From: Pseudomonadota bacterium
Lineage (GTDB): Bacteria; Desulfobacterota; Syntrophorhabdia; Syntrophorhabdales; Syntrophorhabdaceae
DNA length: 64,000 nucleotides
Direction of reading: 5' to 3'
Assembly (NCBI GenBank): GCA_026388275.1
Contig: JAPLKB010000026.1
Location: forward strand, 1 to 64,000
Shown: positions 1-64,000 of the stretch, piece by piece
Numbering within the stretch: the stretch's first letter is position 1
How the letters are laid out: each line of letters opens with the position of its first letter
The notes under the pieces: generated by a model
What the model was told of the DNA's origin: nothing
What the model saw: only the letters and a program-made list of their open reading frames with translations
Databases searched by the model: none
Position numbers and translations under genes: made by a program

Positions 1-124
1 GGCATGGCAGCAATGTTTCAGATGTGGATGAGCTGTTAGCTTTGCAGGCCGGAGACGTACTGAACGTACGTCGGAGGATCGCAAGGCGAAGCAGATCGCC
101 GCAGATGGACATTGCAATCATGCC
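1..124 (+). repeat. 124-nt structured repeat, copy 1
   Basis: This segment and 38130-38253 are the same length and similar throughout, with long identical blocks such as GGATCGCAAGGCGAAGCAGA. Three nested inverted repeats can be read. The ends (1-15 with 110-124) pair over most of their length. GCTTTGC (39-45) pairs with GCAAGGC (81-87) with one G-U. GACGTAC (54-60) pairs perfectly with GTACGTC (66-72) around TGAAC. The second copy keeps these stems with different bases. The element lies about 100 bp upstream of the ParB-like gene. It may begin before the window. It could be a structured RNA, a MITE-like element or a protein-binding site; the sequence does not decide. Confidence 0.8.
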
Positions 125-221
125 GGTGACCGACCAGGAGAAAAGAGCTAAAAATACTCAAGAAATAAAACAATATTATGAAAACTTTTGACATAACCTA
201 AATAAAATAAGGGGGGTAATT

Positions 222-1169
222 ATGGCAACAAAGAAAGCAGTGGAAAGTCCGGAATTTCTGTACCTGCCTCTTGGAAGCATTATAGTGGAAGAACAGATTC
301 GTTCAGCCGTTGACACAACAAGCGAATCATTTAAAGCTCTTATGTCATCAATTAAAGACAAGGGTGTATTAGAGCCTGTACTTGTAACTCAAAAAGACGA
401 CAAGTACCTGCTCCTCTGTGGGGAACGCCGTTATTTGGCAGCCCAAAAATTAGATATGGAAACAATCCCGGCAAGGATTGTTAATACAGTCACCCAAAAG
501 GATGAAATACTGGCCATCCAATTAACAGAAAATCTCCAGAGAGAAGACTTGAATCCCATAGATCAGGCTAATGGCATACTTGCATATATTCAGGCAAAAC
601 ATCCTGACAAGGGGTACAATTTGGATGGGGTCATGAGTGAGTTGGTGATGTACAATCGAAGGCAAGAAGATGTATCCAAAGAAATTGCGGAAACTATTTC
701 CGCAATTTCAAAAATCGCTGGGAAGTCAACAAGGACAATGCTTAACGTAATTTCACTTTTAAAACTGGTTCCTAAAATTCAGTACGTAATTGCCAATGGA
801 AAACTTCCTGTTTCGCAGGGATATCTCTTTGCTGCTAACCTTGGAAGTCCTGACTTTTTTACTATATTTGATGAAATAATGGAGACGCCTGTAACCAATG
901 TTAAATTAGAGAAGATGCTTACTGCTTACAAAAGAAGAAAACCAGAATCAACAGACCCGAAACCAATACCAATGAAAATAAAGGTTGCAAGCATAGAGGC
1001 CGCAAAGACATATTTTGAAGAAAAGGCCGGTATGTACACTAAAAATGATCTTCAAACACTTGCTGAAGAACTTAAGACTTTCCTTGCTTCGATAGAAAAG
1101 CAGATTAAGACTGCCCCGGAAAATGTACCGGTGAAACAAACAGATAAAAAGCCAGTTCCGCAGGTGTGA
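222..1169 (+). CDS. ParB/RepB/Spo0J-family DNA-binding protein
   Basis: The 315-residue protein has the ParB N-terminal nuclease-like fold at about residues 14-110, with the box II motif GERRYLAA (67-74) and the following TENLQREDLNP (102-112). A helix-turn-helix region follows at about 150-200. The last 60 residues are Lys- and Pro-rich and probably flexible. In this family the GERR motif binds CTP and the HTH binds centromere-like sites. The start is an ATG with GGGGGG five bases upstream. No ParA gene is next to it, so it is more likely an accessory or plasmid-derived ParB-like regulator than the chromosomal segregation protein. It sits between a structured repeat and a repeat array, and a decayed relative lies at 37738-37914. 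Family membership is secure; the role is not. Confidence 0.85.
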   Translation: MATKKAVESPEFLYLPLGSIIVEEQIRSAVDTTSESFKALMSSIKDKGVLEPVLVTQKDDKYLLLCGERRYLAAQKLDMETIPARIVNTVTQKDEILAIQLTENLQREDLNPIDQANGILAYIQAKHPDKGYNLDGVMSELVMYNRRQEDVSKEIAETISAISKIAGKSTRTMLNVISLLKLVPKIQYVIANGKLPVSQGYLFAANLGSPDFFTIFDEIMETPVTNVKLEKMLTAYKRRKPESTDPKPIPMKIKVASIEAAKTYFEEKAGMYTKNDLQTLAEELKTFLASIEKQIKTAPENVPVKQTDKKPVPQV

Positions 1170-1184
1170 GGATTAATGTGTGCA

Positions 1185-1580
1185 AGCAGCTTTGCTGTTC
1201 CGTGAAAGGCAGGGATTATCAGTAGAAATATGTCTCTTATATCATTATTGGTACGGTTTTTTATAACACGTAAAAATGCACACACTGCGTGTTTTCCCAG
1301 AGGCAAAGTCTTCGGGTAGAAATATGCCCCTCAGCATGTTCCTTGATGACTATTTTTAACGCGTACGAAGCAGCAACTGCGTGGTTTTCCAGAGGCAAAG
1401 ATTACGGATTGAAATGTGCATCTTCTACCCTTAACGGGATGATTTTTCTTTCACCTACACAGCTGCAACTGCGTGGTTTCGCAGAGGCAAAGATTACCAG
1501 TTAAAACGTACCTCTTTGCCCTTAATGGGATGATTATTTTTGTCACCTACAACTGAGTGATTTCAAATAAATGAGTTATC
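1185..1580 (+). repeat. Degenerate tandem repeat array A, about 92-bp period
   Basis: Units begin with CTGCGTGGTTTTCCAGAGGC at 1285, 1377 and 1469, with a weaker one at 1553, giving spacings of 92, 92 and 84 bases. A still weaker unit begins near 1194. The conserved part continues as GGCAAAGATTACNGRTTGAAA. The reverse complement, CTTTGCCTCTGGAAAACCAC followed by GCAG, is the same motif as the units of the array at 3140-3400, which runs in the opposite orientation. There is no coding potential here. The array fills the whole gap between the ParB-like gene and the convergent gene at 1613. Confidence 0.8.
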
Positions 1581-1612
1581 GAGAATTACCAAATGAAATA
1601 TGAGAATTCAGG

Positions 1613-2155
1613 CTACTGATTTATTTTTTTCTTTGACTCCCTGGGCGGTATACTAACCTTCAAATCACATGCTTTATCGATTTTATTTCCTGCCTGCTCC
1701 CAAATGTAGGAGAGCATTACAGGTAAGTATACGTTTGTAATATTTTCCTTAAGAACATCACTATACTCAGTTTTCATCAAGTAACCTGCGTCAGGATACA
1801 TCTCTATGAATGACTTCCATCTATAGTCATCGGGATCAACAAATTCTCCCCACCGCGTAGCAAACTTAGAATGCCATAATGCTACGGCGTAAACATAATC
1901 CAATAATGCACCGTTGATGTATTTGGCTACTTCAGGATACTGTTTCGCCTGACTGCTGCCGAGGTATTCCTTAACTTCATAGTTGGCATCGGCAATTGCC
2001 CCACTATAATCCCTGTAAGAAATACCGACCTCGCACCTTGATCTAAGCTTCTTGAGTGCAGTTAGGGCTTCATCAGCGCTTGCACCGAAAGACATAGGAG
2101 CCCCCAGAACAAAAACAACCAAAACAATTATAAACCCGAAAACAGCTTTTTGCAT
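1613..2155 (-). CDS. Secreted or periplasmic protein of unknown function
   Basis: The 180-residue product starts with a clear Sec signal: a positively charged start, a hydrophobic stretch at residues 5-19 and a probable cleavage site near SFGASA at 22-27. The mature part is helical and rich in Tyr and Trp, with Cys near residues 41 and 163 that could pair. I recognise no family. The ATG is preceded by AAAGGAGATGTAACTT, a strong ribosome binding site. The gene at 2219-2869 lies 63 bases upstream on the same strand, so the two may be cotranscribed. Together they form a two-gene block between two inverted repeat arrays. Confidence 0.75.
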   Translation of the reverse strand: MQKAVFGFIIVLVVFVLGAPMSFGASADEALTALKKLRSRCEVGISYRDYSGAIADANYEVKEYLGSSQAKQYPEVAKYINGALLDYVYAVALWHSKFATRWGEFVDPDDYRWKSFIEMYPDAGYLMKTEYSDVLKENITNVYLPVMLSYIWEQAGNKIDKACDLKVSIPPRESKKKINQ

Positions 2156-2218
2156 AAGTTACATCTCCTTTCTGTTGTTCTTCATAATCCGCATTACGCT
2201 TGCGGTTTAATATGCTGC

Positions 2219-2869
2219 TCAACCGCTTACTATGCCGTTATCGTCAGAAAAGCTTTTTCCAATAAAATATAATAAATAGTCGACTTCTTGTGGTTTCAAC
2301 CCGAACGGACGACGAAGATCATCATTTATTGCATTGTTGAACTTCAGGTAATTCTCAATATTCCGACTGGTTGTGCTGAACTTATCCCCATCTTTAAAAT
2401 ATCCAAGGGCTTTGGCCAACGAAGGTAACCAAACGTTGTATTTCTCCTGATCCTTTAGATACACGATCATCGATGGAAAGCCAATGCCGGCACCCTTGAC
2501 TTGCGGATGTGACCAGAAACGTGAAAGGGCTTCTGGAAGTGCGCCATTGCTTTTCCACAAACGCTCTGTCCTTAAATTCAGCTCTTCAATTGAGGAAAGT
2601 AATAATTTACGGTTGTTACCCATAAAAGCGGGATTAAACCGTCTATAAGTAGCATGACCTTTCAGCTCTGTCGTTTTGTTATTTAGGGGCACGCGCTCTG
2701 TGTTGCAGTATTGGAAAAACGATATAAAATCATCCTGTGTAAATCGACCAACCCTATTATCTAACATATTGCGTGCTTCTTGCTCGGCGTTGCAACGTGC
2801 ATAAATAAATTCTGGTTTTGTTGATACGTGCTCGTGCTGGCATTTTATCAAGGCATAAAAATCGGTCAT
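2219..2869 (-). CDS. Hypothetical protein, possible restriction or defence-associated domain
   Basis: The product has 216 residues from the ATG at 2869, which has GAGGG nine bases upstream. A TTG six bases earlier is in frame but too close to that site. There is no signal peptide or membrane segment. The C-terminal half carries FNNAINDDLRRPFGLKPQEV followed by DYLLYFIGK. This vaguely recalls helical N-terminal regions of McrB-like AAA proteins and other nuclease-associated proteins, but that is an impression from memory and not a call. It is followed by the secreted protein gene at 1613-2155. Repeat arrays flank the pair, which suggests a mobile or accessory cassette. Confidence 0.65.
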   Translation of the reverse strand: MTDFYALIKCQHEHVSTKPEFIYARCNAEQEARNMLDNRVGRFTQDDFISFFQYCNTERVPLNNKTTELKGHATYRRFNPAFMGNNRKLLLSSIEELNLRTERLWKSNGALPEALSRFWSHPQVKGAGIGFPSMIVYLKDQEKYNVWLPSLAKALGYFKDGDKFSTTSRNIENYLKFNNAINDDLRRPFGLKPQEVDYLLYFIGKSFSDDNGIVSG

Positions 2870-3139
2870 GGACAAAATCCCTCTTTATTTATCTTTAATA
2901 ATCAATATATGGTATTTGGCATTCGTTTTATTTAAACATCATAACGCTCCCGATACAAAAAGGCAATAATCAAATGTGGTTGATATTTAATTGTTTTTTA
3001 ATTTGTGCTACGCCACAATTTATATATAAGTATTTGGATAATACAATACAAGTCCCGGCATCACGGGTCTTTATTAACACTATTCTAAACAATATTACCG
3101 TCTGTAATATAGGCTGAAAACCGAATCATTGAAAAACTC
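2870..3139. other. AT-rich gene-free stretch
   Basis: No gene can be supported here. The stretch is rich in A and T, with runs such as TTTATTTATCTTTAATAATC, and leads into the repeat array at 3140-3400. It must contain the promoter for the minus-strand pair ending at 1613, but I see no convincing -35/-10 pair. Confidence 0.5.
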
Positions 3140-3400
3140 GATAACAGGAAGGCAGTAGTACCACAGTCAAAAACCACGCAGTGTGCATTTCGGGAAGAAA
3201 GCAGTGCTTATGGCCAAAACCGCGTAGCATGAACTACAGGAAGTTTCTTGTACCTCAGGCAAAAACCGCGCAGCATGACTTTCGGGAAGAAAGATTTGTC
3301 TTCAGACAAAAACCACGCAGTGTCGAATTCAGGAAGCAGCTTTGCATCTTATGCAAAAACCACGCAGCTCTGCTTCAGGCAAAAGCTCCTATAGCTTACC
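3140..3400 (+). repeat. Degenerate tandem repeat array B, 45-47-bp period
   Basis: The core CAAAAACCRCGCAG begins at 3168, 3215, 3260, 3307 and 3354, a spacing of 47, 45, 47 and 47 bases. A second conserved piece, TTCGGGAAGAAAG or similar, lies about 20 bases after each core. Before the last two cores are perfect hairpins with different stems: TTTGTCT/AGACAAA (3295-3310) and TTTGCAT/ATGCAAA (3341-3357). The core and preceding bases match array A (1185-1580) in reverse complement. Units are too divergent for a CRISPR, and there are no cas genes. Confidence 0.8.
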
Positions 3401-3417
3401 TGTAAAATAGACCTTTA

Positions 3418-3600
3418 TCATTTCAGCTTTTTATATATCCTGGATATGCCGTAACCAATTACGGCTGCCGTGCCGGCTATTAAGGGTATTCCGAAAACAA
3501 TGATGGAAGAAATTGCCCTGGCAATATCAACAGGGGTAATCTTCCTGGATTTCTTTTGATTGTCCGGTTCATTAATTCTGTTATTTTTAGCGTCCATCAT
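3418..3600 (-). CDS. Small single-pass membrane protein
   Basis: The 60-residue product has a polar N-terminus, one hydrophobic segment at about residues 28-50 (ISSIIVFGIPLIAGTAAVIG) and a basic C-terminus ending in RIYKKLK, as expected for a small inner-membrane protein. The frame is open further upstream to 3702, into the end of the glucan synthase gene, but the N-terminal extension looks non-coding. An ATG at 3600 or 3597 with a weak GGAAC upstream is preferred. It lies just downstream of the giant glucan synthase gene on the same strand, so it could be cotranscribed and support it, but that is a guess. Confidence 0.5.
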   Translation of the reverse strand: MMDAKNNRINEPDNQKKSRKITPVDIARAISSIIVFGIPLIAGTAAVIGYGISRIYKKLK

Positions 3601-3694
3601 ATGTTCCGTACATTGTATCATATCTGTCTGCAAAGTGATGAGCTTTTTAATACCGAAGCGTTTTCTTGATGATTGCCGCAAAAAAAGGCCGGGC

Positions 3695-6600
3695 CTATAC
3701 AATAACCACTTTTACCACATGCCCCACATGATCATCAACAAGGAGAACAAATTTGTCATGTTGTACAACCCCGTCAACAGTCACGCCCCCCTCACCTTCG
3801 CCCACGCGTCCCTGCACGACCTTTATATGATAGATAGTTTCCCGGTACCGGTAGTGCACTGTAAAGCCCTCCCAATCATCAGGAATGCAGGGCTGGATAT
3901 ACAATTTGTCTACTTCGAGTCTCAGCCCCAGGAGTGATTCTACGATCAGGCGGTACATCCATCCGGCTGATCCCGTGTACCACGTCCATCCGCCGCGGCC
4001 CGTATGGGGCGGAACTGCATATACGTCAGCGGCAACAACATAGGGCTCCACTTTGTACACTTCAATATCCTTAGCCGACCCCCCGTGATTCACAGGATTG
4101 ATCATAGTAAGGAGTTCCCAGGCCCTCCTGCTGTCACCCAAGGCAGCAAAGGCCATAGCAGCCCAGACGGCTCCGTGTGTGTACTGCCCGCCATTTTCCC
4201 TTACCCCAGGGACGTATCCCTTGATATAGCCGGGATTTAAATCCGACTTGTCGAAGGGCGGATCGAGAAGCTGAATTAACCCGTGGTCAGGGCGTACAAG
4301 ATACTTATCCACTGCTTCCATTGCCATGCGAGACCGTGTGGCACTCCCTGCCCCGGACAAAACAGACCAGCTTTGTGCAACAGAATCTATCCGGCATTCG
4401 GGATTGATTGATGAACCCAGCGGTGTGCCGTCGTCAAAAAAAGCGCGTAAATACCACTCACCATCCCAGCCGTTTTGTTCGATATTCAGGCTAAGCGTGC
4501 CGGCTTCTTTCTCACAACGTTCTGCAAAAGGCAAATCCCCGTGCATTTTTGCAATCTCAGAGAAACTAATGAGCACTTTATAGAGGAAAAAAGCGAGCCA
4601 GACACTTTCTCCTTTGCCGGCATTGCCTACCATGTTCATACCATCGTTCCAGTCACCGGAGCCAATGAGCGGCAGTCCGTGTTCGCCGAATGTTAGGCCT
4701 CTCAAGATTGCCCGGAAACAGTGATCGTAGAGATTGGTCTTTTCTTCAGACTTACCGGGCAGATCATAATAGGAATCCTCTTCTGCGTTGACCGGACGCC
4801 CTTTAATATAGCGGATGCGTTCATCCAGCACACCGGTATCCCCGGTAGTCAGCACATAGCGGCATGTCGCCAAAGGCAGCCAGAGAAAATCATCGGAGCA
4901 TCGGGTGCGTACCCCTCGGCCTGAAGGTGGATGCCACCAGTGCTGTACATCTCCCTCTACAAACTGACGGCTTGCACTCAGAAGGAGATGTTTACGTACA
5001 AGTTGCGGTTCAGCATGGATAAGAGCCATTATGTCCTGCAACTGGTCACGAAAGCCGAAAGCCCCTCCTGACTGATAGTAACCGCTGCGCCCCCAAAGAC
5101 GGCATGAAATGGTCTGGTATAAGAGCCAGCCGTTGGCCAGGACATTAATAGAGGGATCTCTTGTTTCCACCTGAACTGCACCGAGTGTATGGTTCCAGTA
5201 CTGCCATATTCTTTCAAGGGCCTCACGGGCCGCCACCGATCCACGGGAATTATATGCCAGATTACCGGCGTCATCAGCATCCTGGCCTGCGCCCAAGGTG
5301 AAGACGATCTCGCGTTCTTCACCGTCCGCCAGCTCAAAGGCCACCTGTATTGCACCGCATGGATCAAAAGCAGCTCCTACCCTGCCGGAAAGACGTGACC
5401 GAGCCATGGCAGCAGGATTTGCAAGTGTTCCGTTGCGACCGATGAATTCTTTACGGTCACCAGTCATGGTCCGTATTACATTGTCCACGTTGAAAAAAGC
5501 CGTTCTGTTGCCGAATTCAGTGTTATATGGGTTATGCGCAAATAGAGCGCCGCTTTGAGAGTTGATCCCTGTAATTACATGCATGACTGATTTGGGTCTT
5601 AAATCTCCCAGCACCCATTCCACATATCCTGTTGCAGAAAGCCGCCGTGACCGGCCTGATTGATTGCGCACCTTCAGCACCGTAAACTTAACGGCAGCGT
5701 CAATGGCAACATACACCCACACCTCAGTACTGATTCCACGCTCAGTGTGCTCAAAGACGCTGTATCCGAACCCGTGCCTGGTCACGTAAGGCGTAGCTCC
5801 ACGGCTTGGCAGCGGCATTGGGGACCAGAAGTGTCCGCGCTCTTCGTCGCGTATATAAAAAGCTTCCCCGCTCGAATCGCTTACAGGGTCATTGTGCCAT
5901 GGGGTGAGGCGGAACTCATGCGCATTTTCGCTCCAGGTATAGGCAAGACCGTTCTCTGAAACAACAGTTCCGAAAAGCGGATTTGCCAGCACATTTACCC
6001 ACGGCGCCGGTGTTACCTGCCCACGGGCAGTTGAAATAACGTATTCCCGGCCATCAGGAGTAAAACCTCCCAGCCCGTTACCAAACATCAGATCCTGGCG
6101 AGGTTCTGCTGTTGATGACGGGGCATCGCCTTTTGCGGTTCGGATTAAAATAGAAGCCGGCAATATTCCTTCCGAAAAGCCCCGGCCCTTGAACTGGTCA
6201 GCGAGCATTCCCTTGTGGTCAGTAATGATTATTCGGGCAACCGTCTGAAAAAGGATGCGGTCTTCCTTCGATATCTGGTCGGAAGGTCTTACAAAAATAC
6301 CGCCCGGCCGATCAGTCAAGTTGGGTTCTATACCTGCAGCAATGAGCCCCATGATCTGCTCGTGAAGAATTTGCCGGTAGCCTGCGTGATCTTCGTTCCA
6401 GATTACCAGGTCCACCAACAGTCCTTTGAGACGCCAGTATGCGTGGGCCTGAACGAGTTGCCGCACCAGGTTGATATTGGCCGGGTCCTCAATCTGCAGA
6501 AGTACAATGGGAAGATCGCCGGAAATAGAGTAACCCCAGAGACCGGATTGGCCGCGGTTATTTTTCATAAGGGCGCCCGGACTGGCTCTTAGTGAAGAAT

Positions 6601-9600
6601 TAGCGTATATGACAGAGGCGGCAAGACGTCCATAAAGCTGCGCATCGGCTTCCGTGGCATTGATCTGCCGCAGCAGCACCTGGCTATGTGTCCATGCCAG
6701 ATCAAAGACACGATCTGCGAGATGCAAATCCTGATATTTCCCTATAAGGCCCATGCAGGCTTCACGGGTTTCGGCAATACCAGTGACAATAATGATAGTT
6801 GCTGATTTTTCCGGATCGAGAATTATTTGATGCCGGATCGATACAATCGGATCAAGCACTGAACCGTCGCTGTCTGAGAGCCTGGATAAACCTCTCATCG
6901 CTTGGGGATCGGCAATAGTGTTACCGCGGCCGATAAATCGCATGCGGTCGGTTTCAAAGGATACTTTATTGGTACTGGCCCCGTGCACAGCCATGAGATG
7001 GAACATCCATGGGGACTGTTCTTCAATTGAGCGCGGCCTACGCGTGCAGAGTATTGCACTTTGCTCGCGTATAATTTCGGTCATGACAAAAAGATTGCTG
7101 AAGGCCGGGTGCAGCGAATCCTGAGCGGGCGATGCAAGAACTACTTCCTCATAACTCGTTACTTCGATAGTTCTACGTGTCCGTGCCCGGTTGGTGATGG
7201 TAATCCTGCGTAATTCAATATCATCCTCAGGTGAAACTGCAATCTCAGTATGTGTGTCAAAGTCCTGATCCCGGCGGCGAAACTCTGCCCGCCCTTCCGA
7301 GAATATTGCTTCATACTGTTTAGAAGCTTTAAGCGCAGGCTGATATGTAGCTGACCAGAAAGCCCCCGTTATTGTATCACGAATATAACAGAATGCACCC
7401 CAGTTATCACAGGTACTGTCTTCGCGCCACCTTGTCACTGCAAGGTCTTTCCAGCGGCTGTAACCGCCGCCTGCATTTGTAATCATCACGTGATATCTGC
7501 CGTTCGACAACAACTGCACTTCCGGTACTGGTGTGTCGGGGCTTGTGTAGACACGTATCGGCATTTCTTCTGCACCATGTGAGGCTGCATGTGCCTCGAC
7601 AAGCTCAGTGGTGTGTGAATAAAATGCCGTTGCCTTTGGCACCCGCTCCTGAAGTAAAAGTATAATTGCCTGAAACGAGGGGTCGGACTCAAATCGCCTC
7701 TGCATAGGCCGGTTCAGCAGCAGATAGGCCAGGGAAAGGAGGCTCATGCCCTGATGATGGGCCATGAAGGACCGGACCACTGCGCTCAATTGCCCGTGGG
7801 GCAGGTGAGTCGGGGTATAGTCAATAGCTTCATAAAATCCATATCTTCCCTCAAAACCCTTAGCAGTAAGTTCCTCAAGATTAATGCAGGCATCTTCCGG
7901 CGCCACCATAAGCGCTAAAGCTGAGGCATACGGAGCAACAACCATCTCCCCGGCAAGACCGCGTTTAAGCCCCAGGCCTGGTACGCCAAATGCGCTGTAC
8001 TGGTAATTAAGATGCCCGTCAATTGTATTAAATCCGGATTCGGAAACACCCCAGGGTACGCCGCGTTTTTTTCCATACTCGATTTGTCTTGCCACAACTG
8101 CCTTATAGGTCTCGTCGAGGAGCGTTTGATCATATGTGGGCATTATAAGGAGCGGCATTAGATATTCAAACATGGACCCGCTCCAGGAAAGAAGGACCGG
8201 CTCTCCTGCGGCAGTAGTAAGAAGCCTTCCAAGGGCAAACCAGCTCTCTTGCGGTAATTGTCCCTGTGAGATGCCTACAAAGCTTGCAAGTCTTGCTTCT
8301 GAAGCCAGCAAATCATAGTAACTTACGTCACACCTATTTTCGCTGACATTATAGCCGATAGCCGACAAATGGCGATTCTTGTCATAAAGGAATTCATAAT
8401 CAATACGGGCAAGTTCACCGGATTGTGATACAAGTTCTTCGATAATCCCGATTCTCTCTCTGGCTCTTCTGCTTGCTTCATTGACAGCTTCTTGAAGATC
8501 GTCAAGTTGCTTGCGCTCCTCTTGTGTCCAGTCCTGTTGATCTATCATTGTTGACAGTATCTTTTTGTCAAGGACGGCTAATCTGCGCAGTGTGGGAATC
8601 TCGTTGAGAAACGGAAATCCGATGAGAACCTTTGGAGAAAGGGGAAGTGTTGTCCATGCTATAAGAAATTCAAAATCATCAAGAGCAGCATGGCATTGGC
8701 TGGAAAAAGCCTGTGCCCACCATGCTGACTGACTCCCTGGGTCAGCATCAAAGTCATTGACTACTTTCAGGGCAGAGACGGAAAGCTTATCAAGGCTCTC
8801 CCATACAGCATCGAGCTTATCCGGATGGACTGCGCACAATGACTTCAATTTGTCCTCGATTTGAATGAGCCGGGCCGGTGCTTTTTCACCGGCAACATCC
8901 ATAAGAATCTTCAGCGTATCAAGCAGTCCGTCAAACACCTTTGATCCCATTATTATCTCATCAGGGAGTGCGTTGAGTCCCGCCCTTAATGTTAACAGAT
9001 AAGCAGCAAGATTTCCGCTGTCAACAGTGGAAATATACATGGGCAGCAAGGGGTTTAGAGATTCTGTGTCATACCAGTTGTAGAAGTGTCCCCTGAAGCG
9101 TTCCATTACATCCATTGTGCGGAAGGCATTAGTCGTGCGATGTATGAGTTGACCTGTGGAAATATAACCGAAATCCCAGGCAGACAAATTGGCAAGAAGT
9201 GCAATCCCCATATTGGTAGGTGATGTACGATGGGCAACTTTTTCAAGGGGATGTTCCTGATAATTATCAGGTGGAAGCCAATTATCCTCCGGACCAACAA
9301 AGGTCTCAAAGTAACTCCAGGTTTTTCGGGAGATCTTTCTCAGAAAGATAATCTGGTCAGATGTGAGCTTTGCCTCGCGACGGTCAATGGGTTTGCTTAT
9401 CCACCAGGTGATTACAGGAGAGATAAACCAGAGCAACAGAACAGGTATGGCGTAAGCGATAGCAGCCGGCCTTGAAAATACGAGACCGATCAGTACAGTA
9501 ATGGAAATGACAGGAGATATCCACATAGTCAGATAAGCACCGGTCAGGTCTTTTCGGTTTGAACGATCAGAGTCGCCTGAAGGGTTCCATTCGAGAAGAC

Positions 9601-12400
9601 GCTTTTTTACAACCAACATTCGCCAGATGGTGCGAAAAACAGCATCAATGCTGAAAAATGCCTCGTAGGGTAGACAAAGGAGTGTAAATGCAGTCTGACC
9701 AAGGCTCCTGGCAGTTCCCTGCAAAACAGCAAGAATATGCTGACCGTGAAGGACATCAACGGGCTTTTGAAGCAGATCCATAAGTGCGGTAATCAAAGAA
9801 GGAATTATGATAATCCCTATTACCGACAGAGTCCAGAACCAGGGCACGGGCATTGCTGTCCAGCCCAAAATAAGCATTAACGTCAAAACCAGAGGCGAAA
9901 TGCTGCGCCTGAGGTTATCGAAAATCTTCCATCGGGAAAGAGCTGAGAGAGGATTTTTCTTAAAGCTCACATCAAGACCAGGAACTCCCGGCAGAAGCCA
10001 TCTGCAAAGCTGCCAGTCTCCGCGAATCCAGCGGTGTCTGCGACTCACGTCTGCGCTGTAGCGCGAAGGGTATTCTTCATATAGCTGCACATCACTCAAA
10101 AGACCTGCCCGCACATAACATCCTTCGATGAGATCATGGCTCAAAATCCTGTTCTCAGGAAAACGCCCCTTAAGTACCTGCTCAAAGGCATTAACGTCGT
10201 AGACGCCTTTGCCGATAAAGGAGCCTTCTCCAAAGAGATCCTGGTACACATCTGAGATAACGCGAGTATAGGGATCTATCCCTGCATCGCTTCCCCACAT
10301 GCGTGCATATTTTGACCGGTTTGTGCCGGGCAGACTCACGGCAACCCGTGGCTGGAGGATGCCGTATCCGGCATTGATACGCTGTTTTTTTTCATCATAT
10401 TGCGGACGATTCAGCGGGTGCGCCATAGCCTCCACAAGCTGTCGCGCTGCATCTCGCGGCAGTTGCGTATCTGTGTCAAGTGTAATAACATATTTCACAT
10501 TCGGCAATGATTTCAAATCTCCCACGATGAGGGAAAATTCGGTCTTTGAGCCTTCGAGGATAAGCGAATTCAACGCTGCAAGTTTTCCCCGCTTACGTTC
10601 GTAACCCATCCAGATATGTTCATCAGGATTCCACAGTCGCGGACGGTGAAAGAGGAGGAATGAGTCGGCTTTCGGGTTTATGTATTTTCTATTTAACTCC
10701 TCAATTTTCTGTTTGGCCAGTGATAACAACGATTCGTCGCTGGGTAGGCTTTCCACTTCAGCGTCACGGAAATCAGTGAGGAGGCCGAATAGAAGATTAT
10801 CATCCCTATTTGCAAGGAATCTGACCTCCAGAGCATCCATAAGATGTTCGATGTTTTCAGGGCCTGTGAGCATAGTAGGGACTATGACCAGAGCAGATGA
10901 TTCCTTTGGAATTCCTTTGGAGAAGTCCATTTTGGGCAAGGGATGGGGGGCCACAAGTCGCGTTGTAAGCCAGTTAACCAGTGCAATTGCTAACTGGCTT
11001 ACACCCAAAAGCGAAAGTGCGCCGATAAGCCACATCCAGGGACCATGTAGTCCCGAGGAAAAAGCCTTTGCAAGTAAACACCCTGTGAAGACGGCGGTAA
11101 TAACAAAGATCGTGCCAAGATAGAAGATCAAGGGAAATCGGTGAATTATCTTTCTAACTTCATCAGTTGAAGATAAGTTAACTTCTGCTAACGCTTCAAG
11201 TTGAGCAAGTCCCTTGTTGATGAGGTAGAAACCGACATGATTTTTCCGTTCATCGCTATTTATGAGTTTCTGGCCCTCTCCGGCAAGTTTGATGGCAATT
11301 TGTGCTACCTCGTTTTCGGATAATGCGCTGCTCTTAGCTATCTTCTCTACTATATGACGGTATTGATCGCGGGTGGCAAAATCCATCCTTTCATACACGC
11401 CGGCAGGGTCCTTGCAGAGGGTCTCTTCGACAACACTCATAGTTTCGACAAAATTGCGCCAATCCATGGCGCTCAGAAAACGGAGACTGCCGATGCTGTT
11501 GCTTATGGAAAGCTGATCTGCTGCTTGCTGCTGGTTCTCTGACTGTATTAACTGGTCAATCGTCAGGCTTGACTCGGAGAGCTGCTGCTCAATCCATGTA
11601 AGGGGCAATGCGAGAGTTGGACCCTGACCTTTCAGTCTGCGTGTAAGTTCTGCAACAAAGGAACTGACAATGGGCGGATTTGAGCGTGCCATATCGGCAA
11701 TAACAAGAATTAAACCTTTTGGATTGTGCTCGGCTGTCTCAGTAATCAGGTCTGCCCAATAATCGGCAAGATTCCTGTCGATTCTATCGGCAGCAATCCG
11801 CATTGCAACACGCCGGAGATTCTCAATCAGAGCCAGCCGCAGCATGATGGGAATTGCCCATAATTCGCCCAGCTTCAGCACGGTGACTGTCTGATAGGCT
11901 GCTACAAAGCCTGTGAGACTCTCCGGGTCCACCCGGCCATCGCCGTGAGAGATTGTTTCCAGTGCAATGTCATACACGCGCGGAAGACCCGATGACGGAC
12001 CATTTTTCAAGCGCGGCAACCCCTTACTGTAGCCCTTTGGCAGGTGTTTCTTTGCCGTGCGAATCTGTTCCTCGATCAGATAAAAATTGTCAAGAAGCCA
12101 TTCCCCTGCAGGCGTAATCCTCCTGTTTCCCTTTACAGCATCTGTCTGCAGTTCACGAACATTAAGAAGGACATTTTCGTTCTCACCAAGCCGCGTTAGG
12201 AGTTTTTCGGGGATATGGTCTGTGCTTAAGGTATGTGTACCGGCAAGTATCTTACCATGCTGCTCCATCTGGGAGGCGCTGAATAACTCAGATCGCAGCG
12301 GCAGCTCATCACCGGGGCGCTTTTGCGATAGACTGTTTCTACGAAAACGTGCCCACAAATGAGGCAAGTTCCCGATAATTGTTGTTCTTAGGAATGACAA
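3695..12400 (-). CDS. ndvB: Cyclic beta-1,2-glucan synthase
   Basis: At 2901 residues this is the size of the NdvB/Cgs family. It is a membrane-bound enzyme that builds beta-1,2-glucan from UDP-glucose, cuts and cyclises it, and sends it to the periplasm. A first membrane pair lies at about 430-480. The GT84 glycosyltransferase domain follows with TLDTDTQLPRD (near 635) and RHRWIRGDW (near 790). More membrane segments span about 830-1010. A glycoamylase-like domain holds GVSESGFNTIDGHLNYQYSA (near 1453). The C-terminal third is GH94 phosphorylase-like, with the catalytic-loop motif GSGDWNDGMN (near 2583). The start is a TTG with AAGGAGATCATCAAT before it. All signature motifs are intact. Such glucans serve osmoadaptation and host interaction in rhizobia and Brucella; the role here is not known. 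Confidence 0.95.
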   Translation of the reverse strand: MSFLRTTIIGNLPHLWARFRRNSLSQKRPGDELPLRSELFSASQMEQHGKILAGTHTLSTDHIPEKLLTRLGENENVLLNVRELQTDAVKGNRRITPAGEWLLDNFYLIEEQIRTAKKHLPKGYSKGLPRLKNGPSSGLPRVYDIALETISHGDGRVDPESLTGFVAAYQTVTVLKLGELWAIPIMLRLALIENLRRVAMRIAADRIDRNLADYWADLITETAEHNPKGLILVIADMARSNPPIVSSFVAELTRRLKGQGPTLALPLTWIEQQLSESSLTIDQLIQSENQQQAADQLSISNSIGSLRFLSAMDWRNFVETMSVVEETLCKDPAGVYERMDFATRDQYRHIVEKIAKSSALSENEVAQIAIKLAGEGQKLINSDERKNHVGFYLINKGLAQLEALAEVNLSSTDEVRKIIHRFPLIFYLGTIFVITAVFTGCLLAKAFSSGLHGPWMWLIGALSLLGVSQLAIALVNWLTTRLVAPHPLPKMDFSKGIPKESSALVIVPTMLTGPENIEHLMDALEVRFLANRDDNLLFGLLTDFRDAEVESLPSDESLLSLAKQKIEELNRKYINPKADSFLLFHRPRLWNPDEHIWMGYERKRGKLAALNSLILEGSKTEFSLIVGDLKSLPNVKYVITLDTDTQLPRDAARQLVEAMAHPLNRPQYDEKKQRINAGYGILQPRVAVSLPGTNRSKYARMWGSDAGIDPYTRVISDVYQDLFGEGSFIGKGVYDVNAFEQVLKGRFPENRILSHDLIEGCYVRAGLLSDVQLYEEYPSRYSADVSRRHRWIRGDWQLCRWLLPGVPGLDVSFKKNPLSALSRWKIFDNLRRSISPLVLTLMLILGWTAMPVPWFWTLSVIGIIIIPSLITALMDLLQKPVDVLHGQHILAVLQGTARSLGQTAFTLLCLPYEAFFSIDAVFRTIWRMLVVKKRLLEWNPSGDSDRSNRKDLTGAYLTMWISPVISITVLIGLVFSRPAAIAYAIPVLLLWFISPVITWWISKPIDRREAKLTSDQIIFLRKISRKTWSYFETFVGPEDNWLPPDNYQEHPLEKVAHRTSPTNMGIALLANLSAWDFGYISTGQLIHRTTNAFRTMDVMERFRGHFYNWYDTESLNPLLPMYISTVDSGNLAAYLLTLRAGLNALPDEIIMGSKVFDGLLDTLKILMDVAGEKAPARLIQIEDKLKSLCAVHPDKLDAVWESLDKLSVSALKVVNDFDADPGSQSAWWAQAFSSQCHAALDDFEFLIAWTTLPLSPKVLIGFPFLNEIPTLRRLAVLDKKILSTMIDQQDWTQEERKQLDDLQEAVNEASRRARERIGIIEELVSQSGELARIDYEFLYDKNRHLSAIGYNVSENRCDVSYYDLLASEARLASFVGISQGQLPQESWFALGRLLTTAAGEPVLLSWSGSMFEYLMPLLIMPTYDQTLLDETYKAVVARQIEYGKKRGVPWGVSESGFNTIDGHLNYQYSAFGVPGLGLKRGLAGEMVVAPYASALALMVAPEDACINLEELTAKGFEGRYGFYEAIDYTPTHLPHGQLSAVVRSFMAHHQGMSLLSLAYLLLNRPMQRRFESDPSFQAIILLLQERVPKATAFYSHTTELVEAHAASHGAEEMPIRVYTSPDTPVPEVQLLSNGRYHVMITNAGGGYSRWKDLAVTRWREDSTCDNWGAFCYIRDTITGAFWSATYQPALKASKQYEAIFSEGRAEFRRRDQDFDTHTEIAVSPEDDIELRRITITNRARTRRTIEVTSYEEVVLASPAQDSLHPAFSNLFVMTEIIREQSAILCTRRPRSIEEQSPWMFHLMAVHGASTNKVSFETDRMRFIGRGNTIADPQAMRGLSRLSDSDGSVLDPIVSIRHQIILDPEKSATIIIVTGIAETREACMGLIGKYQDLHLADRVFDLAWTHSQVLLRQINATEADAQLYGRLAASVIYANSSLRASPGALMKNNRGQSGLWGYSISGDLPIVLLQIEDPANINLVRQLVQAHAYWRLKGLLVDLVIWNEDHAGYRQILHEQIMGLIAAGIEPNLTDRPGGIFVRPSDQISKEDRILFQTVARIIITDHKGMLADQFKGRGFSEGILPASILIRTAKGDAPSSTAEPRQDLMFGNGLGGFTPDGREYVISTARGQVTPAPWVNVLANPLFGTVVSENGLAYTWSENAHEFRLTPWHNDPVSDSSGEAFYIRDEERGHFWSPMPLPSRGATPYVTRHGFGYSVFEHTERGISTEVWVYVAIDAAVKFTVLKVRNQSGRSRRLSATGYVEWVLGDLRPKSVMHVITGINSQSGALFAHNPYNTEFGNRTAFFNVDNVIRTMTGDRKEFIGRNGTLANPAAMARSRLSGRVGAAFDPCGAIQVAFELADGEEREIVFTLGAGQDADDAGNLAYNSRGSVAAREALERIWQYWNHTLGAVQVETRDPSINVLANGWLLYQTISCRLWGRSGYYQSGGAFGFRDQLQDIMALIHAEPQLVRKHLLLSASRQFVEGDVQHWWHPPSGRGVRTRCSDDFLWLPLATCRYVLTTGDTGVLDERIRYIKGRPVNAEEDSYYDLPGKSEEKTNLYDHCFRAILRGLTFGEHGLPLIGSGDWNDGMNMVGNAGKGESVWLAFFLYKVLISFSEIAKMHGDLPFAERCEKEAGTLSLNIEQNGWDGEWYLRAFFDDGTPLGSSINPECRIDSVAQSWSVLSGAGSATRSRMAMEAVDKYLVRPDHGLIQLLDPPFDKSDLNPGYIKGYVPGVRENGGQYTHGAVWAAMAFAALGDSRRAWELLTMINPVNHGGSAKDIEVYKVEPYVVAADVYAVPPHTGRGGWTWYTGSAGWMYRLIVESLLGLRLEVDKLYIQPCIPDDWEGFTVHYRYRETIYHIKVVQGRVGEGEGGVTVDGVVQHDKFVLLVDDHVGHVVKVVIV

Positions 12401-12738
12401 ATTGATGATCTCCTTGCTTGTAATTAAAGCTTAAACCAACCGGATTGTGAATATGGCAGCATTTTGGACTCCCACTTCTCCGGATATTGTTGATAGCATT
12501 TATTGAAGTGGGGACAGATATTGAATATCTGTATTTTACACCTTTAATGCGTAAGTTACCAGCTTTATTATTACTTGACAGTCTCCACGGCTTGCCGATG
12601 CGAGTGAGAAAAATACCAACATTATATTTATAAGATAAAACATCGAAATGCAATTTGCCAACACGTCCAACTAAAAACATGGTACTATATATTGTCTATG
12701 CATACTTATACTATCCGAAATAATCCTGTGGAGGAGAT
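12401..12738. other. Intergenic region between divergent ndvB and ftsH
   Basis: This 338-base gap separates two divergent genes and must hold both promoters. The only clear structure is the perfect hairpin CAGATAT/ATATCTG with loop TGA at 12515-12531, preceded by GTGGGGA. The GGGGACAGAT string recalls palindromes linked to REP-associated transposases, but only one arm carries it and no transposase is near. An open frame on the minus strand (12339-12680) does not look like protein. Confidence 0.5.
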
Positions 12739-14661
12739 ATGGCATCCAGTAACAAAAAGGAACCACTGGAAGATTTAAAGAATAAATTAAGTTCATTTTT
12801 CGGTCCGCGCGATCCCCAGAAAAAGCAGACCGGCTTGCCTCCCAGGACCCATTTCAGTATCTGGTATTTCCTGCTTGCCATACTCTTAATTACCTACTTT
12901 CAGCAATATTTTTTTGCCCCCAAGGTGGAGACAATTCCTTACGGTCAGTTCAAGCAGAGTCTGGCCGAAGGTACAGTAAGTAAATTAACCATAGGCCCGG
13001 AACATATCACGGGGACACTGAAGGGAAAAGAACAAAAATCTGAAAAGGTGTTTACCACTGTCCGGGTCGACGACCCAGGCCTGGTTAAGGAACTCGATGA
13101 AAGAAAAGTCGGCTACCAGGGACACTATGACAGTAAATTGCTGAGTGGAATTCTCTCCTGGGTTCTCCCCATCGCCATCATGCTCCTCATCTGGCAGTAC
13201 GCCATGAAAAAGATGGGGCCAGGTATGGGAGTCATGTCTTTTGGCAAAAGCAAAGCAAAACTTTTTGCAGAGAGTGAGACTAAGGTTACCTTCGCCGATG
13301 TGGAGGGAATCGATGAGGCCAAACAAGAGCTTCAGGAAGTGGTGGAGTTTTTGATGAGCCCGGAAAAATTCCAGAAGCTGGGCGGGAGGATTCCTAAAGG
13401 GGTTCTCCTGGTTGGTCCGCCTGGAACCGGGAAAACTCTCCTGGCCAAGGCAGTAGCTGGAGAAGCAAGGGTACCTTTCTTCAGTATAAGTGGGTCCGAG
13501 TTTGTGGAAATGTTTGTCGGAGTAGGTGCATCTCGTGTCCGTGATCTCTTTTCTCAAGCGACCGGCCAGGCTCCCTGCATCATCTTCATCGATGAACTGG
13601 ACGCGTTGGGGAAAGCCCGGGGTATGAATGCCTTTGGCGGCAACGACGAACGCGAGCAAACACTAAACCAGCTTTTAGTGGAAATGGATGGATTTGAATC
13701 AAATAAAGGGGTCATTATCATGGCTGCCACCAATAGGCCTGAAATCCTTGATCCTGCTTTATTACGCCCAGGGCGATTCGATCGGCAGGTACTGATTGAC
13801 CGGCCGGATATAAACGGCCGGGAGGCTATCTTGAAAATTCATTCAAGAAAAGTTCTTCTGGGTCCCGATGTGGACCTCCGCAAAATAGCCGCGCTTACCC
13901 CGGGATTTGTAGGCGCTGACCTGGCCAATCTTATTAATGAGGCAGCCCTGTTGGCTGCCCGGAAAGACAAGGAAACAGTCGGATCAGCAGAATTCGATGA
14001 GGCTGTGGATCGTATTGTGGGTGGGCTGGAGAAGAAGAACCGGGTGATGAATCCACGGGAAAAGGAAATTGTTGCTTTTCACGAATCCGGACATGCAATT
14101 GTGGCCGAATCCGTCAAATTTGCAGACCCTGTGCATAAGATATCCATTATCGCCCGCGGGATTGCAGCTCTCGGATATACCCAGCAACGACCCATAGAGG
14201 ACCGTTACCTGATGACCCGCTCCGAGTTACTTGATAGGTTGGCAGTCCTGTTAGGAGGGAGAGTAGCAGAGGAACTGGTTTTTGGAGAGATCTCTACAGG
14301 AGCCCAGAACGACCTGCAACGGGCCACCGATATAGTAAGGTCTATGGTTACAGAATACGGCATGAGCGATCGCCTCGGACTTGTAACATATGAGCGCCCC
14401 CATCAACCTTTTTTCATGCCGGAAAGCTATTCCCAAAACAAGTCTTACAGCGAAACAAAGGCTACCCAGATTGATGAAGAGATCTCCCAGGTAATGGAAC
14501 AGGCTCACGAGAGAGTACAAAAAATCCTCATGGAGCGTAGAGAGGTCCTGGATAACCTGGCTCATCTCCTGTCGCAGAATGAAATTGTGCAGGGAGAGGA
14601 GCTGAGAAAAATGCTGTCCGAATTCACGGCCAGAGAAACACCTAAGACATCCGGAGCTTGA
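12739..14661 (+). CDS. ftsH: ATP-dependent zinc metalloprotease FtsH
   Basis: This 640-residue inner-membrane AAA+ protease degrades misassembled membrane proteins and short-lived regulators. A membrane segment at about 36-52, a short periplasmic domain and a second segment near 133-152 precede the AAA domain. That domain has Walker A GPPGTGKT, Walker [13 protein letters not shown], pore motif [12 protein letters not shown] and second region of homology [20 protein letters not shown]. The zinc site FHESGHAI fits HExxH, and the Asp of [10 protein letters not shown] is the third ligand. The Walker B tail (DALGKARG) differs from the usual DAVGRQRG, which fits a paralogue. The start is an ATG with GGAGGAGAT just upstream. 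No hpt or folP neighbours are present, so it seems to stand alone. Confidence 0.96.
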
Positions 14662-14826
14662 TCCCAAGTACCTTTATCGCTGCCGCCTCTTGTTCGCTTT
14701 ACGGAGTATTCAGCTTTTCTTACTTACAAGTTGTCATAATTCCCTTGCGAATGGCGCCGGTTCCGGTTAATATTCGATGAAGCAGTTTGCCGATTATTAC
14801 AATATGAAAAAGGAGATTACTGCACA

Positions 14827-16110
14827 TTGTCTGAAAAGAAACATCAGAAGAAAGGGCATCACTCTGTTCCTCTCTCTGCATCGTCAGAGACAAAACCGGC
14901 AATCGAGCGAAAACAATACAACATCTTAATACTCGTTCTTGGGGCATTATCAGCCATAGGACCATTTTCAATCGACATGTATTTGCCGGGTTTTCCTGCA
15001 ATAGCAGCGGACCTGCATACAGATATTGCCCATGTGGGATTTTCACTTACGAGCTATTTCATCGGGATCTCAATCGGACAGATAGCTTATGGTCCCGCAA
15101 TGGATCGCTATGGGCGGAAGAAGCCGCTGATAGTCGGCCTCATCGTTTACATCGCCGCTGCTCTGAGCTGTGCCTTGGCACCGTCCATAAACTTTCTGAT
15201 AACCATGCGCTTGTTTCTCGCCCTCGGCGGCTGTGTCGGTATGGCCGGCAGCAGAGCGGTTGTGCGCGATCTGTTTTCCGGGAGTGAAGTAGCCAGGGTA
15301 CTCTCCGCACTGGTCATGGTCTTTGGCGTTTCACCCATCATTGCCCCAACTATAGGGGGTCTGGTGGTAGCTGCACTTGGCTGGCGATTTATTTTTCTCA
15401 TCCTTGCGGCAATTGCCATATTTGTCCTTATTGCGATATGCCGGTTCCTCAGGGAGAGCAAAGGCCCTGATATTTCCATCTCTTTGCACCCGAAAAACGT
15501 TGTTCTTGAATATCTCAATGTGTTTAAAGAACCCGCATTCATCACATACACATGCGCAAGCTCCGTTGCGATAGGAGGATTTTTCTCCTACATCTCCGGG
15601 TCCCCCTTTATCTACATGAAGATGCTCGGTTTTACGGTTACACAATTCGGGTGGATATTCAGTGCAAATGCAGTTGGCTTGATTGCTGCCAGCCAGATCA
15701 ACAGGATATGGCTGAATAAACACAGCAGTACTGAAGTATTGCTTATAGTTACCGCAGCTCAATTCTGTGTAGTCATGTTGCTGCTGACCGTGCCTTTCGA
15801 TGATATCAGTATAAAAATAGGAACTATTGTCCTCATCTTCTGCTATGTGTTCTGTTTCGGGTTTGTCAATCCGAATGCGATGGCGGTGGCGTTACAGCCG
15901 TTTACAAGAAATGTGGGCAGCGCATCCGCACTGATAGGAAGCCTTCAGATGATCACAGGTGCTCTGGCATCTGCGCTGGTAAGCTACCTGTACAACGGAA
16001 CAGCCATGCCGATGATATGGGTGATGTCTGGTTGCACGAGCATCAGTCTGGCAGTATTGCTTGGAGACGCACTATTTATCAAGAAAATCCGGGTTGTTAA
16101 ACATCGCTGA
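14827..16110 (+). CDS. Bcr/CflA-family multidrug MFS transporter
   Basis: The 427-residue protein is a 12-helix major facilitator. After a 35-residue polar N-terminus, helix 1 carries IGPFSIDMYLPGFPAIAADL, the hallmark of the Bcr/CflA drug:H+ antiporters (bicyclomycin, sulfonamide and chloramphenicol exporters). The cytoplasmic loop 2-3 has DRYGRKKP, the MFS motif A, and helix 5 has a motif C-like GVSPIIAPTIGG. The likely start is a TTG at 14827 with AAGGAG 12 bases upstream. It lies 165 bases after ftsH on the same strand without an obvious terminator. The substrate cannot be told from sequence. Confidence 0.88.
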   Translation: MSEKKHQKKGHHSVPLSASSETKPAIERKQYNILILVLGALSAIGPFSIDMYLPGFPAIAADLHTDIAHVGFSLTSYFIGISIGQIAYGPAMDRYGRKKPLIVGLIVYIAAALSCALAPSINFLITMRLFLALGGCVGMAGSRAVVRDLFSGSEVARVLSALVMVFGVSPIIAPTIGGLVVAALGWRFIFLILAAIAIFVLIAICRFLRESKGPDISISLHPKNVVLEYLNVFKEPAFITYTCASSVAIGGFFSYISGSPFIYMKMLGFTVTQFGWIFSANAVGLIAASQINRIWLNKHSSTEVLLIVTAAQFCVVMLLLTVPFDDISIKIGTIVLIFCYVFCFGFVNPNAMAVALQPFTRNVGSASALIGSLQMITGALASALVSYLYNGTAMPMIWVMSGCTSISLAVLLGDALFIKKIRVVKHR

Positions 16111-16312
16111 GATGGAATGTCAGAAGGCAAATAATGGATATGATAAAGTATTGCACTTTAGCATATCGGCAGTCTTTGGAGCAGCGAGTGAAACATATCT
16201 CCATTATAACGCCAGGTTTGAAACTCCTCTTAAAAAAACATTACCATATCGGGCAATAAATAGAATATGATTTACAGGTAAAATAGATAATAAAAGTTTA
16301 CAGGAGATATAA

Positions 16313-16726
16313 ATGGATAAATGCATTGAACAGGATCAGCGTATTGCAGAAATTTTGGAAGCTAATCTCGAAGTTACTTTAAAATCACTGACATTGTACC
16401 GGGACTATCTCAGGATAAATCTCGATACGCCCTGTATCATGACCGGCATAGAAGACTTTCCCTGGGAGGAAAGATATGTTTTTGGTTATGGTGATAAAAC
16501 AGAGTATGAGGCTCTGAAAAAGGAACAGCCTTCCTATACCGACATCTATGAACTGAAGCGCTTTGAAGACCTCGTTGATGAAAATACAGGAATACTGGTT
16601 AAGGTGAAACGGGTAAATGATAATAAACGATTCATTCTTGACCTTGCATCACTGAAAGCAACAGATGAAACATCAAAAAACTATACGCTGCTTGATGATT
16701 ATAGCGTGTGGTTCGTTAACCATTAA
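16313..16726 (+). CDS. Conserved hypothetical protein
   Basis: The 137-residue, acidic, probably cytosolic protein has no signal peptide or membrane helix. It starts at an ATG with CAGGAGATATAA directly upstream, an excellent ribosome binding site. Recognisable phrases are CIMTGIEDFPWEERYVFGYG in the middle and NYTLLDDYSVWFVNH at the end. I recall similar small proteins, some annotated as calcium-binding, from other environmental bacteria, but I cannot name a family. It converges with the WYL regulator gene at 16839. The preceding 200 bases hold no gene. Confidence 0.8.
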   Translation: MDKCIEQDQRIAEILEANLEVTLKSLTLYRDYLRINLDTPCIMTGIEDFPWEERYVFGYGDKTEYEALKKEQPSYTDIYELKRFEDLVDENTGILVKVKRVNDNKRFILDLASLKATDETSKNYTLLDDYSVWFVNH

Positions 16727-16838
16727 ACTATGCATGGAAAGCATGGCTGCCAGTGCTTCCAGAGAAGTAAATGAAGGAGTATAAAAGGGGTCTGCCTTTT
16801 GACATTTGAATTAATCCCTGATAAATTTTTTAAGAAGA

Positions 16839-17768
16839 TTAACTATCAATAAAAGCAAGTTCTGCAAGAAGATCAGCCTTTAAAGTATCTTTCAGTTCTT
16901 CCGGTGCAATGACCTTCACATAGGGTATCCACTGGTAAAGCCAGTTTTTAATACCAAGGAGTCCGTTCACGGTGAGAGTCATTTCAATCTGTCCATCTTC
17001 CATTTCCACTATCTTCTGGCTTTTATGCCACTTTTTCCTGAGGATGAAGGGCCTTCTCTCTGCAGCAAATCTCAATACCACAGTTACAGGCTTACCGTCA
17101 ATAAATGCCCCGAAGGCAGATGACAGCTCATCTTCCGGGGAAACATGCTGGGGTACATAGTGTTCATTCAGTACAGATAAAGAAAGGATTCTATCGAGAG
17201 CAAAGGTTCTTGCGGCACTGTATATATAGTACCATCCCCTTAGATACCAGATGCCTTCTCTGAAGAAAAGATAATAGGGATCAACCTTGCTCTCTGCGGG
17301 TTTGTCGGCATTGAGTGATTTGTATAAGATTTTAATCTTCCGGTAATTAATAATAGCATTGTGAATGAGACTCAGGTACTGGGCAGACAGTGAAGGCAAG
17401 GATTCATCGGATAAAATAATGTGCTTCATATCGCCTGATGTGCGGGACGAGAGTTTCATCTTTATGTTCTGCAGACTCTTTTCCATTCCGGAGCCGTAGT
17501 TTACAAGAAACTTCCCTGCCAGAGCAAAAGCAAGGGTCTCTTCAATGGAAAGGTCAGGTTTTTTCATGGAATATCCCTCTTCAAAGATGTAACTGTTTTT
17601 GTTTCTATCATAAATGATGGGGAAACCCGCAACGAGAAGGGTATTCATGTAGCGGTGGATTGATCTCTCGCTCACCTCAAGTTCGGTACTGAGACTCGAA
17701 ACCGTAACCTTTTCCATGCTGTCAAGCTTGTTCAGAATAATCATTAAAGAATCAAATTTATAGGACAT
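16839..17768 (-). CDS. WYL-domain transcriptional regulator
   Basis: The 309-residue protein has an N-terminal winged helix-turn-helix (residues about 5-60, with VSSLSTELEVSERSIHRYMN as the recognition region). A linker follows, then a WYL ligand-binding domain at about 145-215 containing YYLFFREGIWYLRGWYY and RTFALDRI, and a WCX-like C-terminal extension. WYL proteins sense nucleic acid or other ligands and often regulate DNA-damage or phage-defence genes. The start is an ATG with GGGAAGG five bases upstream. Its targets are not evident. It faces away from the tRNA remnant and repeat block at 17874-18081. Confidence 0.9.
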   Translation of the reverse strand: MSYKFDSLMIILNKLDSMEKVTVSSLSTELEVSERSIHRYMNTLLVAGFPIIYDRNKNSYIFEEGYSMKKPDLSIEETLAFALAGKFLVNYGSGMEKSLQNIKMKLSSRTSGDMKHIILSDESLPSLSAQYLSLIHNAIINYRKIKILYKSLNADKPAESKVDPYYLFFREGIWYLRGWYYIYSAARTFALDRILSLSVLNEHYVPQHVSPEDELSSAFGAFIDGKPVTVVLRFAAERRPFILRKKWHKSQKIVEMEDGQIEMTLTVNGLLGIKNWLYQWIPYVKVIAPEELKDTLKADLLAELAFIDS

Positions 17769-17873
17769 AACACCTTCCCTTCCCTTTTTTCTCTATCGTT
17801 AATTAATTTATACCACACATTGCTGACAACATCATGTCAGTTTATAACTACAATTGATTATTTTTATTGAGGA

Positions 17874-17915
17874 GGCTTGAACCACCATGTCCGCAAGGAA
17901 CACCGGATTTTGAGT
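17874..17915 (-). pseudogene. tRNA-Leu(CAA) remnant, possible attachment-site half
   Basis: These 42 bases match 20737-20778 inside the intact tRNA-Leu(CAA) gene with two mismatches and no gaps, in the same orientation. The match covers the anticodon loop through the variable arm to the T loop; the acceptor ends and 5' half are missing. It cannot encode a working tRNA. A tRNA fragment repeated directly about 2.9 kb from the intact gene is the usual footprint of site-specific integration into a tRNA, or of a partial duplication. No integrase gene lies between the two. Confidence 0.75.
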
Positions 17916-17938
17916 ACTCTTTTTCAATCCAAATAATT

Positions 17939-18081
17939 CCCTGCAGCTCGCTGCAGGGTTACTGCTTGCTCTGCAGCTCGCTGCAGGGTTACTGCTTCCT
18001 CTCGCCCCTCCGGGGGAGAGGGCGGGGTGAGGGGGATATGAGCCTCTTTCCAGTGATACCCCGCAGCAAGCTGCGGGGAGG
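17939..18081 (-). repeat. Composite palindromic repeat, copy 1
   Basis: Three perfect GC-rich hairpins are packed here. CCCTGCAG/CTGCAGGG lies at 17939-17958. CTGCAG/CTGCAG lies at 17971-17986 as part of a 27-base direct repeat with period 30. CCCCGCAG/CTGCGGGG lies at 18059-18078. Between them is a purine-rich block with CCGGGGGAGAGGGCGGGGTG. The reverse complement lines up with 62798-62909 over its length, so this is a dispersed composite element. Palindromes of this kind resemble REP/BIME sequences. No transposase is nearby. Confidence 0.75.
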
Positions 18082-18294
18082 TTCATTTGGCAATAAATAT
18101 CCCTTGTATTTTGTTCTGTCCATGATATAATCAATTCATGTATATGAATATAAACAATAAACTAGATTTATCTCATCAACCTTATATCAGCATAACAAGT
18201 TCACTTCATTGTAAATACCTAAAATTTGTTAACATGCTTAACGGACCGGATAATTCCGGTCAAGTAAAACAACGATCTTTGTGGGGCAGGCGAA
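18082..18294. other. Leader region of the hybrid kinase
   Basis: This AT-rich stretch separates the palindromic block from the kinase gene. It holds CATGATATAATCAATTCATG, which contains a TATAAT-like string, but no convincing -35 partner. There is an imperfect CCGGATAATTCCGG dyad near 18245. No gene is supported. Confidence 0.4.
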
Positions 18295-20643
18295 ATGGCA
18301 TCAATACACGATGATACCGCCTCCCGCAAGAAGGTAGAAGAAGCCCTGGTCGCCAGCCAACTTCAACTATCGGATGCAATGGACCTTGCTCACATCGTTT
18401 GCTGGGAAGTCGATATTGCAACGGGAGATTTTATCTTTAATGATCCTTTCTATACCCTTTACGCAACTACTGCTGAACGTGAAGGGGGATACCGGATGGC
18501 AAGAGAGGAGTATGGAAAAAGATTTGTGCATCAGGACGATATGTGGCGCTTTGCCGAGGCATCGGAAAAACACAGACAGATCAAAGAGAATGAGTTCCTT
18601 AACGATATGGAACACCGTATAATACGCAGAGACGGCGAAGTTCGTTATATCCTGGCCCGTATACGTGTCATTAAAGATGCCGAGGGCCGTGTAATCAGAT
18701 ACTACGGGGCAAACCAGGACATCACTGAACGCAAGCGGACAGAGGAGGCGCTGAAGGCCAGCGAGGAGAAATACCGGAAGATTTTTGAAGGAGCCACCGA
18801 GGGCATCTGCCAGACGACCCCCGAGGGCAGGTGTCTTAGCATGAATCCGGCTTTTGCAAAAATGTTCGGCTTTGCATCACCGGAAGAGATGATCGATTCC
18901 GTCAGCAATATGGGCCAGCATCTCTATGTGAACCCGGAAGACCGTGAAAAGATGGTGCGCATGCTCATTGAACACGACAAGGTCAAAGGGTATGAGGTGG
19001 AGGTGTATCGCAAGGACAGAAGCCGGTTCTGGATATCCATCAACATCCATACGGTTCGTGATACTGCAGGAAATATTCTGTACTTCGAAGGCACGAACAC
19101 GGACATTACCACGCGCAAAAAAGCCGAAGAAGCAATCGCCAATGAGAGAGAAAAACTAAAAACTCTTTCGGACAATGCCCCTTTCGGGATGGTTCTCATT
19201 AATAAGGATGGTCGTTTTACGTATATTAACACCAAGTTCACAGACCTGTTCGGGTTTGATCCGTCTGATATCCCCGATGGCAGAACATGGTTTAGAATGG
19301 CCTATCCAGATATTGAATACAGACATACAGTCATCTCAACCTGGGTAGAAGATTTAGGGGATGCCAGACCAGGTGAACGGAAACCGAGGGTTTTTACCAT
19401 TACATGTAAGGATGGAACTCAAAAGATAGCAAACCTTATCACTTCGATACTTGTTTCTGGTGATTATCTGATGATATGCGAAGACATCACCGAAAAAAGA
19501 AACCTCGAATCCCAGCTTCGCCAGGCCCAGAAAATGGAATCCCTTGGTACTCTCGCAGGAGGTATAGCCCGTGATTTCAATAATATTCTCACGGCCCTTA
19601 TGGGATATGCCGCCCTCATACAGATAAAGATGGAAAAGTCGAACCCCTTAAAAACATACGCGGATCAGATAATCTCCGCTTCCAAGAAGGCAGCCGATCT
19701 TACACATAGTCTTTTGGCTTTCAGCAGACAACAACCCACTAATCTTGTTCCTCTTGATATAAACAGCACAATAAAAACTACAAAGAAACTTCTCAAGAGG
19801 CTGCTTACCGAGGATATTGAGCTGCACACATCACTCACAAATGATGATACGACCGTAATGGCAGATAAGTCACAAATAGATCAGATCCTTTTCAACCTTG
19901 TTACCAATGCAAGGGATGCCATGCCGAAAGGAGGAACGATAGCCATAGAGACATTTATTGCTGATATAGACAACAGGTTCATCAGGTTTCACGGGATCAG
20001 AGAGCCGGGAAGGTATGTGCTGATAAACGTCTCCGACACAGGAATAGGAATGGATGAAGTCACACGTGAGAAGATCTTCGATCCCTTCTTTACCACAAAG
20101 GAGGTCGGGAAAGGAACCGGGCTTGGCCTTGCTACCGTCTATGGCATTGTTAAACAGCATAACGGATACATCACTTTAGAGAGCACACCAAATATGGGTA
20201 CTACCTTTCATATCTATATCCCTGTAGTAATGAAGAAGGCCGATCCGGAAGAAGGTAAGACAACCGCCATCACGATGGGAGATGAAACAGTCCTTATCGT
20301 CGAAGACAATAAAGAGGCAAGATGTTTTATACGGGAAGCACTTCAGTACTCCGGTTATAAGACCATAGAAGCGGTAGACGGTGAAGATGGGATATATAAA
20401 TTTAAGCAGAACCTTAACGTAGACCTCGTCATCCTTGACCTGGTAATGCCGAAAAAGAACGGACGTGAAGCCTACGAGGAGATACACAAAATAAACCCTC
20501 ATATCAAAGTACTCTTTACCAGCGGCCATACCAAAGAAGTTGTCCTCGACAAAGGAATTGAGGACAAAGAATTTGACTTCATTGCCAAGCCGCTATCACT
20601 CAACGAGTTTCTTCAGAAGGTCCGCGAGGTCCTTGACAGGTAG
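18295..20643 (+). CDS. Hybrid PAS histidine kinase lacking the phosphoacceptor His
   Basis: The 782-residue cytosolic protein has three PAS domains (about 20-145, 150-275 and 285-400), a HisKA dimerisation region, an HATPase domain and a C-terminal receiver (about 663-782). The HATPase motifs [17 protein letters not shown] and [13 protein letters not shown] are intact, and the receiver keeps its Asp (D715 in VILDLVMP). The usual LAGGIAHDFNN is read here as [11 protein letters not shown]: codon 426 (19570-19572) is CGT, Arg, instead of His. Autophosphorylation at the normal site should therefore be impossible, unless the base is a sequencing error. The start is an ATG with weak GGGGCAGG upstream. 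It lies alone between the tRNA-Leu remnant and the intact tRNA-Leu. Confidence 0.92.
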
Positions 20644-20721
20644 CAATCATTTTTACATGAATGCATTAGCGTGATACATTGGAAAATGTTTAACGATTCT
20701 TTCAGAGACCCTTGATTTTAT

Positions 20722-20809
20722 TGGTGCCGAAGGGGGGGCTTGAACCCCCATGTCCGCAAGGGACACCGGATTTTGAGTCCGGCGCGTCTGCCAATTCCAC
20801 CACTCCGGC
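20722..20809 (-). tRNA. tRNA-Leu(CAA)
   Basis: On the minus strand the sequence starts GCCGGAGTGGTGGAATTGGC and ends TCGGCACCA with the CCA encoded. The anticodon stem CCGGA/TCCGG encloses the loop CTCAAAA, so the anticodon is CAA, reading UUG. There is a long variable arm, as in class II tRNAs, and a T arm with GGTTCAAGCC. A promoter precedes it at 20838-20866. A 42-bp copy of its 3' half lies at 17874-17915. Confidence 0.95.
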
Positions 20810-20837
20810 TTGTTATTCACTGCTTTAATGAAATTAG

Positions 20838-20866
20838 AGCATATCAAAACCATTATTATATGTCAA
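20838..20866 (-). promoter_or_regulatory. Promoter of tRNA-Leu
   Basis: Reading the minus strand, TTGACA (20861-20866) is followed after exactly 17 bases by TATGCT (20838-20843). The tRNA starts about 29 bases downstream of the -10 box. This fits a housekeeping sigma-70 promoter for a stable RNA. Confidence 0.65.
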
Positions 20867-20880
20867 CAGGTTGCCCTATC

Positions 20881-21774
20881 CTAAAAGCAAGCCTTAATAA
20901 ATTTTATCAGATAGTCTATCTTCAAAATACGGTCGGGTTTAAGAGAAATGGCTTTCCTGTAATGCCCTCTGGCAATCTTCTTTTCATTGTTTAGATAAAG
21001 TTTTCTAAAAAGTTCCAAATGTCTGTTAGCAGTGAAATCCTTTCTGAGATGCTCGATTGCTGCACCATAAAAGGGGTCATCAAAGATAGCCTGTGCAAGG
21101 CTAACCCCCTGTCTTTTCAGTTCTTCGATATTATGCCGGAGGCTGTCGCCGTGCCATAGCGTAACAGCAGTCGGTTCTTTTAAATAATAAACAGGTGCAC
21201 TAAAAAATATTTTTAAAAAATAAACAACATCCTCCCCGTTTGATATACCTGACGGAAATATGAATTGCTTTGCAATATTACTGCGAATCAACGCCGCACA
21301 AGTTCCGAATGGAAATCTTCCCATCAGCAGGTCTTCATAAAATTTATCCGACATAATATCTGTTTTAACCCAGGGTTTGCATAACATGCTATTGCCCTTT
21401 TGTGAATATGTCTCGGTGATTACAGCACCGGCAGATGGTTTTTTCAAAAACGCATTGAGCCTTATTTTAATTGCATTTTCCGTAAGGTAGTCGTCTGCAT
21501 CGAGAAAAGCAATAAAATCGCCGGCAGCCTGTTCCAGTCCCTTGTTTCTGGCAGAAGACACTCCTGAATTTTCCTGCCGGATATAAACAATCCTGCTGCC
21601 ATAACTCTCTGCAATATTTTTGGTGTTATCCGTTGAGCCGTCATCGATAACGAGAACTTCAACGTTTTTATAGGATTGATCAAGACATGATTGTATGGCC
21701 TTAGGTAAAAAATCAGCATAATTGTAAGTTGGTATGATAATAGAAACCAAAGGGAATTCAGTTTTTGCCGTCAT
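20881..21774 (-). CDS. Family 2 glycosyltransferase
   Basis: The product of about 297 residues has the GT-A fold of family 2 inverting glycosyltransferases. It opens with PLVSIIIPTYNYADFLPKAI, followed by VLVIDDGSTDNT for the nucleotide-sugar site, NSGVSSARNKGLEQAAGD, and the DxD metal site in FIAFLDADDYL (near residue 90). The rest is less conserved and sets the acceptor. An ATG at 21774 is taken as start; a TTG nine bases earlier is also in frame and neither has a strong ribosome binding site. It stands alone, ending just upstream of the tRNA-Leu promoter and away from other polysaccharide genes. Confidence 0.87.
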   Translation of the reverse strand: MTAKTEFPLVSIIIPTYNYADFLPKAIQSCLDQSYKNVEVLVIDDGSTDNTKNIAESYGSRIVYIRQENSGVSSARNKGLEQAAGDFIAFLDADDYLTENAIKIRLNAFLKKPSAGAVITETYSQKGNSMLCKPWVKTDIMSDKFYEDLLMGRFPFGTCAALIRSNIAKQFIFPSGISNGEDVVYFLKIFFSAPVYYLKEPTAVTLWHGDSLRHNIEELKRQGVSLAQAIFDDPFYGAAIEHLRKDFTANRHLELFRKLYLNNEKKIARGHYRKAISLKPDRILKIDYLIKFIKACF

Positions 21775-21969
21775 AATATCCAATTTGTCTTATACAATGT
21801 CCATTTATATTTGTCTATAATAATTGAGGTATCAAAAATTTTGTCTTGACAATCAATGCTTGATTGCACATATTATCACAAAGCTATAATGGGTAATTTT
21901 TTCTCTGGTTAACAATAAGAACCAGTAATTCATACAATATATAATATTTATTGGGTAAATTGAATTTTA

Positions 21970-24027
21970 ATGGAACCTGAAACGTTAAATAAACAGAGCT
22001 TTCTGTCTCCCGATAGCGGAACTTACAGCGATATAAGCATAAATAACAATAAATGCCGCAGGTGCTTTTACTGTATACAGATATGTCCTGCAAAAGCCAT
22101 CAGAGTAGAAAAAAACAGCATTAAAATTATTCCTGAACGGTGCATTCTGTGCGGCAGCTGCGTAACAGCATGTCCCCGGCAGGCATTGGATTATAAAAGC
22201 GGTCTTGGCCATGTGGTCAAACTGCTAACAGACAACGAAAAGACAATAGCCTGCCTTGATCCGGCTTTTCCGGCGGACCTTAATATGTGCACTCCCGGAC
22301 AACTTGCTACAACTTTGAAAAAGATAGGTTTTACAGAGGTCTGGGAGGGCGCCTTTGGTGCTGAATTGATATCCCGGGCTTACAAAAAACTGCTTTCCGA
22401 AGAAACCGGCAAACCTGTAATCTCCTCCTTTTGTCCTGTAATTGTCTTTTACATACAAAAATACCTTCCACAACTGATTCCTAACATAGCGCCTATCGTG
22501 TCTCCAATGATTGCCATAGGCAGGGTTGCCCGTGCAATAAAAGGGACAGACTGGAAAATTATCTATATAACGCCCTGCATGGCTCAGGTAAGGGAGATGA
22601 ATGCCCCGGAGGTAGCCGGAGTTATTGACGAAGTTATTACCTTCCGCGATATAAGACGATTGATTAGCAGTAAGGGTATTGATTGTGAGCAGCAAGAGGA
22701 GACCGGGGCTGATGGTCCAAAACCCTATCTCGGAAGGACAATTTCTGTAACACCGGGACTTTACAGGACCATTGACGTAAACTATGATACTCTGATGGAC
22801 GATATAAGCGTTATCTATGGACCAAAACGTGTCATAGGTGCATTAAATCAGTTGGCGACAGATTATATTGAGGCAAAATTTCTCGATTTTGTTTACTGTT
22901 TCGGCTGTGTGAATGGACCTTTTGTCGATAGCGATTTGTCTGTACTCGGAAGGCGGCAGGTAGTTGTACGGTACGCAAAAGCCAAAATAAGCGGCCAGGA
23001 TATTGGGAATATTAATGCCGAACTTGATTTATATAAAAATGTTGATTTGAGCAGGCGATTCGACAATATGGAACAAAAATTACCGGTGCCGACAGAAGAA
23101 CAGATAATGACAATACTTAAAAAGATCGGCAAAACCCCGCCTAACCATAATCTTGATTGCAGAGCGTGCGGACATGAAAGCTGCCGCGATAAGGCAATTG
23201 CAGTAGCTCAGGGAATTGCTGAGACAGAATATTGCCTGCACTACCTTCTTGAACAGAGTAAAAAAATATATCAGCAATTAAAAAAATCTCATAAGCAGTT
23301 ACAGCAGTCGCATCAGGAACTGGAACAGGCGCATGCACAACTCATAAAAACGGAAAAATTTGCTGCCCTGGGGCAGCTTGCAGCAGGCGTTGCCCATGAA
23401 ATCAACAATCCGCTTGGAACAATTACTATTTATTCCCATCTTTTGTTGAAAAGTCTGGAAGAAGAAGATCCAAGAAAAGATGATGTAGCATTGATCATAA
23501 GCGAAGCAAACCGTGCTAAAGAGATTGTTCAGGGACTTTTGAGTTTTGCAAGGGAAACAAAGCTCCGGGAGTCCGAGATGAACGTGAATGACCTGCTTGA
23601 AGATGTCCTCGCCCTTATCGGCAATCAGTCTTTGTTTTATAACATCAAGATTGAAAAATCCTTTTATCAGGACATTCCTACAATCACTGCCGACGAGACT
23701 AAACTTAAACAGGTTTTTTTAAATATTATTTTAAATGCCGCTCAAGCTATGGAGGGGAACGGAAAACTTACAATCAGCACAACTACGGATAAAAGGCAGA
23801 TCAAAATCAAGATTCAGGATACAGGCCCAGGTATTCCCCCTGAAAATATGGACAAACTCTTTTCCCCGTTTTTTACTACAAAAGAAAAGGGGACGGGGCT
23901 TGGACTTGCCATCTCTTACGGGATAATTGAGCGGCATAAAGGGAAGATTGATGTTTATTCAGAGCTTGGAAGAGGAAGCACCTTTACCATAATCCTCCCG
24001 ATAACAAAATGCGAAGATATAGTATAA
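21970..24027 (+). CDS. [FeFe]-hydrogenase-like sensor histidine kinase
   Basis: The 685-residue fusion begins with a 2[4Fe-4S] ferredoxin (CRRCFYCIQICP from C29, then CILCGSCVTACP). An [FeFe]-hydrogenase large-subunit-like domain follows (about 85-350). H-cluster loops are recognisable but altered: SSFCPV near 155, YITPCMAQ near 200, and FVYCFGCVNGP near 309, where the usual C-x3-C is C-x2-C. Next come a [4Fe-4S] motif CRACGHESC (about 396), a coiled coil, HisKA with H474 in LAAGVAHEINNP, and an HATPase (DTGPGIPP, GTGLGLAISYG). No membrane segment is seen. It probably senses H2 or the ferredoxin redox state and signals to the receiver gene at 24099. The start is the ATG at 21970, with a weak binding site. 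The altered loops make enzymatic H2 turnover unlikely. Confidence 0.9.
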   Translation: MEPETLNKQSFLSPDSGTYSDISINNNKCRRCFYCIQICPAKAIRVEKNSIKIIPERCILCGSCVTACPRQALDYKSGLGHVVKLLTDNEKTIACLDPAFPADLNMCTPGQLATTLKKIGFTEVWEGAFGAELISRAYKKLLSEETGKPVISSFCPVIVFYIQKYLPQLIPNIAPIVSPMIAIGRVARAIKGTDWKIIYITPCMAQVREMNAPEVAGVIDEVITFRDIRRLISSKGIDCEQQEETGADGPKPYLGRTISVTPGLYRTIDVNYDTLMDDISVIYGPKRVIGALNQLATDYIEAKFLDFVYCFGCVNGPFVDSDLSVLGRRQVVVRYAKAKISGQDIGNINAELDLYKNVDLSRRFDNMEQKLPVPTEEQIMTILKKIGKTPPNHNLDCRACGHESCRDKAIAVAQGIAETEYCLHYLLEQSKKIYQQLKKSHKQLQQSHQELEQAHAQLIKTEKFAALGQLAAGVAHEINNPLGTITIYSHLLLKSLEEEDPRKDDVALIISEANRAKEIVQGLLSFARETKLRESEMNVNDLLEDVLALIGNQSLFYNIKIEKSFYQDIPTITADETKLKQVFLNIILNAAQAMEGNGKLTISTTTDKRQIKIKIQDTGPGIPPENMDKLFSPFFTTKEKGTGLGLAISYGIIERHKGKIDVYSELGRGSTFTIILPITKCEDIV

Positions 24028-24043
24028 TGATATAATAAAGGAA

Positions 24044-24071
24044 GAAACGGATTTATATAAATCGCCGTTTC
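24044..24071 (+). other. Intergenic hairpin between kinase and receiver genes
   Basis: GAAACGG pairs with CCGTTTC, and inside them ATTTA pairs with TAAAT around a two-base loop, with a two-base CG bulge. There is no T-run, so it is not a typical terminator. It could protect or process the operon mRNA. Confidence 0.45.
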
Positions 24072-24098
24072 AAAAATAAAAAACAGGGAGAAAAAACT

Positions 24099-24506
24099 AT
24101 GGCTAAAAAACCAAAAATATTGCTTGTTGACAACGATGTGGATTTTATCGACCTGAATAAAGCTGTTCTCGAAAACAGCGGATTCGAGGTAGCAGTGGCA
24201 TTTGCAGGCCGGGAAGTAATGGACAAGGTAAGATTTGAGCAGCCGGAATTAATAGTACTTGATCTGATGATGGAGAAACATGACACCGGTTTTGGTGTTG
24301 CAAAAGCACTGAAGGCTGATCCTGTATATAGAGATATCCCCATATTAATGCTCACAGCAGTTCTTGGCGAAACCGGTATGGATTTTAACCAGGATCTTGA
24401 CGGCTATTGGATGAAGACTGATGCCTATGCAAGTAAACCGCTTACACCTGAAGAATTGATAAATAAGATAAATGAGTTACTTGCAAGGTCAAAAGCAGAC
24501 AAATAA
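24099..24506 (+). CDS. Single-domain response regulator
   Basis: The 135-residue protein is a lone CheY-like receiver: KILLVDNDVDF near the N-terminus with the acidic site, the phosphoacceptor Asp in LIVLDLMM (about residue 53), Thr/Ala in MLTA and Lys in YASKPLTPEE. No output domain is present, so it either passes phosphate on or acts by protein contact. The region after MLTAVLGETG is slightly longer than in CheY. The start is an ATG with CAGGGAG upstream. It lies 71 bases after the hydrogenase-like kinase and 102 bases before the receiver-PAS-kinase gene, so the three very likely form one signalling chain. Confidence 0.9.
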   Translation: MAKKPKILLVDNDVDFIDLNKAVLENSGFEVAVAFAGREVMDKVRFEQPELIVLDLMMEKHDTGFGVAKALKADPVYRDIPILMLTAVLGETGMDFNQDLDGYWMKTDAYASKPLTPEELINKINELLARSKADK

Positions 24507-24608
24507 TATGGATTTTGGAATGAAAGGCAACTTAAACAATTTATGCTGACGAACAAGGCTGACAGCATAAGCGCCAAGGCAGTAAACCATGAAAAAAGTG
24601 GTGGTTAA

Positions 24609-26105
24609 ATGGATGACAAGGTAACGATTTTAGTCGTTGATGATGAGAAGGGTATCCGCGAGGGCTGCCGGAGAATCCTTACGGGCGAAGGTTTTGCCGT
24701 TAATGTGGCAACTAACGGTAAAGAAGGCCTGGAAATGGTAAAGGCTAGAATCTATGATCTTATGCTTGTTGATTTGATGATGCCCGGCATGGGCGGTCTG
24801 GAGATGATGGAGCAGGTAAGCCAGATTGATCCTGAAATCATCATGATTGTTATTACCGGTTTTGCCACTATTGAAACTGCCGTTGATGCCATGAAACGCG
24901 GCGCCTACGACTATATTCCGAAACCGTTTACGCCTGATCAGCTGCTTGCTTTTGTAAACAGAGGTCTGGAGAAACGCCGCCTGAGCATACAAACAAAGCT
25001 GCTTATGGAAGAAAGAGATCAGAAACTGCTCGAAGTCGCAAATGAGCGTTCAAAACTCCACACGATAGTAAACTCCATTGCCGACGGCATACTGGTGATC
25101 AACAGAGAGAAGCAGCTTGTACTGTTTAATCCTGCTGCAATAAAGATGCTTGCATTAAGCAGAAAGCTTGAAACTGGTAAGGATATTAACGACCTCATAC
25201 TGAACAAGGATTTAATCCATATTATTGAAAAAGGATTCAGTTCTGAATCATCCCAATATACAATATTGTCGGAAGAAATAGAACTGCCGTCCCCCATAAA
25301 CAAGACGCTGATGGTAAATGTTTCAAGAGTGAGAGATGAGGCAGGTCAGGACTTCGGGGTTGTCAGCACTTTACGTGATATAACAAGCTTGAAAGAAATA
25401 AATCAGATAAAATCCCAGTTTGTAGCAATGGTAACTCATGAATTACGTGCCCCGCTTGCCGCTATTGAAGGATATCTTTCAGCATATTTAAGCCAGGCAG
25501 CAGGAAGCGACCCGCAGATGTACAACCAGATGATGGGGCGGGCAAAACAACGTGCTCATTCATTGCTGGAGCTTATTGATGACCTTTTGCAGTATAGCCG
25601 CCTTGAGGTAAAATCTATTGCAAGGAAAAAGGAACATCTCGATATTTCTGAAATTATTATTGGCACTGTTGATTTGCTTAAAGTACAGGGTACGGCAAAA
25701 AATCTTAAGTTCGAAATGGATATACCCGAGCATTTACCTCTTATCGAGGCAGACCGGACTGAGATGGAACAACTGTTCACTAATCTCGTTTCTAACGCAA
25801 TTAAATACAATGTTAAGAACGGAAAGGTAATGATAAATGTAAGGCCGGACGGCAATTTTTTGCATATTGCAGTAGCTGATACAGGAATAGGGATCGACGA
25901 GGAGAACCTACCCTGTATTTTTGATGAGTTTTATCGCGTATGCGGACCTGAAACGAGGTACGTAACGGGCACCGGCCTCGGATTGTCTATAGTAAAAAAG
26001 ATTGTTGAATCACACTTCGGCCATATTACAATAGACAGCAAGATAGGCAAGGGTACGGCATTTACCGTTATGTTGCCGATTCAACATATTAAGGAATCAA
26101 AATAA
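24609..26105 (+). CDS. Receiver-PAS sensor histidine kinase
   Basis: The 498-residue cytosolic protein begins with a receiver (about 5-120; Asp in LMLVDLMMPG, Lys in YIPKPF). A linker helix and a PAS domain (about 145-260) follow, then HisKA with the phosphoacceptor in FVAMVTHELRAPLAAIEGY (near residue 278) and an HATPase with NLVSNAIKYN, ADTGIGID and GTGLGLSIVKKI. Here the receiver is N-terminal, so it likely takes phosphate from an upstream kinase and controls the kinase core. The start is an ATG preceded by AAGTGGTGGTTAA, a poor ribosome binding site that may fold with AACCA upstream. It lies 29 bases before the fused NfnAB gene, which suggests cotranscription. Confidence 0.92.
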   Translation: MDDKVTILVVDDEKGIREGCRRILTGEGFAVNVATNGKEGLEMVKARIYDLMLVDLMMPGMGGLEMMEQVSQIDPEIIMIVITGFATIETAVDAMKRGAYDYIPKPFTPDQLLAFVNRGLEKRRLSIQTKLLMEERDQKLLEVANERSKLHTIVNSIADGILVINREKQLVLFNPAAIKMLALSRKLETGKDINDLILNKDLIHIIEKGFSSESSQYTILSEEIELPSPINKTLMVNVSRVRDEAGQDFGVVSTLRDITSLKEINQIKSQFVAMVTHELRAPLAAIEGYLSAYLSQAAGSDPQMYNQMMGRAKQRAHSLLELIDDLLQYSRLEVKSIARKKEHLDISEIIIGTVDLLKVQGTAKNLKFEMDIPEHLPLIEADRTEMEQLFTNLVSNAIKYNVKNGKVMINVRPDGNFLHIAVADTGIGIDEENLPCIFDEFYRVCGPETRYVTGTGLGLSIVKKIVESHFGHITIDSKIGKGTAFTVMLPIQHIKESK

Positions 26106-26134
26106 AGTAAATTACATATAAAAAAGGAGAAGAT

Positions 26135-28393
26135 ATGGCAAATGAACCAAAACTAAATGAAATTGTTGAAAAACGGACATTGGCGCCCTCAATCGTGCTT
26201 TTTAAGCTCTATGTGCCTGATATTGTTGACAAGGCCAGACCGGGGCAATTCGTGGTCTTAAGAGTAGACGATTACGCAGAGCGTATACCATTAACCATAG
26301 CCGATTTTGACCGGGCAACAGGTTTGCTTACGGTTATATTCCAGGCAGTCGGCTCTTCAACGCAAAAAATGGAAAAGTATGAACAGGGACAGACAATTCT
26401 TGATGTAGTAGGACCATTGGGAAAACCAAGTCACATTGAGAAGTTTGGAACAGTTGTCTGCGTGGGCGGCGGCGTCGGCGTTGCTCCTGTATATCCGATT
26501 GCAAAAGCCCTCTTTGAAAAAGGGAATAAAGTTATCAACATTATAGGCGCGCGTACAAAAGAGATGCTGATCCTTGAAGAAGAAATGAAGGCGATAAGCA
26601 GCGAATTATACGTGACAACAGATGATGGAACATACGGTCATCATGGATTCGTTACAGATGTGCTGAAAAAACTCATCGCAGAGAAAGGAAAGATTGATCT
26701 TGTAATAGGCATTGGACCGGTTATCATGATGAAAGCGGTATGTGACGTAACCCGTCCTCACAATTTAAAAACTGTCGTAAGCCTGAATACAATTATGGTT
26801 GACGGTACCGGTATGTGCGGTTGCTGCCGCGCCACTATTGGCGGGGAAACAAAGTTTGTCTGCGTTGACGGCCCTGAATTCGACGGCCACCAGGTTGAAT
26901 TCAGCGAACTGATGCTCCGTGGAAAGATGTATAACAGGGAAGAGCGCCGTGCTATGTGGGATCACAAATGTAAGCTCGAGGAAAAAGAAAAGGCATTGAA
27001 AAAATCAAAGAAGCGTGAACCCATGCCTGAGCAGAATCCGAAGGTCAGGATGCAGAACTTTAATGAAGTCGCCCTTGGATATGCCAGAGAAAACGCGCTC
27101 CGTGAGGCAGCACGCTGTCTGAACTGCAAGAATATGCCCTGTGTTGAAGGATGTCCTGTTAATGTTAAAATACCCGAATTTATAAAAAAGATTAAGGATG
27201 GCGATTTTATGGGCGCAATCCATACGATAAAAGAAACCAACAGTCTACCGGCTGTGTGTGGACGCGTCTGCCCGCAGGAAACACAATGCGAAGAAAAATG
27301 TATACTTGGTAAAAAAGGTCAACCTATTGCCATAGGCCGGCTTGAGCGTTTTGCCGCTGACTATGAACTCAGTCAGGGCGATGTCCGTGCACCTGAGCCT
27401 GAAAAACCGACAGGCAAAAAGGTTGCCGTAGTCGGCGCAGGGCCTGCAGGATTGACTGTTGCCGGTGAGCTTGCGAAAAAGGGCCATGAGGTAACAGTCT
27501 TTGAGGCGCTCCATAAGGCCGGTGGCGTTCTTGTTTATGGAATTCCAGAATTTCGTCTCCCAAAGGCAATAGTCCAGAGGGAAGTGGATTATGTAGGAAA
27601 ACTCGGGGCAAAAATAAAAGTTGATATGATTATAGGTCAGACCACAACAGTTGACGAGCTTTTTGCAAAGGGTTATGATGCGATTTTTGTCGGCACCGGC
27701 GCAGGCTTGCCTTATTTCATGGAAGTACCGGGTGAAAACTTAAACGGTGTATATTCAGCCAATGAATTTCTTACCCGCGCCAACTTAATGAAGGCATACC
27801 TTTTCCCTGAATATGATACACCGGTAAGGGTTGGAAGCAAGGTGGCCGTTATCGGCGGCGGTAATGTGGCAATGGACGGAGCAAGGATTTCAAAGAGAAT
27901 GGGGGCTGACGATGTTTACCTTATTTATCGCCGCTCACGTGCAGAGATGCCGGCAAGAGCAGAAGAGGCGCACCATGCAGAAGAAGAAGGTATTGATTTC
28001 AGACTGCTCACCGCTCCTATCAGGGTTATAGGCGATGAGAACGGATGGGTCAAAGGCATCGAATGTGTGAAGATGGAACTCGGTGAACCTGATGCATCAG
28101 GCAGGAGAAGACCTGTTGAGATTAAAGGCTCCGAGCATATCATTGATGTGGATGTAATTATTGTGGCAATAGGACAGGGTCCTAACCCGATATTGACATC
28201 AACAACAAAAGATTTGAAACTGCGTAAAACAGGAAACATAGAAGCTGATCCGGAAACAGGCAAAACCAGTAAGAAGGGCGTATTTGCCGGCGGCGACATT
28301 GTAACCGGCGCCGCAACAGTTATCCTTGCAATGGGTGCAGGCAGAAAGGCAGCAGCAGCAATGGACGAATATCTAAAAACCGGACAATGGTAG
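26135..28393 (+). CDS. Fused NfnAB-type ferredoxin:NAD(P) transhydrogenase
   Basis: The 752-residue protein joins two subunits usually made separately. Residues 1-280 are the NfnA/SudB-like flavoprotein (FAD and NAD site VCVGGGVGVAPVYPIA; [2Fe-2S] cysteines in GTGMCGCCRATI near 228 and FVCVDG). The rest is NfnB/GltD-like: [4Fe-4S] cysteines in RCLNCKNMPCVEGCP and VCGRVCPQETQCEEKC, an FAD site VAVVGAGPAGLTVAGELA (about 430) and an NADPH site VIGGGNVAMDGAR (about 570). NfnAB couples NADH and reduced ferredoxin to NADP reduction by electron bifurcation; related SudAB is named sulfide dehydrogenase. Bifurcation is inferred from family, not shown. The ATG has AAAAAGGAGAAGAT upstream. A strong terminator follows at once. 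Confidence 0.9.
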   Translation: MANEPKLNEIVEKRTLAPSIVLFKLYVPDIVDKARPGQFVVLRVDDYAERIPLTIADFDRATGLLTVIFQAVGSSTQKMEKYEQGQTILDVVGPLGKPSHIEKFGTVVCVGGGVGVAPVYPIAKALFEKGNKVINIIGARTKEMLILEEEMKAISSELYVTTDDGTYGHHGFVTDVLKKLIAEKGKIDLVIGIGPVIMMKAVCDVTRPHNLKTVVSLNTIMVDGTGMCGCCRATIGGETKFVCVDGPEFDGHQVEFSELMLRGKMYNREERRAMWDHKCKLEEKEKALKKSKKREPMPEQNPKVRMQNFNEVALGYARENALREAARCLNCKNMPCVEGCPVNVKIPEFIKKIKDGDFMGAIHTIKETNSLPAVCGRVCPQETQCEEKCILGKKGQPIAIGRLERFAADYELSQGDVRAPEPEKPTGKKVAVVGAGPAGLTVAGELAKKGHEVTVFEALHKAGGVLVYGIPEFRLPKAIVQREVDYVGKLGAKIKVDMIIGQTTTVDELFAKGYDAIFVGTGAGLPYFMEVPGENLNGVYSANEFLTRANLMKAYLFPEYDTPVRVGSKVAVIGGGNVAMDGARISKRMGADDVYLIYRRSRAEMPARAEEAHHAEEEGIDFRLLTAPIRVIGDENGWVKGIECVKMELGEPDASGRRRPVEIKGSEHIIDVDVIIVAIGQGPNPILTSTTKDLKLRKTGNIEADPETGKTSKKGVFAGGDIVTGAATVILAMGAGRKAAAAMDEYLKTGQW

Positions 28394-28400
28394 GCAGCGG

Positions 28401-28435
28401 CAGTCCCGCAAAGTTGCGGGACTGCGGTTTTTGCC
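28401..28435 (+). terminator. Rho-independent terminator of the nfn operon
   Basis: CAGTCCCGCAA (28401-28411) pairs perfectly with TTGCGGGACTG (28414-28424) around a two-base AG turn, then CGGTTTTTGCC. An 11-bp GC-rich stem followed by a T-run five bases after the stop codon region is a textbook intrinsic terminator. Confidence 0.9.
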
Positions 28436-28444
28436 TTTATAACT

Positions 28445-28499
28445 ACAACAATAAAACAGGGGATTGGGGAATATTTCCAATCTCCTGTTTTATTGTTGT
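28445..28499. repeat. Long 23-bp inverted repeat
   Basis: Bases 28445-28467 and 28477-28499 are inverted repeats over 23 bp with a single G-T mismatch, around a 9-base loop. The outer part is A/T-rich, so A-runs and T-runs flank a stem in both directions, as in a bidirectional terminator. It comes straight after the first terminator and before the kinase gene at 28583. Confidence 0.8.
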
Positions 28500-28582
28500 C
28501 TGAATAAACATTTATCTGATAAAATCTAGTAGAATATCTTCTGAACGGAAACAAGGTATTTAAATATATTCAGGGAACTATT

Positions 28583-31147
28583 GTGAAATATTCATTTCTT
28601 TATTCAATCAGGACGCATTTGGTATTGTTAATACTGATACTGGCTCTTCCTTCACTCGGTTTTATCCTATATTCCGGTTTGCACAGACAGAAATATGAGA
28701 TAGAGAAGGCAAAATCAAATGCCCTTAATATTGTCTATGATATAGCATTTCAACAGGGACAGATTGTGGAAAATACACGTGTGTTTCTGATGACACTTGC
28801 CAAGCTGCCTGAGGTACAGAACAAAAATATTGATAAGTGTAATCAATTATTCAGTGCATTACTAAAGGAACGGCAATTATATGCAAATATATTTGCCGTT
28901 ACCGGCGACGGCATAATTTTTTCATCTGCCTTACCTTATAAATCTCAAACAGTAACTCAAAGAAAATTCTATAGAGATGCAATAATGACAAAAGCCTTCT
29001 CAATCGGTGAATTCGGTATTGGAGGCATATCAAAACACCAGATACTTTCCTTTGCCTATCCTGTGTTAAGCGCCAATGGCAAAATCAGGGCAATTGTTGG
29101 AGTTACGCTCAATCTTACCCGCTACAGCAATGTTTTCTCGCTTTCACGATTACCGGAAGGTTCACAACTTGTCTTAACTGACTATAAAGATGTGGTTATT
29201 TATCATTATCCAGACCGCGAAGAATATATTGGAAAGCCTGATACCCCAAAAATTATAAAACAGATGCAAAACCAGAATGACGCAGGCACTTTTATTGATT
29301 CGGATATCAAAAGCGCAAAACGTCTCTATGCATATAAAAAATTACGCCTTAAGGAAGGTGAGCTTCCATATCTTAATATTCGCATAGGTATACCTGAAAA
29401 AACAGCTCTTGCAGCAGCACGACAGATATTAATTCAAAATCTCATTTCCGTCAGTGCAATTTCAATTATTGCGCTGTTCTTTTTCTGGTTTATCGGAGAT
29501 ATGCTGATTACTAAAAAAGTAGACAAGCTTGCTTATGCTGCAAAACGTTTAGGGCTTGGAGATTTGAAAGCCCGTACAGGCATGAACCATGAAGGAGGAG
29601 AACTTTCTCAACTTGCAAAAACCTTCGATGAAATGGCTGAAGAATTAGAAAACAGAAGAGAGGAATTACTGTTATCGGAAGAAAAGTATCGCAGTATCTT
29701 TGAAAATGCAGTTGAAGGTATATTCCAGAATACCCCGGATGGCCGTTTCCTCAATGCTAACCCGGCCCTTGCCGAAATGTTCGGTTTTCAATCTCCTCAG
29801 GAGTTTATAGAAGCTGTTACAGATATAGAAAATCAGTTATATGTTAATCCTGACGACAGGAAAATGCTGAAAGAACTTTATGAAAAACATGACGCGGTAT
29901 CACGTTTCGAGGCCAGACTGTACCGCAAGGATAAAAGTATTCTGTGGATTTCCCTGAATGCCCGTGCTGTCAGAGATGCGGATGGGAAAATCATCTGTTA
30001 TGAAGGTACTACTGAGGATATTTCCGAACGTAAGAAAGCGGAGGAATCTCTTCAATCGGAAAAGGAAAAGCTTTTTGCTATCCTTGAAAACGACCCTATG
30101 GGTATAGCTTTGGTCAATAGGAATGGAATTTATCAATACATAAATCCTGAATTCACGAACATCACAGGTTATACTCTTCAGGATGTTCCTACTGGAAGAG
30201 AATGGTTTCAGAAAGCTTATCCTGACCCGGAATACAGAAAGAAGGTTATCGATGCCTGGGAAAGGGGCAGATTACCAGAGGGAGGAAGAAGCGCAGACGA
30301 AGAATTTACAATACAGTGTAAAGATGGACAAACTAAGGATATTGAGTTCAGAACAACATACCTGAAAGAATACAGCATAACAGTTTTAATGGATATTACA
30401 GAACGTAAACGAGCTGAGGAAAGGGTTCATATCCTGAATCAGGAACTTGAACAGCATGTTATGGAACTTAAAACCATTAACGCAAGTTTAGAAATCTTTA
30501 CTTTTTCTCTTGCACACGACTTAAGAACACCTCTTGTTGCCATAGGGGGTTTTTCCCGAAGACTGCTGGAGAAATATGATGATTGCATTGATGAAAGGGG
30601 TCAGCAATATCTGAAAATTATCAACACGAACATTATGCATATGGAAGAACTCATCAGCGACCTGCTAACCTTTTTCAAGCTTGGAGGCAAACCAACACAG
30701 CATTCACAGGTTAAAATGAATCTCATGGTACAGGAGATATTTAATCAACTCAAAGCAATATACCATGACCGGGTAATCGAATTGAACACTAAAAATATTC
30801 CCGATGCAAGAGGCGACGGAAACATGCTGAAGCAAGTTCTGGTCAACCTCATGACCAATGCTGTCAAGTATGCCAAGCCAAATGGAATTATTGTAATCGA
30901 GGTGGCAGGATTGGTTGAAAATGAAGAAAATGTTTATTATGTAAAAGATAACGGCATCGGTTTTTCAATGAAATATGCTGATAAAATTTTTGAAATATTT
31001 GAACGTCTGCATACAAAAGAAGAAATTGAAGGTACAGGTCTCGGATTGGCAATTGTGAAGCGTATTGTCAAACAGCATGGAGGACGGGTATGGGCTGAGG
31101 CAGAAGTTGGTAAAGGAGCTACTTTCTATTTCACGATACCCCGATAA
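28583..31147 (+). CDS. Membrane Cache-HAMP-PAS sensor histidine kinase
   Basis: The 854-residue kinase has a first membrane helix at about 11-31, a periplasmic domain of about 250 residues with features of a double Cache sensor (GIGGISKHQILSFAYPVLSA), a second helix at 286-310 and HAMP to about 362. Two PAS domains follow (about 368-490 and 495-625), then HisKA with H643 in FSLAHDLRTPLVAIGG and HATPase (NLMTNAVKYA, DNGIGF, GTGLGLAIVKRI). The kinase core is intact and resembles the phytochrome/Cph1-like class. Cache domains bind small organic acids or amino acids outside the cell. No receiver is fused or adjacent, so its partner is elsewhere. The start is a GTG with AGGGAAC upstream. Confidence 0.92.
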   Translation: MKYSFLYSIRTHLVLLILILALPSLGFILYSGLHRQKYEIEKAKSNALNIVYDIAFQQGQIVENTRVFLMTLAKLPEVQNKNIDKCNQLFSALLKERQLYANIFAVTGDGIIFSSALPYKSQTVTQRKFYRDAIMTKAFSIGEFGIGGISKHQILSFAYPVLSANGKIRAIVGVTLNLTRYSNVFSLSRLPEGSQLVLTDYKDVVIYHYPDREEYIGKPDTPKIIKQMQNQNDAGTFIDSDIKSAKRLYAYKKLRLKEGELPYLNIRIGIPEKTALAAARQILIQNLISVSAISIIALFFFWFIGDMLITKKVDKLAYAAKRLGLGDLKARTGMNHEGGELSQLAKTFDEMAEELENRREELLLSEEKYRSIFENAVEGIFQNTPDGRFLNANPALAEMFGFQSPQEFIEAVTDIENQLYVNPDDRKMLKELYEKHDAVSRFEARLYRKDKSILWISLNARAVRDADGKIICYEGTTEDISERKKAEESLQSEKEKLFAILENDPMGIALVNRNGIYQYINPEFTNITGYTLQDVPTGREWFQKAYPDPEYRKKVIDAWERGRLPEGGRSADEEFTIQCKDGQTKDIEFRTTYLKEYSITVLMDITERKRAEERVHILNQELEQHVMELKTINASLEIFTFSLAHDLRTPLVAIGGFSRRLLEKYDDCIDERGQQYLKIINTNIMHMEELISDLLTFFKLGGKPTQHSQVKMNLMVQEIFNQLKAIYHDRVIELNTKNIPDARGDGNMLKQVLVNLMTNAVKYAKPNGIIVIEVAGLVENEENVYYVKDNGIGFSMKYADKIFEIFERLHTKEEIEGTGLGLAIVKRIVKQHGGRVWAEAEVGKGATFYFTIPR

Positions 31148-31180
31148 AATGCTTTCGATCAGTATCAATCAATAACTGCA

Positions 31181-31208
31181 TTGACAGGCCCCTGCTATTT
31201 TGTTAAAT
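31181..31208 (+). promoter_or_regulatory. Candidate promoter of the aminotransferase gene
   Basis: TTGACA (31181-31186) is followed after 16 bases by TTAAAT (31203-31208), about 26 bases before the start codon. The boxes and spacing fit sigma-70. Confidence 0.5.
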
Positions 31209-31233
31209 TTGCACCTGATTAACAGGTATAACA

Positions 31234-32385
31234 ATGAAAATCACAAAAAGATCAGAAAAAATTACCCCTTTTTATGTCATGGAGCTGCTTGAAAAAGCCA
31301 GAGGCATGGAAGCACTGGGTGAAAATATTGTGCACATGGAAGTGGGCGAACCAGATTTCGCCACTCCACAGGCAGTAAAGGAAATGGCCATAGAGGCGGT
31401 AAAAGAGAACAGGACATTTTATACCCACAGCCTCGGTATACCTGAACTGAGGAATAAAATATCGGAACACTATTATGAATCAGAAAATATAAATATACCT
31501 CCTGAGAGGATCATAATTACCAGCGGCACATCAGGGGCCTTTTTACTTTTGTCGGCAGTGCTTCTCGACAGATGGAATCCTCTTGGTGTTTCTGATCCGG
31601 GATACCCGTGTTACAAAAATTTTGCACTCCTAGTTGATTCGCCGGTAATTTCAATTCCCGTAACTGAAGAAACAGGATTCGAAGTCACAGTTGATCACCT
31701 GCATCATTTAAAAAAGCTTCCCGGTGCACTTATTATCTCTACACCATCAAATCCGACAGGCATTGTTTATCGTGAAGAAACCATTTACGATCTCTACACG
31801 TTTCTTTCCGGAAAAGGTAAAGTCATTGTTGCAGATGAACTTTACAAAGGGCTGACATACGGGAAAAAGCCAAGGACAGCACTTACCTTATCGGAAGATA
31901 TTGTAGTTATTAACGGATTTTCAAAAGCCTTCGCTATGACAGGGTGGAGACTCGGATGGATGGTTGTGCCTCAGGAACTCGTAAGGCCTATCCAGAAAGT
32001 AGCTCAGAATGTTTTTATATCCCCTCCGACTATATCACAGTATGCCGCATTGTGCGCATTTGATGTAAAGAACGAACTGGAAGAGATGCGGAAAACCTAT
32101 GAGGTAAGAAGGGATTTTATGCTTCCTGAGCTCAAACAAATGGGTTTCAATATACCGATAGACCCGGAAGGTGCTTTTTATATCTACGCAGGTATTGAAA
32201 AATGGGGGCTTGACAGCATGGAGTTTGTTGAAAGGGCATTAAATGAGGCAAAAGTTGCCATCACACCCGGATATGATTTCGGCTTATTCAAAGCATCATC
32301 GCATATCCGCTTTTCTTACGCAAACAGCCTGGAAATGCTTAAAGAAGGCTGTAAGCGATTAGATGCATGGCTGAAAACACTGTAA
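31234..32385 (+). CDS. Class I/II pyridoxal-phosphate aminotransferase
   Basis: The 383-residue enzyme has the fold type I signature set: GEPDFATP near residue 39, STPSNPTGIVY, VADELYKGLTY, and the PLP-binding Lys in NGFSKAFAMTGWRLGW (K231). The C-terminal Arg that binds the substrate carboxylate lies in HIRFSYANS. It transfers amino groups between an amino acid and a 2-oxo acid, probably of the aspartate, alanine or aromatic group; sequence by eye does not decide. The ATG is preceded by AACAGGTATAACA, a modest binding site. The zinc-binding protein gene at 32408 follows after 22 bases and may share its transcript. Confidence 0.93.
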   Translation: MKITKRSEKITPFYVMELLEKARGMEALGENIVHMEVGEPDFATPQAVKEMAIEAVKENRTFYTHSLGIPELRNKISEHYYESENINIPPERIIITSGTSGAFLLLSAVLLDRWNPLGVSDPGYPCYKNFALLVDSPVISIPVTEETGFEVTVDHLHHLKKLPGALIISTPSNPTGIVYREETIYDLYTFLSGKGKVIVADELYKGLTYGKKPRTALTLSEDIVVINGFSKAFAMTGWRLGWMVVPQELVRPIQKVAQNVFISPPTISQYAALCAFDVKNELEEMRKTYEVRRDFMLPELKQMGFNIPIDPEGAFYIYAGIEKWGLDSMEFVERALNEAKVAITPGYDFGLFKASSHIRFSYANSLEMLKEGCKRLDAWLKTL

Positions 32386-32407
32386 TTATATTAAATGGGA
32401 GAATAAT

Positions 32408-32821
32408 ATGAGCATAATGGATGACATAAAACATCTCGACATAAAACTTGAGGCATCTGAAAGTGACGAGATTAAAAATATTATCGATCATATCACAAGA
32501 GAGATAAAGGATGAATTTGTAAGAAATACACTTATCGAAGGGGCAATAGGTGAATTCATTCATGAGATGCGTCCAGATATCATGGAGGCACTGATTGCTG
32601 AAAAGGACAGGCAAAACAAAGAATGGATAAGGTTAAGCCAGAGGAAATTTGATGAAAAAGGAAACAGGATTTGCGATGAGCAGCACTGTTCTTCAACAAT
32701 AGAAGTAGCCCAATGTACCTATTGCGGAAAGTATATATGCAAGGAGCATAATTATTTAGAAGGCTCCACGTGTTGTTACAGCTGTTGGGTTTTCAATTTC
32801 GGAGAGGGGAAGAAACAATAA
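32408..32821 (+). CDS. Small protein with C-terminal zinc-binding motif
   Basis: The 137-residue protein has a highly charged, helical N-terminal 85 residues, then a Cys/His-rich end: CDEQHC, CTYCGKYICKEH and CCYSC. The spacing suggests one or two zinc sites of B-box or zinc-ribbon type. I do not recognise a named family. There is no signal peptide or membrane helix. The ATG has GGGAGAATAAT upstream. It follows the aminotransferase gene by 22 bases and is probably cotranscribed. Confidence 0.78.
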   Translation: MSIMDDIKHLDIKLEASESDEIKNIIDHITREIKDEFVRNTLIEGAIGEFIHEMRPDIMEALIAEKDRQNKEWIRLSQRKFDEKGNRICDEQHCSSTIEVAQCTYCGKYICKEHNYLEGSTCCYSCWVFNFGEGKKQ

Positions 32822-32848
32822 AAAATTAACGGCATGTCGCCAAAATGC

Positions 32849-32956
32849 TTACAAATTGCTTCCTGCTAAGTGACTAACAACAAAAGCCAGCAGGAAGCCA
32901 GCCACCGTAACCAACGCCACGAACCGGCCGCCCTCCTTGAATGCTTCCGGTATCAT
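32849..32956 (-). pseudogene. Fragment resembling the C-terminus of a ZIP metal transporter
   Basis: A 35-codon minus-strand frame directly after the pyrophosphatase stop reads MIPEAFKEGGRFVALVTVAG, then a hydrophobic stretch ending SHLAGSNL. An E-M/I-IPEA(H/F)-like phrase followed by one helix is how ZIP-family transporters end. The rest of such a gene is missing, because pyrophosphatase occupies the DNA upstream. It is either a leftover of a truncated gene or a tiny membrane peptide; the family link is from memory and tentative. Confidence 0.4.
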
Positions 32957-32957
32957 C

Positions 32958-33461
32958 CTAAAAAAGTTGTTTAAATTTGTCTTTTGATTCTTTAATGATT
33001 TTTATTGCCGCTGTTTCATCCTGCCAACCCAATATTTCAACTTCTTTATTCTCAAGCTCTTTATAAATTGTAAAAAAGTTTTCTATTTCTTTTAATAGAT
33101 GCGGAGGAACTTCAGACATTGTTTTTATGTAATTCCAGAAAGGATCCTTTAAGGGAACACAAAGAATCTTTTCATCCGGACCTTTTTCATCTTTCATTAA
33201 AAAAACACCAATAGGTATGACTTCTATAAGACAGCCGGGGAATGTTGACTCCCATACAAGAACCAATGCATCAAGCGGGTCTCCGTCAAGAGAGATAGTA
33301 TTTCGAATAAAGCCATAATCACAAGGATATATCGCAGATGAAAATAACATCCGGTCAAACCTGATTATTTTTCTCACGCTATCATATTCATATTTATTCC
33401 GACTTCCTTTCGGAATCTCTATTAATACTTCAACAATTTCTTCATTCTTCTCTTCGGTCAT
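32958..33461 (-). CDS. ppa: Inorganic pyrophosphatase
   Basis: The 167-residue soluble family I enzyme hydrolyses pyrophosphate to two phosphates, pulling biosynthesis forward. It has EIPKGSRNKYEYD at the N-terminus and the metal-binding signature DGDPLDALVL, with KDPFWNYI near the C-terminal third. An ATG at 33461 with AGGAGG six bases upstream is the start; the frame is open 10 codons further to 33491, but that ATG lacks a binding site. The length is normal for bacterial enzymes. The gene stands alone on this strand, with a possible transporter remnant directly behind it. Confidence 0.93.
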   Translation of the reverse strand: MTEEKNEEIVEVLIEIPKGSRNKYEYDSVRKIIRFDRMLFSSAIYPCDYGFIRNTISLDGDPLDALVLVWESTFPGCLIEVIPIGVFLMKDEKGPDEKILCVPLKDPFWNYIKTMSEVPPHLLKEIENFFTIYKELENKEVEILGWQDETAAIKIIKESKDKFKQLF

Positions 33462-33915
33462 ATCCAGCCTCCTATGCTTCTTTTTAACCATGTAGCTTCA
33501 TGTCGTTGAAATTGGTTTTTCTTATGTATTTTATAATACTGCATGTTGGATAATTCTTCAAATTTAGGTGAAATATATTGTTTTTCTGTATTTAATTAAT
33601 TCCCTATACCTTAAACAGGACACCCATGCTTCTACTGCCAATTGTCTGCTATTCGCTTGAATAACCCGCCCAAAATCTGTCCTCCAAAGAAAGTCCCGAT
33701 CAATATAGGAAAACTTACTATCTGCCAACCGATACCGCGGGATTTCCTGAGTTTTTCTATTAGACATGGCCGGAACACTGTTTTGCTCCCTGCTCAACTG
33801 TACTTCCCTACCCTTGCAACGGTTCACATCCACTCAACCTTCGAACTTGCCCTGGGCTTTAAAAAGCAAGTTAGGCGCCTTATAATCGATATTCAAAGAG
33901 ATATCTGCCATGGTG
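33462..33915. other. Gene-free stretch
   Basis: No gene is convincing in this 454-base gap. Open frames exist on both strands (33564-33833 minus, 33642-33974 plus), but neither has a ribosome binding site or a recognisable domain, and the plus frame runs over the toxin gene. The region probably includes the ppa promoter near 33480-33550. Confidence 0.5.
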
Positions 33916-34230
33916 TTAATTATCTCTTTGTTCTTTTTCCCATAATGTTTTCAGGTTTCTTTTACCATGAATAATGCCCAATATTACAATACGAAATTTT
34001 TCAATTATATAAACAAGACGATATTCTCTTACAAGGATTTCGCGAATATCAGGGTTGGTCAGCTCGGGAACAGCCCTTCCTCTTTCCGCATATTTACTGA
34101 GTGAGCGCCCTGCGCTTAATATTTCCCGAACAAATGATGCAGCATAAAAAGATGAATCTCTTGATATGTATTCTGCGAGGGATTCAAGGTCGGCAACAGC
34201 TTCATTAGACCAAACTACTTTTCGAGCCAT
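33916..34230 (-). CDS. ParE/RelE-family toxin
   Basis: The 104-residue protein matches the RelE/ParE toxin fold: AVADLESLAEYISRDSSFYA in the N-terminal helices, GRAVPELTNPDIREILVREY in the sheet core and YIIEKFRIVILGIIHGKRN at the end. ParE toxins poison gyrase and RelE toxins cut mRNA; the pattern here is closer to ParE. The gene overlaps the end of the upstream antitoxin gene by 16 bases, so the two are translationally coupled, with the antitoxin first. Confidence 0.9.
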   Translation of the reverse strand: MARKVVWSNEAVADLESLAEYISRDSSFYAASFVREILSAGRSLSKYAERGRAVPELTNPDIREILVREYRLVYIIEKFRIVILGIIHGKRNLKTLWEKEQRDN

Positions 34231-34403
34231 TTTGCCATAATCTTCTCAACTTCTTCCTGTGTGTGGATTCTGCCTTCTTCCGCATCCAGCATACCTTGTT
34301 CTATCTTCTGAAGAACATAAAGATGGTACTGAATGTCCTCAAGAGTACAATCTTCCGGCAAACGTTTGAGGAGATTTTTTACCTCTTGTTTTGCTGTTTG
34401 CAT
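34215..34403 (-). CDS. Antitoxin of the ParE-type pair
   Basis: The 62-residue protein is small, helical and acidic and precedes the toxin gene with an overlap, the standard antitoxin layout. It has LLKRLPEDCTLEDIQYHLYV in the N-terminal half and AEEGRIHTQEEVEKIM near the end, the pattern of short antitoxins annotated with RelE/ParE partners. No clear DNA-binding domain is seen, so autoregulation cannot be judged. The ATG at 34403 has AAGGAG at good distance; the upstream GTG at 34409 is too close to it. Confidence 0.85.
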   Translation of the reverse strand: MQTAKQEVKNLLKRLPEDCTLEDIQYHLYVLQKIEQGMLDAEEGRIHTQEEVEKIMAKWLEK

Positions 34404-34481
34404 AATCACTCCTTCTGAATAAATTATACTAAATTAAAACCCAAATTTACATAACGTTTAATGCAAAACGTAAGTCACGTG

Positions 34482-37481
34482 TCACGGATGCTCCACTATT
34501 GCAATTTCTTCTTCCGTCAGCCCGTATAACTCATACACAAGCAGGTCTATCTGCCGGTCAATGGCGTCAATCTGACGCTGGATGGCGGTTTTGTCATGAG
34601 GCGTCTTTGCCTCGGCAAACTGTTTATGGAGGCCAAGCATCTGCTCAACAAGGGAGACCATGCGGGAGTGGAGGACAACATCGGCGAGGTTGGAGAAGTC
34701 GATGGTGCGAATAGGAGTTTGTTGAACATACATCGGTTTATATTCGAAGTATCCACCCTGTTTAGTAGAAGAGATTGAGTGAATAAAAAAGTCACTTACC
34801 CTTGAGTTCAATACACCAAGTAAATACATGTCATCAGAAGCAATGATTGATGTTTTGTCGTTTGAGTAAAACCCACTGGCATCAAAGGTGTATGATGCGT
34901 TTTTTATGATAGACGGTATTATAATTTTTGCTTTTTCAAATTCTTCCCAGTAATCTATTGCATCCTGTACTTCATACCACTGGTAAGAGCCTGGTTTCCT
35001 TCCCTTCCAGCTTTCACCTTTCCAATCTCTTGGTTTCGGCATTAGTCTCTCTTTAAATTGCAGCAAATGATGGTAGATAGCAGGATAATTTTTGATATTA
35101 ATGCCTCTCCTTGTAAAAATCAGAAATCTATTACTTGCAGGTGGCTGATATCGCTTAACATCTCTCCCCAGCAGGAAGGGTTTGATAAGCTCTGCACTTT
35201 TCGGGTCTTCAGCAATGAGTTGTTCACGTGTCTGTGAGTCGATGACAAAGGCTTCGTTAAGACCCGTTAACACACCACGGTAGATTTTGCCTTTCACATA
35301 TTCTCCGAGAGGCACCCCCTGTTTCAGTATCTTCGAAAGAAGCAACTGTGTCCGGTTGTCAGAGAGAGACCAGCCTTTATCGTCAAGGGTTGTTTGATCG
35401 ATGTTGTAACTATTCGAGCTTACATAATCTTTCAGGCTTCCAAAATCTAAGGTTTTGACCTGAACAGCATTAAAACTCAATTTCGGCACTGTGTTTGAAA
35501 TACGTATAATACATGGATATGTAGTAGCCTTCTCAAACACAGGCAAATCTCCGAAATCAACAATCTCTTCAATACACTGTCCTTTTAGCCATGTCCGTAA
35601 GGGTTCTCCATAACTTGCCCGCATCCATTTGTTTGCCACAATATATGAAAAAATACCGCCATCTTTGAGGAGGGAAACGCCTTTTTCAATAAAATAGGCG
35701 TAAAGGTCGGCAGAGCCATCATAGACACTATAATGCTTCTGGAAATACTGTTTTAAGTCACCGAGCATTTCCTGACGGACATACGGTGGGTTGCCAATGA
35801 CCGCATCGAAACCCCCTGCCTCCATGATGTCTGAAAATTCTGCATTCCAATCAAAGACATTGATCCGGTAGCGTTCTGTATCATCAAAGAGTCCCATTTG
35901 CCTGTTGTCGTAAAAATCAGGCCCTATGAGAGAGTTGCCGCATTTTATATTGTTGCTGAGGTCCGGCAGCGCACGCTCATGAAAGAGCGTCATCTGTTGT
36001 GATATGGATTGCTCAGTCTCGCCCTCCAGGACTTTCAGCAGCAGCGAAAGCTTTGTAACCTCTACCGCCTGCGTGTCAATGTCTACACCGAAGATGCTGT
36101 TGAGGAGTATACGTTTTCTCTCGCCTGTTGTAAGTCTCCATCCACCTCCTGACGCCTGATACAGGGCGAGCGATTTGCCCTTTGCCCACTTCCCCGGCGT
36201 ATGAGAGCTATACCAGTCTCTGTGCCAGTCCAGAAGGGATTGATAAGCGCCGATAAGGAATGAGCCTGAACCGCAGGCAGGATCGAGTATCTTTATGTTT
36301 GCCGCCTGTTTCGGCGTCTTGCCTTCAAGAAGTTTTCCAACGGTGTTTTTCACAATATAGTCTACGATATAACGCGGGGTATAGTAGACGCCCCCTGCTT
36401 TTTTCACCTCCGGCTTATCTTCAATTACTGCCCTGTGCCCGGCCGTAAGATGTATCACCTTGCCGAGAAATTGTTCATAGACCTGTCCCAGAATATCTGC
36501 CGAAAGTACTGAAAATTCATAGGGACTGTCAGGGTAGTACAGATTTTTAATGATCTCTTTGATGACCTTGTCGTCTATGAGAAGATTGAGAGTCAAATCA
36601 TCGGGCGGCTCAGGGCGCATTTTTTCTGCCCGTAAATGGAACAACCCTGAATTATAACGCTCATCAGCATGGCGGAACAACTGACAGAGCCTTTCATATG
36701 CATTAGTACCGTTCTGGAGAGAAAACAGACGCCCATAATCCTCGATCCCTCTGTCTTCGCAGATGCGAAGAAAGATAATGCGGTCAATTGTTGTTTGGAC
36801 TGCAAAATTGAGATTGCGCTGTGACAGGTCCGGGTTGCGAAGGGCTAAGATGCGGGCAAGCATCTCACGCCAGGATTCTATTTCTTTCAGAAAGGCAGCA
36901 TCCACTTCAGCAGTACCTTTCTTTGTTTTACTTGACTCGGCATATTTATCGAAGGAGCCCTTAAGCACTGCCTCACGTGAGAAGATGGACACAATCTCCG
37001 TCCAATGTTTTTCATATTCGGCACAGGTAAAGTACAGGATACGCCCGATTGCCGCCTTATCGGTTTTGTCGGGCTTTATACGGCAGTCATAGACGGAAAA
37101 TTCTTCAAAATTGGTAAGTATGGAAAGAGGTAACTTAGCTGACCATGCATAACGGCGAAGCTGAAAAGCAGGATCGGGGTCATCCTTGATCCGAATTGAC
37201 GGCTTTTTCGCTTCCACAAAAAACTTCCTCGTGCCGCCGATACGGAAGCTGTAATCAGGCGCTTTTGTAAAACCGCCTATTTTTATCGCATCTTCGTGAA
37301 CAACATCCTTGTACGCCTCGGCATAGCCATTCTTATTCTCCACATCCCATCCGAGGGCGTCAAAAAAAGGATCGAGGAATTCACGCCTGAGCTGGGTCTC
37401 ATTGTATTGACTTGACCTGTAAGCCTCTGCATTCCGGTTATACCGTTCAATCAAATCCGAGAGTTGAATAGTTTCCGACAA
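34482..37481 (-). CDS. Type IIG restriction-modification enzyme (Eco57I-like)
   Basis: The 999-residue single chain combines cleavage, methylation and recognition. The N-terminal nuclease has a PD-(D/E)XK core (APDYSF then FVEAKK, residues about 75-95). A helical linker is followed by an N6-adenine methyltransferase: motif I LDPACGSGSFLIGAY (about 400) and motif IV GNPPYVRQE (about 561-568). The C-terminal 330 residues resemble the TaqI-like target recognition domain (LLGRDVKRY, YFEYKPMYVQQTPIRTID). The start is a TTG with AGAGGAAAT upstream. No partner gene is needed in this class, and none is present. It may host defence and help keep this accessory segment. The target sequence is unknown. 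Confidence 0.92.
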   Translation of the reverse strand: MSETIQLSDLIERYNRNAEAYRSSQYNETQLRREFLDPFFDALGWDVENKNGYAEAYKDVVHEDAIKIGGFTKAPDYSFRIGGTRKFFVEAKKPSIRIKDDPDPAFQLRRYAWSAKLPLSILTNFEEFSVYDCRIKPDKTDKAAIGRILYFTCAEYEKHWTEIVSIFSREAVLKGSFDKYAESSKTKKGTAEVDAAFLKEIESWREMLARILALRNPDLSQRNLNFAVQTTIDRIIFLRICEDRGIEDYGRLFSLQNGTNAYERLCQLFRHADERYNSGLFHLRAEKMRPEPPDDLTLNLLIDDKVIKEIIKNLYYPDSPYEFSVLSADILGQVYEQFLGKVIHLTAGHRAVIEDKPEVKKAGGVYYTPRYIVDYIVKNTVGKLLEGKTPKQAANIKILDPACGSGSFLIGAYQSLLDWHRDWYSSHTPGKWAKGKSLALYQASGGGWRLTTGERKRILLNSIFGVDIDTQAVEVTKLSLLLKVLEGETEQSISQQMTLFHERALPDLSNNIKCGNSLIGPDFYDNRQMGLFDDTERYRINVFDWNAEFSDIMEAGGFDAVIGNPPYVRQEMLGDLKQYFQKHYSVYDGSADLYAYFIEKGVSLLKDGGIFSYIVANKWMRASYGEPLRTWLKGQCIEEIVDFGDLPVFEKATTYPCIIRISNTVPKLSFNAVQVKTLDFGSLKDYVSSNSYNIDQTTLDDKGWSLSDNRTQLLLSKILKQGVPLGEYVKGKIYRGVLTGLNEAFVIDSQTREQLIAEDPKSAELIKPFLLGRDVKRYQPPASNRFLIFTRRGINIKNYPAIYHHLLQFKERLMPKPRDWKGESWKGRKPGSYQWYEVQDAIDYWEEFEKAKIIIPSIIKNASYTFDASGFYSNDKTSIIASDDMYLLGVLNSRVSDFFIHSISSTKQGGYFEYKPMYVQQTPIRTIDFSNLADVVLHSRMVSLVEQMLGLHKQFAEAKTPHDKTAIQRQIDAIDRQIDLLVYELYGLTEEEIAIVEHP

Positions 37482-37637
37482 ATTTCCTCTGTTTTTCTTC
37501 TATTATATTAAAAATTTACAAAAAATAAAAGCTTTTATGGACATTCTCTCTTCTTGATTTTTTGCCGTCAGCAGAGGGGGTTTATGCCAATAACTATTTG
37601 CCGGTGTTTTTGTTCGTCTGAGTATCCCGCCTTCCCA

Positions 37638-37674
37638 ATTAATATTCTCCGACACAGTGTCGGAGAATATTAAT
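37638..37674. promoter_or_regulatory. Perfect 17-bp-arm palindrome upstream of the type IIG gene
   Basis: Bases 37638-37654 and 37658-37674 are perfect inverted repeats around CAG. The centre reads CTCCGACACAGTGTCGGAG. It lies about 157 bases upstream of the restriction gene start. It has no T-run on the restriction-gene side. A dimeric regulator site is possible; so is a DNA hairpin used in recombination. No regulator gene is adjacent. Confidence 0.65.
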
Positions 37675-37737
37675 ATTCCCGTAAATCAAACATGGAGGCT
37701 GTTCTACATAATTTAGCTTTTTGAGAGACATCAAATA

Positions 37738-37914
37738 ATGAGCAGGTTGAGAAAACACGAGATTAGACCTGAAGGCATGACTAAGAAAATCCGTGAAACA
37801 GTTTCACAGATTTCTAAAACATCTGCTAAGTCAATACAGGCAATGTTTTGCGCAATATCATTTTTAAAACCTGTTTATAGGATTTTAAGGTATTGTCATC
37901 AAAAAGTTTCGTGA
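37738..37914 (+). pseudogene. Remnant of a ParB-like gene
   Basis: This 58-codon frame encodes KKIRETVSQISKTSAKSIQA followed by MFCAISFLK. It aligns with residues about 150-185 of the ParB-like protein at 222-1169 (KEIAETISAISKIAGKSTRT, then MLNVISLLK), with many identities and no gaps across that part. Both ends of the gene are missing, no ribosome binding site precedes the ATG, and the match stops at a TGA. It is the HTH region of a decayed relative. It lies 215 bases from the second copy of the 124-nt repeat, just as the intact gene lies next to the first. Confidence 0.8.
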
Positions 37915-38056
37915 AAGTTTGTTAGAAAGATTGAACAAACCAAAACAATAGGGACGGCAGGGTATTGCCATTATTTTTATGAAAAAATGGCACTTAGAAT
38001 AAGTATAAACAGGCTTATAAAGGGAAATATCGGGAGGAGAGAGGAGGAAGTATGGG

Positions 38057-38116
38057 AAATGAAGAATGATTTCTTCATTTCCGCCGGATTCACATAATCA
38101 TATATGTGAATCCGGC
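38057..38116. repeat. Two adjacent perfect hairpins
   Basis: AAATGAAGAA/TTCTTCATTT with loop TGAT occupies 38057-38080. GCCGGATTCACAT/ATGTGAATCCGGC with an eight-base loop occupies 38083-38116. They stand 13 bases before the second 124-nt repeat. No gene lies here, and neither is followed by a T-run. Confidence 0.75.
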
Positions 38117-38129
38117 TTGGGTGGGCAGG

Positions 38130-38253
38130 GGCATGGAAGAAATGCAGCAGATGTGGATGAGATGTAAGCCTTGCAGGCCGCAATCGTACTGAATGTACGA
38201 TGTAGGATCGCAAGGCGAAGCAGATCGCCGCAGATGAATATTTCTTCCATGCC
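38130..38253 (+). repeat. 124-nt structured repeat, copy 2
   Basis: This copy has the same length and layout as 1-124. The ends GGCATGGAAGAAAT (38130-38143) and ATTTCTTCCATGCC (38240-38253) are perfect inverted repeats. GCCTTGC (38168-38174) pairs with GCAAGGC (38210-38216). ATCGTAC (38183-38189) pairs with GTACGAT (38195-38201) around TGAAT. Where the two copies differ inside stems, both sides change together: GAAAT/ATTTC here versus GCAAT/ATTGC in copy 1, and ATCGTAC/GTACGAT here versus GACGTAC/GTACGTC. That points to selection on structure, or to hairpin-dependent copying. Confidence 0.85.
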
Positions 38254-38310
38254 GCCGACCGTCCAAAGAGAATAACTTGACAAGGCATACACGCAAACCC
38301 CTCAGCGGCT

Positions 38311-39216
38311 TTATTTAAAAAACATTGACAGCACTTCAGGCTTATCAAAGAGTCTTAGAAATGCCCAGGCAGGGGGAGAAAGATCCTTGCGATTTCTGTA
38401 TCCTATCCCGAACCCCAATGTTGGAGATCCTTCAAGGATATGGATTGGTTTTAAAGTACCATTACTAAGCTCCTCCTCAATTGCATCCCTTTCAAAAAAA
38501 CTTACCCCGTTATCCTGCTGTACAAACTCCTTGAGAAGGACAAGGCTTGCCGATTCCATTGCAATTAACGGATTTACCTTAAATTTTCGCAGATATTCAA
38601 GCACGACTTCTCTCACAGCAGAACCTTCTCGTCTCATAATTAAAGGGATTCCCGATAACTGCATCACTGAAATTTCCGAGCCTGGCAGATGGACACTATT
38701 CGGCGAGGCAACGAGAATTACCTCATATTTCCAGATGATTTTGACTTTCAGCCTGCTGTTATTCGGTTTATATCGGATAACTGCCAGTTCATTCCGATGG
38801 TCTTCTATGCTTTTAACCATTTCTGCATTGGATGCCTGGTCTATGACAATCCTTATGCCCGGATAAGTTGTCTTAAAAGCTGCAATCAAGGGCATCAGTC
38901 GTTTTAATGGTGTCTCGGGACACCCTATGCGTAATTCTCCCGACTTGCCGGTAGATAAATCTTCGAAAAAACCTTCCATGTCATGAATCTCCTGAAAAAT
39001 CTTTCCTGCCCTTTTGAACACAGATTCTCCGGCATGCGTGAGCTGGATAGAGTTGCCATCACGGACAAGGAGCCTTATGCCCACTGTTTCCTCAAGTTGT
39101 TTTACCTGCATGGTAATAGCGGGCGGCGTGACCATCAACTCATGGGCTGCCTTAGTAATACTTTGTAATTTTGCAGCAGTATAAAATGCTCTTAACTGAT
39201 TCATATTAAGAATCAT
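38311..39216 (-). CDS. LysR-family transcriptional regulator
   Basis: The 301-residue protein has the LysR winged HTH at residues 5-64 (LRAFYTAAKLQSITKAAHEL then VTPPAITMQVKQLEE) and a two-lobed periplasmic-binding-like effector domain at about 95-295 (GELRIGCPETPLKRLMPLIA at its start). Such regulators are usually encoded divergently from the genes they control and respond to a pathway metabolite. Here it is divergent from the PfkB kinase gene with 121 bases between the start codons, so that gene and the Tm-1-like gene behind it are the likely targets. The ATG has GAGAGG five bases upstream. Confidence 0.93.
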   Translation of the reverse strand: MILNMNQLRAFYTAAKLQSITKAAHELMVTPPAITMQVKQLEETVGIRLLVRDGNSIQLTHAGESVFKRAGKIFQEIHDMEGFFEDLSTGKSGELRIGCPETPLKRLMPLIAAFKTTYPGIRIVIDQASNAEMVKSIEDHRNELAVIRYKPNNSRLKVKIIWKYEVILVASPNSVHLPGSEISVMQLSGIPLIMRREGSAVREVVLEYLRKFKVNPLIAMESASLVLLKEFVQQDNGVSFFERDAIEEELSNGTLKPIHILEGSPTLGFGIGYRNRKDLSPPAWAFLRLFDKPEVLSMFFK

Positions 39217-39256
39217 GTTAACCTCTCATTCTTACTATTCAGTTATGCTTAATTGT

Positions 39257-39302
39257 TATTAATTCTTTTTTGCTTGAATTGTCAATACCTAAAGACTATA
39301 AA
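39257..39302. promoter_or_regulatory. Overlapping divergent promoters of the LysR and PfkB genes
   Basis: On the minus strand TTGACA (39280-39285) and TTAATA (39257-39262) are 17 bases apart and point to the LysR gene. On the plus strand TTGAAT (39274-39279) and TATAAA (39297-39302) are also 17 apart and point to the PfkB gene. The two overlap back to back, the usual arrangement for a LysR regulator controlling itself and its target. Confidence 0.6.
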
Positions 39303-39337
39303 GTTTAATGAGAGATAAGGAAACTCTAAGGATCGCA

Positions 39338-40243
39338 ATGAAAAGCTATGATATTGTTTTTGTTGGACATGTAGTAGTATGTAAATTTGTTCATTTTGAA
39401 AGAAACCCTTTTATCAGGGTAGAGGGTGCATCAACCCATGGGGCAGCAGCAGCTTCATGCTGTAATAAAAATATTGCAGTAGTAACAAGAATGTCTGAAG
39501 AATATGTGCATTTTATTGAACCTTTAAGAGACATGGGCATTGATGTCTATGTCAAACACACCCCTAACACCACTCGCATGAAGGTTGTTTATCCAACTGA
39601 GAATGTCGACGAAAGACAAATCTATCACGCAAGAAGCGCAGGGTTCTTTCAGATGGATGAAATGCCCTCCATTAAACCCTGTTTGGTTCACCTGAGCGGC
39701 CTTAGCGACCAGGAATTTACCCTGGAATTTATGAAGGAACTGAAAAACAAAGGATTCCGACTATCAATTGATATACAAGCTTTTTTATGGAAGGTAGATG
39801 ATGCAACACATGTAATTCATTTTAAAGACCTGCCGGATAAAAAAGAGATACTGCATATGGTCGAAGCTGTAAAATTGGATATTTCCGAGGCAAAAGCATT
39901 TACCGGAACAGACGATCTTGAAAAAGCAGCAGCAATGATTGACAATTGGGGATGCTCTGAAATTATTATAACATCATCGGACGGGGTATTTGCATACAAA
40001 GAGGGTAAAAGTTATTTTGAACGATTCTCGAATAGAAGTGTTAAGGGAAGAACCGGACGCGGAGATACAACAATGGGGGCATATCTTGCAAGAAGGATAG
40101 ATCACACCGTTGAAGATTCCCTGAAATTTGCCGCAGCCCTTGTATCGATTAAGATGGAATCTGAGGGTCCTTTTATGGGCACCCTTGAAGACGTATTGGC
40201 AAGAATGGAGGCAAATCGGCTGTTTGTTAATTGCAAGCCCTGA
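39338..40243 (+). CDS. PfkB-family carbohydrate or nucleoside kinase
   Basis: The 301-residue protein belongs to the ribokinase/PfkB family, which phosphorylates sugars, sugar acids or nucleosides with ATP. The family end signature with the catalytic Asp is NRSVKGRTGRGDTTMGAYLA (about residues 225-245), and the substrate-side GASTHGAAAASCC is near residue 30. The N-terminal di-Gly signature is weak. The start is taken as the ATG at 39338 with AAGGATCGCA upstream; an in-frame ATG at 39308 lacks a binding site. It is divergent from the LysR gene and precedes a Tm-1-like gene on the same strand. The substrate is not evident. Confidence 0.88.
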   Translation: MKSYDIVFVGHVVVCKFVHFERNPFIRVEGASTHGAAAASCCNKNIAVVTRMSEEYVHFIEPLRDMGIDVYVKHTPNTTRMKVVYPTENVDERQIYHARSAGFFQMDEMPSIKPCLVHLSGLSDQEFTLEFMKELKNKGFRLSIDIQAFLWKVDDATHVIHFKDLPDKKEILHMVEAVKLDISEAKAFTGTDDLEKAAAMIDNWGCSEIIITSSDGVFAYKEGKSYFERFSNRSVKGRTGRGDTTMGAYLARRIDHTVEDSLKFAAALVSIKMESEGPFMGTLEDVLARMEANRLFVNCKP

Positions 40244-40510
40244 TTTGTCAAGTCAGCGTTTGAGTGCTTGATTAGCATCCGACACTGATTTTGCTTTGTT
40301 CTAACGGCTTTTTACAGACGGAGATGGAAGCCCCTTTCTCTGACTTAAACCGGCAGGTTCGGATACTGCTTAAGTTAAATTATAATCATCCAAGCTTGTG
40401 ATATTAAGTGGATTGTTAATGTGAATTTTTTTGATGTGTTTACAACCAAAAGGAAGTCGCTGGTTATATCCGGCAGCAGTTGAGTCAAACATATTTATAA
40501 GGAGAATTTC

Positions 40511-41734
40511 ATGAAAAAACAATTACTTATTATCGCTACGCTTGATACAAAAGGCAGGGAAACGGGATACGTAAGGGATTGTGTTCTTGGTCTCGGCGTT
40601 CACCCTATTATCATGGACATAGGGGTTATAGGTGATCCGCAGATTAAGCCGGATATTTCAAAGGAAGAGCTTGCAAGGGCAGCTGGATATGAGCTTGAAG
40701 AATTAATCAGGATGCATGATCGACCCCGTGCTATTGAAGCAATACAAGATGGCGGACGTATAATAACAAACCGTCTGATGCAGGAAGGGAAACTGGACGG
40801 TATTTTCGGGCTTGGAGGCGGAACCGGCACTTCGGTTGTATCATTTATCATGCGGTCTCTCCCGTTCGGTTTTCCAAAGCTAATAGCCTCTACGATGGCA
40901 TCAAGGGATGTGAGGGAATATGTGGGCACTAAAGACATTGTAATGTTTCATACTGTTGCAGACCTTCTCGGATTCAATGATTTTATACGCCTTATTCTTG
41001 CTCAGGCATCTCATGCTATATGCGGAATGATGGAAAAACCATGGAACTTTGAACAATCCAGACCTCTTGTAGCAGTGACAGCGTACGGACCAACCTCTGA
41101 ATGCGCTACTCTGACTGAGGACTTATTGCTGGAAAAAGGGTATGAAATGGTAGGCTTTCATACAAACGGCTGCGGCGGAATGGCAATGGAAGAAGTCTTA
41201 CCCGAAGGACGTATAAAAGGAGTTTTGGACTACACGCCCCATGAAATTGCAGATGAAATGATAGGAGGCTACTGCAGTGGGATAGGCCCAAGCCGCCTTG
41301 AAACCGCCGGAAGAATGGGAATCCCTGTAGTATTTGCACCCGGAGGCCTTGATAATGCCGCCTTTGGTCCCTCCTATCCTATGCCGGAAAGTTGGGCAGG
41401 AAGAAATATATACGGTCATGATACAAGAATTTGCGTGCGTCTTGACGGTTCCGAAATGCAAAAACTTGCCTCAATAATTGCAGCGAAGCTTAACAAAGCA
41501 CCAAAAACAACCTATGTCCTTATACCAACAAGAGGCTGGTCTGAGGGAGATAAGGCAGGCATGCCGCTTTTTGATCTTGAAACAGACAGGGTATTTACAA
41601 AAATGCTTAAAAATCTTTTAAATCCTGAAATACCGGTCGAAGAGGTTGATGCTCACATAAATGATCTGTCTTTCGCTCAAAGGGCTGTAGAGGTTCTGGA
41701 TGGAATGATAAAACAAAAGAAATCTACAAAATAA
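40511..41734 (+). CDS. Tm-1-like ATP-binding protein (UPF0261 family)
   Basis: The 407-residue cytosolic protein starts LLIIATLDTKGRETGYVRDC, the typical N-terminus of UPF0261 proteins related to the tomato Tm-1 resistance protein. It also has a Gly-rich segment IFGLGGGTGTSVVSFIM and, in the second domain, FHTNGCGGMAMEE. The length is as usual for the bacterial proteins. The family binds nucleotide, but its biochemical role is not settled; bacterial members often sit beside TIM-barrel or kinase genes of small catabolic clusters. The ATG has AAGGAGAATTTC upstream. It lies 267 bases behind the PfkB gene and is probably in the same LysR regulon. Confidence 0.9.
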   Translation: MKKQLLIIATLDTKGRETGYVRDCVLGLGVHPIIMDIGVIGDPQIKPDISKEELARAAGYELEELIRMHDRPRAIEAIQDGGRIITNRLMQEGKLDGIFGLGGGTGTSVVSFIMRSLPFGFPKLIASTMASRDVREYVGTKDIVMFHTVADLLGFNDFIRLILAQASHAICGMMEKPWNFEQSRPLVAVTAYGPTSECATLTEDLLLEKGYEMVGFHTNGCGGMAMEEVLPEGRIKGVLDYTPHEIADEMIGGYCSGIGPSRLETAGRMGIPVVFAPGGLDNAAFGPSYPMPESWAGRNIYGHDTRICVRLDGSEMQKLASIIAAKLNKAPKTTYVLIPTRGWSEGDKAGMPLFDLETDRVFTKMLKNLLNPEIPVEEVDAHINDLSFAQRAVEVLDGMIKQKKSTK

Positions 41735-41748
41735 ATACAAGGCACACA

Positions 41749-41851
41749 TCAATGATGGGAGCATCCTTCAGCGTTTCGATCATTAAAGCTTCATCCTCCC
41801 CTCCCCAGGATCACAAAAGATTTGAACAGCGAAGGATGTTCCCATCATTGA
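41749..41851. repeat. 21-bp inverted repeat around a 61-base spacer
   Basis: TCAATGATGGGAGCATCCTT plus C (41749-41769) and its reverse complement (41831-41851) agree at 20 of 21 positions. The element fills the gap between convergent genes. It could be a bidirectional terminator or a miniature inverted-repeat element. The spacer carries no gene. Confidence 0.7.
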
Positions 41852-41871
41852 AACACAACCATGATTGACAC

Positions 41872-43299
41872 TTAACGGGGGTTTGCTTCACCCGCACCCC
41901 CGCCCAGCACCTTGTAAAGCGTCACCAGATTTGTAAGTCTCGCCAGGCGTATGGCTATGAGTCCCTGTTGTGCACTGTACATCGAACGCTGTGCATCCAG
42001 AGCCGGCAGGTAACTGTCAATTCCCTTTGTATAACGGGCATTGGAAAGACGGTAGGCATCGGATGATGCCCGGACAAGTGATTCCTGTGCCGCCATCTGA
42101 TCCCCGACGGTTCCGCGCTGGGCAAGGGCATCGGCAACTTCCCTGAAGGCTGCCTGAATAACCTTCTCATATTGAGCAATAACAATCTCTCTTTCAACTT
42201 TAATTGCATCTAACGCAGACCATAAACGGGCATCAAATATCGGCATAGTAACTTGCGGCACGAAGGTCCAGGTATTGGAACCTGCCATGAACAATCTGGA
42301 AAGATCATTACTCGTAGTTCCAATGCTGGTGGTCAGGGTAATACGGGGAAAGAGGGCTGCCCGAGCCGCTCCTATGTTGGCATTAGCGGCCTTAAGCCCA
42401 TGCTCTGCCTGAAGAATATCGGGTCGGCGCAAAAGCACATCGGAAGACAGACCGGGTAAAATATCCTTTGGCGCCATAACCGCATTCAGCTCCCCGGATA
42501 ATAGTTCAGCAGGGACTGGTGAACCGACGAGAAGGTTCAATGCATTTTCATCCAGAGCCACCTGGCGGACATATCGGGCAATATCCACGCGTGCCGCATC
42601 CAACCGGGTTTGTGCCTGACGCAGATCCAATTCAGAGGATGCGCCAACTTCATAGCGACGCAGGATCAGGTTGTAAGTGGCCTGTTGTGTCTCCAGGGTC
42701 GATTGAACAAGCTTCAGGTTCTCACGGTCGGCTGCAAGTGTCAGATAAACGTTAGCAACCTCAGCCACAAGTGCAATCTGAGCACTACAGCGGGCCTGCT
42801 CGGTAGCAAGATATTGCTCCAGAGCCTTATCTTTAAGGCTGCGAATACGACCGAAAAAGTCCAGCTCCCATGAACTTACACCCACATTAACACTGTATTG
42901 TTTGAAACTCATGGCTTCGCCTGAATCAGTGGAGATGTCAGCCGGTATTCTCTGTTCGGTCCAACTGCCGGAGGCATTTATTGCAGGAAACAATTCGGCG
43001 CGCTGAATCCGGTAAAGCGCCCTCGCCTTTTCGATATTTAATGTTGCTACCCTTAAATCTCTGTTGTTGTTAAGTGCAAGGTCGATAACATTCCGTAATT
43101 TTTCATCAACATAGAACTCGCGCCATCCTATATCAACAGCAACCGGGCCGGTTTCCCCGGCAATAGTCTCCTTGTAGGCAGGCCCTTTCGGCCACTCGGC
43201 AGGGACGGGTGATGCAGGACGTTTATAGTCCGGCGCCATGGTTGTACACCCGGCCAGACATATGATTGCAATAATGACAGATAATGCATTTCGTATCAT
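41872..43299 (-). CDS. RND efflux outer-membrane lipoprotein (OprM/NodT family)
   Basis: The 475-residue protein is the TolC-like outer-membrane exit duct of the efflux system. From the ATG at 43299 the N-terminus is a lipoprotein signal, with lipobox ICLAGC and then TTMAPDYKRP. Family phrases include IDLALNNNRDLRVATLNIEK and LLRRPDILQAEHGLKAANAN, where the duct repeats begin. The frame is open a further 32 codons upstream, but into the stop of the RND gene, and the chosen ATG has GGAGG upstream. It is the last gene of the tetR-MFP-RND-OMF operon, starting one base after the RND stop. Confidence 0.93.
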   Translation of the reverse strand: MIRNALSVIIAIICLAGCTTMAPDYKRPASPVPAEWPKGPAYKETIAGETGPVAVDIGWREFYVDEKLRNVIDLALNNNRDLRVATLNIEKARALYRIQRAELFPAINASGSWTEQRIPADISTDSGEAMSFKQYSVNVGVSSWELDFFGRIRSLKDKALEQYLATEQARCSAQIALVAEVANVYLTLAADRENLKLVQSTLETQQATYNLILRRYEVGASSELDLRQAQTRLDAARVDIARYVRQVALDENALNLLVGSPVPAELLSGELNAVMAPKDILPGLSSDVLLRRPDILQAEHGLKAANANIGAARAALFPRITLTTSIGTTSNDLSRLFMAGSNTWTFVPQVTMPIFDARLWSALDAIKVEREIVIAQYEKVIQAAFREVADALAQRGTVGDQMAAQESLVRASSDAYRLSNARYTKGIDSYLPALDAQRSMYSAQQGLIAIRLARLTNLVTLYKVLGGGAGEANPR

Positions 43300-43300
43300 A

Positions 43301-46300
43301 TTAATGTCCCTCCGAAGGAGTAATGGGGGCTGCGTCGTGTTGTTCAGGTATCGGGGCTGGTTGCTTCTCCTTGAACAGACGGGATACGACGACAAAAAGC
43401 AGCGGTATATAAAAAAGGTCGATAAATGTTGCAGAAAGCATTCCGCCGGTTACAGCAGTACCGATGGCCTTCATAGCACCAGCTCCTGCACCAGTCGAGA
43501 TGGCCAGAGGCAAAACACCGAAAAAGAAAGCCAGCGAGGTCATAATGACCGGTCGGAATCTCACCCTCACAGCTCCAAGGGTTGCTTCAACCAGCCCTTC
43601 TCCTCGTGCTATCCTCTCCTTTGCAAACTGGATAATAAGTATCGCATTCTTTGTTGTAAGACCAAGAGTAGTAAGAAATCCTATCTGGAAATAGACGTCA
43701 TTATGCAATCCCCGTCCCCAGGTAAAAAGTGTTGCGCCGAAAACACCGAGCGGCAGCATGAATAAATTGGCAAGCGGGATCGGCCAGCTCTCATAGAGAG
43801 CGGCCACGCACAGGAAGATTACGATGATCGAAAAGGCATACAACATGGGCGCCTGGGCACTTGACATCTTTTCCTGGTAAGAAAGGCCGGTCCATTCAAA
43901 ACCGATCCCCTGGGGCAGTTTTGCAGCGATCTCTTCCATTGCCTTCATTGACTCACCGGAGCTTCTTCCTTGTGCAGGTTCTCCCTGAATGTTCATGGAA
44001 GGAAAACCATTGAAACGCTCGAGCCTGGGAGAACCTGTGGTCCAGCGACTGGAAGCAAGGGAAGCAAAGGGAACCATCTTGCCCATGGTATTGCGTACAT
44101 AAAGCTTCTCTATGTCTTTGGGCAGCATACGGTAAGGGGCGTCCGCCTGAAGGAAAACACGCTTGACCCGGTCAGCCTGAATGAAGTCGTTTACATAGGC
44201 GCTTCCGAAGGCCTGCGATATGGTAGCGTGAATTGAGCTGATAGGAACCCCGAGAGCACCGGCTTTTTCCCAGTCCACGTCAACCCTGTATTCGGGTATA
44301 TCCTCCATGCCATTGGGCCGGACCTTAGTCAGACGTGTATCTTTTGAAGCCATAAAGAGGAGCTGGTTGCGGGCTTCCATGAGCTTCTGGTGACCGAGCC
44401 CACCCCGGTCCAGCAACTGAAAGTCAAATCCGGTTGCCATACCCAATTCGATCACCGATGGCGGCGGGAAAGCGAATACCATTGCGTTGCGTATACCGGA
44501 AAAGGCCTTCATGGCCCGCTCGGCAACAGCCTTCACCCTCAAGCTTGACCGGTTGCGGAGCTTCCAATCCTTTAGTTTGACAAATACCAGGCCATTGGTC
44601 TGTGCCCTTCCCGAAAAGCCAATACCGGAAATCGTCATACAGGATTCCACCGCCTCCTTTTCATTCTCCTGGAAATGGTTTTGTACCTGGTTTACAATCT
44701 TCTGTGTCTGTTCAATCGTGGAGCCTGTGGGCAACATTATCTGAGTAAGCATTATCCCCTGGTCTTCATCAGGAACATAGGATGTAGGTGTGCGAAGGAG
44801 AAGAATCCCAACAACCGCCACAATCACGACATAAATTACCGCATAGCGCGTTTTCTTTGAAAAAGAATTGCCGACTATTTTCACGTACCGTTCTCTGATC
44901 CGGAAAAATATGCGGTCAAACCACACAAAAAAAGGACGCAGGAAACGAATTGCATTTTCCGCCTGCTCATTTCCTGCTTTTACTGGTTTGAGCAGGGTGG
45001 CACAGAGGACCGGTGTCAGGATTAAGGCTACAAGCACAGACAGGAGCATGGAAGCAATGATGGTGATAGAAAACTGACGATAGATGACCCCGGTAGATCC
45101 ACCAAAGAAAGCCATTGGGCCGAAGACAGCCGAGAGCACAAGCCCGATGCCGATAAGTGCGCTTGTTATCTGTTCCATAGACTTAGCTGTAGCTTCTCTG
45201 GGCGAAAGCCCTTCCTCACTCATAATACGCTCCACATTCTCCACCACAACGATGGCATCGTCTACCAGAAGGCCGATGGAGAGCACCATTGCGAACATGG
45301 TCAGCATATTGATGGAAAAACCGAAAAATGAAAGCGTCGCAAAGGTGCCGAGGAGTACCACCGGCACCGCGATGGTCGGGATCAGAGTCGCCCGGATGTT
45401 TCCCATGAAAAGCCACATAATCAGAAAAACCAGCAGGATTGCCTCAAGGAGGGTTTTGACAACCTCTTCTATGGCTACCTTAACAAAGGGGGTAGTATCA
45501 TAGGGATAAGTAATCTTCATCCCATGAGGGAAAAACCGGCTCATCTCTGCCATTTTTGCTTTGACCGCATCGGCCGTATCCAGGGCATTCGCCCCTGAAG
45601 CCATCCTGATGCCCATGCCTGCTGAGGGTTTGTCGTTGTAAAAGGACTCGATGTCGTAGGAGTCGGTCCCCAGCTCCGTTCTTCCTACATCCTTGATCCG
45701 TACGATGGAGCCGTCCGGATTGATGCGGATGGGAATAGCGGCAAATTCTTCCGGGGTTTTAAGCATGCTCTGGACAATGATTGAAGCGTTAAGTCGCTGG
45801 CCTGCCACTGCCGGCAACCCGCCAAGCTGACCGGCGGATACCTCAACGTTATAGGCCTTTAGAGCCATAACAACATCCTCCACGGTCAGATGGTAATCTA
45901 CCAGTCTATCGGGATTGAGCCATACACGCATGGCATATTGGGATCCGAAGTTTTCCACCTCACCCACGCCCGGCACGCGAGCCAGCACCTTTTCCAGGTT
46001 GGATTGGGCATAGTCTCTTAAGTCGTTACCGTCCATGCTGTTGTCTTCTGAAATAAGGTTCACAATCATCAGCCAATTTCTGGTGGCTTTGCCCACAGTG
46101 ACACCCCGGCGCTGGACCACCTCGGGCAAACTTGCCATGGCGAGTTGTAGCTTGTTCTGCACTTTGGACCAGGCAAGGTCCGGATCAGTCCCAGGGGCAA
46201 ATGTCAATTCAACACGGGAGGTCCCAGCCGAATCGCTGGTAGAAGATAGATAGAGCATTTTGTCGAGACCTGTCATCTTCTGCTCGATAATCTGGGTCAC

Positions 46301-46483
46301 GCTGTTTTCAACAGTTGCCGCCGAGGCTCCAGGGTAGGATGTCGTAATGTATATCGATGGAGGTGCGATGGGAGGGTACTGTGATATTGGCAGGTTGTAG
46401 ATAGCAAGTGCACCTACAAGCATTATGATTATGGCGATAACCCAGGCGAAGACAGGGCGGTCCAGAAAGAATTTCGATAACAT
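43301..46483 (-). CDS. RND multidrug efflux inner-membrane transporter (AcrB/HAE1 family)
   Basis: The 1060-residue protein is a full-length AcrB-type proton/drug antiporter with 12 membrane helices and two large periplasmic loops. It starts MLSKFFLDRPVFAWVIAIII, as AcrB homologues do. The paired proton-relay Asp residues are in SIGLLVDDAIVVVENVERI (about 407-408). The second half has the family phrase GFLTTLGLTTKNAILIIQFA. No part is missing. It takes hydrophobic drugs, dyes or solvents from the inner membrane and periplasm and works with the adaptor and outer-membrane proteins encoded on either side. The adaptor gene ends 13 bases upstream. Confidence 0.97.
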   Translation of the reverse strand: MLSKFFLDRPVFAWVIAIIIMLVGALAIYNLPISQYPPIAPPSIYITTSYPGASAATVENSVTQIIEQKMTGLDKMLYLSSTSDSAGTSRVELTFAPGTDPDLAWSKVQNKLQLAMASLPEVVQRRGVTVGKATRNWLMIVNLISEDNSMDGNDLRDYAQSNLEKVLARVPGVGEVENFGSQYAMRVWLNPDRLVDYHLTVEDVVMALKAYNVEVSAGQLGGLPAVAGQRLNASIIVQSMLKTPEEFAAIPIRINPDGSIVRIKDVGRTELGTDSYDIESFYNDKPSAGMGIRMASGANALDTADAVKAKMAEMSRFFPHGMKITYPYDTTPFVKVAIEEVVKTLLEAILLVFLIMWLFMGNIRATLIPTIAVPVVLLGTFATLSFFGFSINMLTMFAMVLSIGLLVDDAIVVVENVERIMSEEGLSPREATAKSMEQITSALIGIGLVLSAVFGPMAFFGGSTGVIYRQFSITIIASMLLSVLVALILTPVLCATLLKPVKAGNEQAENAIRFLRPFFVWFDRIFFRIRERYVKIVGNSFSKKTRYAVIYVVIVAVVGILLLRTPTSYVPDEDQGIMLTQIMLPTGSTIEQTQKIVNQVQNHFQENEKEAVESCMTISGIGFSGRAQTNGLVFVKLKDWKLRNRSSLRVKAVAERAMKAFSGIRNAMVFAFPPPSVIELGMATGFDFQLLDRGGLGHQKLMEARNQLLFMASKDTRLTKVRPNGMEDIPEYRVDVDWEKAGALGVPISSIHATISQAFGSAYVNDFIQADRVKRVFLQADAPYRMLPKDIEKLYVRNTMGKMVPFASLASSRWTTGSPRLERFNGFPSMNIQGEPAQGRSSGESMKAMEEIAAKLPQGIGFEWTGLSYQEKMSSAQAPMLYAFSIIVIFLCVAALYESWPIPLANLFMLPLGVFGATLFTWGRGLHNDVYFQIGFLTTLGLTTKNAILIIQFAKERIARGEGLVEATLGAVRVRFRPVIMTSLAFFFGVLPLAISTGAGAGAMKAIGTAVTGGMLSATFIDLFYIPLLFVVVSRLFKEKQPAPIPEQHDAAPITPSEGH

Positions 46484-46496
46484 TGGTTACCTCCCC

Positions 46497-47696
46497 TTAA
46501 TTCGCTTTTGCAGCAGGCTTGATCGTCTTCCCGGCCTCCGGGCTATCCTTCTTGCTGTTATCAAAGGGGACAACCTTCACAGAGACGCCGGGGCGCACTT
46601 TTTGAATACCCTCGACGATAACGCGATCACCAGGTACAAGGCCCGAGGGTACGTTCCATTTGTCGCCGATAGCACGAGCAACAGTTACCATTCGCTGCTG
46701 AACCTTACCTTCAGCGTCAACAATCAACACGACGGGATTCCCTTTTGGGTCGCGTGAGACCCCTTGCTGCGGGACAAGAATAGCACGGTCAACGACACCT
46801 TCCTGGATGAGGGCGCGCACATACATTCCAGGAAGAAGGATATGTTTCGGGTTCGGAAAGACCGTCCGGAGGATATATGATCCGGTGCTTGGTTCAACGG
46901 TGACATCGGAAAACTTCAGGGTCCCTTCTAACGGATAGGGTTTGCCGTCTTCAAGCAGCAACTTCGCTTGTGCCTGTCCTGGACCAATGCCTTTTATATT
47001 GCCGGCAGCTATGTGACCTTTGAGTTGCAGCAGGTTAACGCTTGATTTTGTCGCGTCAACATAGATCGGATCAAGCTGTTGAACAACGGCAAGTGCAGAA
47101 GGCTGGCTTGCAGTCACAAGGGCACCCACTGTCACATTGGATTTACCTATACGCCCGGATATTGGCGATTTAACACTGGTATATGCGAGGTTTATCCTTG
47201 CAGCCTCTGTTGTTGCTTTGTTTGCCTCAATCTCAGCCTCCGCCTGTTTTAGAGCAGCAACCACATCGTCATATTCCTGTTGGCTGACTGCGTTTATAGT
47301 AACCAGTTCCTTATAACGCTGTGCCCTGTTCCTGATGGATATGACATTGGCTTCAGCCCTGGCAAGGGCTGCCTTGGCGCCGGCGTAAGCTGCCTCATAG
47401 GTGGCAGGATCGATCTGGTAGAGTATTTCACCGGCCTTTACATCGCTCCCTTCAGTAAACAGGCGCTTCTGAATGATGCCGCTCACCTGGGGCCTTACTT
47501 CTGCAACAAGAAAAGCAGAGGTTCGTGCAGGATTTTCCGTTATGATCGGAAAGCTCTCTGTTTTCATTACTACTACAGCAACTTCGGGGATACCGCCCTG
47601 AGGCGATCCCTTTGATTTTCCACAACAGGTCAGCATCAGGCAGAGGACGATAATTCCCATGACTACAATCAGTCTGGTTCTGCTAATTGCTTGCAT
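46497..47696 (-). CDS. RND efflux periplasmic adaptor (AcrA-like lipoprotein)
   Basis: The 399-residue membrane fusion protein links the RND pump to the outer-membrane duct. It has a lipoprotein signal ending at LMLTCCGK, then a barrel-sandwich half (VRPQVSGIIQKRLFTEGSDV), a coiled-coil hairpin at about 95-160, the second lipoyl half (LAYTSVKSPISGRIGKSNVT) and a beta-barrel domain. The C-terminus is Lys-rich. The ATG at 47696 has GAGG five bases upstream; a GTG two codons earlier overlaps that site. The gene lies 38 bases after tetR and 13 before the RND gene. Confidence 0.94.
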   Translation of the reverse strand: MQAISRTRLIVVMGIIVLCLMLTCCGKSKGSPQGGIPEVAVVVMKTESFPIITENPARTSAFLVAEVRPQVSGIIQKRLFTEGSDVKAGEILYQIDPATYEAAYAGAKAALARAEANVISIRNRAQRYKELVTINAVSQQEYDDVVAALKQAEAEIEANKATTEAARINLAYTSVKSPISGRIGKSNVTVGALVTASQPSALAVVQQLDPIYVDATKSSVNLLQLKGHIAAGNIKGIGPGQAQAKLLLEDGKPYPLEGTLKFSDVTVEPSTGSYILRTVFPNPKHILLPGMYVRALIQEGVVDRAILVPQQGVSRDPKGNPVVLIVDAEGKVQQRMVTVARAIGDKWNVPSGLVPGDRVIVEGIQKVRPGVSVKVVPFDNSKKDSPEAGKTIKPAAKAN

Positions 47697-47734
47697 ATAC
47701 ACCTCTTTATTGATTAAATTTAAATAATCACTCT

Positions 47735-48289
47735 TTATGTCTCACTCGTCACAACGTCAGCGAGCCTCAACAATTCTTCTACGATTCTGCTGCGTTGTTC
47801 TTCGGTAAACGGCGATACAGACAGGATTTCCTGTAATAGGAGACCATCCGATGCAAGGGCCAGCACAGAGGCCCTTTCAAATTTGACACCTGCGGATACG
47901 ATTTCATCATAGCCACCTTTAATAGCTTCGCGCACAGGCTCAGCAAGTTTGGGGTTGTACGCAAGTGCCGCAAGAAGAGAAGAACCCACACGTTGGGATT
48001 TCTCGTCACGAAGCAAGGATGACAGTACACGAGCCTTGAGTCCCCGGGACTTGCTGTCTGGAAGTTCATTCCAAATTTTTTTCCTGAATTCTTCCCGGGA
48101 TTTGATAAGTCGGCTGATCATCGCCTTAAGGAGCGCTATTTTTGTTGGAAAGTGATGCAGGAGTCCCCCTTTGCTGACGCCTGCCCTGTCAGCAACCGCA
48201 TCCAGTGTCATATGCGCCGCACCTTCTTCCATAACAACAGCCTCTGCAGCATCCACAATAGTATCATATGAACTGTGTCGTGGACTCAT
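47735..48289 (-). CDS. TetR-family repressor of the efflux operon
   Basis: The 184-residue protein has the TetR N-terminal HTH (YDTIVDAAEAVVMEEGAAHM, then LDAVADRAGVSKGGLLHHFP, residues about 8-50) and an all-helical ligand domain. The start is the ATG at 48289 with AAGGAG upstream; the frame stays open to 48367 but that part overlaps the operator. TetR repressors of this kind release DNA when they bind a substrate of the pump. Being first in the operon, with a perfect palindrome over its promoter, it most likely represses itself and the pump together. Confidence 0.93.
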   Translation of the reverse strand: MSPRHSSYDTIVDAAEAVVMEEGAAHMTLDAVADRAGVSKGGLLHHFPTKIALLKAMISRLIKSREEFRKKIWNELPDSKSRGLKARVLSSLLRDEKSQRVGSSLLAALAYNPKLAEPVREAIKGGYDEIVSAGVKFERASVLALASDGLLLQEILSVSPFTEEQRSRIVEELLRLADVVTSET

Positions 48290-48306
48290 AAACCACACTC
48301 CTTTTA

Positions 48307-48344
48307 TATTTTGACTATACCGGCTGGACGGTATAGTCAAAATA
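48307..48344. promoter_or_regulatory. TetR operator of the efflux operon
   Basis: TATTTTGACTATACCG (48307-48322) and its exact reverse complement (48329-48344) surround GCTGGA. This 38-base perfect palindrome ends 17 bases upstream of the tetR start codon. It overlaps the -10 box of the promoter at 48339-48367. Size and position fit a TetR-family operator, perhaps for two dimers. Confidence 0.88.
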
Positions 48345-48367
48345 CTATAGGAAGTTATTATTGTCAA
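48339..48367 (-). promoter_or_regulatory. Promoter of the tetR-efflux operon
   Basis: On the minus strand TTGACA (48362-48367) is followed after 17 bases by TATTTT (48339-48344). The -10 box is the outer edge of the operator palindrome, so bound repressor would block RNA polymerase. Confidence 0.65.
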
Positions 48368-48756
48368 AATATTTCTATAATTTAAACACAGAAAAACAAA
48401 AAAATCTTTTCAAAAAACTTTTTATTGATCTGAAGTACAAAGTTCTTCCTTATTAAAAAATCGTAAAGCGCGATGAAGATGCCTGATTTCAATGCATAAG
48501 TATTAATGTTATTCCCTCAGAAAATATGATATAGAACTTAATAGATGGGGTGTCAATGGATTAAAATTTACTCTAAAATATAGTAAAATCTCACCGACCT
48601 GGAACTGTATGAACCGGCTTCCTGATGCAAAAAGATGAAAGAATGTTTGTTCATACCTTATTAAATTTTTGTTTCAAATAGGGATTCTAAAGGGTTTTAA
48701 AAAAATTGCAATAAATTAAAGCAACAGTTTAGAATTCTGTCAATCTTAGATAGAGA
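48368..48756. other. AT-rich region between divergent operons
   Basis: This gap separates the efflux operon from the ABC/SET operon and holds no gene. An imperfect dyad TTTACT/AGTAAA occurs near 48568-48590. The promoter for the rightward operon must lie here, but I cannot place it with confidence. Confidence 0.45.
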
Positions 48757-50916
48757 GTGTTTTTATTGAAGGATTTTTTTAGTCATATGCTGTTATATTT
48801 GCGTCCTTACAAGCTTCAGGTATTTTTACTGATGCTGGGTATGGTTGCAGGTCTGACCTATGACACCATCTTGCCTCTTAGTTTCAAATTCCTTATAGAC
48901 GATGCGATAGAGCCTAAAAACCGGAAGTTTCTGATAGTTATCCTGGCATTGCTCGCAGCGGGAGGAATCGTAGCTTCGATCATTGCTGTAGGCAGGGACT
49001 ATCTCTATGCGCAGCTTGGTTCGAAAGTACTGAAAGAATTACGCGTCAGGACTTTTAGTCACCTTCAACAGCTTTCAGTAGAATTTTATTCGCGCACGCG
49101 TGTTGGCGAAATTATAGCACGTTTTACCACTGATCTTGCCGCAGTAGAAAACGCCATTGTCCTTGCGTTACCTGCAGGTATTTTATCTTTTCTTGGGCTG
49201 ATTTTCAGCGGGATTCTCTTGTTTATCCTGCAATGGAAGCTTGCTTTGCTTTCAATTATAGGTCTGCCGATATGCCTTTTAGGACCAAAACTGCTGGGGA
49301 GCAGTACTTACAAAGCCAATTATGTTTTCAAAGAAGAGCAGGCCAAGGTTTCAAACACCGTGCAGGAAAATGTAAGCGCCCAAATAGTAATAAAATCATT
49401 CGGGTTGCAAAAATCTGTTACTAAAAGATTTACTGATCAGATAGCCAATTACATGAAGATATCCGTTCATGCAAATTTTTTAAACTATATGATGGAGAGA
49501 ACACCCAACATAGGCATACTTATTTTCAATTTAATGGTTATATGTGTCGGGGCTGTCCTTGCATTCAACGGACACCTTTCAATAGGGGCACTGGTAGCAT
49601 TTCACGCCATTTTCGTTAGCCTGAGCCAGTCTGTTTATGGCATCACCTGGGTAATACCTCAGATTATGCAAGCTTCCGTAGGGTTGCAACGAATTGAGGA
49701 AATATTGAGTGAGCAGCCAAGAGTGGACGACAAGCCGGAGGCTTCCGAACTCCCTCGCCTTTCCAGCGAAATCGCCCTGAAAAACATTACCTTCGGCTAT
49801 ACAAGCGAACAATTAAACCTCAAGGATGTGAGCATTACCATTCCGAAAGGTTGGTCTGCTGCCTTTGTTGGTTCGAGCGGCTCCGGTAAAAGTACAATAA
49901 TTAATCTGGTAATGAGGTTCTATGACCCTAATAGCGGGTCAGTCACATTTGACGGCACTGACCTGCGCGATGTAAGCCAGGATTCCCTGCGTTCCCAAAT
50001 TGGCATAGTCCTCCAGGAAAATTTTCTTTTTAACATGTCCATTCGGGAAAATATCAGAATGGGCAGGCAGGAGGCAAGTGATCATGACATTGAAGAGGCA
50101 GCAAAAGCAGCAGAAATTCATGACTATATTATGAGTATGCCTGGCGGCTACGATACAGAAGCAGGTGAGCGTGGAGGAAGGCTATCCGGCGGGCAGAGAC
50201 AGAGAGTCGCAATTGCCCGGGCACTTGTAAGGAATCCCGAAATTCTGATTCTCGATGAAGCAACTTCAGCTCTCGATCCGGCTTCTGAAGCCGCAATTAA
50301 TAACACTCTTGGTCAAGTCGGCAGAGAGAGAACTGTCCTGTCCGTTACCCACCGCCTTTCATCGGTCATCAATGCAAACCGGATATTTGTACTTGATCGG
50401 GGTCGGATAGTGGAGCAAGGCAGTCACGAGGAATTGCTCCGAAAAAAAGGTGTCTATAGTGGATTATGGCAAAAACAAAGCGGTTTTATTCTTAGCGGTG
50501 ATGGTGAAATCGCCGAAGTAACGATAGACAGGTTAAGGCTTTTGCCAATTCTTAAAGACCTTGGTGAAGAACTGCTAAAGGAGATCGCTGGCCTTTTTGT
50601 TACCGAACATTATCCAAAGGATCGGGTAGTCGTACAGGAAGGAGATCATGGGGATAAATTTTATATAATTGTCCGCGGCAGGGTACATGTCCTAAAAAGT
50701 CTTACCGAAGACAGGGAACAGGTGGTTAATGTCCTGGAGGACGGCGATTATTTCGGAGAGATAGCCCTGCTCAAAAATATTCCCCGGTCGGCAACTGTTC
50801 GAACAACTGTGCCTTCTGTATTACTGGCACTTCAAAGGGATTTATTTTTAAGTCTTATTAAAAAAGCGCCTGACTTAAAAGAAACCTTGGAGAAGGAAAT
50901 TGCCCGTTATCTTTAA
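48757..50916 (+). CDS. ABC exporter with C-terminal cyclic-nucleotide-binding domain
   Basis: The 719-residue protein is a half-size MsbA-like exporter: six membrane helices to about 320, then the nucleotide-binding domain with Walker A GSSGSGKST (about 371), Q-loop LQENFLF, signature RLSGGQRQR (about 476) and Walker B ILILDEATSALD. Residues about 600-719 are an extra Crp/cNMP-like domain with GDHGDKFYIIVRGRVHVL and the phosphate-binding cassette YFGEIALLKNIPRSATV. cAMP or cGMP binding could gate export; this is inference. The substrate may be a lipid, peptide or drug. A GTG at 48757 is used; a TTG three codons later is possible. It leads an operon with two SET genes and a methyltransferase. 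Confidence 0.92.
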   Translation: MFLLKDFFSHMLLYLRPYKLQVFLLMLGMVAGLTYDTILPLSFKFLIDDAIEPKNRKFLIVILALLAAGGIVASIIAVGRDYLYAQLGSKVLKELRVRTFSHLQQLSVEFYSRTRVGEIIARFTTDLAAVENAIVLALPAGILSFLGLIFSGILLFILQWKLALLSIIGLPICLLGPKLLGSSTYKANYVFKEEQAKVSNTVQENVSAQIVIKSFGLQKSVTKRFTDQIANYMKISVHANFLNYMMERTPNIGILIFNLMVICVGAVLAFNGHLSIGALVAFHAIFVSLSQSVYGITWVIPQIMQASVGLQRIEEILSEQPRVDDKPEASELPRLSSEIALKNITFGYTSEQLNLKDVSITIPKGWSAAFVGSSGSGKSTIINLVMRFYDPNSGSVTFDGTDLRDVSQDSLRSQIGIVLQENFLFNMSIRENIRMGRQEASDHDIEEAAKAAEIHDYIMSMPGGYDTEAGERGGRLSGGQRQRVAIARALVRNPEILILDEATSALDPASEAAINNTLGQVGRERTVLSVTHRLSSVINANRIFVLDRGRIVEQGSHEELLRKKGVYSGLWQKQSGFILSGDGEIAEVTIDRLRLLPILKDLGEELLKEIAGLFVTEHYPKDRVVVQEGDHGDKFYIIVRGRVHVLKSLTEDREQVVNVLEDGDYFGEIALLKNIPRSATVRTTVPSVLLALQRDLFLSLIKKAPDLKETLEKEIARYL

Positions 50917-50937
50917 GGATAAAAAAAGGGATTAAAA

Positions 50938-51384
50938 TTGTACCCTGCAAAGGTCTCAAAAAACTCCTTAGGGCAGTGTCTTACAGCTGCAGATAATCTC
51001 GATCCAGGCACTATAGTGGCGCGCTTTGAGGGGGATGTTGTTGAGTATAAAGATGTGCCTGAAAATGAAATTTGCCACGTCTTGCTCACAGGGAAAGACA
51101 AGTGGCTGATTTGTTATGGCCCGGCGAGATATATCAATCACTCCTGCGAGCCGAACTGCATAATAACAGACGATCTTACTGTGGTAACTACCTGTAAGGT
51201 CCAGGATGGCGAGGAATTAACTATAAGCTATAATACCATTACTTTAGAAGAGTTCGAAAAGGACCCTGAATGTTTTTTTTGGGATGACAGATGGTCTTTT
51301 AAGTGTCAGTGCGGGAGCCGGAAATGCCAGGAGATTATTAATTGCTATATGATTGTGAAAGCATCGAACAATAAAAAGGTCTGA
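50938..51384 (+). CDS. SET-domain protein methyltransferase with post-SET cysteines
   Basis: The 148-residue protein is essentially one SET domain, the catalytic fold of protein-lysine methyltransferases. It has the SAM/pseudoknot motif INHSCEPNC (about residues 66-74), then GEELTISYNT and a post-SET-like Cys cluster FKCQCGSRKC near 121-130, which in eukaryotic enzymes binds zinc and helps build the active site. The start is a TTG with AAGGGATTAAAA upstream, 21 bases after the ABC gene. The next gene also encodes a SET protein. Its substrate is unknown; bacteria have no nucleosomes, so a ribosomal or other protein, or a peptide from the neighbourhood, is possible. Confidence 0.85.
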   Translation: MYPAKVSKNSLGQCLTAADNLDPGTIVARFEGDVVEYKDVPENEICHVLLTGKDKWLICYGPARYINHSCEPNCIITDDLTVVTTCKVQDGEELTISYNTITLEEFEKDPECFFWDDRWSFKCQCGSRKCQEIINCYMIVKASNNKKV

Positions 51385-51390
51385 CAAAGG

Positions 51391-51777
51391 TTGGGTAGCC
51401 GAGAAATGATTTATGCAGGTAAAAGCAATAAAGGCCGGGGGATATTTGCTGGAAGAAATTTTGCCAAAGGAGAAATTATCGAGAAATGTCCGATAATTGT
51501 AATTCCAGCGGCGGAGTGGGAGTACATTGAAAAAACAGTTTTATATAATTATTGTTTCAGTTGGGGCAAAGATATGGAAGATGCCGCAATCGCTTTAGGT
51601 CTCGGTTCTTTGTATAATCATTCATATAACCCCAATGCCTTGTATATCAACAATCTTCCCCAAATGTCCATTGAATTTATTTCATTAAAGGATATTGAAG
51701 AAGGCGAGGAAATAACCGTAAATTATAACCGGGACCCCGATAACAAAAAGCCTTTATGGTTTGAGGTTATTGATTGA
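51391..51777 (+). CDS. SET-domain protein methyltransferase without post-SET
   Basis: The 128-residue protein is a second single SET domain. It opens with YAGKSNKGRGIFAGRNFAKG, the typical SET start, and has LYNHSYNPNALY (about 71-82) and GEEITVNYNRDP. The Cys cluster of its neighbour is missing. The start is set at a TTG; an ATG five codons later is equally possible because neither has a strong binding site. It begins six bases after the first SET gene and ends 15 before the methyltransferase gene, so all are cotranscribed. The two proteins could form a pair or act on different sites. Confidence 0.83.
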   Translation: MGSREMIYAGKSNKGRGIFAGRNFAKGEIIEKCPIIVIPAAEWEYIEKTVLYNYCFSWGKDMEDAAIALGLGSLYNHSYNPNALYINNLPQMSIEFISLKDIEEGEEITVNYNRDPDNKKPLWFEVID

Positions 51778-51792
51778 CGGAGGCATCTTAGT

Positions 51793-52641
51793 TTGTCAAA
51801 GAAAACTGTTCATAAGAATTTGAACCTCAGGACCCGTGGGCCAATATTAGACCTTGAAAAGCATCTGCCTGCAGATTGGTGGAAAAAGATATTTAATTCG
51901 CTTTATCTTAAGACAGACGGTGACGTGGTTGAAAACAAGGAAAATACGGAACTTGAGGTAAATATTTTAATTAAGGCGACGGGCATTAAACCTGACAACC
52001 GTTTTTTGGACCTGTGCTGCGGCCAGGGAAGACACTGTATTGAGCTTGCCAGGCGGGGATACATTCATATAACGGGTCTTGACCTTTCGCAGTACCTTAT
52101 CCGACTGGCCAGGAAACGGGCTGCTTCAGCCGGATTTTCAATTGCTTTTCATAAAGGAGATACCAGGAAGTTACGTTTTCCTGAAAAATCTTTTGACTGC
52201 GTTTCTATCATAGGAAACTCATATGGGTATTTTGAACGTAAAGAAGATGATTTAAAAGTTTTAGAGTCTGTAAAAGACGTTTTATGTGTAAACGGAAAAT
52301 TATTTTTGGATATTTCCGACGGAGAGTGGCTCAGGGCAAACTATGCACAGCGTTCGTGGGAATGGATAGACCGGAATTATTTTGTCTGCCGCGAGAGGTC
52401 GCTTTCTTCAGACAATACCCGACTGATATGCCGGGAAGTTGTCATACACGCGGGCAAAGGAGTTATTGCCGACCAGTTCTATGCCGAGCGCCTTTATACA
52501 TATGGTCAAATAACCGATCTTCTGAAACAAGCCGGTTTTATTTCAATAAAAAGCAACGGAACTATCACTACAGGTTCTGATCGCAACCAGGATCTGGGCA
52601 TGATGGCCCATCGTTTTTTTCTAACCGCTGTAGCTCCCTGA
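51793..52641 (+). CDS. Class I SAM-dependent methyltransferase
   Basis: The 282-residue enzyme has the Rossmann-fold motif I LDLCCGQGRHCIELARRG (about 75-92), motif II ITGLDLSQYL, and FDCVSIIGNSYGYF for motif IV. It looks like a small-molecule methyltransferase; the substrate is not evident. The last part (YTYGQITDLLKQAGFISIKS) is the usual C-terminal strand-helix. The start is a TTG with GGAGG nine bases upstream. It is the last gene of the ABC-SET-SET operon and converges with typA, with 24 bases between the stops. Confidence 0.9.
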   Translation: MSKKTVHKNLNLRTRGPILDLEKHLPADWWKKIFNSLYLKTDGDVVENKENTELEVNILIKATGIKPDNRFLDLCCGQGRHCIELARRGYIHITGLDLSQYLIRLARKRAASAGFSIAFHKGDTRKLRFPEKSFDCVSIIGNSYGYFERKEDDLKVLESVKDVLCVNGKLFLDISDGEWLRANYAQRSWEWIDRNYFVCRERSLSSDNTRLICREVVIHAGKGVIADQFYAERLYTYGQITDLLKQAGFISIKSNGTITTGSDRNQDLGMMAHRFFLTAVAP

Positions 52642-52665
52642 TAATATTTAAACCTAATTATTCTG

Positions 52666-54483
52666 TCAGCAGGCTGCTGCAGTTTTGGCCCTTTTTCGTT
52701 CAAGGCCGTCAAGAATCATTTTGCGGAGTCTTATTGATTCAGGCGTTATCTCAACAAGTTCGTCATCATTGATATAAGATATGCACTCTTCAAGACTCAT
52801 ATTTGTATAAGGCGTCAACACCACGGCATCATCAGAGCCGGCAGCTCTCATATTGGTAAGCTTCTTGCCTTTAGCAGGATTGACTATAATGTCTGCCTCT
52901 CTGGAATGTTCTCCTATAATCTGGCCTGCATAGACTTTTTCACCCGGACCAAGAAAGAGCCTCCCTCTTTCCTGCAGATTAAAAAGTGCGTATGCCACAG
53001 TTGTGCATTGTTCCATGGCAATGAGTACGCCTCTCGTTCTATTTTTGATCTCTCCGGCATAGACATCAAATCCGAGGAAGATATAGTTCATCACACCCAT
53101 ACCACGCGTTTCAGTGAGGAATTCCGAACGAAACCCTAATAGCCCTCTGGTGGGTATTTTGTACCTTAGTCTGGCCATTCCGTTTTCCTGATGCATGCTA
53201 AGCATAATCCCCTTTCTGCCGCCAAGGTTTTCGATTACCCTGCCCATGTAGTTCTCATCCACATCAACCATTAACTCTTCGTAAGGCTCCAATAACTTCC
53301 CGTCTTGCTCTTTGAATATAACCTGGGGCCTCGTGACCTGGAATTCGTATCCTTCTCTCCTCATTTTTTCAATAAGGATGGAAAGATGAAGTTCTCCCCT
53401 GCCTGAGACCTTATAGCCCTGTATATCTTCAAGTTCTTCCACAACAAGGGCAACATCGGAGAGGGTTTCTTTAAAAAGCCTGTCTCTTAAGTGCCTGGAA
53501 GTGACAAATCTGCCTTCTTTTCCGTAGAACGGTGAGTCGTTTGGTACAAAACTCATTGATACCGTCGGCGGGTCCACCACAATGCCAACGAGAGGCACAG
53601 GGTTTAGCGGATCAGTAAGGGTTTCGCCGATAGCAATGGATTCCATGCCTGCTACAGCCGCTATTTCACCTACGCCTGCTTCTTCTGTCTCAACCATCTG
53701 CGTTCCTTTAAAACAGTAGATCTTTCTTATTCTGGCAGGAGAAGGGGATGCATACGGTGACGCCACTGCTACCTCTTTGTCGATGCGGAGTGTTCCTGAG
53801 GTGATCTTACCTATGGCAAGCCTTCCCAGGAACGTTGAGTAGCTGAGTGAGCTGACAAGCATCTGAAGAGGACCGTCCGGGTCACCTACAGGCGCCGGAA
53901 TAGCGTCGATGATCATGTCAAAGAGCGGGATCATGGTCTTGCTTTTTGTATTATGGTCGAGTGTAGCAAATCCATCTTTTGCTGAAGTAAAAATGACGGG
54001 GAAATCAAGGATATTGTCCGGCGCTTCAAGTTTTACGAACAAATCGAAGACTTCGTCCACTACCCAGTCGCAACGCGCTGCCGGTTTGTCAACTTTATTC
54101 ACCACCACAATCACGGGCAGATCTAAAGCAAGTGCCTTTTTCAGCACAAAATAGGTCTGAGGCATAGGTCCTTCGGCTGCATCTACGAGCAGAAGAACGC
54201 CGTCCGCCATTTTCAGTACACGTTCTACCTGACCTCCGAAATCGGCATGACCCGGGGTATCTATAATATTGATAAGGTGTCCCTTATAGAGGAAAGAACC
54301 GTTTTTAGAAGCAATGGTAATACCCCTCTCTCGCTCAAGGTCCATCGAGTCCATAAGCCGTTCTTCCACTACCTGGTTGTCCCGGAAAAGCCCGCTCTGT
54401 CTGAATAGTTGGTCGACAAGTGTAGTCTTGCCGTGGTCAACGTGTGCAATAATTGCAATATTTCTTATCCTGCTCTGTTCCAT
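52666..54483 (-). CDS. typA: Ribosome-associated GTPase TypA/BipA
   Basis: The 605-residue translational GTPase binds the ribosome and helps 50S assembly and stress or cold adaptation. It has G1 IAHVDHGKTT at residues about 12-21, the RERGITIASK switch region, G3 DTPGHADFGG, G4 VVNKVDKPAAR, then domains II, III and V and the TypA-specific C-terminal end with ILDGLERKRAK. Length and motifs are standard. The ATG is preceded by AGAGGGAGT. A promoter is visible upstream at 54537-54565. It appears to be a single-gene transcript. Confidence 0.96.
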   Translation of the reverse strand: MEQSRIRNIAIIAHVDHGKTTLVDQLFRQSGLFRDNQVVEERLMDSMDLERERGITIASKNGSFLYKGHLINIIDTPGHADFGGQVERVLKMADGVLLLVDAAEGPMPQTYFVLKKALALDLPVIVVVNKVDKPAARCDWVVDEVFDLFVKLEAPDNILDFPVIFTSAKDGFATLDHNTKSKTMIPLFDMIIDAIPAPVGDPDGPLQMLVSSLSYSTFLGRLAIGKITSGTLRIDKEVAVASPYASPSPARIRKIYCFKGTQMVETEEAGVGEIAAVAGMESIAIGETLTDPLNPVPLVGIVVDPPTVSMSFVPNDSPFYGKEGRFVTSRHLRDRLFKETLSDVALVVEELEDIQGYKVSGRGELHLSILIEKMRREGYEFQVTRPQVIFKEQDGKLLEPYEELMVDVDENYMGRVIENLGGRKGIMLSMHQENGMARLRYKIPTRGLLGFRSEFLTETRGMGVMNYIFLGFDVYAGEIKNRTRGVLIAMEQCTTVAYALFNLQERGRLFLGPGEKVYAGQIIGEHSREADIIVNPAKGKKLTNMRAAGSDDAVVLTPYTNMSLEECISYINDDELVEITPESIRLRKMILDGLERKRAKTAAAC

Positions 54484-54536
54484 ACTCCCTCTAAATGTGC
54501 TGATGATACAGCGGATCGGGTTTGAAATGAATTTGT

Positions 54537-54565
54537 ATTATACATCAAAAACAGTGATAAATCAA
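54537..54565 (-). promoter_or_regulatory. Promoter of typA
   Basis: On the minus strand TTGATT (54560-54565) is followed after exactly 17 bases by TATAAT (54537-54542), which lies about 54 bases upstream of the start codon. Good boxes and spacing for sigma-70. Confidence 0.7.
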
Positions 54566-54677
54566 GAGTAGTTTCCTATCGGAACTTTATGGTCTGATTA
54601 AAAGAAAGGCAAGGTGTTCTGCATTCGCTTAATGAATTGCTATTACAGAGCCTTGTCTTGAATATTTTCGATTTATG

Positions 54678-55745
54678 TTAAGCTCTGGTCGCTATGTCTT
54701 TTGCTTTTGCAATCCTTCTTTTCACACCAAAAATACCGGCAAGCGCAGGTGTAAGAAGCCATATCGCACCGGGAACAGGAACAGGGGTCGGAACAGGGGT
54801 CGCAGTGATCTGGTTAATCCAACTGGCAAAGTAGGCAACATTAGTATCTCCTCCCAACTCACCGAAGGTGGCATTCAGATTACTGTCAAGATCATAAGGT
54901 TTACCGTAGCTGGCATAAAAAGAGTGGATACCGGCGATTTGGCCGTTGAAAAAACTTGGCCCTCCGGAATCTCCAGGTGTAGCAAGCACCTCGTTTATGT
55001 TCAGGCCCGTGGTACTTGTAATGCCAAATCCTTTTTGAATAGTGTTATAATAATCGCTGCCATCGTCGAAATCATAGGCAAATATTGATCCATATGTGGA
55101 TCCAGGTACAAGTCCATAGCTGCCCATAATATTCCAATAAGCCTCATAAGTATTCTGTCCGGTCCTTAATTGCCCAAAAGGGTATGAGTTAAAATTGGTA
55201 CCAAGCGCACCGGTACCACCTATGCCGTAGCCCGCCAGATTTATATTTTCGTGTAAGGCATTACCGCTATATATGTTATAGCCTGTAACACTTGCTGCAG
55301 GTACAGAATCTGTAAGTTTGACAATGGCAATATCATATCCATTATCAAATTTGCGTGTAGTTGTCCATCCTGTCGGTAAATAATATTGAGAAGCAGTCCT
55401 GGTTACAGTTCCGCCTTTGAATTCGGCGGTAAAAGAAGTGGCAAAGCTGGTACCGTTATCCACCATATGTGCCGCAGTAAGGAGATATTGCCCTCCTGCA
55501 AGAAGCACTCCCGAACCGCCATAGCGATTTCCATTAAAACTCACATATAGTCTGGCTACACCATCAAGCCCGGTCCCGGGGCTAACTATGTAGTTATTGG
55601 GATTTTCAACTGTGGAAAGAAGGGGGGATAAAGATCCTGTATCAAGCTGTATATTTGTTGCAGCCAAAACAAATCCGGGCAGGACAAAACTAACAAACAA
55701 GAATAAAACCAATACCCTGATAACAATAAACCCGGTTTTCATCAT
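54678..55745 (-). CDS. Secreted trypsin-like serine protease with PEP-CTERM-like anchor
   Basis: The 355-residue protein has a signal peptide (residues 1-27, ending VLPGFVLAA) and a chymotrypsin-fold protease domain: catalytic His in LLTAAHMVDNG, Asp in YDIAIVKLTDS and Ser in GDSGGPSFFNG. It ends with PVPVPGAIWLLTPALAGIFG and a basic tail KRRIAK. That tail is the pattern of PEP-CTERM-type sorting signals, which are cut by an exosortase. The enzyme is thus expected at the cell surface or in the matrix. The exosortase gene is not in the window. The ATG at 55745 with GGAGG upstream is preferred to in-frame starts as far as 55826. It is flanked by typA and nadB without operon links. Confidence 0.88.
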   Translation of the reverse strand: MMKTGFIVIRVLVLFLFVSFVLPGFVLAATNIQLDTGSLSPLLSTVENPNNYIVSPGTGLDGVARLYVSFNGNRYGGSGVLLAGGQYLLTAAHMVDNGTSFATSFTAEFKGGTVTRTASQYYLPTGWTTTRKFDNGYDIAIVKLTDSVPAASVTGYNIYSGNALHENINLAGYGIGGTGALGTNFNSYPFGQLRTGQNTYEAYWNIMGSYGLVPGSTYGSIFAYDFDDGSDYYNTIQKGFGITSTTGLNINEVLATPGDSGGPSFFNGQIAGIHSFYASYGKPYDLDSNLNATFGELGGDTNVAYFASWINQITATPVPTPVPVPGAIWLLTPALAGIFGVKRRIAKAKDIATRA

Positions 55746-56046
55746 ATGCCTTTCCTCCCTATTACTCAACATCCTGGCTGAATGAATGGGATGCATTTTA
55801 ATACTTCGCTCCACACTTATATACATCCTATCATTCCATATGAATAATCTTGTATAACAATATTAGCTTTTTGTCTGTAGGATATTTAATACAAATCGTG
55901 TAGGATATTGGCAAATATTTCTAAATCATGGTGATTACATGATTGCAGTTATAATTCACCTGTGACAGACATCGTAATATTAAGGACAATTTGATATCAT
56001 AAGCAGAAAATATCACAAGGAACTGCGAAACATTAGTCTGTGATAT
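55746..56046. other. Gene-free AT-rich gap
   Basis: No gene or clear structure is visible in this gap between the protease gene start and the nadB stop. It should contain the protease promoter; short near-matches exist but none is convincing. Confidence 0.4.
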
Positions 56047-57624
56047 CTACTTTATAAAATGGGCGCCTCTGCTGCTGCGGTTTGTAAAGGCAGCTTCGGC
56101 TACGATAAGTGCGGTCCTGATGCCGTTCCTCAGGTTTATTACCATAGGTTCAAGATGGGCCCTGCGGTAGAAGTCGTCAATCCTGTTTTTTAAGTATCCA
56201 AGGTCTTCTATAGCCCTTTCCAATCTTTTTACAGTACGTATGATACCAACATAATTCCACATGGTCGACCTTATACTCAGCCAATCCTGCTGTATGAGCG
56301 CCGGGTCAGCCTCTTCCTCTATCGCAGGAAAACGCCAGGGCGGGATTTCCGATTCCTTGTAAGGTTTTGCATTGTCAAAGTTATTTGTTATATGCCGGGC
56401 AGATCTTATTCCCCAGACCAATCCTTCAAGCAGCGATGTAGAGGCAAGTCTGTTTGCTCCATGTATGCCTGTTGCAGTCACTTCTCCTGCAGCGTAAAGT
56501 TTTTTTAAGGATGTTTTTCCATCATTATTTACCAGAATGCCGCCGCAGCCGTAATGGGCTGCCGGAACTACGGGCACAGGTCCTTTAAGCATATCTATAT
56601 CCAGCGAAAGGCATCTTTCATAAATAGCCGGGAACCTCTTCTTTATGTCAATCTTTGCATAAGAGGCAATATCGAGATACACATAGGCATCTCCCCTCTT
56701 TATCATTTCTTCGTATATTGCCCTTGATACCTCGTCCCTTGGTGCAAGATCGCCCAGCGGGGAATAATTCTCCATGAAGGTTTCACCGTCTCTTGTTTTC
56801 AATCTTGCACCTTCACCCCTTACAGCTTCGGAAATGAGAAAACCATCTGCATCCTTATGAAAAAGGCTTGTGGGATGAAACTGTATGTATTCCATATTGA
56901 TCATTCTGGCGCCGGTCCTGTGCGCCATGGCAAATCCATCTCCTGTTGCGCCGGGCGGGTTGGTGGTATGGAGATATATCCCTCCAGGCCCTCCTGTGGC
57001 CAATATCGTATATGAAGAGAATATTCTTTCCACATTTTCACTCATATTATTCAGTACATAGGCCCCAATGCACTGCGGTTCGAGATAAAGAGCAACAGGG
57101 TTAGTGGAATGGTGCGGGATTGTCATAAGGTCTATAGCTGTGTAACTGGCGAATATTCTGATGTTTTTAGTGTTCATTGCATATTTTACAAGGCTCTCCT
57201 CGATGGCTTTTCCTGTGGAATCCATACAGTGGAGAATCCGGCGTTTCGAATGACTTGCTTCTCTGGCATATTCATATTCTGTGTTTTTAGTACGCGAAAA
57301 AGGTACACCAATCTTATCGATCAGGAATTCTTGTACCAGCACAGGTCCTTCACAGGCGATCATTTTCACGGCATCAAGATTCGAGATTCCGTCGCCGGCT
57401 TCCATAATGTCTTTAATAAGGAACTCAGGAGAATCATCCTTGCCCATAGAAACAATACCTCCCTGGGCATAAAATGTATTCGATTCTTCAACAGACGCTT
57501 TTGTAACTACAATTACATCAAGCCCTGATTCGGCTGCAGTAATAGCAGCAGAAAGACCTGCTATACCTGAGCCGATAATGAGAACATCGCAGTAACTTAT
57601 ATTGTCACGGTTCATTTCAGGCAA
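56047..57624 (-). CDS. nadB: L-aspartate oxidase
   Basis: The 525-residue flavoprotein oxidises L-aspartate to iminoaspartate, the first step of NAD de novo synthesis. The N-terminal FAD site is IIGSGIAGLSAAITAAESGL, then ESNTFYAQGGIVS, and the later FAD/substrate motif is GANRLASTSLLEGLVWG. The C-terminal helical bundle (IRSTMWNYVGIIRTVKRLE) is as in NadB. In anaerobes fumarate is the likely electron acceptor. The gene overlaps the end of nadA by eight bases, so it is cotranslated with it, as the third gene of nadC-nadA-nadB. Confidence 0.96.
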   Translation of the reverse strand: MPEMNRDNISYCDVLIIGSGIAGLSAAITAAESGLDVIVVTKASVEESNTFYAQGGIVSMGKDDSPEFLIKDIMEAGDGISNLDAVKMIACEGPVLVQEFLIDKIGVPFSRTKNTEYEYAREASHSKRRILHCMDSTGKAIEESLVKYAMNTKNIRIFASYTAIDLMTIPHHSTNPVALYLEPQCIGAYVLNNMSENVERIFSSYTILATGGPGGIYLHTTNPPGATGDGFAMAHRTGARMINMEYIQFHPTSLFHKDADGFLISEAVRGEGARLKTRDGETFMENYSPLGDLAPRDEVSRAIYEEMIKRGDAYVYLDIASYAKIDIKKRFPAIYERCLSLDIDMLKGPVPVVPAAHYGCGGILVNNDGKTSLKKLYAAGEVTATGIHGANRLASTSLLEGLVWGIRSARHITNNFDNAKPYKESEIPPWRFPAIEEEADPALIQQDWLSIRSTMWNYVGIIRTVKRLERAIEDLGYLKNRIDDFYRRAHLEPMVINLRNGIRTALIVAEAAFTNRSSRGAHFIK

Positions 57625-58657
57625 TCTCCAGCATTCTTTTTAAGGCTGTCCGGGCAAGTTCAATGTATGATTCATCAACTGAAACACGATCGAGGGGTTT
57701 CCCCTCAATAAGACCTTCGAGGACATAAAGGAGTTTTTCAGGTGTAACTTTCGCCATTTCTCTGCATCCCGATGTTTTTAGCGGTATAACAAGTTTATCC
57801 GGATTCGCAGCTTTTATACTGTTTACAAAATTTATTTCCGTACCGATTGCCCATTTTGAACCGGCTTCAGAGCGTTCTACAACGTCCTTGATAAAACTTG
57901 TTGAACCGTTAAAATCCGATATATCAACAACCTCCGGTATGCATTCAGGATGAACAACAACTTTTATTCCGCCATGTTCTTTTTTCACGCGCTCCACATC
58001 GGATGTTGAGAATACCGTATGGATGATGCAAAACCCCCTCCAGAGAAAAATCCGTGCTTTTTCCAAAGATTCTGCCTGTATGTCTCCGCAGTTTGCATAA
58101 GGATCCCAGAGATATACTTCACTGTCGTTGATGCCCATGGCGTGCGCCGTATTCCTGCCGAGGTTTTCATCAGGAAAGAAGAAGGGGATACTGTTTTCTG
58201 ATAAAATATGCTCCATGACTTTTTTTGCATTAGAAGAAGTGCATGCAAGGCCTCCATTTCGCCCGCAAAAGGCCTTCAAATCAGCATTGGAATTGACATA
58301 AACGACAGGGACAATTTTGTTGCCTGTCTTTTGAATGGCAGCCCATGCTTTTTCTACATCGTCAATATTTGCCATTTCTGCTAATGGACATTTTGCGTCC
58401 GGTTCGGGATGGAACACCTCCTGATCCGGATTGCAAAGAATCCTAGCCGACTCTGCCATAAAAGAAACAGCACAAAACACTATATAGCGGGCATCTTTCT
58501 GTTTTGAAGCAGTCTGGGCTAATTGCAATGAATCACCGATAAAATCGGCAACGCTTACAATATCATGGTGCTGATAGTAATGGGCAAGTATTACTAAATC
58601 TTTTCCAAGCTTTTCTTTTGCAGCTTTTATTCTTTCGAGTACATCGACATTTCCCAT
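57617..58657 (-). CDS. nadA: Quinolinate synthase
   Basis: The 346-residue [4Fe-4S] enzyme condenses iminoaspartate with dihydroxyacetone phosphate to quinolinate. Typical phrases are LVILAHYYQHHDIVSVADFI near the N-terminus, a cluster Cys in GGLACTSSNA, HPECIPEVVD, and GCREMAKVTPEKLLYVLEGL at the end with the last Cys ligand. Length is normal. It passes an unstable product on from NadB, whose gene overlaps its end. nadC lies 67 bases upstream. The ATG is at 58657. Confidence 0.97.
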   Translation of the reverse strand: MGNVDVLERIKAAKEKLGKDLVILAHYYQHHDIVSVADFIGDSLQLAQTASKQKDARYIVFCAVSFMAESARILCNPDQEVFHPEPDAKCPLAEMANIDDVEKAWAAIQKTGNKIVPVVYVNSNADLKAFCGRNGGLACTSSNAKKVMEHILSENSIPFFFPDENLGRNTAHAMGINDSEVYLWDPYANCGDIQAESLEKARIFLWRGFCIIHTVFSTSDVERVKKEHGGIKVVVHPECIPEVVDISDFNGSTSFIKDVVERSEAGSKWAIGTEINFVNSIKAANPDKLVIPLKTSGCREMAKVTPEKLLYVLEGLIEGKPLDRVSVDESYIELARTALKRMLEIA

Positions 58658-58724
58658 AATACTACCTCATATACAACCGTTAAAACATAACAGTTCAAAT
58701 GGCCAAATGAGCTCTTTAAACAGT

Positions 58725-59558
58725 TTAGACTCCTTCATGGAGTAAGCTTATATCAAGAGACTTATAGGAATGCGTCAACGCACCAATTGATATAAAATCA
58801 ACGCCTGTTTTTGCAAACTCTGCAACCCTTTCAAGAGTCATGTTTCCAGATGATTCAAGGGGAATACGTTTGTTAACATACAAAACAGCATCACGTGTTG
58901 ACTCAACATCCCAGTTGTCAAGAAGTATCCGGTCAACCCGTTCCTCCAGCGCCTCTTTCAACTCTGTCATATTTTTTACTTCCACTTCAACAGGAACATT
59001 CGAATGTGAACGAACCCTTTCCACCGCTTCTTTAATAGAACCGGCAGCAGCTATATGGTTTTCCTTAATCAAGGCCATCTCGCTTAAATCCATCCTGTGA
59101 TTGGTACCCCCGCCCATTTTGACTGCATATTTTTCCGCTATTCTATGTCCCGGGGAGGTTTTTCTCGTATCAAGTATCTTTGTTCCCGTACCTTTTATGG
59201 CATCTGCAAACTGTCTTGTAAGTGTGGCTATGCCGGATAGTCTTTGGAGAATGTTTAAGGCAACCCTCTCTCCGGTAAGAATGGCACGCGTCTTTCCCTC
59301 AACAACGGCAATAATATCACCCTTTTCCACATGTTCACCGTCCCATTTTACTTCTTCGTACCTGATCTGATTGTCCAGCAGCATAAAAACCGCTGCAGCA
59401 AACATGTTTCCCGCAATTATGCCATCTTCTTTTGCTATAATACGTGCCCTTGAGGTATGATTCTCGGAAACAATGGAATTTGTAGTGATATCACCTGTCC
59501 CGATATCTTCTTTAAGATATGCCTTTATACTATCTTCTATACTGTCGTTATCCTTCAT
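58725..59558 (-). CDS. nadC: Nicotinate-nucleotide pyrophosphorylase (quinolinate phosphoribosyltransferase)
   Basis: The 277-residue enzyme converts quinolinate and PRPP to nicotinate mononucleotide, third step of the pathway. It shows LKEDIGTGDITTNSIV, LNILQRLSGIATLTRQF, the PRPP region KILDTRKTSPGHRIAEKYAV and GGTNHRMDLSEMALIKENHI. The start is taken as the ATG at 59558; an in-frame TTG at 59597 would add 13 residues, and neither has a strong binding site. It is the promoter-proximal gene of the nadC-nadA-nadB cluster; no upstream regulator such as NadQ or NrtR is seen. Confidence 0.96.
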   Translation of the reverse strand: MKDNDSIEDSIKAYLKEDIGTGDITTNSIVSENHTSRARIIAKEDGIIAGNMFAAAVFMLLDNQIRYEEVKWDGEHVEKGDIIAVVEGKTRAILTGERVALNILQRLSGIATLTRQFADAIKGTGTKILDTRKTSPGHRIAEKYAVKMGGGTNHRMDLSEMALIKENHIAAAGSIKEAVERVRSHSNVPVEVEVKNMTELKEALEERVDRILLDNWDVESTRDAVLYVNKRIPLESSGNMTLERVAEFAKTGVDFISIGALTHSYKSLDISLLHEGV

Positions 59559-59640
59559 ACAGGTTGATATTATAAAACTGCAACCAGCATGAGTCAACTA
59601 AAGACTTTACCGGATTATGTTTTTTACAAAAGAAATTATG

Positions 59641-62232
59641 CTACTCTTCGATGACCTTTCTGATTTTTTGTGACAGTTCTTGTATACTGAAAGGTTTTTG
59701 AATAAAGGCTTTGCAGCCATTATTAATAATGCCGGCTGCCTGACCGTTAATACTGTAGCCTGTTGAAAGAATTGCCTTAACATCGGGATTAACCATTTTT
59801 AGAAATTCAAAGGTTTCTGCACCACCCATATCAGGCATAATCATATCCAGAATAACAAGATCAATAGCATCAGTTCTTTTTTTATATGTTTCAATGGCTT
59901 CCCTGCCGCTTCTTGCAATTATGACATTGTATCCGAGCAGCTCAAGAAAATTTTTATTAACATCAATAATTGCTTCTTCGTCATCAACGAGAAGTATTGT
60001 TTCTGTCCCTTTCATGATATTTGAAACAAATAATTCTTCTTTTTGTACTGCCTTTTCTGAAGCAGGGAGGTATATACTGAATGTGCTTCCATGTCCTTTT
60101 TCGCTATAGACGTTAATAAATCCACCATGATTCTTAACAATACCGTACACTGAAGCAAGTCCGAGACCGGTTCCGCGCCCCATCTCTTTCGTTGTAAAGA
60201 ATGGCTCAAAAATCCTTTCTTTTGTTTTATTGTCCATGCCGATGCCCGTATCGGTTACAGATATCCTAAGGTATTCGCCAAACTTTATATAAGAAGCCTT
60301 TGCATGGTTTTCATCGAGAAAATAGTTTTGTGTTTCTATATACAATTCACCCCCTCCGGGCATGGCCTGCCAGGCATTTACATAAAGATTTACAAGGACC
60401 TGCTCAATCTGTCCCTGGTCGGCATCCACTATATAGGGCTTCTCCTCATATTTCGTGTGAATCGTAATCTCTTTTTTTGTGCGGCCGAACATGGCTGATG
60501 TTTTTGCAATGATTTCATTTAGATTGGAAGGTTTAACCTCATATCTTCCGCCCCTTGCAAAACCAAGAAGTTGTCTTGTCAGATCGGCGCCACTTTTTAC
60601 GAGCTCTTCAATGCTCTTAAGTTTTTCATAGTTAGGGTGCGATTCATTAAGATTAAAAAGCGCGAGGGATGCGTACCCCTGTATACCCATCAGAATATTA
60701 TTGATATCATGGGCAACACCACCTGCTAAAGTGCCTATAGCCTCCATCTTCTGAGACTGAAGCAGTTGTGATTCAAGTCTTTTGCGTTCAGAAATATCCT
60801 GCAAAGTACCTTCATATAGATCAATATTTCCTCTTTCATCCAAAACAGAACGGGCATTAATAGAAACCCAGATCACATCTTTGTTTTTACAGTACAACTG
60901 TGCCTCAAAATCCTTGACGATACCACGTTCAATCAACAATTGTTTAAATTCTACGCAACGTAAGTAATCTACAAACAGTTTACCGAAGTCTTTGACTTCA
61001 TTAATTAATTCATGCAGCGAATCGGCTTTATATAAACGCACAAGGGCTGGGTTGGCGTTCCATATATGCCCGTCAGGGGTTACCTGGAGAATGCCTTCTA
61101 TGGTATTTTCAAAAATATTACGGTATTTTTCTTCGCTTTCCCTGAGGAAATTTTCAATCCTTTTTTTATCAGTAACATCCTCGTACATAACGACAATCTG
61201 TTTTTCTGCCAGATTTGTTCCAATTCTCGCAACACTCAACTTGCATATAATGTCTCTCCCGTCTTTGTGACGACAGTAAACCTCAATGCTGTGGACTTTC
61301 TGTTTTTCCAGAATATTGTATATACCGCCTATCTGTTCATAGTCTGTATCTGTCCTGTAGAGTATCCTCGTGCGTTTACCAATTAATTCTTCCGGCTTCC
61401 AGCCGAAAACCTCTTCCACTGAATTGTTGGCAAATATGATGATGCGTTCTTTCAAACCTATAACAGCATGTGGGATTGCGTCCAAAATAGATGATTCAAG
61501 TTCTTCCAGCTTATTGAGTGTTTCCTCCTGCTGCCTGCGCTCGGATATTTCCTGTTGAAGTTTTTCATTGGTTTGTTTGAGCTCTGTTGTTCGTTTTGTT
61601 ACCAGTTCTTCAAGATTGTTCCGGTATTGGTTTAATTTGTCTTCTGTTTTTTTATGCTCCTTTATTTCTATGTTTAATTCCATATTTGCCTTCAGTAACT
61701 CGTAAGTACGTTCTTCCAGTTCTTTATATGCATCTTTTAATGCTATTTCAGTACTTTTTAATTCGGTAAAATTGGTAATTGAAAATACATATCCCTTGGA
61801 AATATCATTGTCATCAAGCGGACGTCCATTTGCCACACAGGGGACGCGATAGCCATCTCTGTGCAAAAACTCATATTCAAATGTCAAAAGTCTGTCTGTA
61901 AGGGATTCATCGTAAATTATACTGTCAATATTTGCCTGCTCTTCATCGCCATAAAATATAATATCAGTTTTTCGGCCTATCAAATCTTCCTGTTCCCAGC
62001 CCAGAATATCTGTAAAAGCATTATTGCACCAGATAATCATATGATTCTTAATAAGACATATGCCATGGGTTGTACTGTCCAGAACAGCCATGAGGAAATC
62101 CTGGGATTGCCTAAGCTTCTCATTGGCAGCCGAAAGTTCTTCAGCCTTTTCCTTGGCATCTTCAAGGTCGAAGATATATTCCTGAAGCGTGCGGCGTTGC
62201 AGCTTATCTTTTTTTACATCATCCACTACCAT
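59641..62232 (-). CDS. Hybrid multi-PAS histidine kinase with receiver
   Basis: The 863-residue cytosolic kinase begins with a coiled coil (about 10-45), then PAS domains at about 45-160, 245-365 and 370-490 with a second long coiled coil (165-240) between the first two. HisKA has the intact phosphoacceptor in LAGGVAHDINNILMGIQGYA (H about 507). The HATPase has NAWQAMPGGG, DTGIGMD and GRGTGLGLASVYG. The receiver (about 745-863) has its Asp in LVILDMIMPD near 796. It resembles the hybrid kinase at 18295, which has Arg in place of this His. The ATG has AAGGAG nine bases upstream. A truncated receiver gene lies just upstream on the same strand. Confidence 0.93.
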   Translation of the reverse strand: MVVDDVKKDKLQRRTLQEYIFDLEDAKEKAEELSAANEKLRQSQDFLMAVLDSTTHGICLIKNHMIIWCNNAFTDILGWEQEDLIGRKTDIIFYGDEEQANIDSIIYDESLTDRLLTFEYEFLHRDGYRVPCVANGRPLDDNDISKGYVFSITNFTELKSTEIALKDAYKELEERTYELLKANMELNIEIKEHKKTEDKLNQYRNNLEELVTKRTTELKQTNEKLQQEISERRQQEETLNKLEELESSILDAIPHAVIGLKERIIIFANNSVEEVFGWKPEELIGKRTRILYRTDTDYEQIGGIYNILEKQKVHSIEVYCRHKDGRDIICKLSVARIGTNLAEKQIVVMYEDVTDKKRIENFLRESEEKYRNIFENTIEGILQVTPDGHIWNANPALVRLYKADSLHELINEVKDFGKLFVDYLRCVEFKQLLIERGIVKDFEAQLYCKNKDVIWVSINARSVLDERGNIDLYEGTLQDISERKRLESQLLQSQKMEAIGTLAGGVAHDINNILMGIQGYASLALFNLNESHPNYEKLKSIEELVKSGADLTRQLLGFARGGRYEVKPSNLNEIIAKTSAMFGRTKKEITIHTKYEEKPYIVDADQGQIEQVLVNLYVNAWQAMPGGGELYIETQNYFLDENHAKASYIKFGEYLRISVTDTGIGMDNKTKERIFEPFFTTKEMGRGTGLGLASVYGIVKNHGGFINVYSEKGHGSTFSIYLPASEKAVQKEELFVSNIMKGTETILLVDDEEAIIDVNKNFLELLGYNVIIARSGREAIETYKKRTDAIDLVILDMIMPDMGGAETFEFLKMVNPDVKAILSTGYSINGQAAGIINNGCKAFIQKPFSIQELSQKIRKVIEE

Positions 62233-62274
62233 AAATACAAACTCCTTAAAATCTATTATACCGGCATACTTCAG

Positions 62275-62598
62275 CTAATTTGTTTCAAAAGTCAGAATCT
62301 CTTTAAGAATGTCGGGAAAACTCACAGGTTTACAAAGATATTTATCTGCCCCTGCATCTAACCCCTGCTGAATTTCAAAGGATTGCGCCTTTGCCGAAAG
62401 TATAATAATAGGGATATGTCTTGTTCTTTCATCAGATTTTAACCTTTTGCATACCTCAATTCCATTCATCTTAGGCAACTTAAAGTCAAGAAACATAATG
62501 TCAGGGAGCATCAGAAATGAAAATAGTAATTTCGGGAAAATTCCTAACTCTGCAAACTTATGAATGAATTTACGAGCCATTTGAAATATTTTCTCCAA
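62275..62598 (-). pseudogene. Truncated response-regulator receiver
   Basis: Up to 107 codons are open. From residue 32 the sequence is a good receiver: PDIMFLDFKLPKMNGIEVCK with the phosphoacceptor Asp, PIIILSAKA and DAGADKYLCKPVSFPDILKE with the conserved Lys. The first strand and helix of the fold, with the acidic DD pair, are missing. In their place is an unrelated basic stretch with FIHKFAELGIFPKLLFSFLM. So the gene has lost its true 5' end through deletion or rearrangement, or has been fused to new sequence. It lies 42 bases before the hybrid kinase gene and was perhaps its partner. Confidence 0.7.
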
Positions 62599-62797
62599 TA
62601 ATTGCCTCTGGAATATCCGAATGTTCCGTCATTTTATGCTTATTTTTATAGTAATCATAAACATTTTTTAATATCTAATAATATTTTCGGGAACACGGCC
62701 GGTTACTTAAACAATATATGGAGTTTCCTGCAATTTTATATCATAATCCTGTCCAAAAAAGCCCATCATTTAAATCAGACAGGACAGATGTAATGGA
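62599..62797. other. Gene-free stretch upstream of the truncated receiver
   Basis: AT-rich sequence without a supported gene. The missing 5' end of the receiver gene would be expected here, but no frame encodes the acidic-pair motif of a receiver N-terminus. A short minus-strand frame starting at the ATG near 62632 ends after 20 codons. Confidence 0.45.
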
Positions 62798-62909
62798 CCT
62801 CCCTGCAGCAGAACTGCGAGGTATCAGAGGAATGGGGAACATGATTATTCCCCCCTCACTCTGCCCTCTCCCTCAAGGGGCGAGGGAATGTGGTCACCCC
62901 GAAGCAGGG
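62798..62909 (+). repeat. Composite palindromic repeat, copy 2
   Basis: This stretch aligns with the reverse complement of 17939-18081 in the same order of blocks: CCTCCCTGCAG, GAGGTATCA, CCCCCTCACTCTGCCCTCTC, AAGGGGCGAGGG and a final GAAGCAGGG. Palindromes are less perfect than in the first copy. The two copies are 45 kb apart in opposite orientation. Confidence 0.7.
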
Positions 62910-62957
62910 CTTCGAAGAATCAATTGATTGAATAATACAGTTTTAAAGACTGGCAGC

Positions 62958-63977
62958 TTAACAGATTCTCGGCAGAGGAGCACCTGTGAGCATAGTAAGC
63001 CTTCTTGTTCCACCCAGGGCAGTCTTCAGGTAGACATTGCCCTTCCCTGCCCCGACATGGCCTATTATGCCCGATTGGCGGGCACAAAAATCTTCTCTCA
63101 AATAATCCAGAATACTGTCGGCTTCTTTCTCTGCGGCTATAATCAGGAATTTACCTTCATTAGCAAGATAAAGCGGGTCGAGCCCAAGGGTTTCAGTAAT
63201 CCCTTTTACCTCATCATCAATGGGGATATCGGGTTCGTTAAGCTTCATGTCCACTCCTGCAGACAAGGCTATCTCCTTTACGCATGTGGCAAGTCCGCCC
63301 CGCGTTAAATCCCTCATGAATTTAATGCCCTTAAACTTTTTGATAAGCCCTTCCGTAAACATGTTAAGAGGTGCACAATCACTTAATATTTTTGTGTCAA
63401 AACTGAAGGATTGACGTTCGAGTAAAACAGAAAGGCCGTGATTCCCCATAGGCCCGTTTACGATTATCACATCTCCCGGCTCTATACGGTTATAACCCAG
63501 ATCAGCTTCGGGAAGCATATAACCTATACCGGCAGTGGTAATAAAGATTTTATCTGCCTGAGTCCGTCCGACAACCTTTGTATCTCCGGCAACGATCATA
63601 ACATCTGCTTGACGGCAGGCTTGCGACATAGATGCAATGATCCGTTCTAAATCGACAACGGCAAACCCCTCTTCAATTATAAATGATGCCGTCAGATAGA
63701 GCGGCTTTGCACCGCTTACGGCAAGATCGTTTACGGTACCGCATACGGCAAGCTTTCCAATGTCTCCACCGGGAAAGAATATGGGGTCAACAACAAAAGA
63801 ATCTGTTGTGATTGCCATTTTCCCTTGTCTGACAGGGAATGTAGCTGCATCAGCAAGTCCTTCCAGAAGTGAATTGTTAAAGCAAGGTAAAAAATATTTC
63901 TCCAGGAGCTGGTGTGTAAGCAGCCCGCCGTCACCATGGGAAAGAAGGATAATGTCGTTATTTTTCTGAGAAGTCAT
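62958..63977 (-). CDS. hypE: Hydrogenase maturation factor HypE
   Basis: The 339-residue protein dehydrates the carbamoyl group carried on its C-terminal Cys to make the cyanide ligands of [NiFe] hydrogenases. It ends with the expected PRIC, and has SHGDGGLLTHQLLEKYFLP near the start, the ATP-site phrases ITTDSFVVDPIFFPGG and CGTVNDLAVSGAKPLYLTAS, and VAGDTKVVGR. The ATG at 63977 has AAAGGAG four bases upstream; the frame is open to 63998. hypC and hypD would be expected just beyond the window edge. It shows that the organism makes at least one [NiFe] hydrogenase, separate from the [FeFe]-like sensor at 21970. Confidence 0.95.
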   Translation of the reverse strand: MTSQKNNDIILLSHGDGGLLTHQLLEKYFLPCFNNSLLEGLADAATFPVRQGKMAITTDSFVVDPIFFPGGDIGKLAVCGTVNDLAVSGAKPLYLTASFIIEEGFAVVDLERIIASMSQACRQADVMIVAGDTKVVGRTQADKIFITTAGIGYMLPEADLGYNRIEPGDVIIVNGPMGNHGLSVLLERQSFSFDTKILSDCAPLNMFTEGLIKKFKGIKFMRDLTRGGLATCVKEIALSAGVDMKLNEPDIPIDDEVKGITETLGLDPLYLANEGKFLIIAAEKEADSILDYLREDFCARQSGIIGHVGAGKGNVYLKTALGGTRRLTMLTGAPLPRIC

Positions 63978-64000
63978 TTTTCTCCTTTTACTCATCACCG

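Follow-up and report, generated by a model that had tools for sequence, protein, structure and literature searches.

A MITE-Like Repeat with a Covarying, Strand-Specific Hairpin Core in a Syntrophorhabdaceae Genome and Related Hairpins in Other Members of Its Phylum

Introduction

Bacterial MITEs are usually found at the level of a species or a family and are explained as leftovers of insertion sequences; REP/BIME sequences, associated with a RAYT transposase, are palindromes scattered over the genome that show strand polarity and compensatory changes.

According to the review PMC10969869, MITEs with stable transcripts, truncated copies, and RNase processing are known, as are terminator-like MITEs. 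The same text regards as MITEs the ERIC sequences, i.e., short intergenic palindromes present in tens to hundreds of copies, whose number varies between taxa and whose folded transcripts can influence the stability of mRNAs. It also describes QMITE2 of Coxiella burnetii, about 190 bp long, with many truncated REP-like copies lacking terminal inverted repeats (TIRs) and with folded transcripts, and the Chunjie MITE of Geobacter uraniireducens, with 38 intergenic copies of 178-235 bp harboring TIRs and direct repeats. Furthermore, multicopy intergenic families of unknown function, some of them palindromic, are reported for G. metallireducens, G. bemidjiensis, and Pelobacter carbinolicus (PMC2700814, PMC2996986, PMC3543383).

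Here, we analyze a repeat family of a Syntrophorhabdaceae genome starting from a window, i.e., the whole stretch of 64,000 nucleotides of contig C26 that was examined. The repeat is present in multiple copies, has terminal repeats, is inserted where a sister species is uninterrupted, and contains a strand-specific structure covarying across the phylum. We consider it likely that it represents a non-autonomous MITE-like element and that the lineage that spreads is under selection for the folded single strand of this element, probably as RNA.

The Two Copies in the Window

A previous sequence-only reading of the window had noticed that the segment at positions 1-124 recurs at 38130-38253. The two segments are indeed both 124 nt long and 83% identical (E 3e-31), and the paired changes described in that reading were found in the sequence, both in the outer stem (GCAAT/ATTGC in copy 1, GAAAT/ATTTC in copy 2) and in the inner hairpin (GACGTAC/GTACGTC and ATCGTAC/GTACGAT, respectively), with the block GGATCGCAAGGCGAAGCAGA having the same letters in the two copies. 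The figure of 124 nt holds for the length of this match and not for the full unit: the direct repeat between the two copies reaches 136 nt at 82% identity, and the element extends beyond both of them, to at least position 198 in copy 1 and over about 37961-38290 in copy 2. The plus strand of both copies (the strand of the window, read 5' to 3') folds far better than dinucleotide shuffles, with z values of -7.8 and -8.9 for copy 1 and copy 2, respectively.

The core hairpin of copy 1 (1-124, plus strand) corresponds to a covariance-model match at C26:1-124 (131 bits, model positions 14-137), and its 5' side is cut by the contig start. Since position 1 is the first base of the assembly contig, the 5' part of this copy is missing from the assembly rather than absent in nature; contig ends often fall in repeats. 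Downstream of the core lie its conserved 3' tail GGTGACCGACCAGGAGAAAA (125-144, plus strand), which is common to most genome copies and pairs loosely with TTGAGTGGGCAGC, missing upstream in this copy, and the 3' TIR AACTTTTGACATAACC (pattern match at C26:183-198, plus strand, two mismatches).

Copy 2, also on the plus strand, starts with a degenerate 5' TIR, GGTATTGCCATTATTT (37961-37976, four mismatches, locus L120), which lies 156 nt from the core, as is typical of the family; a second, closer match, GGTATTGTCATCAAAAAGTT, is located at 37889-37908. Then follow hairpin 1 (GAAATGAAGAA/TTCTTCATTTC, 38056-38081), recurring in one subfamily of copies, and hairpin 2 (GCCGGATTCACAT/ATGTGAATCCGGC, 38083-38116), which was found in nearly all copies and whose arms in relatives have different letters with complementarity retained. 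The core hairpin together with the outer stem spans 38117-38266, thus enclosing 38130-38253 (covariance-model match of 157 bits, E 7.8e-39).

The window has other features. Positions 1369-1551 and 3144-3368 belong to another family of dispersed repeats (ACTGCGTGGTTTTCCAGAGGCAAAG...), whose units measure about 46 and 92 nt and occur in both orientations; similar sequence also lies near a further element copy (L069). A 45-nt partial copy of a tRNA-Leu (caa) gene, with 93% identity, is located 2.9 kb from the gene itself (17871-17915 and 20722-20809, respectively) and is possibly the trace of an integration event; a gene with PAS and histidine-kinase domains sits between the two. Lastly, a 999-aa Eco57I/MmeI-type restriction-modification methylase fusion is encoded upstream of copy 2 (34482-37481).

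Copy Number and Anatomy of the Element

The genome assembly consists of 3.53 Mb in 71 contigs and is 99.5% complete. Instead of the two copies formerly recognized, the covariance-model search placed the family at about 57 sites, scattered over many contigs and on both strands with a density of about one copy every 60 kb; the same output also holds weak antisense echoes of these loci. Probing the whole genome with the window copy in a DNA search retrieved at least 40 matches.

Once the copies were aligned with their flanks, the 124-nt repeat turned out to be the structured core of an element of 250-471 bp. In the 5' to 3' direction, this is composed of the TIR GGTATTGTCAAAAGTT, about 80 nt, hairpin 1 (whose arms are GAAATGAAGAA/TTCTTCATTTC in one subfamily), hairpin 2 (arms CCGGATTCACAT/ATGTGAATCCGG), the long hairpin, the tail GCTGACCGACCAAGAGAAAA, and the 3' terminal repeat AACTTTTGACAATACC. 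The TIRs are 16 bp long, and their pattern matched the genome 26 times in the forward and 29 times in the reverse direction, vs. 2 and 2 for the reversed control. The 5' TIR was found ~156 nt upstream of the core in 18 of 30 copies (1 in the null) and the 3' TIR about 60 nt downstream in 9 of 30 (0 in the null), with only 7 copies harboring both, several of these without a clear 8-bp duplication. Target duplications of 8 bp are exact in two elements (GCAGGATA and AGCCCCTT) and agree at seven of eight positions in two more; none was seen in the others, where they are absent or decayed.

The 3' TIR includes the hexamer TTGACA directed outward, so that hybrid promoters would be possible; no clear -10 box at the right distance was detected in the copies listed. 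Moreover, in several copies, among which L266 (G000:C39, 3400-3545), L074 (1280-1400), L068, and L087, the long hairpin has one of two recurring inserts (CACGAGCAGC... and CCCTCCCCC...) in place of its terminal loop, as though insertions there were tolerated or even favored.

Insertion Sites, Gene Context, and Search for a Mobilizing Enzyme

For four elements, the two flanks were joined and used as queries against the sister species G001. Across the insertion points of C3:8306-8712 and C37:20760-21135, the G001 sequence is uninterrupted, a single stretch being retrieved with 82-85% identity. These sites, together with the TIRs and the duplications, show an insertion after the split of the two species, at least at C3:8306-8712, where the duplication is exact. 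The repeat, for which the sequence-only reading recognized no named MITE family, was thus found to sit inside a MITE-like mobile element: it is small (250-471 bp, thus below 500 bp), without coding capacity, multicopy (about 57 copies), and mostly intergenic, and TIRs, target-site duplication, and uninterrupted site were each observed. It is a MITE in all the defining features save a found autonomous relative.

Directly downstream of copy 1 is an intact ParB-like gene (ParB_N, HTH_ParB; 222-1169), and directly upstream of copy 2 is a decayed fragment of a similar gene (about 37740-37888). The same kind of ParB-like remnant precedes the copy at locus L046 of G001, whose downstream flank resembles a different site of the genome under study (L005). 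This arrangement suggests that recombination has occurred between element copies.

The surroundings of 30 copies were analyzed with a simple hexamer-based gene caller. These copies adjoin called genes rather than interrupt them, overlapping ORFs being small and weakly scoring, and the gap to the next gene is shorter than 200 nt in all but one case, often 20-100 nt. The next downstream gene lies on the same strand in 18 copies and on the opposite one in 12, a difference that is not significant; no clear rule emerged as for a leader or a terminator, and orientation was discarded as a sign of a UTR function.

Concerning the enzyme, the Pfam models of the IS6, IS1595, ISL3, and Y1 transposases gave no match in this genome. 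The TIR pairs across its 71 contigs enclose only short elements, no transposase-like gene was seen at the two lone-TIR loci with ORFs that were inspected, and inspection of two regions between neighboring copies revealed nothing obvious as a partner gene. Points against our preferred explanation are that an autonomous partner was not found among the TIR pairs and the four transposase families, that only 7 of 30 copies harbor both TIRs, that these TIRs are specific to this genome, and that private changes preserve pairing more often than a crude neutral expectation (see below). The mobilizing enzyme may belong to another family, may have been lost, or may be hidden in an assembly gap.

The transposase search also bears on a different reading, according to which the repeat would be a single-stranded-DNA hairpin of the REP/RAYT or IS200/IS605 kind, recognized by a Y1 (HUH) transposase. 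Dispersed palindromes, compensatory changes, and strand polarity do resemble such systems; nevertheless, Y1_Tnp (PF01797) had no match either in this 99.5%-complete genome (G000), with its approximately 57 copies, or in the carriers G037 and G039, whereas many non-carrier genomes have several. In addition, TIRs with 8-bp duplications are, to our knowledge, not expected from this mechanism. We therefore hold this reading to be quite improbable.

Distribution among Relatives

With the covariance model, related hairpins with the same fold were detected in 14 of the 46 genomes of the order; other genera hold as many as 32 copies, and many close ones have none. In the sample of the phylum, matches were obtained in 83 of 395 genomes, corresponding to 56 of 246 genera, with no more than seven candidates scored per genome. 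The best 25 distant matches, when aligned, mostly have CCAGATGCAAGGCG, GGCGTAC/GTACGCC, and GCCGCAGATGGAC at matching positions, and for this reason we regard them as homologous and not as random hairpins.

The unit conserved in the other genera of the order comprises only hairpin 2 and the long hairpin, and conservation extends beyond the model by 40-80 nt on the upstream side and by 0-40 nt on the downstream side. The TIR of this genome showed no enrichment in those genera. The restriction of the TIRs to this genome, along with the conservation elsewhere of the two hairpins only, implies that structure and TIRs may have separate histories. It is at this point that one can imagine a scenario in which phylum-wide repeats are built on a single strand-specific RNA fold, their RNA being recognized in trans for spread or protection as in a bacterial counterpart of SINEs, with DNA-transposon ends having been gained secondarily in some lineages; we regard it as unlikely.

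In distant relatives, A5/T5 runs flank the stem. Five loci of such organisms (L247 and L259-L262) have the hairpin bounded by TTGATGGCTTCGTAAAAAGTC-like inverted ends that are unlike those of this genome, and these ends could be a second terminal-repeat set for the same core. Lastly, contigs G010:C105 and G019:C79 are equal in length (8432 bases) and agree in the position and score of their element copy, which points to probable contamination of one of these bins.

Searches against Known Families

The sequence-only reading did not recognize the repeat as a named RNA, in agreement with our search of 4227 Rfam families at curated thresholds, which retrieved only a tRNA from the window. At permissive E-values, the loci with the genome's own or distant copies gave only sub-threshold, chance-like matches. 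No match was obtained in plasmids, phages, or IMG/VR viral contigs, nor, using the window copy in distant mode, in E. coli (5,426 genomes, 20,395 records). A 19-base scan of the GTDB contigs returned single scattered matches in unrelated organisms, which were taken as chance, and an interpretation as integron attC sites was dropped because the copies are scattered. The literature search retrieved nothing on the sequence or the family.

Covariation, Strand Preference, and Level of Selection

The two window copies had been read as a sign of selection on a folded RNA or DNA structure, with a covariance model, a search of the genome and its relatives, and covariation statistics proposed as the way to check it. 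These analyses were carried out and support the idea. The model was built on 35 aligned copies, drawn from this genome and from six relatives, and includes 44 pairs, 25 of which have changes on both sides with pairing kept, more copies thus covarying. None of 500 shuffles, which ignore relatedness, reached any of the five covariation measures; the more robust of these is the number of pairs changed on both sides (25 vs. 13.7 +/- 1.8). By sliding the partner 1-3 columns, pairing falls from 94.5% to 27-41%, a control that is biased since the structure was derived from the same sequences. The pair at columns 39-121 exemplifies the pattern, being found as G-C, U-A, and A-U. Furthermore, a separate, structure-free alignment of 24 distant relatives gave a de novo fold with the same architecture, in which 19 of 30 pairs covary, and passed the same shuffle and slide controls.

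The stem is imperfect and strand-biased, with conserved internal loops, UGAG/CGAAG among them, and the CAGAUG motif repeated on both arms could form tandem G.A pairs. Folded as RNA, the plus strand is the more stable of the two in 97 of 98 copies and never the less stable one; DNA parameters give it the advantage in 96 of 98. The consensus energies of the two strands, each obtained in its own computation, are -56 (plus) and -39 (minus). G.U cells outnumber A.C cells by 189 to 12 and by 55 to 4, in a structure that was itself derived on the plus strand. This asymmetry and the excess of G.U favor selection on a single folded strand. The choice between RNA and DNA had previously been left open; the same two observations favor RNA more than DNA as the selected form. 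The GC skew of the window is weak and mixed, and is no usable guide to orientation with respect to replication.

The same data can be set against the view that the repeat is a double-stranded DNA palindrome, i.e., a protein-binding site or a transcription terminator. The A5/T5 runs flanking the stem in distant relatives would suit it, as would the terminator-like MITEs described in PMC10969869; yet a symmetric cruciform or binding site would favor neither strand, and U.G pairs are conserved, such as that at columns 44-117 (33 of 35 sequences). In our opinion, this view has very little probability.

Selection at the level of the copy or of the family was considered in 32 high-scoring copies. 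Changes common to at least four of them keep pairing in 274 cases and break it in 15, vs. 29 and 16 for private changes, which are equally dense in stems and loops; we read this difference as the outcome of selection acting on the lineage that spreads, after which the copies decay. Private changes keep pairing in 64% of the cases (29 of 45), vs. a crude neutral expectation of 38%, although the copies had been picked by model score.

That residual bias is one of the points in favor of a structured RNA serving the host (a small RNA, or a hairpin for mRNA processing, stability, or regulation), spread by a MITE and kept at many loci. A role of this kind would also agree with the phylum-wide persistence with covariation, the strand-specific fold, and the many copies lying 20-100 nt from the next gene. 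On the other hand, the 30 copies follow no clear orientation rule (18 vs. 12), presence in the order is patchy (14 of 46 genomes), some copies were inserted recently and are not common to both sister species, and the terminal hairpin is often swapped for foreign inserts. All this considered, a host function seems to us rather unlikely.

We thus return to the MITE-like element with a selected single strand, for which the following scenario can be depicted. The element inserts mostly between genes, with 8-bp duplications, and has reached about 57 copies. Its plus strand would be transcribed, or would become exposed as single-stranded DNA, and the fold would be needed by the copies that spread, being recognized, for instance, by a mobilizing or protecting protein acting in trans. 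Single copies, once inserted, would decay fairly freely.

In this family, one covarying fold persists over many families of the phylum, and the ends, the small hairpins, and the loops around it change. With such persistence amid changing surroundings, one can test whether selection on a mobile repeat acts through its folded RNA or single-stranded DNA. Moreover, being absent from Rfam and present once per about 60 kb, the repeat has consequences for assembly and annotation, and possibly for gene expression, in these organisms.

Comparison with Known Systems

Like ERIC, the element is a short, intergenic, palindromic, and multicopy repeat of the MITE class; it differs in sequence, the window copy having no match in the E. 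coli genomes, and in having 16-bp TIRs, 8-bp duplications, and an imperfect stem with strand bias and conserved internal loops. QMITE2 is likewise a MITE, many of whose copies are truncated and without TIRs; it is described in one species, and the passages of the review on it mention no phylum-wide covarying core. The dispersed palindromes, strand polarity, and compensatory changes recall REP/BIME and RAYT, but the element is much longer and its genome is without a Y1 transposase match.

The motifs quoted in the passages on the Geobacter and Pelobacter families (GRCGTAGCGCTGCTACGCC and heptamer/octamer repeats) differ from those of the element. Chunjie, as summarized in PMC10969869, is similar in size and style, a likeness by description that speaks neither for nor against identity or kinship in sequence. 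What distinguishes the repeat among MITE-like elements is its covarying, strand-specific core, which is unusually widespread.

Follow-up and report, generated by a model that had tools for sequence, protein, structure and literature searches.

In HisKA histidine kinases the H-box His is phosphorylated, after which the phosphate is passed to a receiver Asp. Within this class, CckA-type hybrid kinases carry an HDFNN H-box, a CA domain and a C-terminal receiver. DivL of Caulobacter has Tyr at the acceptor position in a recognisable kinase fold and, according to an excerpt of its description, binds ATP weakly (PMC4211667). CCNA_03265, also of Caulobacter, is a hybrid kinase that lacks the conserved His and keeps its receiver Asp, and its authors noted a possible displaced His (excerpt of PMC11481889).

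Here, we analyse a hybrid kinase gene in a contiguous stretch of 64,000 nucleotides, hereafter the window. Its product resembles the CckA type in H-box context, CA domain and C-terminal receiver, and among solved structures its closest match is 5idj_A, over aa 408-645, followed by 5idm_A, named CckA. It differs from that type in having Arg for the phosphoacceptor His (R426) and soluble PAS domains. Like DivL, the R426 protein has lost the acceptor His within a recognisable kinase fold, but it carries Arg rather than Tyr, retains all ATP-site residues, has a receiver with an intact Asp and lacks a conserved orthologue set. CCNA_03265 is likened to it by description only. The literature searched yielded no description of a HisKA kinase with a natural His-to-Arg change, which does not prove that none exists. 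We believe that the gene carries a recent and isolated CAT-to-CGT (His426Arg) change in an accessory, CckA-type soluble hybrid kinase, that the protein would be dead in canonical autophosphorylation and that it might exert a dominant-negative or trans-donor effect, a reading to which we assign a probability of roughly 0.6.

The R426 kinase and the state of its remaining sequence

The original prediction, which placed Arg at the phosphoacceptor position of a hybrid kinase, agrees with our codon reading: the CGT at 19570-19572 is codon 426, in frame with the ATG at 18295, and R426 aligns to the His of 'aggvahdfnn' in 5idj_A and to a column occupied by His in each of the 65 His-row relatives of the alignment, rows that were chosen for having His in the motif. 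One transition, CAT to CGT, is enough to account for the codon, as had been proposed, and the paralogue named for comparison (59641-62232) does read GVAHDINN (G000:C26:60697-60720). The Pfam domain order of HisKA, HATPase_c and receiver (Table 1) is that of CckA-like hybrid kinases, and their ATP-binding boxes and receiver Asp and Lys are intact in the alignment; the element of these kinases that is missing is the phosphoacceptor His. The kinase at 18295-20643 has no adjacent response-regulator gene of its own, and no ChpT- or CtrA-like partner was identified for it.

Table 1. Features of the kinase gene and its surroundings (window coordinates)
Feature	Coordinates	Strand	Basis
Left copy of 45-bp repeat, degenerate tRNA-Leu fragment, 93% identical, upstream of kinase	17871..17915		
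Dispersed intergenic repeat, upstream of kinase	17939..18088		
Hybrid histidine kinase, 782 aa, PAS domains-HisKA-HATPase-receiver	18295..20643	+	Open frame without stops, Pfam
HisKA/DHp domain, aa 417-480; D427, N429 and N430 of H-box kept	19543..19734	+	Pfam, alignment
Codon 426, CGT (Arg), phosphoacceptor His position of H-box	19570..19572	+	Codon reading, alignment, 5idj_A match
HATPase_c (CA) domain, aa 524-644, ATP-binding residues intact	19864..20226	+	Pfam, alignment
Receiver domain, aa 666-777; D671, D715, S743 and K765 intact	20290..20625	+	Pfam, alignment
tRNA-Leu (CAA) gene, convergent, 78 bp past kinase stop	20722..20809	-	
Right copy of 45-bp direct repeat, inside tRNA-Leu	20734..20778		

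The claim that the ATP-binding motifs and the receiver Asp are intact is borne out, since N534, N538, D581, G583, G585, F598 and the glycines of G605-G611 are kept along with the receiver residues listed in Table 1. The alignment behind these comparisons started from 84 motif rows, from which 10 shorter than 350 aa were dropped, leaving 65 His rows, eight other Arg kinases and the target. Across 65 near-invariant columns the R426 protein keeps 63, its departures being H426R and A699G; of the 65 His rows, 40 agree at every column and three outliers depart at 10 or 11, while the eight other Arg kinases depart at 4 to 18, a comparison that is unfair to them as they come from more distant lineages. 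In a tree restricted to the target and the 65 His rows, the terminal branch of the R426 protein (0.19) equals the tree median (0.19) and is close to that of the nearest own paralogue, G000:C38 (0.18), to which the protein is 79% identical in the DHp, 73% in the CA and 75% in the receiver domain. Its 20 clade-unique residues put it at rank 18 of 27 rows, the other rows having 4 to 39. Pairwise dN and dS are 0.172 and 1.08 against the paralogue and 0.14 and 0.92 against a kinase of genome G016, similar to the values between these two (0.141 and 0.76), although the high dS makes this comparison rough. Relaxation to just the average rate throughout the branch would have produced about 9 changes among the 49 other near-invariant kinase columns, and none is seen, which suggests that the His was lost late on the branch or that the remaining kinase features are still needed.

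Decay, the second possibility raised by the original prediction, therefore leaves no sign beyond residue 426: there are no stops, no frameshifts and no excess change at conserved columns, and the open frame, the 63 of 65 columns kept, the ordinary branch, the unremarkable number of clade-unique residues and a dN far below dS give no support to decay of the whole gene. An N-terminal truncation was likewise considered and rejected; relatives whose frames are longer begin to match only at the ORF start, and no significant remnant lies upstream.

The tRNA-Leu bracket and the sister species

The kinase gene is flanked by a tRNA-Leu gene on one side and by a 45-bp partial copy of that tRNA on the other, a setting that the original prediction did not mention. 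The dispersed repeat at 17939-18088, within the bracket, measures about 117-165 bp across its copies, which are numerous in the genome and include some in the sister species. In this species (G001), the sole other one of the genus in our comparison, a syntenic stretch with a DNA similarity of 85.6% over window positions 20719-24476 comprises the tRNA-Leu, a glycosyltransferase and a hydrogenase-domain kinase, and ends at the tRNA. The R426 kinase is absent from the corresponding place, and the G001 genome holds no match above 49% over a long alignment or above 60% over the core. A tRNA, a partial repeat on the opposite side and a gene absent in a relative are together the marks of a tRNA-flanked islet. 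No integrase gene was found inside the bracket: apart from the kinase, no ORF between 17915 and 20722 reaches 120 aa. Most naturally, the kinase would be read as the cargo or remnant of an element that was once integrated at tRNA-Leu, and the gene is probably accessory, within a variable region flanked by tRNA-Leu.

Three further genes of the window deserve mention. A ParB-like gene at its start (222-1169) has a 68% DNA match beside the tRNA-Leu of the sister species (L107, 13164-13733), which suggests that pieces of the region were reshuffled between the two species. The hydrogenase-domain kinase (21970-24027) is a histidine kinase fused to iron-only hydrogenase-like and ferredoxin domains and is 90% identical in the sister species, and positions 3695-12400 encode a protein of 2,901 aa that combines glycoside hydrolase 94 and glucoamylase-like domains.

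Replacements of the acceptor His among relatives and across phyla

When the motif was searched with any codon allowed at the acceptor position, the genome gave 21 matches, 20 with His and one with Arg. Among motif rows fetched by protein similarity the target alone has a residue other than His, the top match from each of 29 further genomes has His as well, and Arg at position 426 was found in none of the relatives fetched from the 39 genomes of the family that were searched. The original prediction had proposed orthologues as a check, and with His in every fetched relative the reading as a conserved pseudokinase fails, though the identities of these relatives reach no more than 64% in long alignments and 73% in the core, so that true orthologues may be missing from the comparison. 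Set against the hallmarks of pseudo-histidine kinases, the acceptor His is indeed replaced in the R426 protein; conservation of the replacement among orthologues is not seen, orthology itself being weak. The kinase is probably not a conserved new kind.

Across 395 genomes of the phylum, the His motif was matched 2,696 times in 320 genomes, whereas CGN-Arg was matched three times in three genomes, one of them that of the R426 kinase. Codons that do not begin with C gave 14 further matches, of which three are kinases, all with Asn, seven are TPR-like, two are other non-kinase frames (L102, L103) and two (G073, G070) were left unread; the census of replacements is partial in that CAR (Gln), CTN (Leu) and CCN (Pro) codons were left out. 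The three Asn kinases (L099, L100, L101) read GIANDFNN or GVANDFNN, and in L101 the ATP-lid glycine region is altered too. An apparent conserved Arg group, made up of four AGA-Arg matches in one genus and two Ala matches in its sister genus, was rejected, as all of its members read as TPR-repeat-like proteins in which the letters of the motif recur by chance.

A scan of a collection of 84,980 species, from which the genome of the R426 kinase may itself be absent, returned 19 stretches with CGN in the DFNN form of the motif. By reading, 15 of them encode kinases of the R426 type, with record titles that include Deltaproteobacteria, Desulfatiglandales, Desulfobacula, Desulfobacteraceae, Acidobacteria, Nitrospirae, Planctomycetota, Chlorobiaceae, Chloroflexi, Gamma- and Alphaproteobacteria, Lentisphaerae and others; the remaining four were set aside as not being such kinases (L034, which is TPR-like, L036, L045 and L050), and L039 is a degenerate match. 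In an all-against-all comparison of the 15 Arg kinases and the R426 protein, no pair of the 16 is more than 57% identical, which argues for independent cases, and the Arg losses are scattered rather than grouped by orthology. One of them, in Desulfogranum mediterraneum DSM 13871 (L051/L105, genome G129), has Arg at the same motif site and a largely intact receiver, but it has a different N-terminal sensor region and is not an orthologue of the R426 protein; its relatives have His in all 19 other fetched loci, once in the form AHEINN. As a cultured strain with an Arg hybrid kinase, DSM 13871 is a convenient laboratory test case.

Origin and possible consequences of the probable His426Arg change

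Several other explanations have to be weighed against a recent loss. That the organism itself has CAT, and that CGT is a consensus or assembly error, is somewhat unlikely in our view. The genome is a draft of 71 contigs, an error would look identical to the single transition that accounts for the codon, and kinase cores are repetitive in this genome, contigs C25 and C45 ending close to one; however, four paralogues (C3, C7, C23, C34) share the 12-base context GCCCATGATTTC exactly and are called CAT there, which argues against a systematic miscall though not against a random one, the gene shows no frameshift or other anomaly, and the nearest own paralogue, 73% identical in the protein core, is too different for a chimeric collapse at one base. 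We consider it extremely unlikely that another His, for example H471, takes the phosphate. H471 lies in the second half of HisKA and is unique to the R426 protein among 27 clade rows, but the position facing residue 426 is, on the hairpin geometry that we assume for HisKA, nearer 478-480 and about two turns from H471, which gives this residue low weight. Such a displaced acceptor resembles the one that its authors raised for CCNA_03265 (excerpt of PMC11481889).

A different possibility is that the Arg form is maintained by selection, either as an ATP-loaded partner or competitor that forms heterodimers with paralogous kinases or as a DivL-like docking sensor for a phosphorylated receiver. Its ATP-binding, DHp and receiver signatures are all kept, the close paralogue G000:C38 could in principle form mixed dimers with it, and precedents are described, within the excerpts consulted, in the pseudo-histidine kinase DivL (PMC4211667), in RetS-GacS heterodimers (PMC12189002) and in the His-less kinase domain of CCNA_03265, for which a heterodimer was suggested (PMC11481889). 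Full retention of the ATP site is equally expected of a selected pseudokinase that needs ATP binding; yet DivL binds ATP weakly (excerpt of PMC4211667), so that an intact ATP site is not a DivL hallmark. Arg is shared by no relative, which leaves a selected role unsupported, the Arg cases elsewhere are isolated, including that of G129 with His at all 19 other loci, and a linked partner gene is absent, which together make such a role unlikely. The pseudokinase interpretation of the original prediction consequently stands as a literal chemical consequence of the replacement and not as a selected function. We regard as very unlikely a more elaborate version, in which an ATP-competent, His-less kinase acts only in mixed dimers, its CA domain phosphorylating the paralogue His in trans and its own receiver being loaded from the paralogue, so that two sensors form an AND gate; here, Arg could fix the DHp helix in one state.

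We therefore return to a recent, isolated change, which most likely came without an evolved function. Its age is bounded only by the absence of relaxation, the closest relative being 73% identical over the core. Arg offers no acceptor for the HisKA reaction, so canonical autophosphorylation should be lost: without the acceptor imidazole, the canonical site would not be phosphorylated and the receiver would not be loaded from the protein's own histidine. As DHp, CA and receiver are otherwise intact, the protein is still expected to fold, form dimers and bind ATP. Within a mixed dimer it might then donate from its ATP side to the partner's His; it might also act as a non-productive, dominant-negative partner or as a sink for receiver phosphate. 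Donation from the ATP site to a partner subunit is documented for acceptor-His mutants of EnvZ and BarA, whereas ArcB and EvgS autophosphorylate in cis (excerpt of PMC4734776). A role as a phosphatase only seems doubtful by analogy, since the H260A replacement in HK853 diminishes phosphatase activity (excerpt of PMC5727384). Because the gene is probably accessory and the genome encodes many similar kinases, its loss of activity would be tolerable and the gene may be dispensable.

Finally, our census sets a measured baseline against which losses of the catalytic His can be judged in one kinase class, with 2,696 His matches against 3 with CGN-Arg, plus 3 Asn kinases, in 395 genomes of one phylum, and this baseline helps to tell a pseudokinase signal from sporadic loss when the His is missing. 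If it is true that the R426 protein acts in mixed dimers, it would represent a natural case of enforced kinase heterodimerisation.
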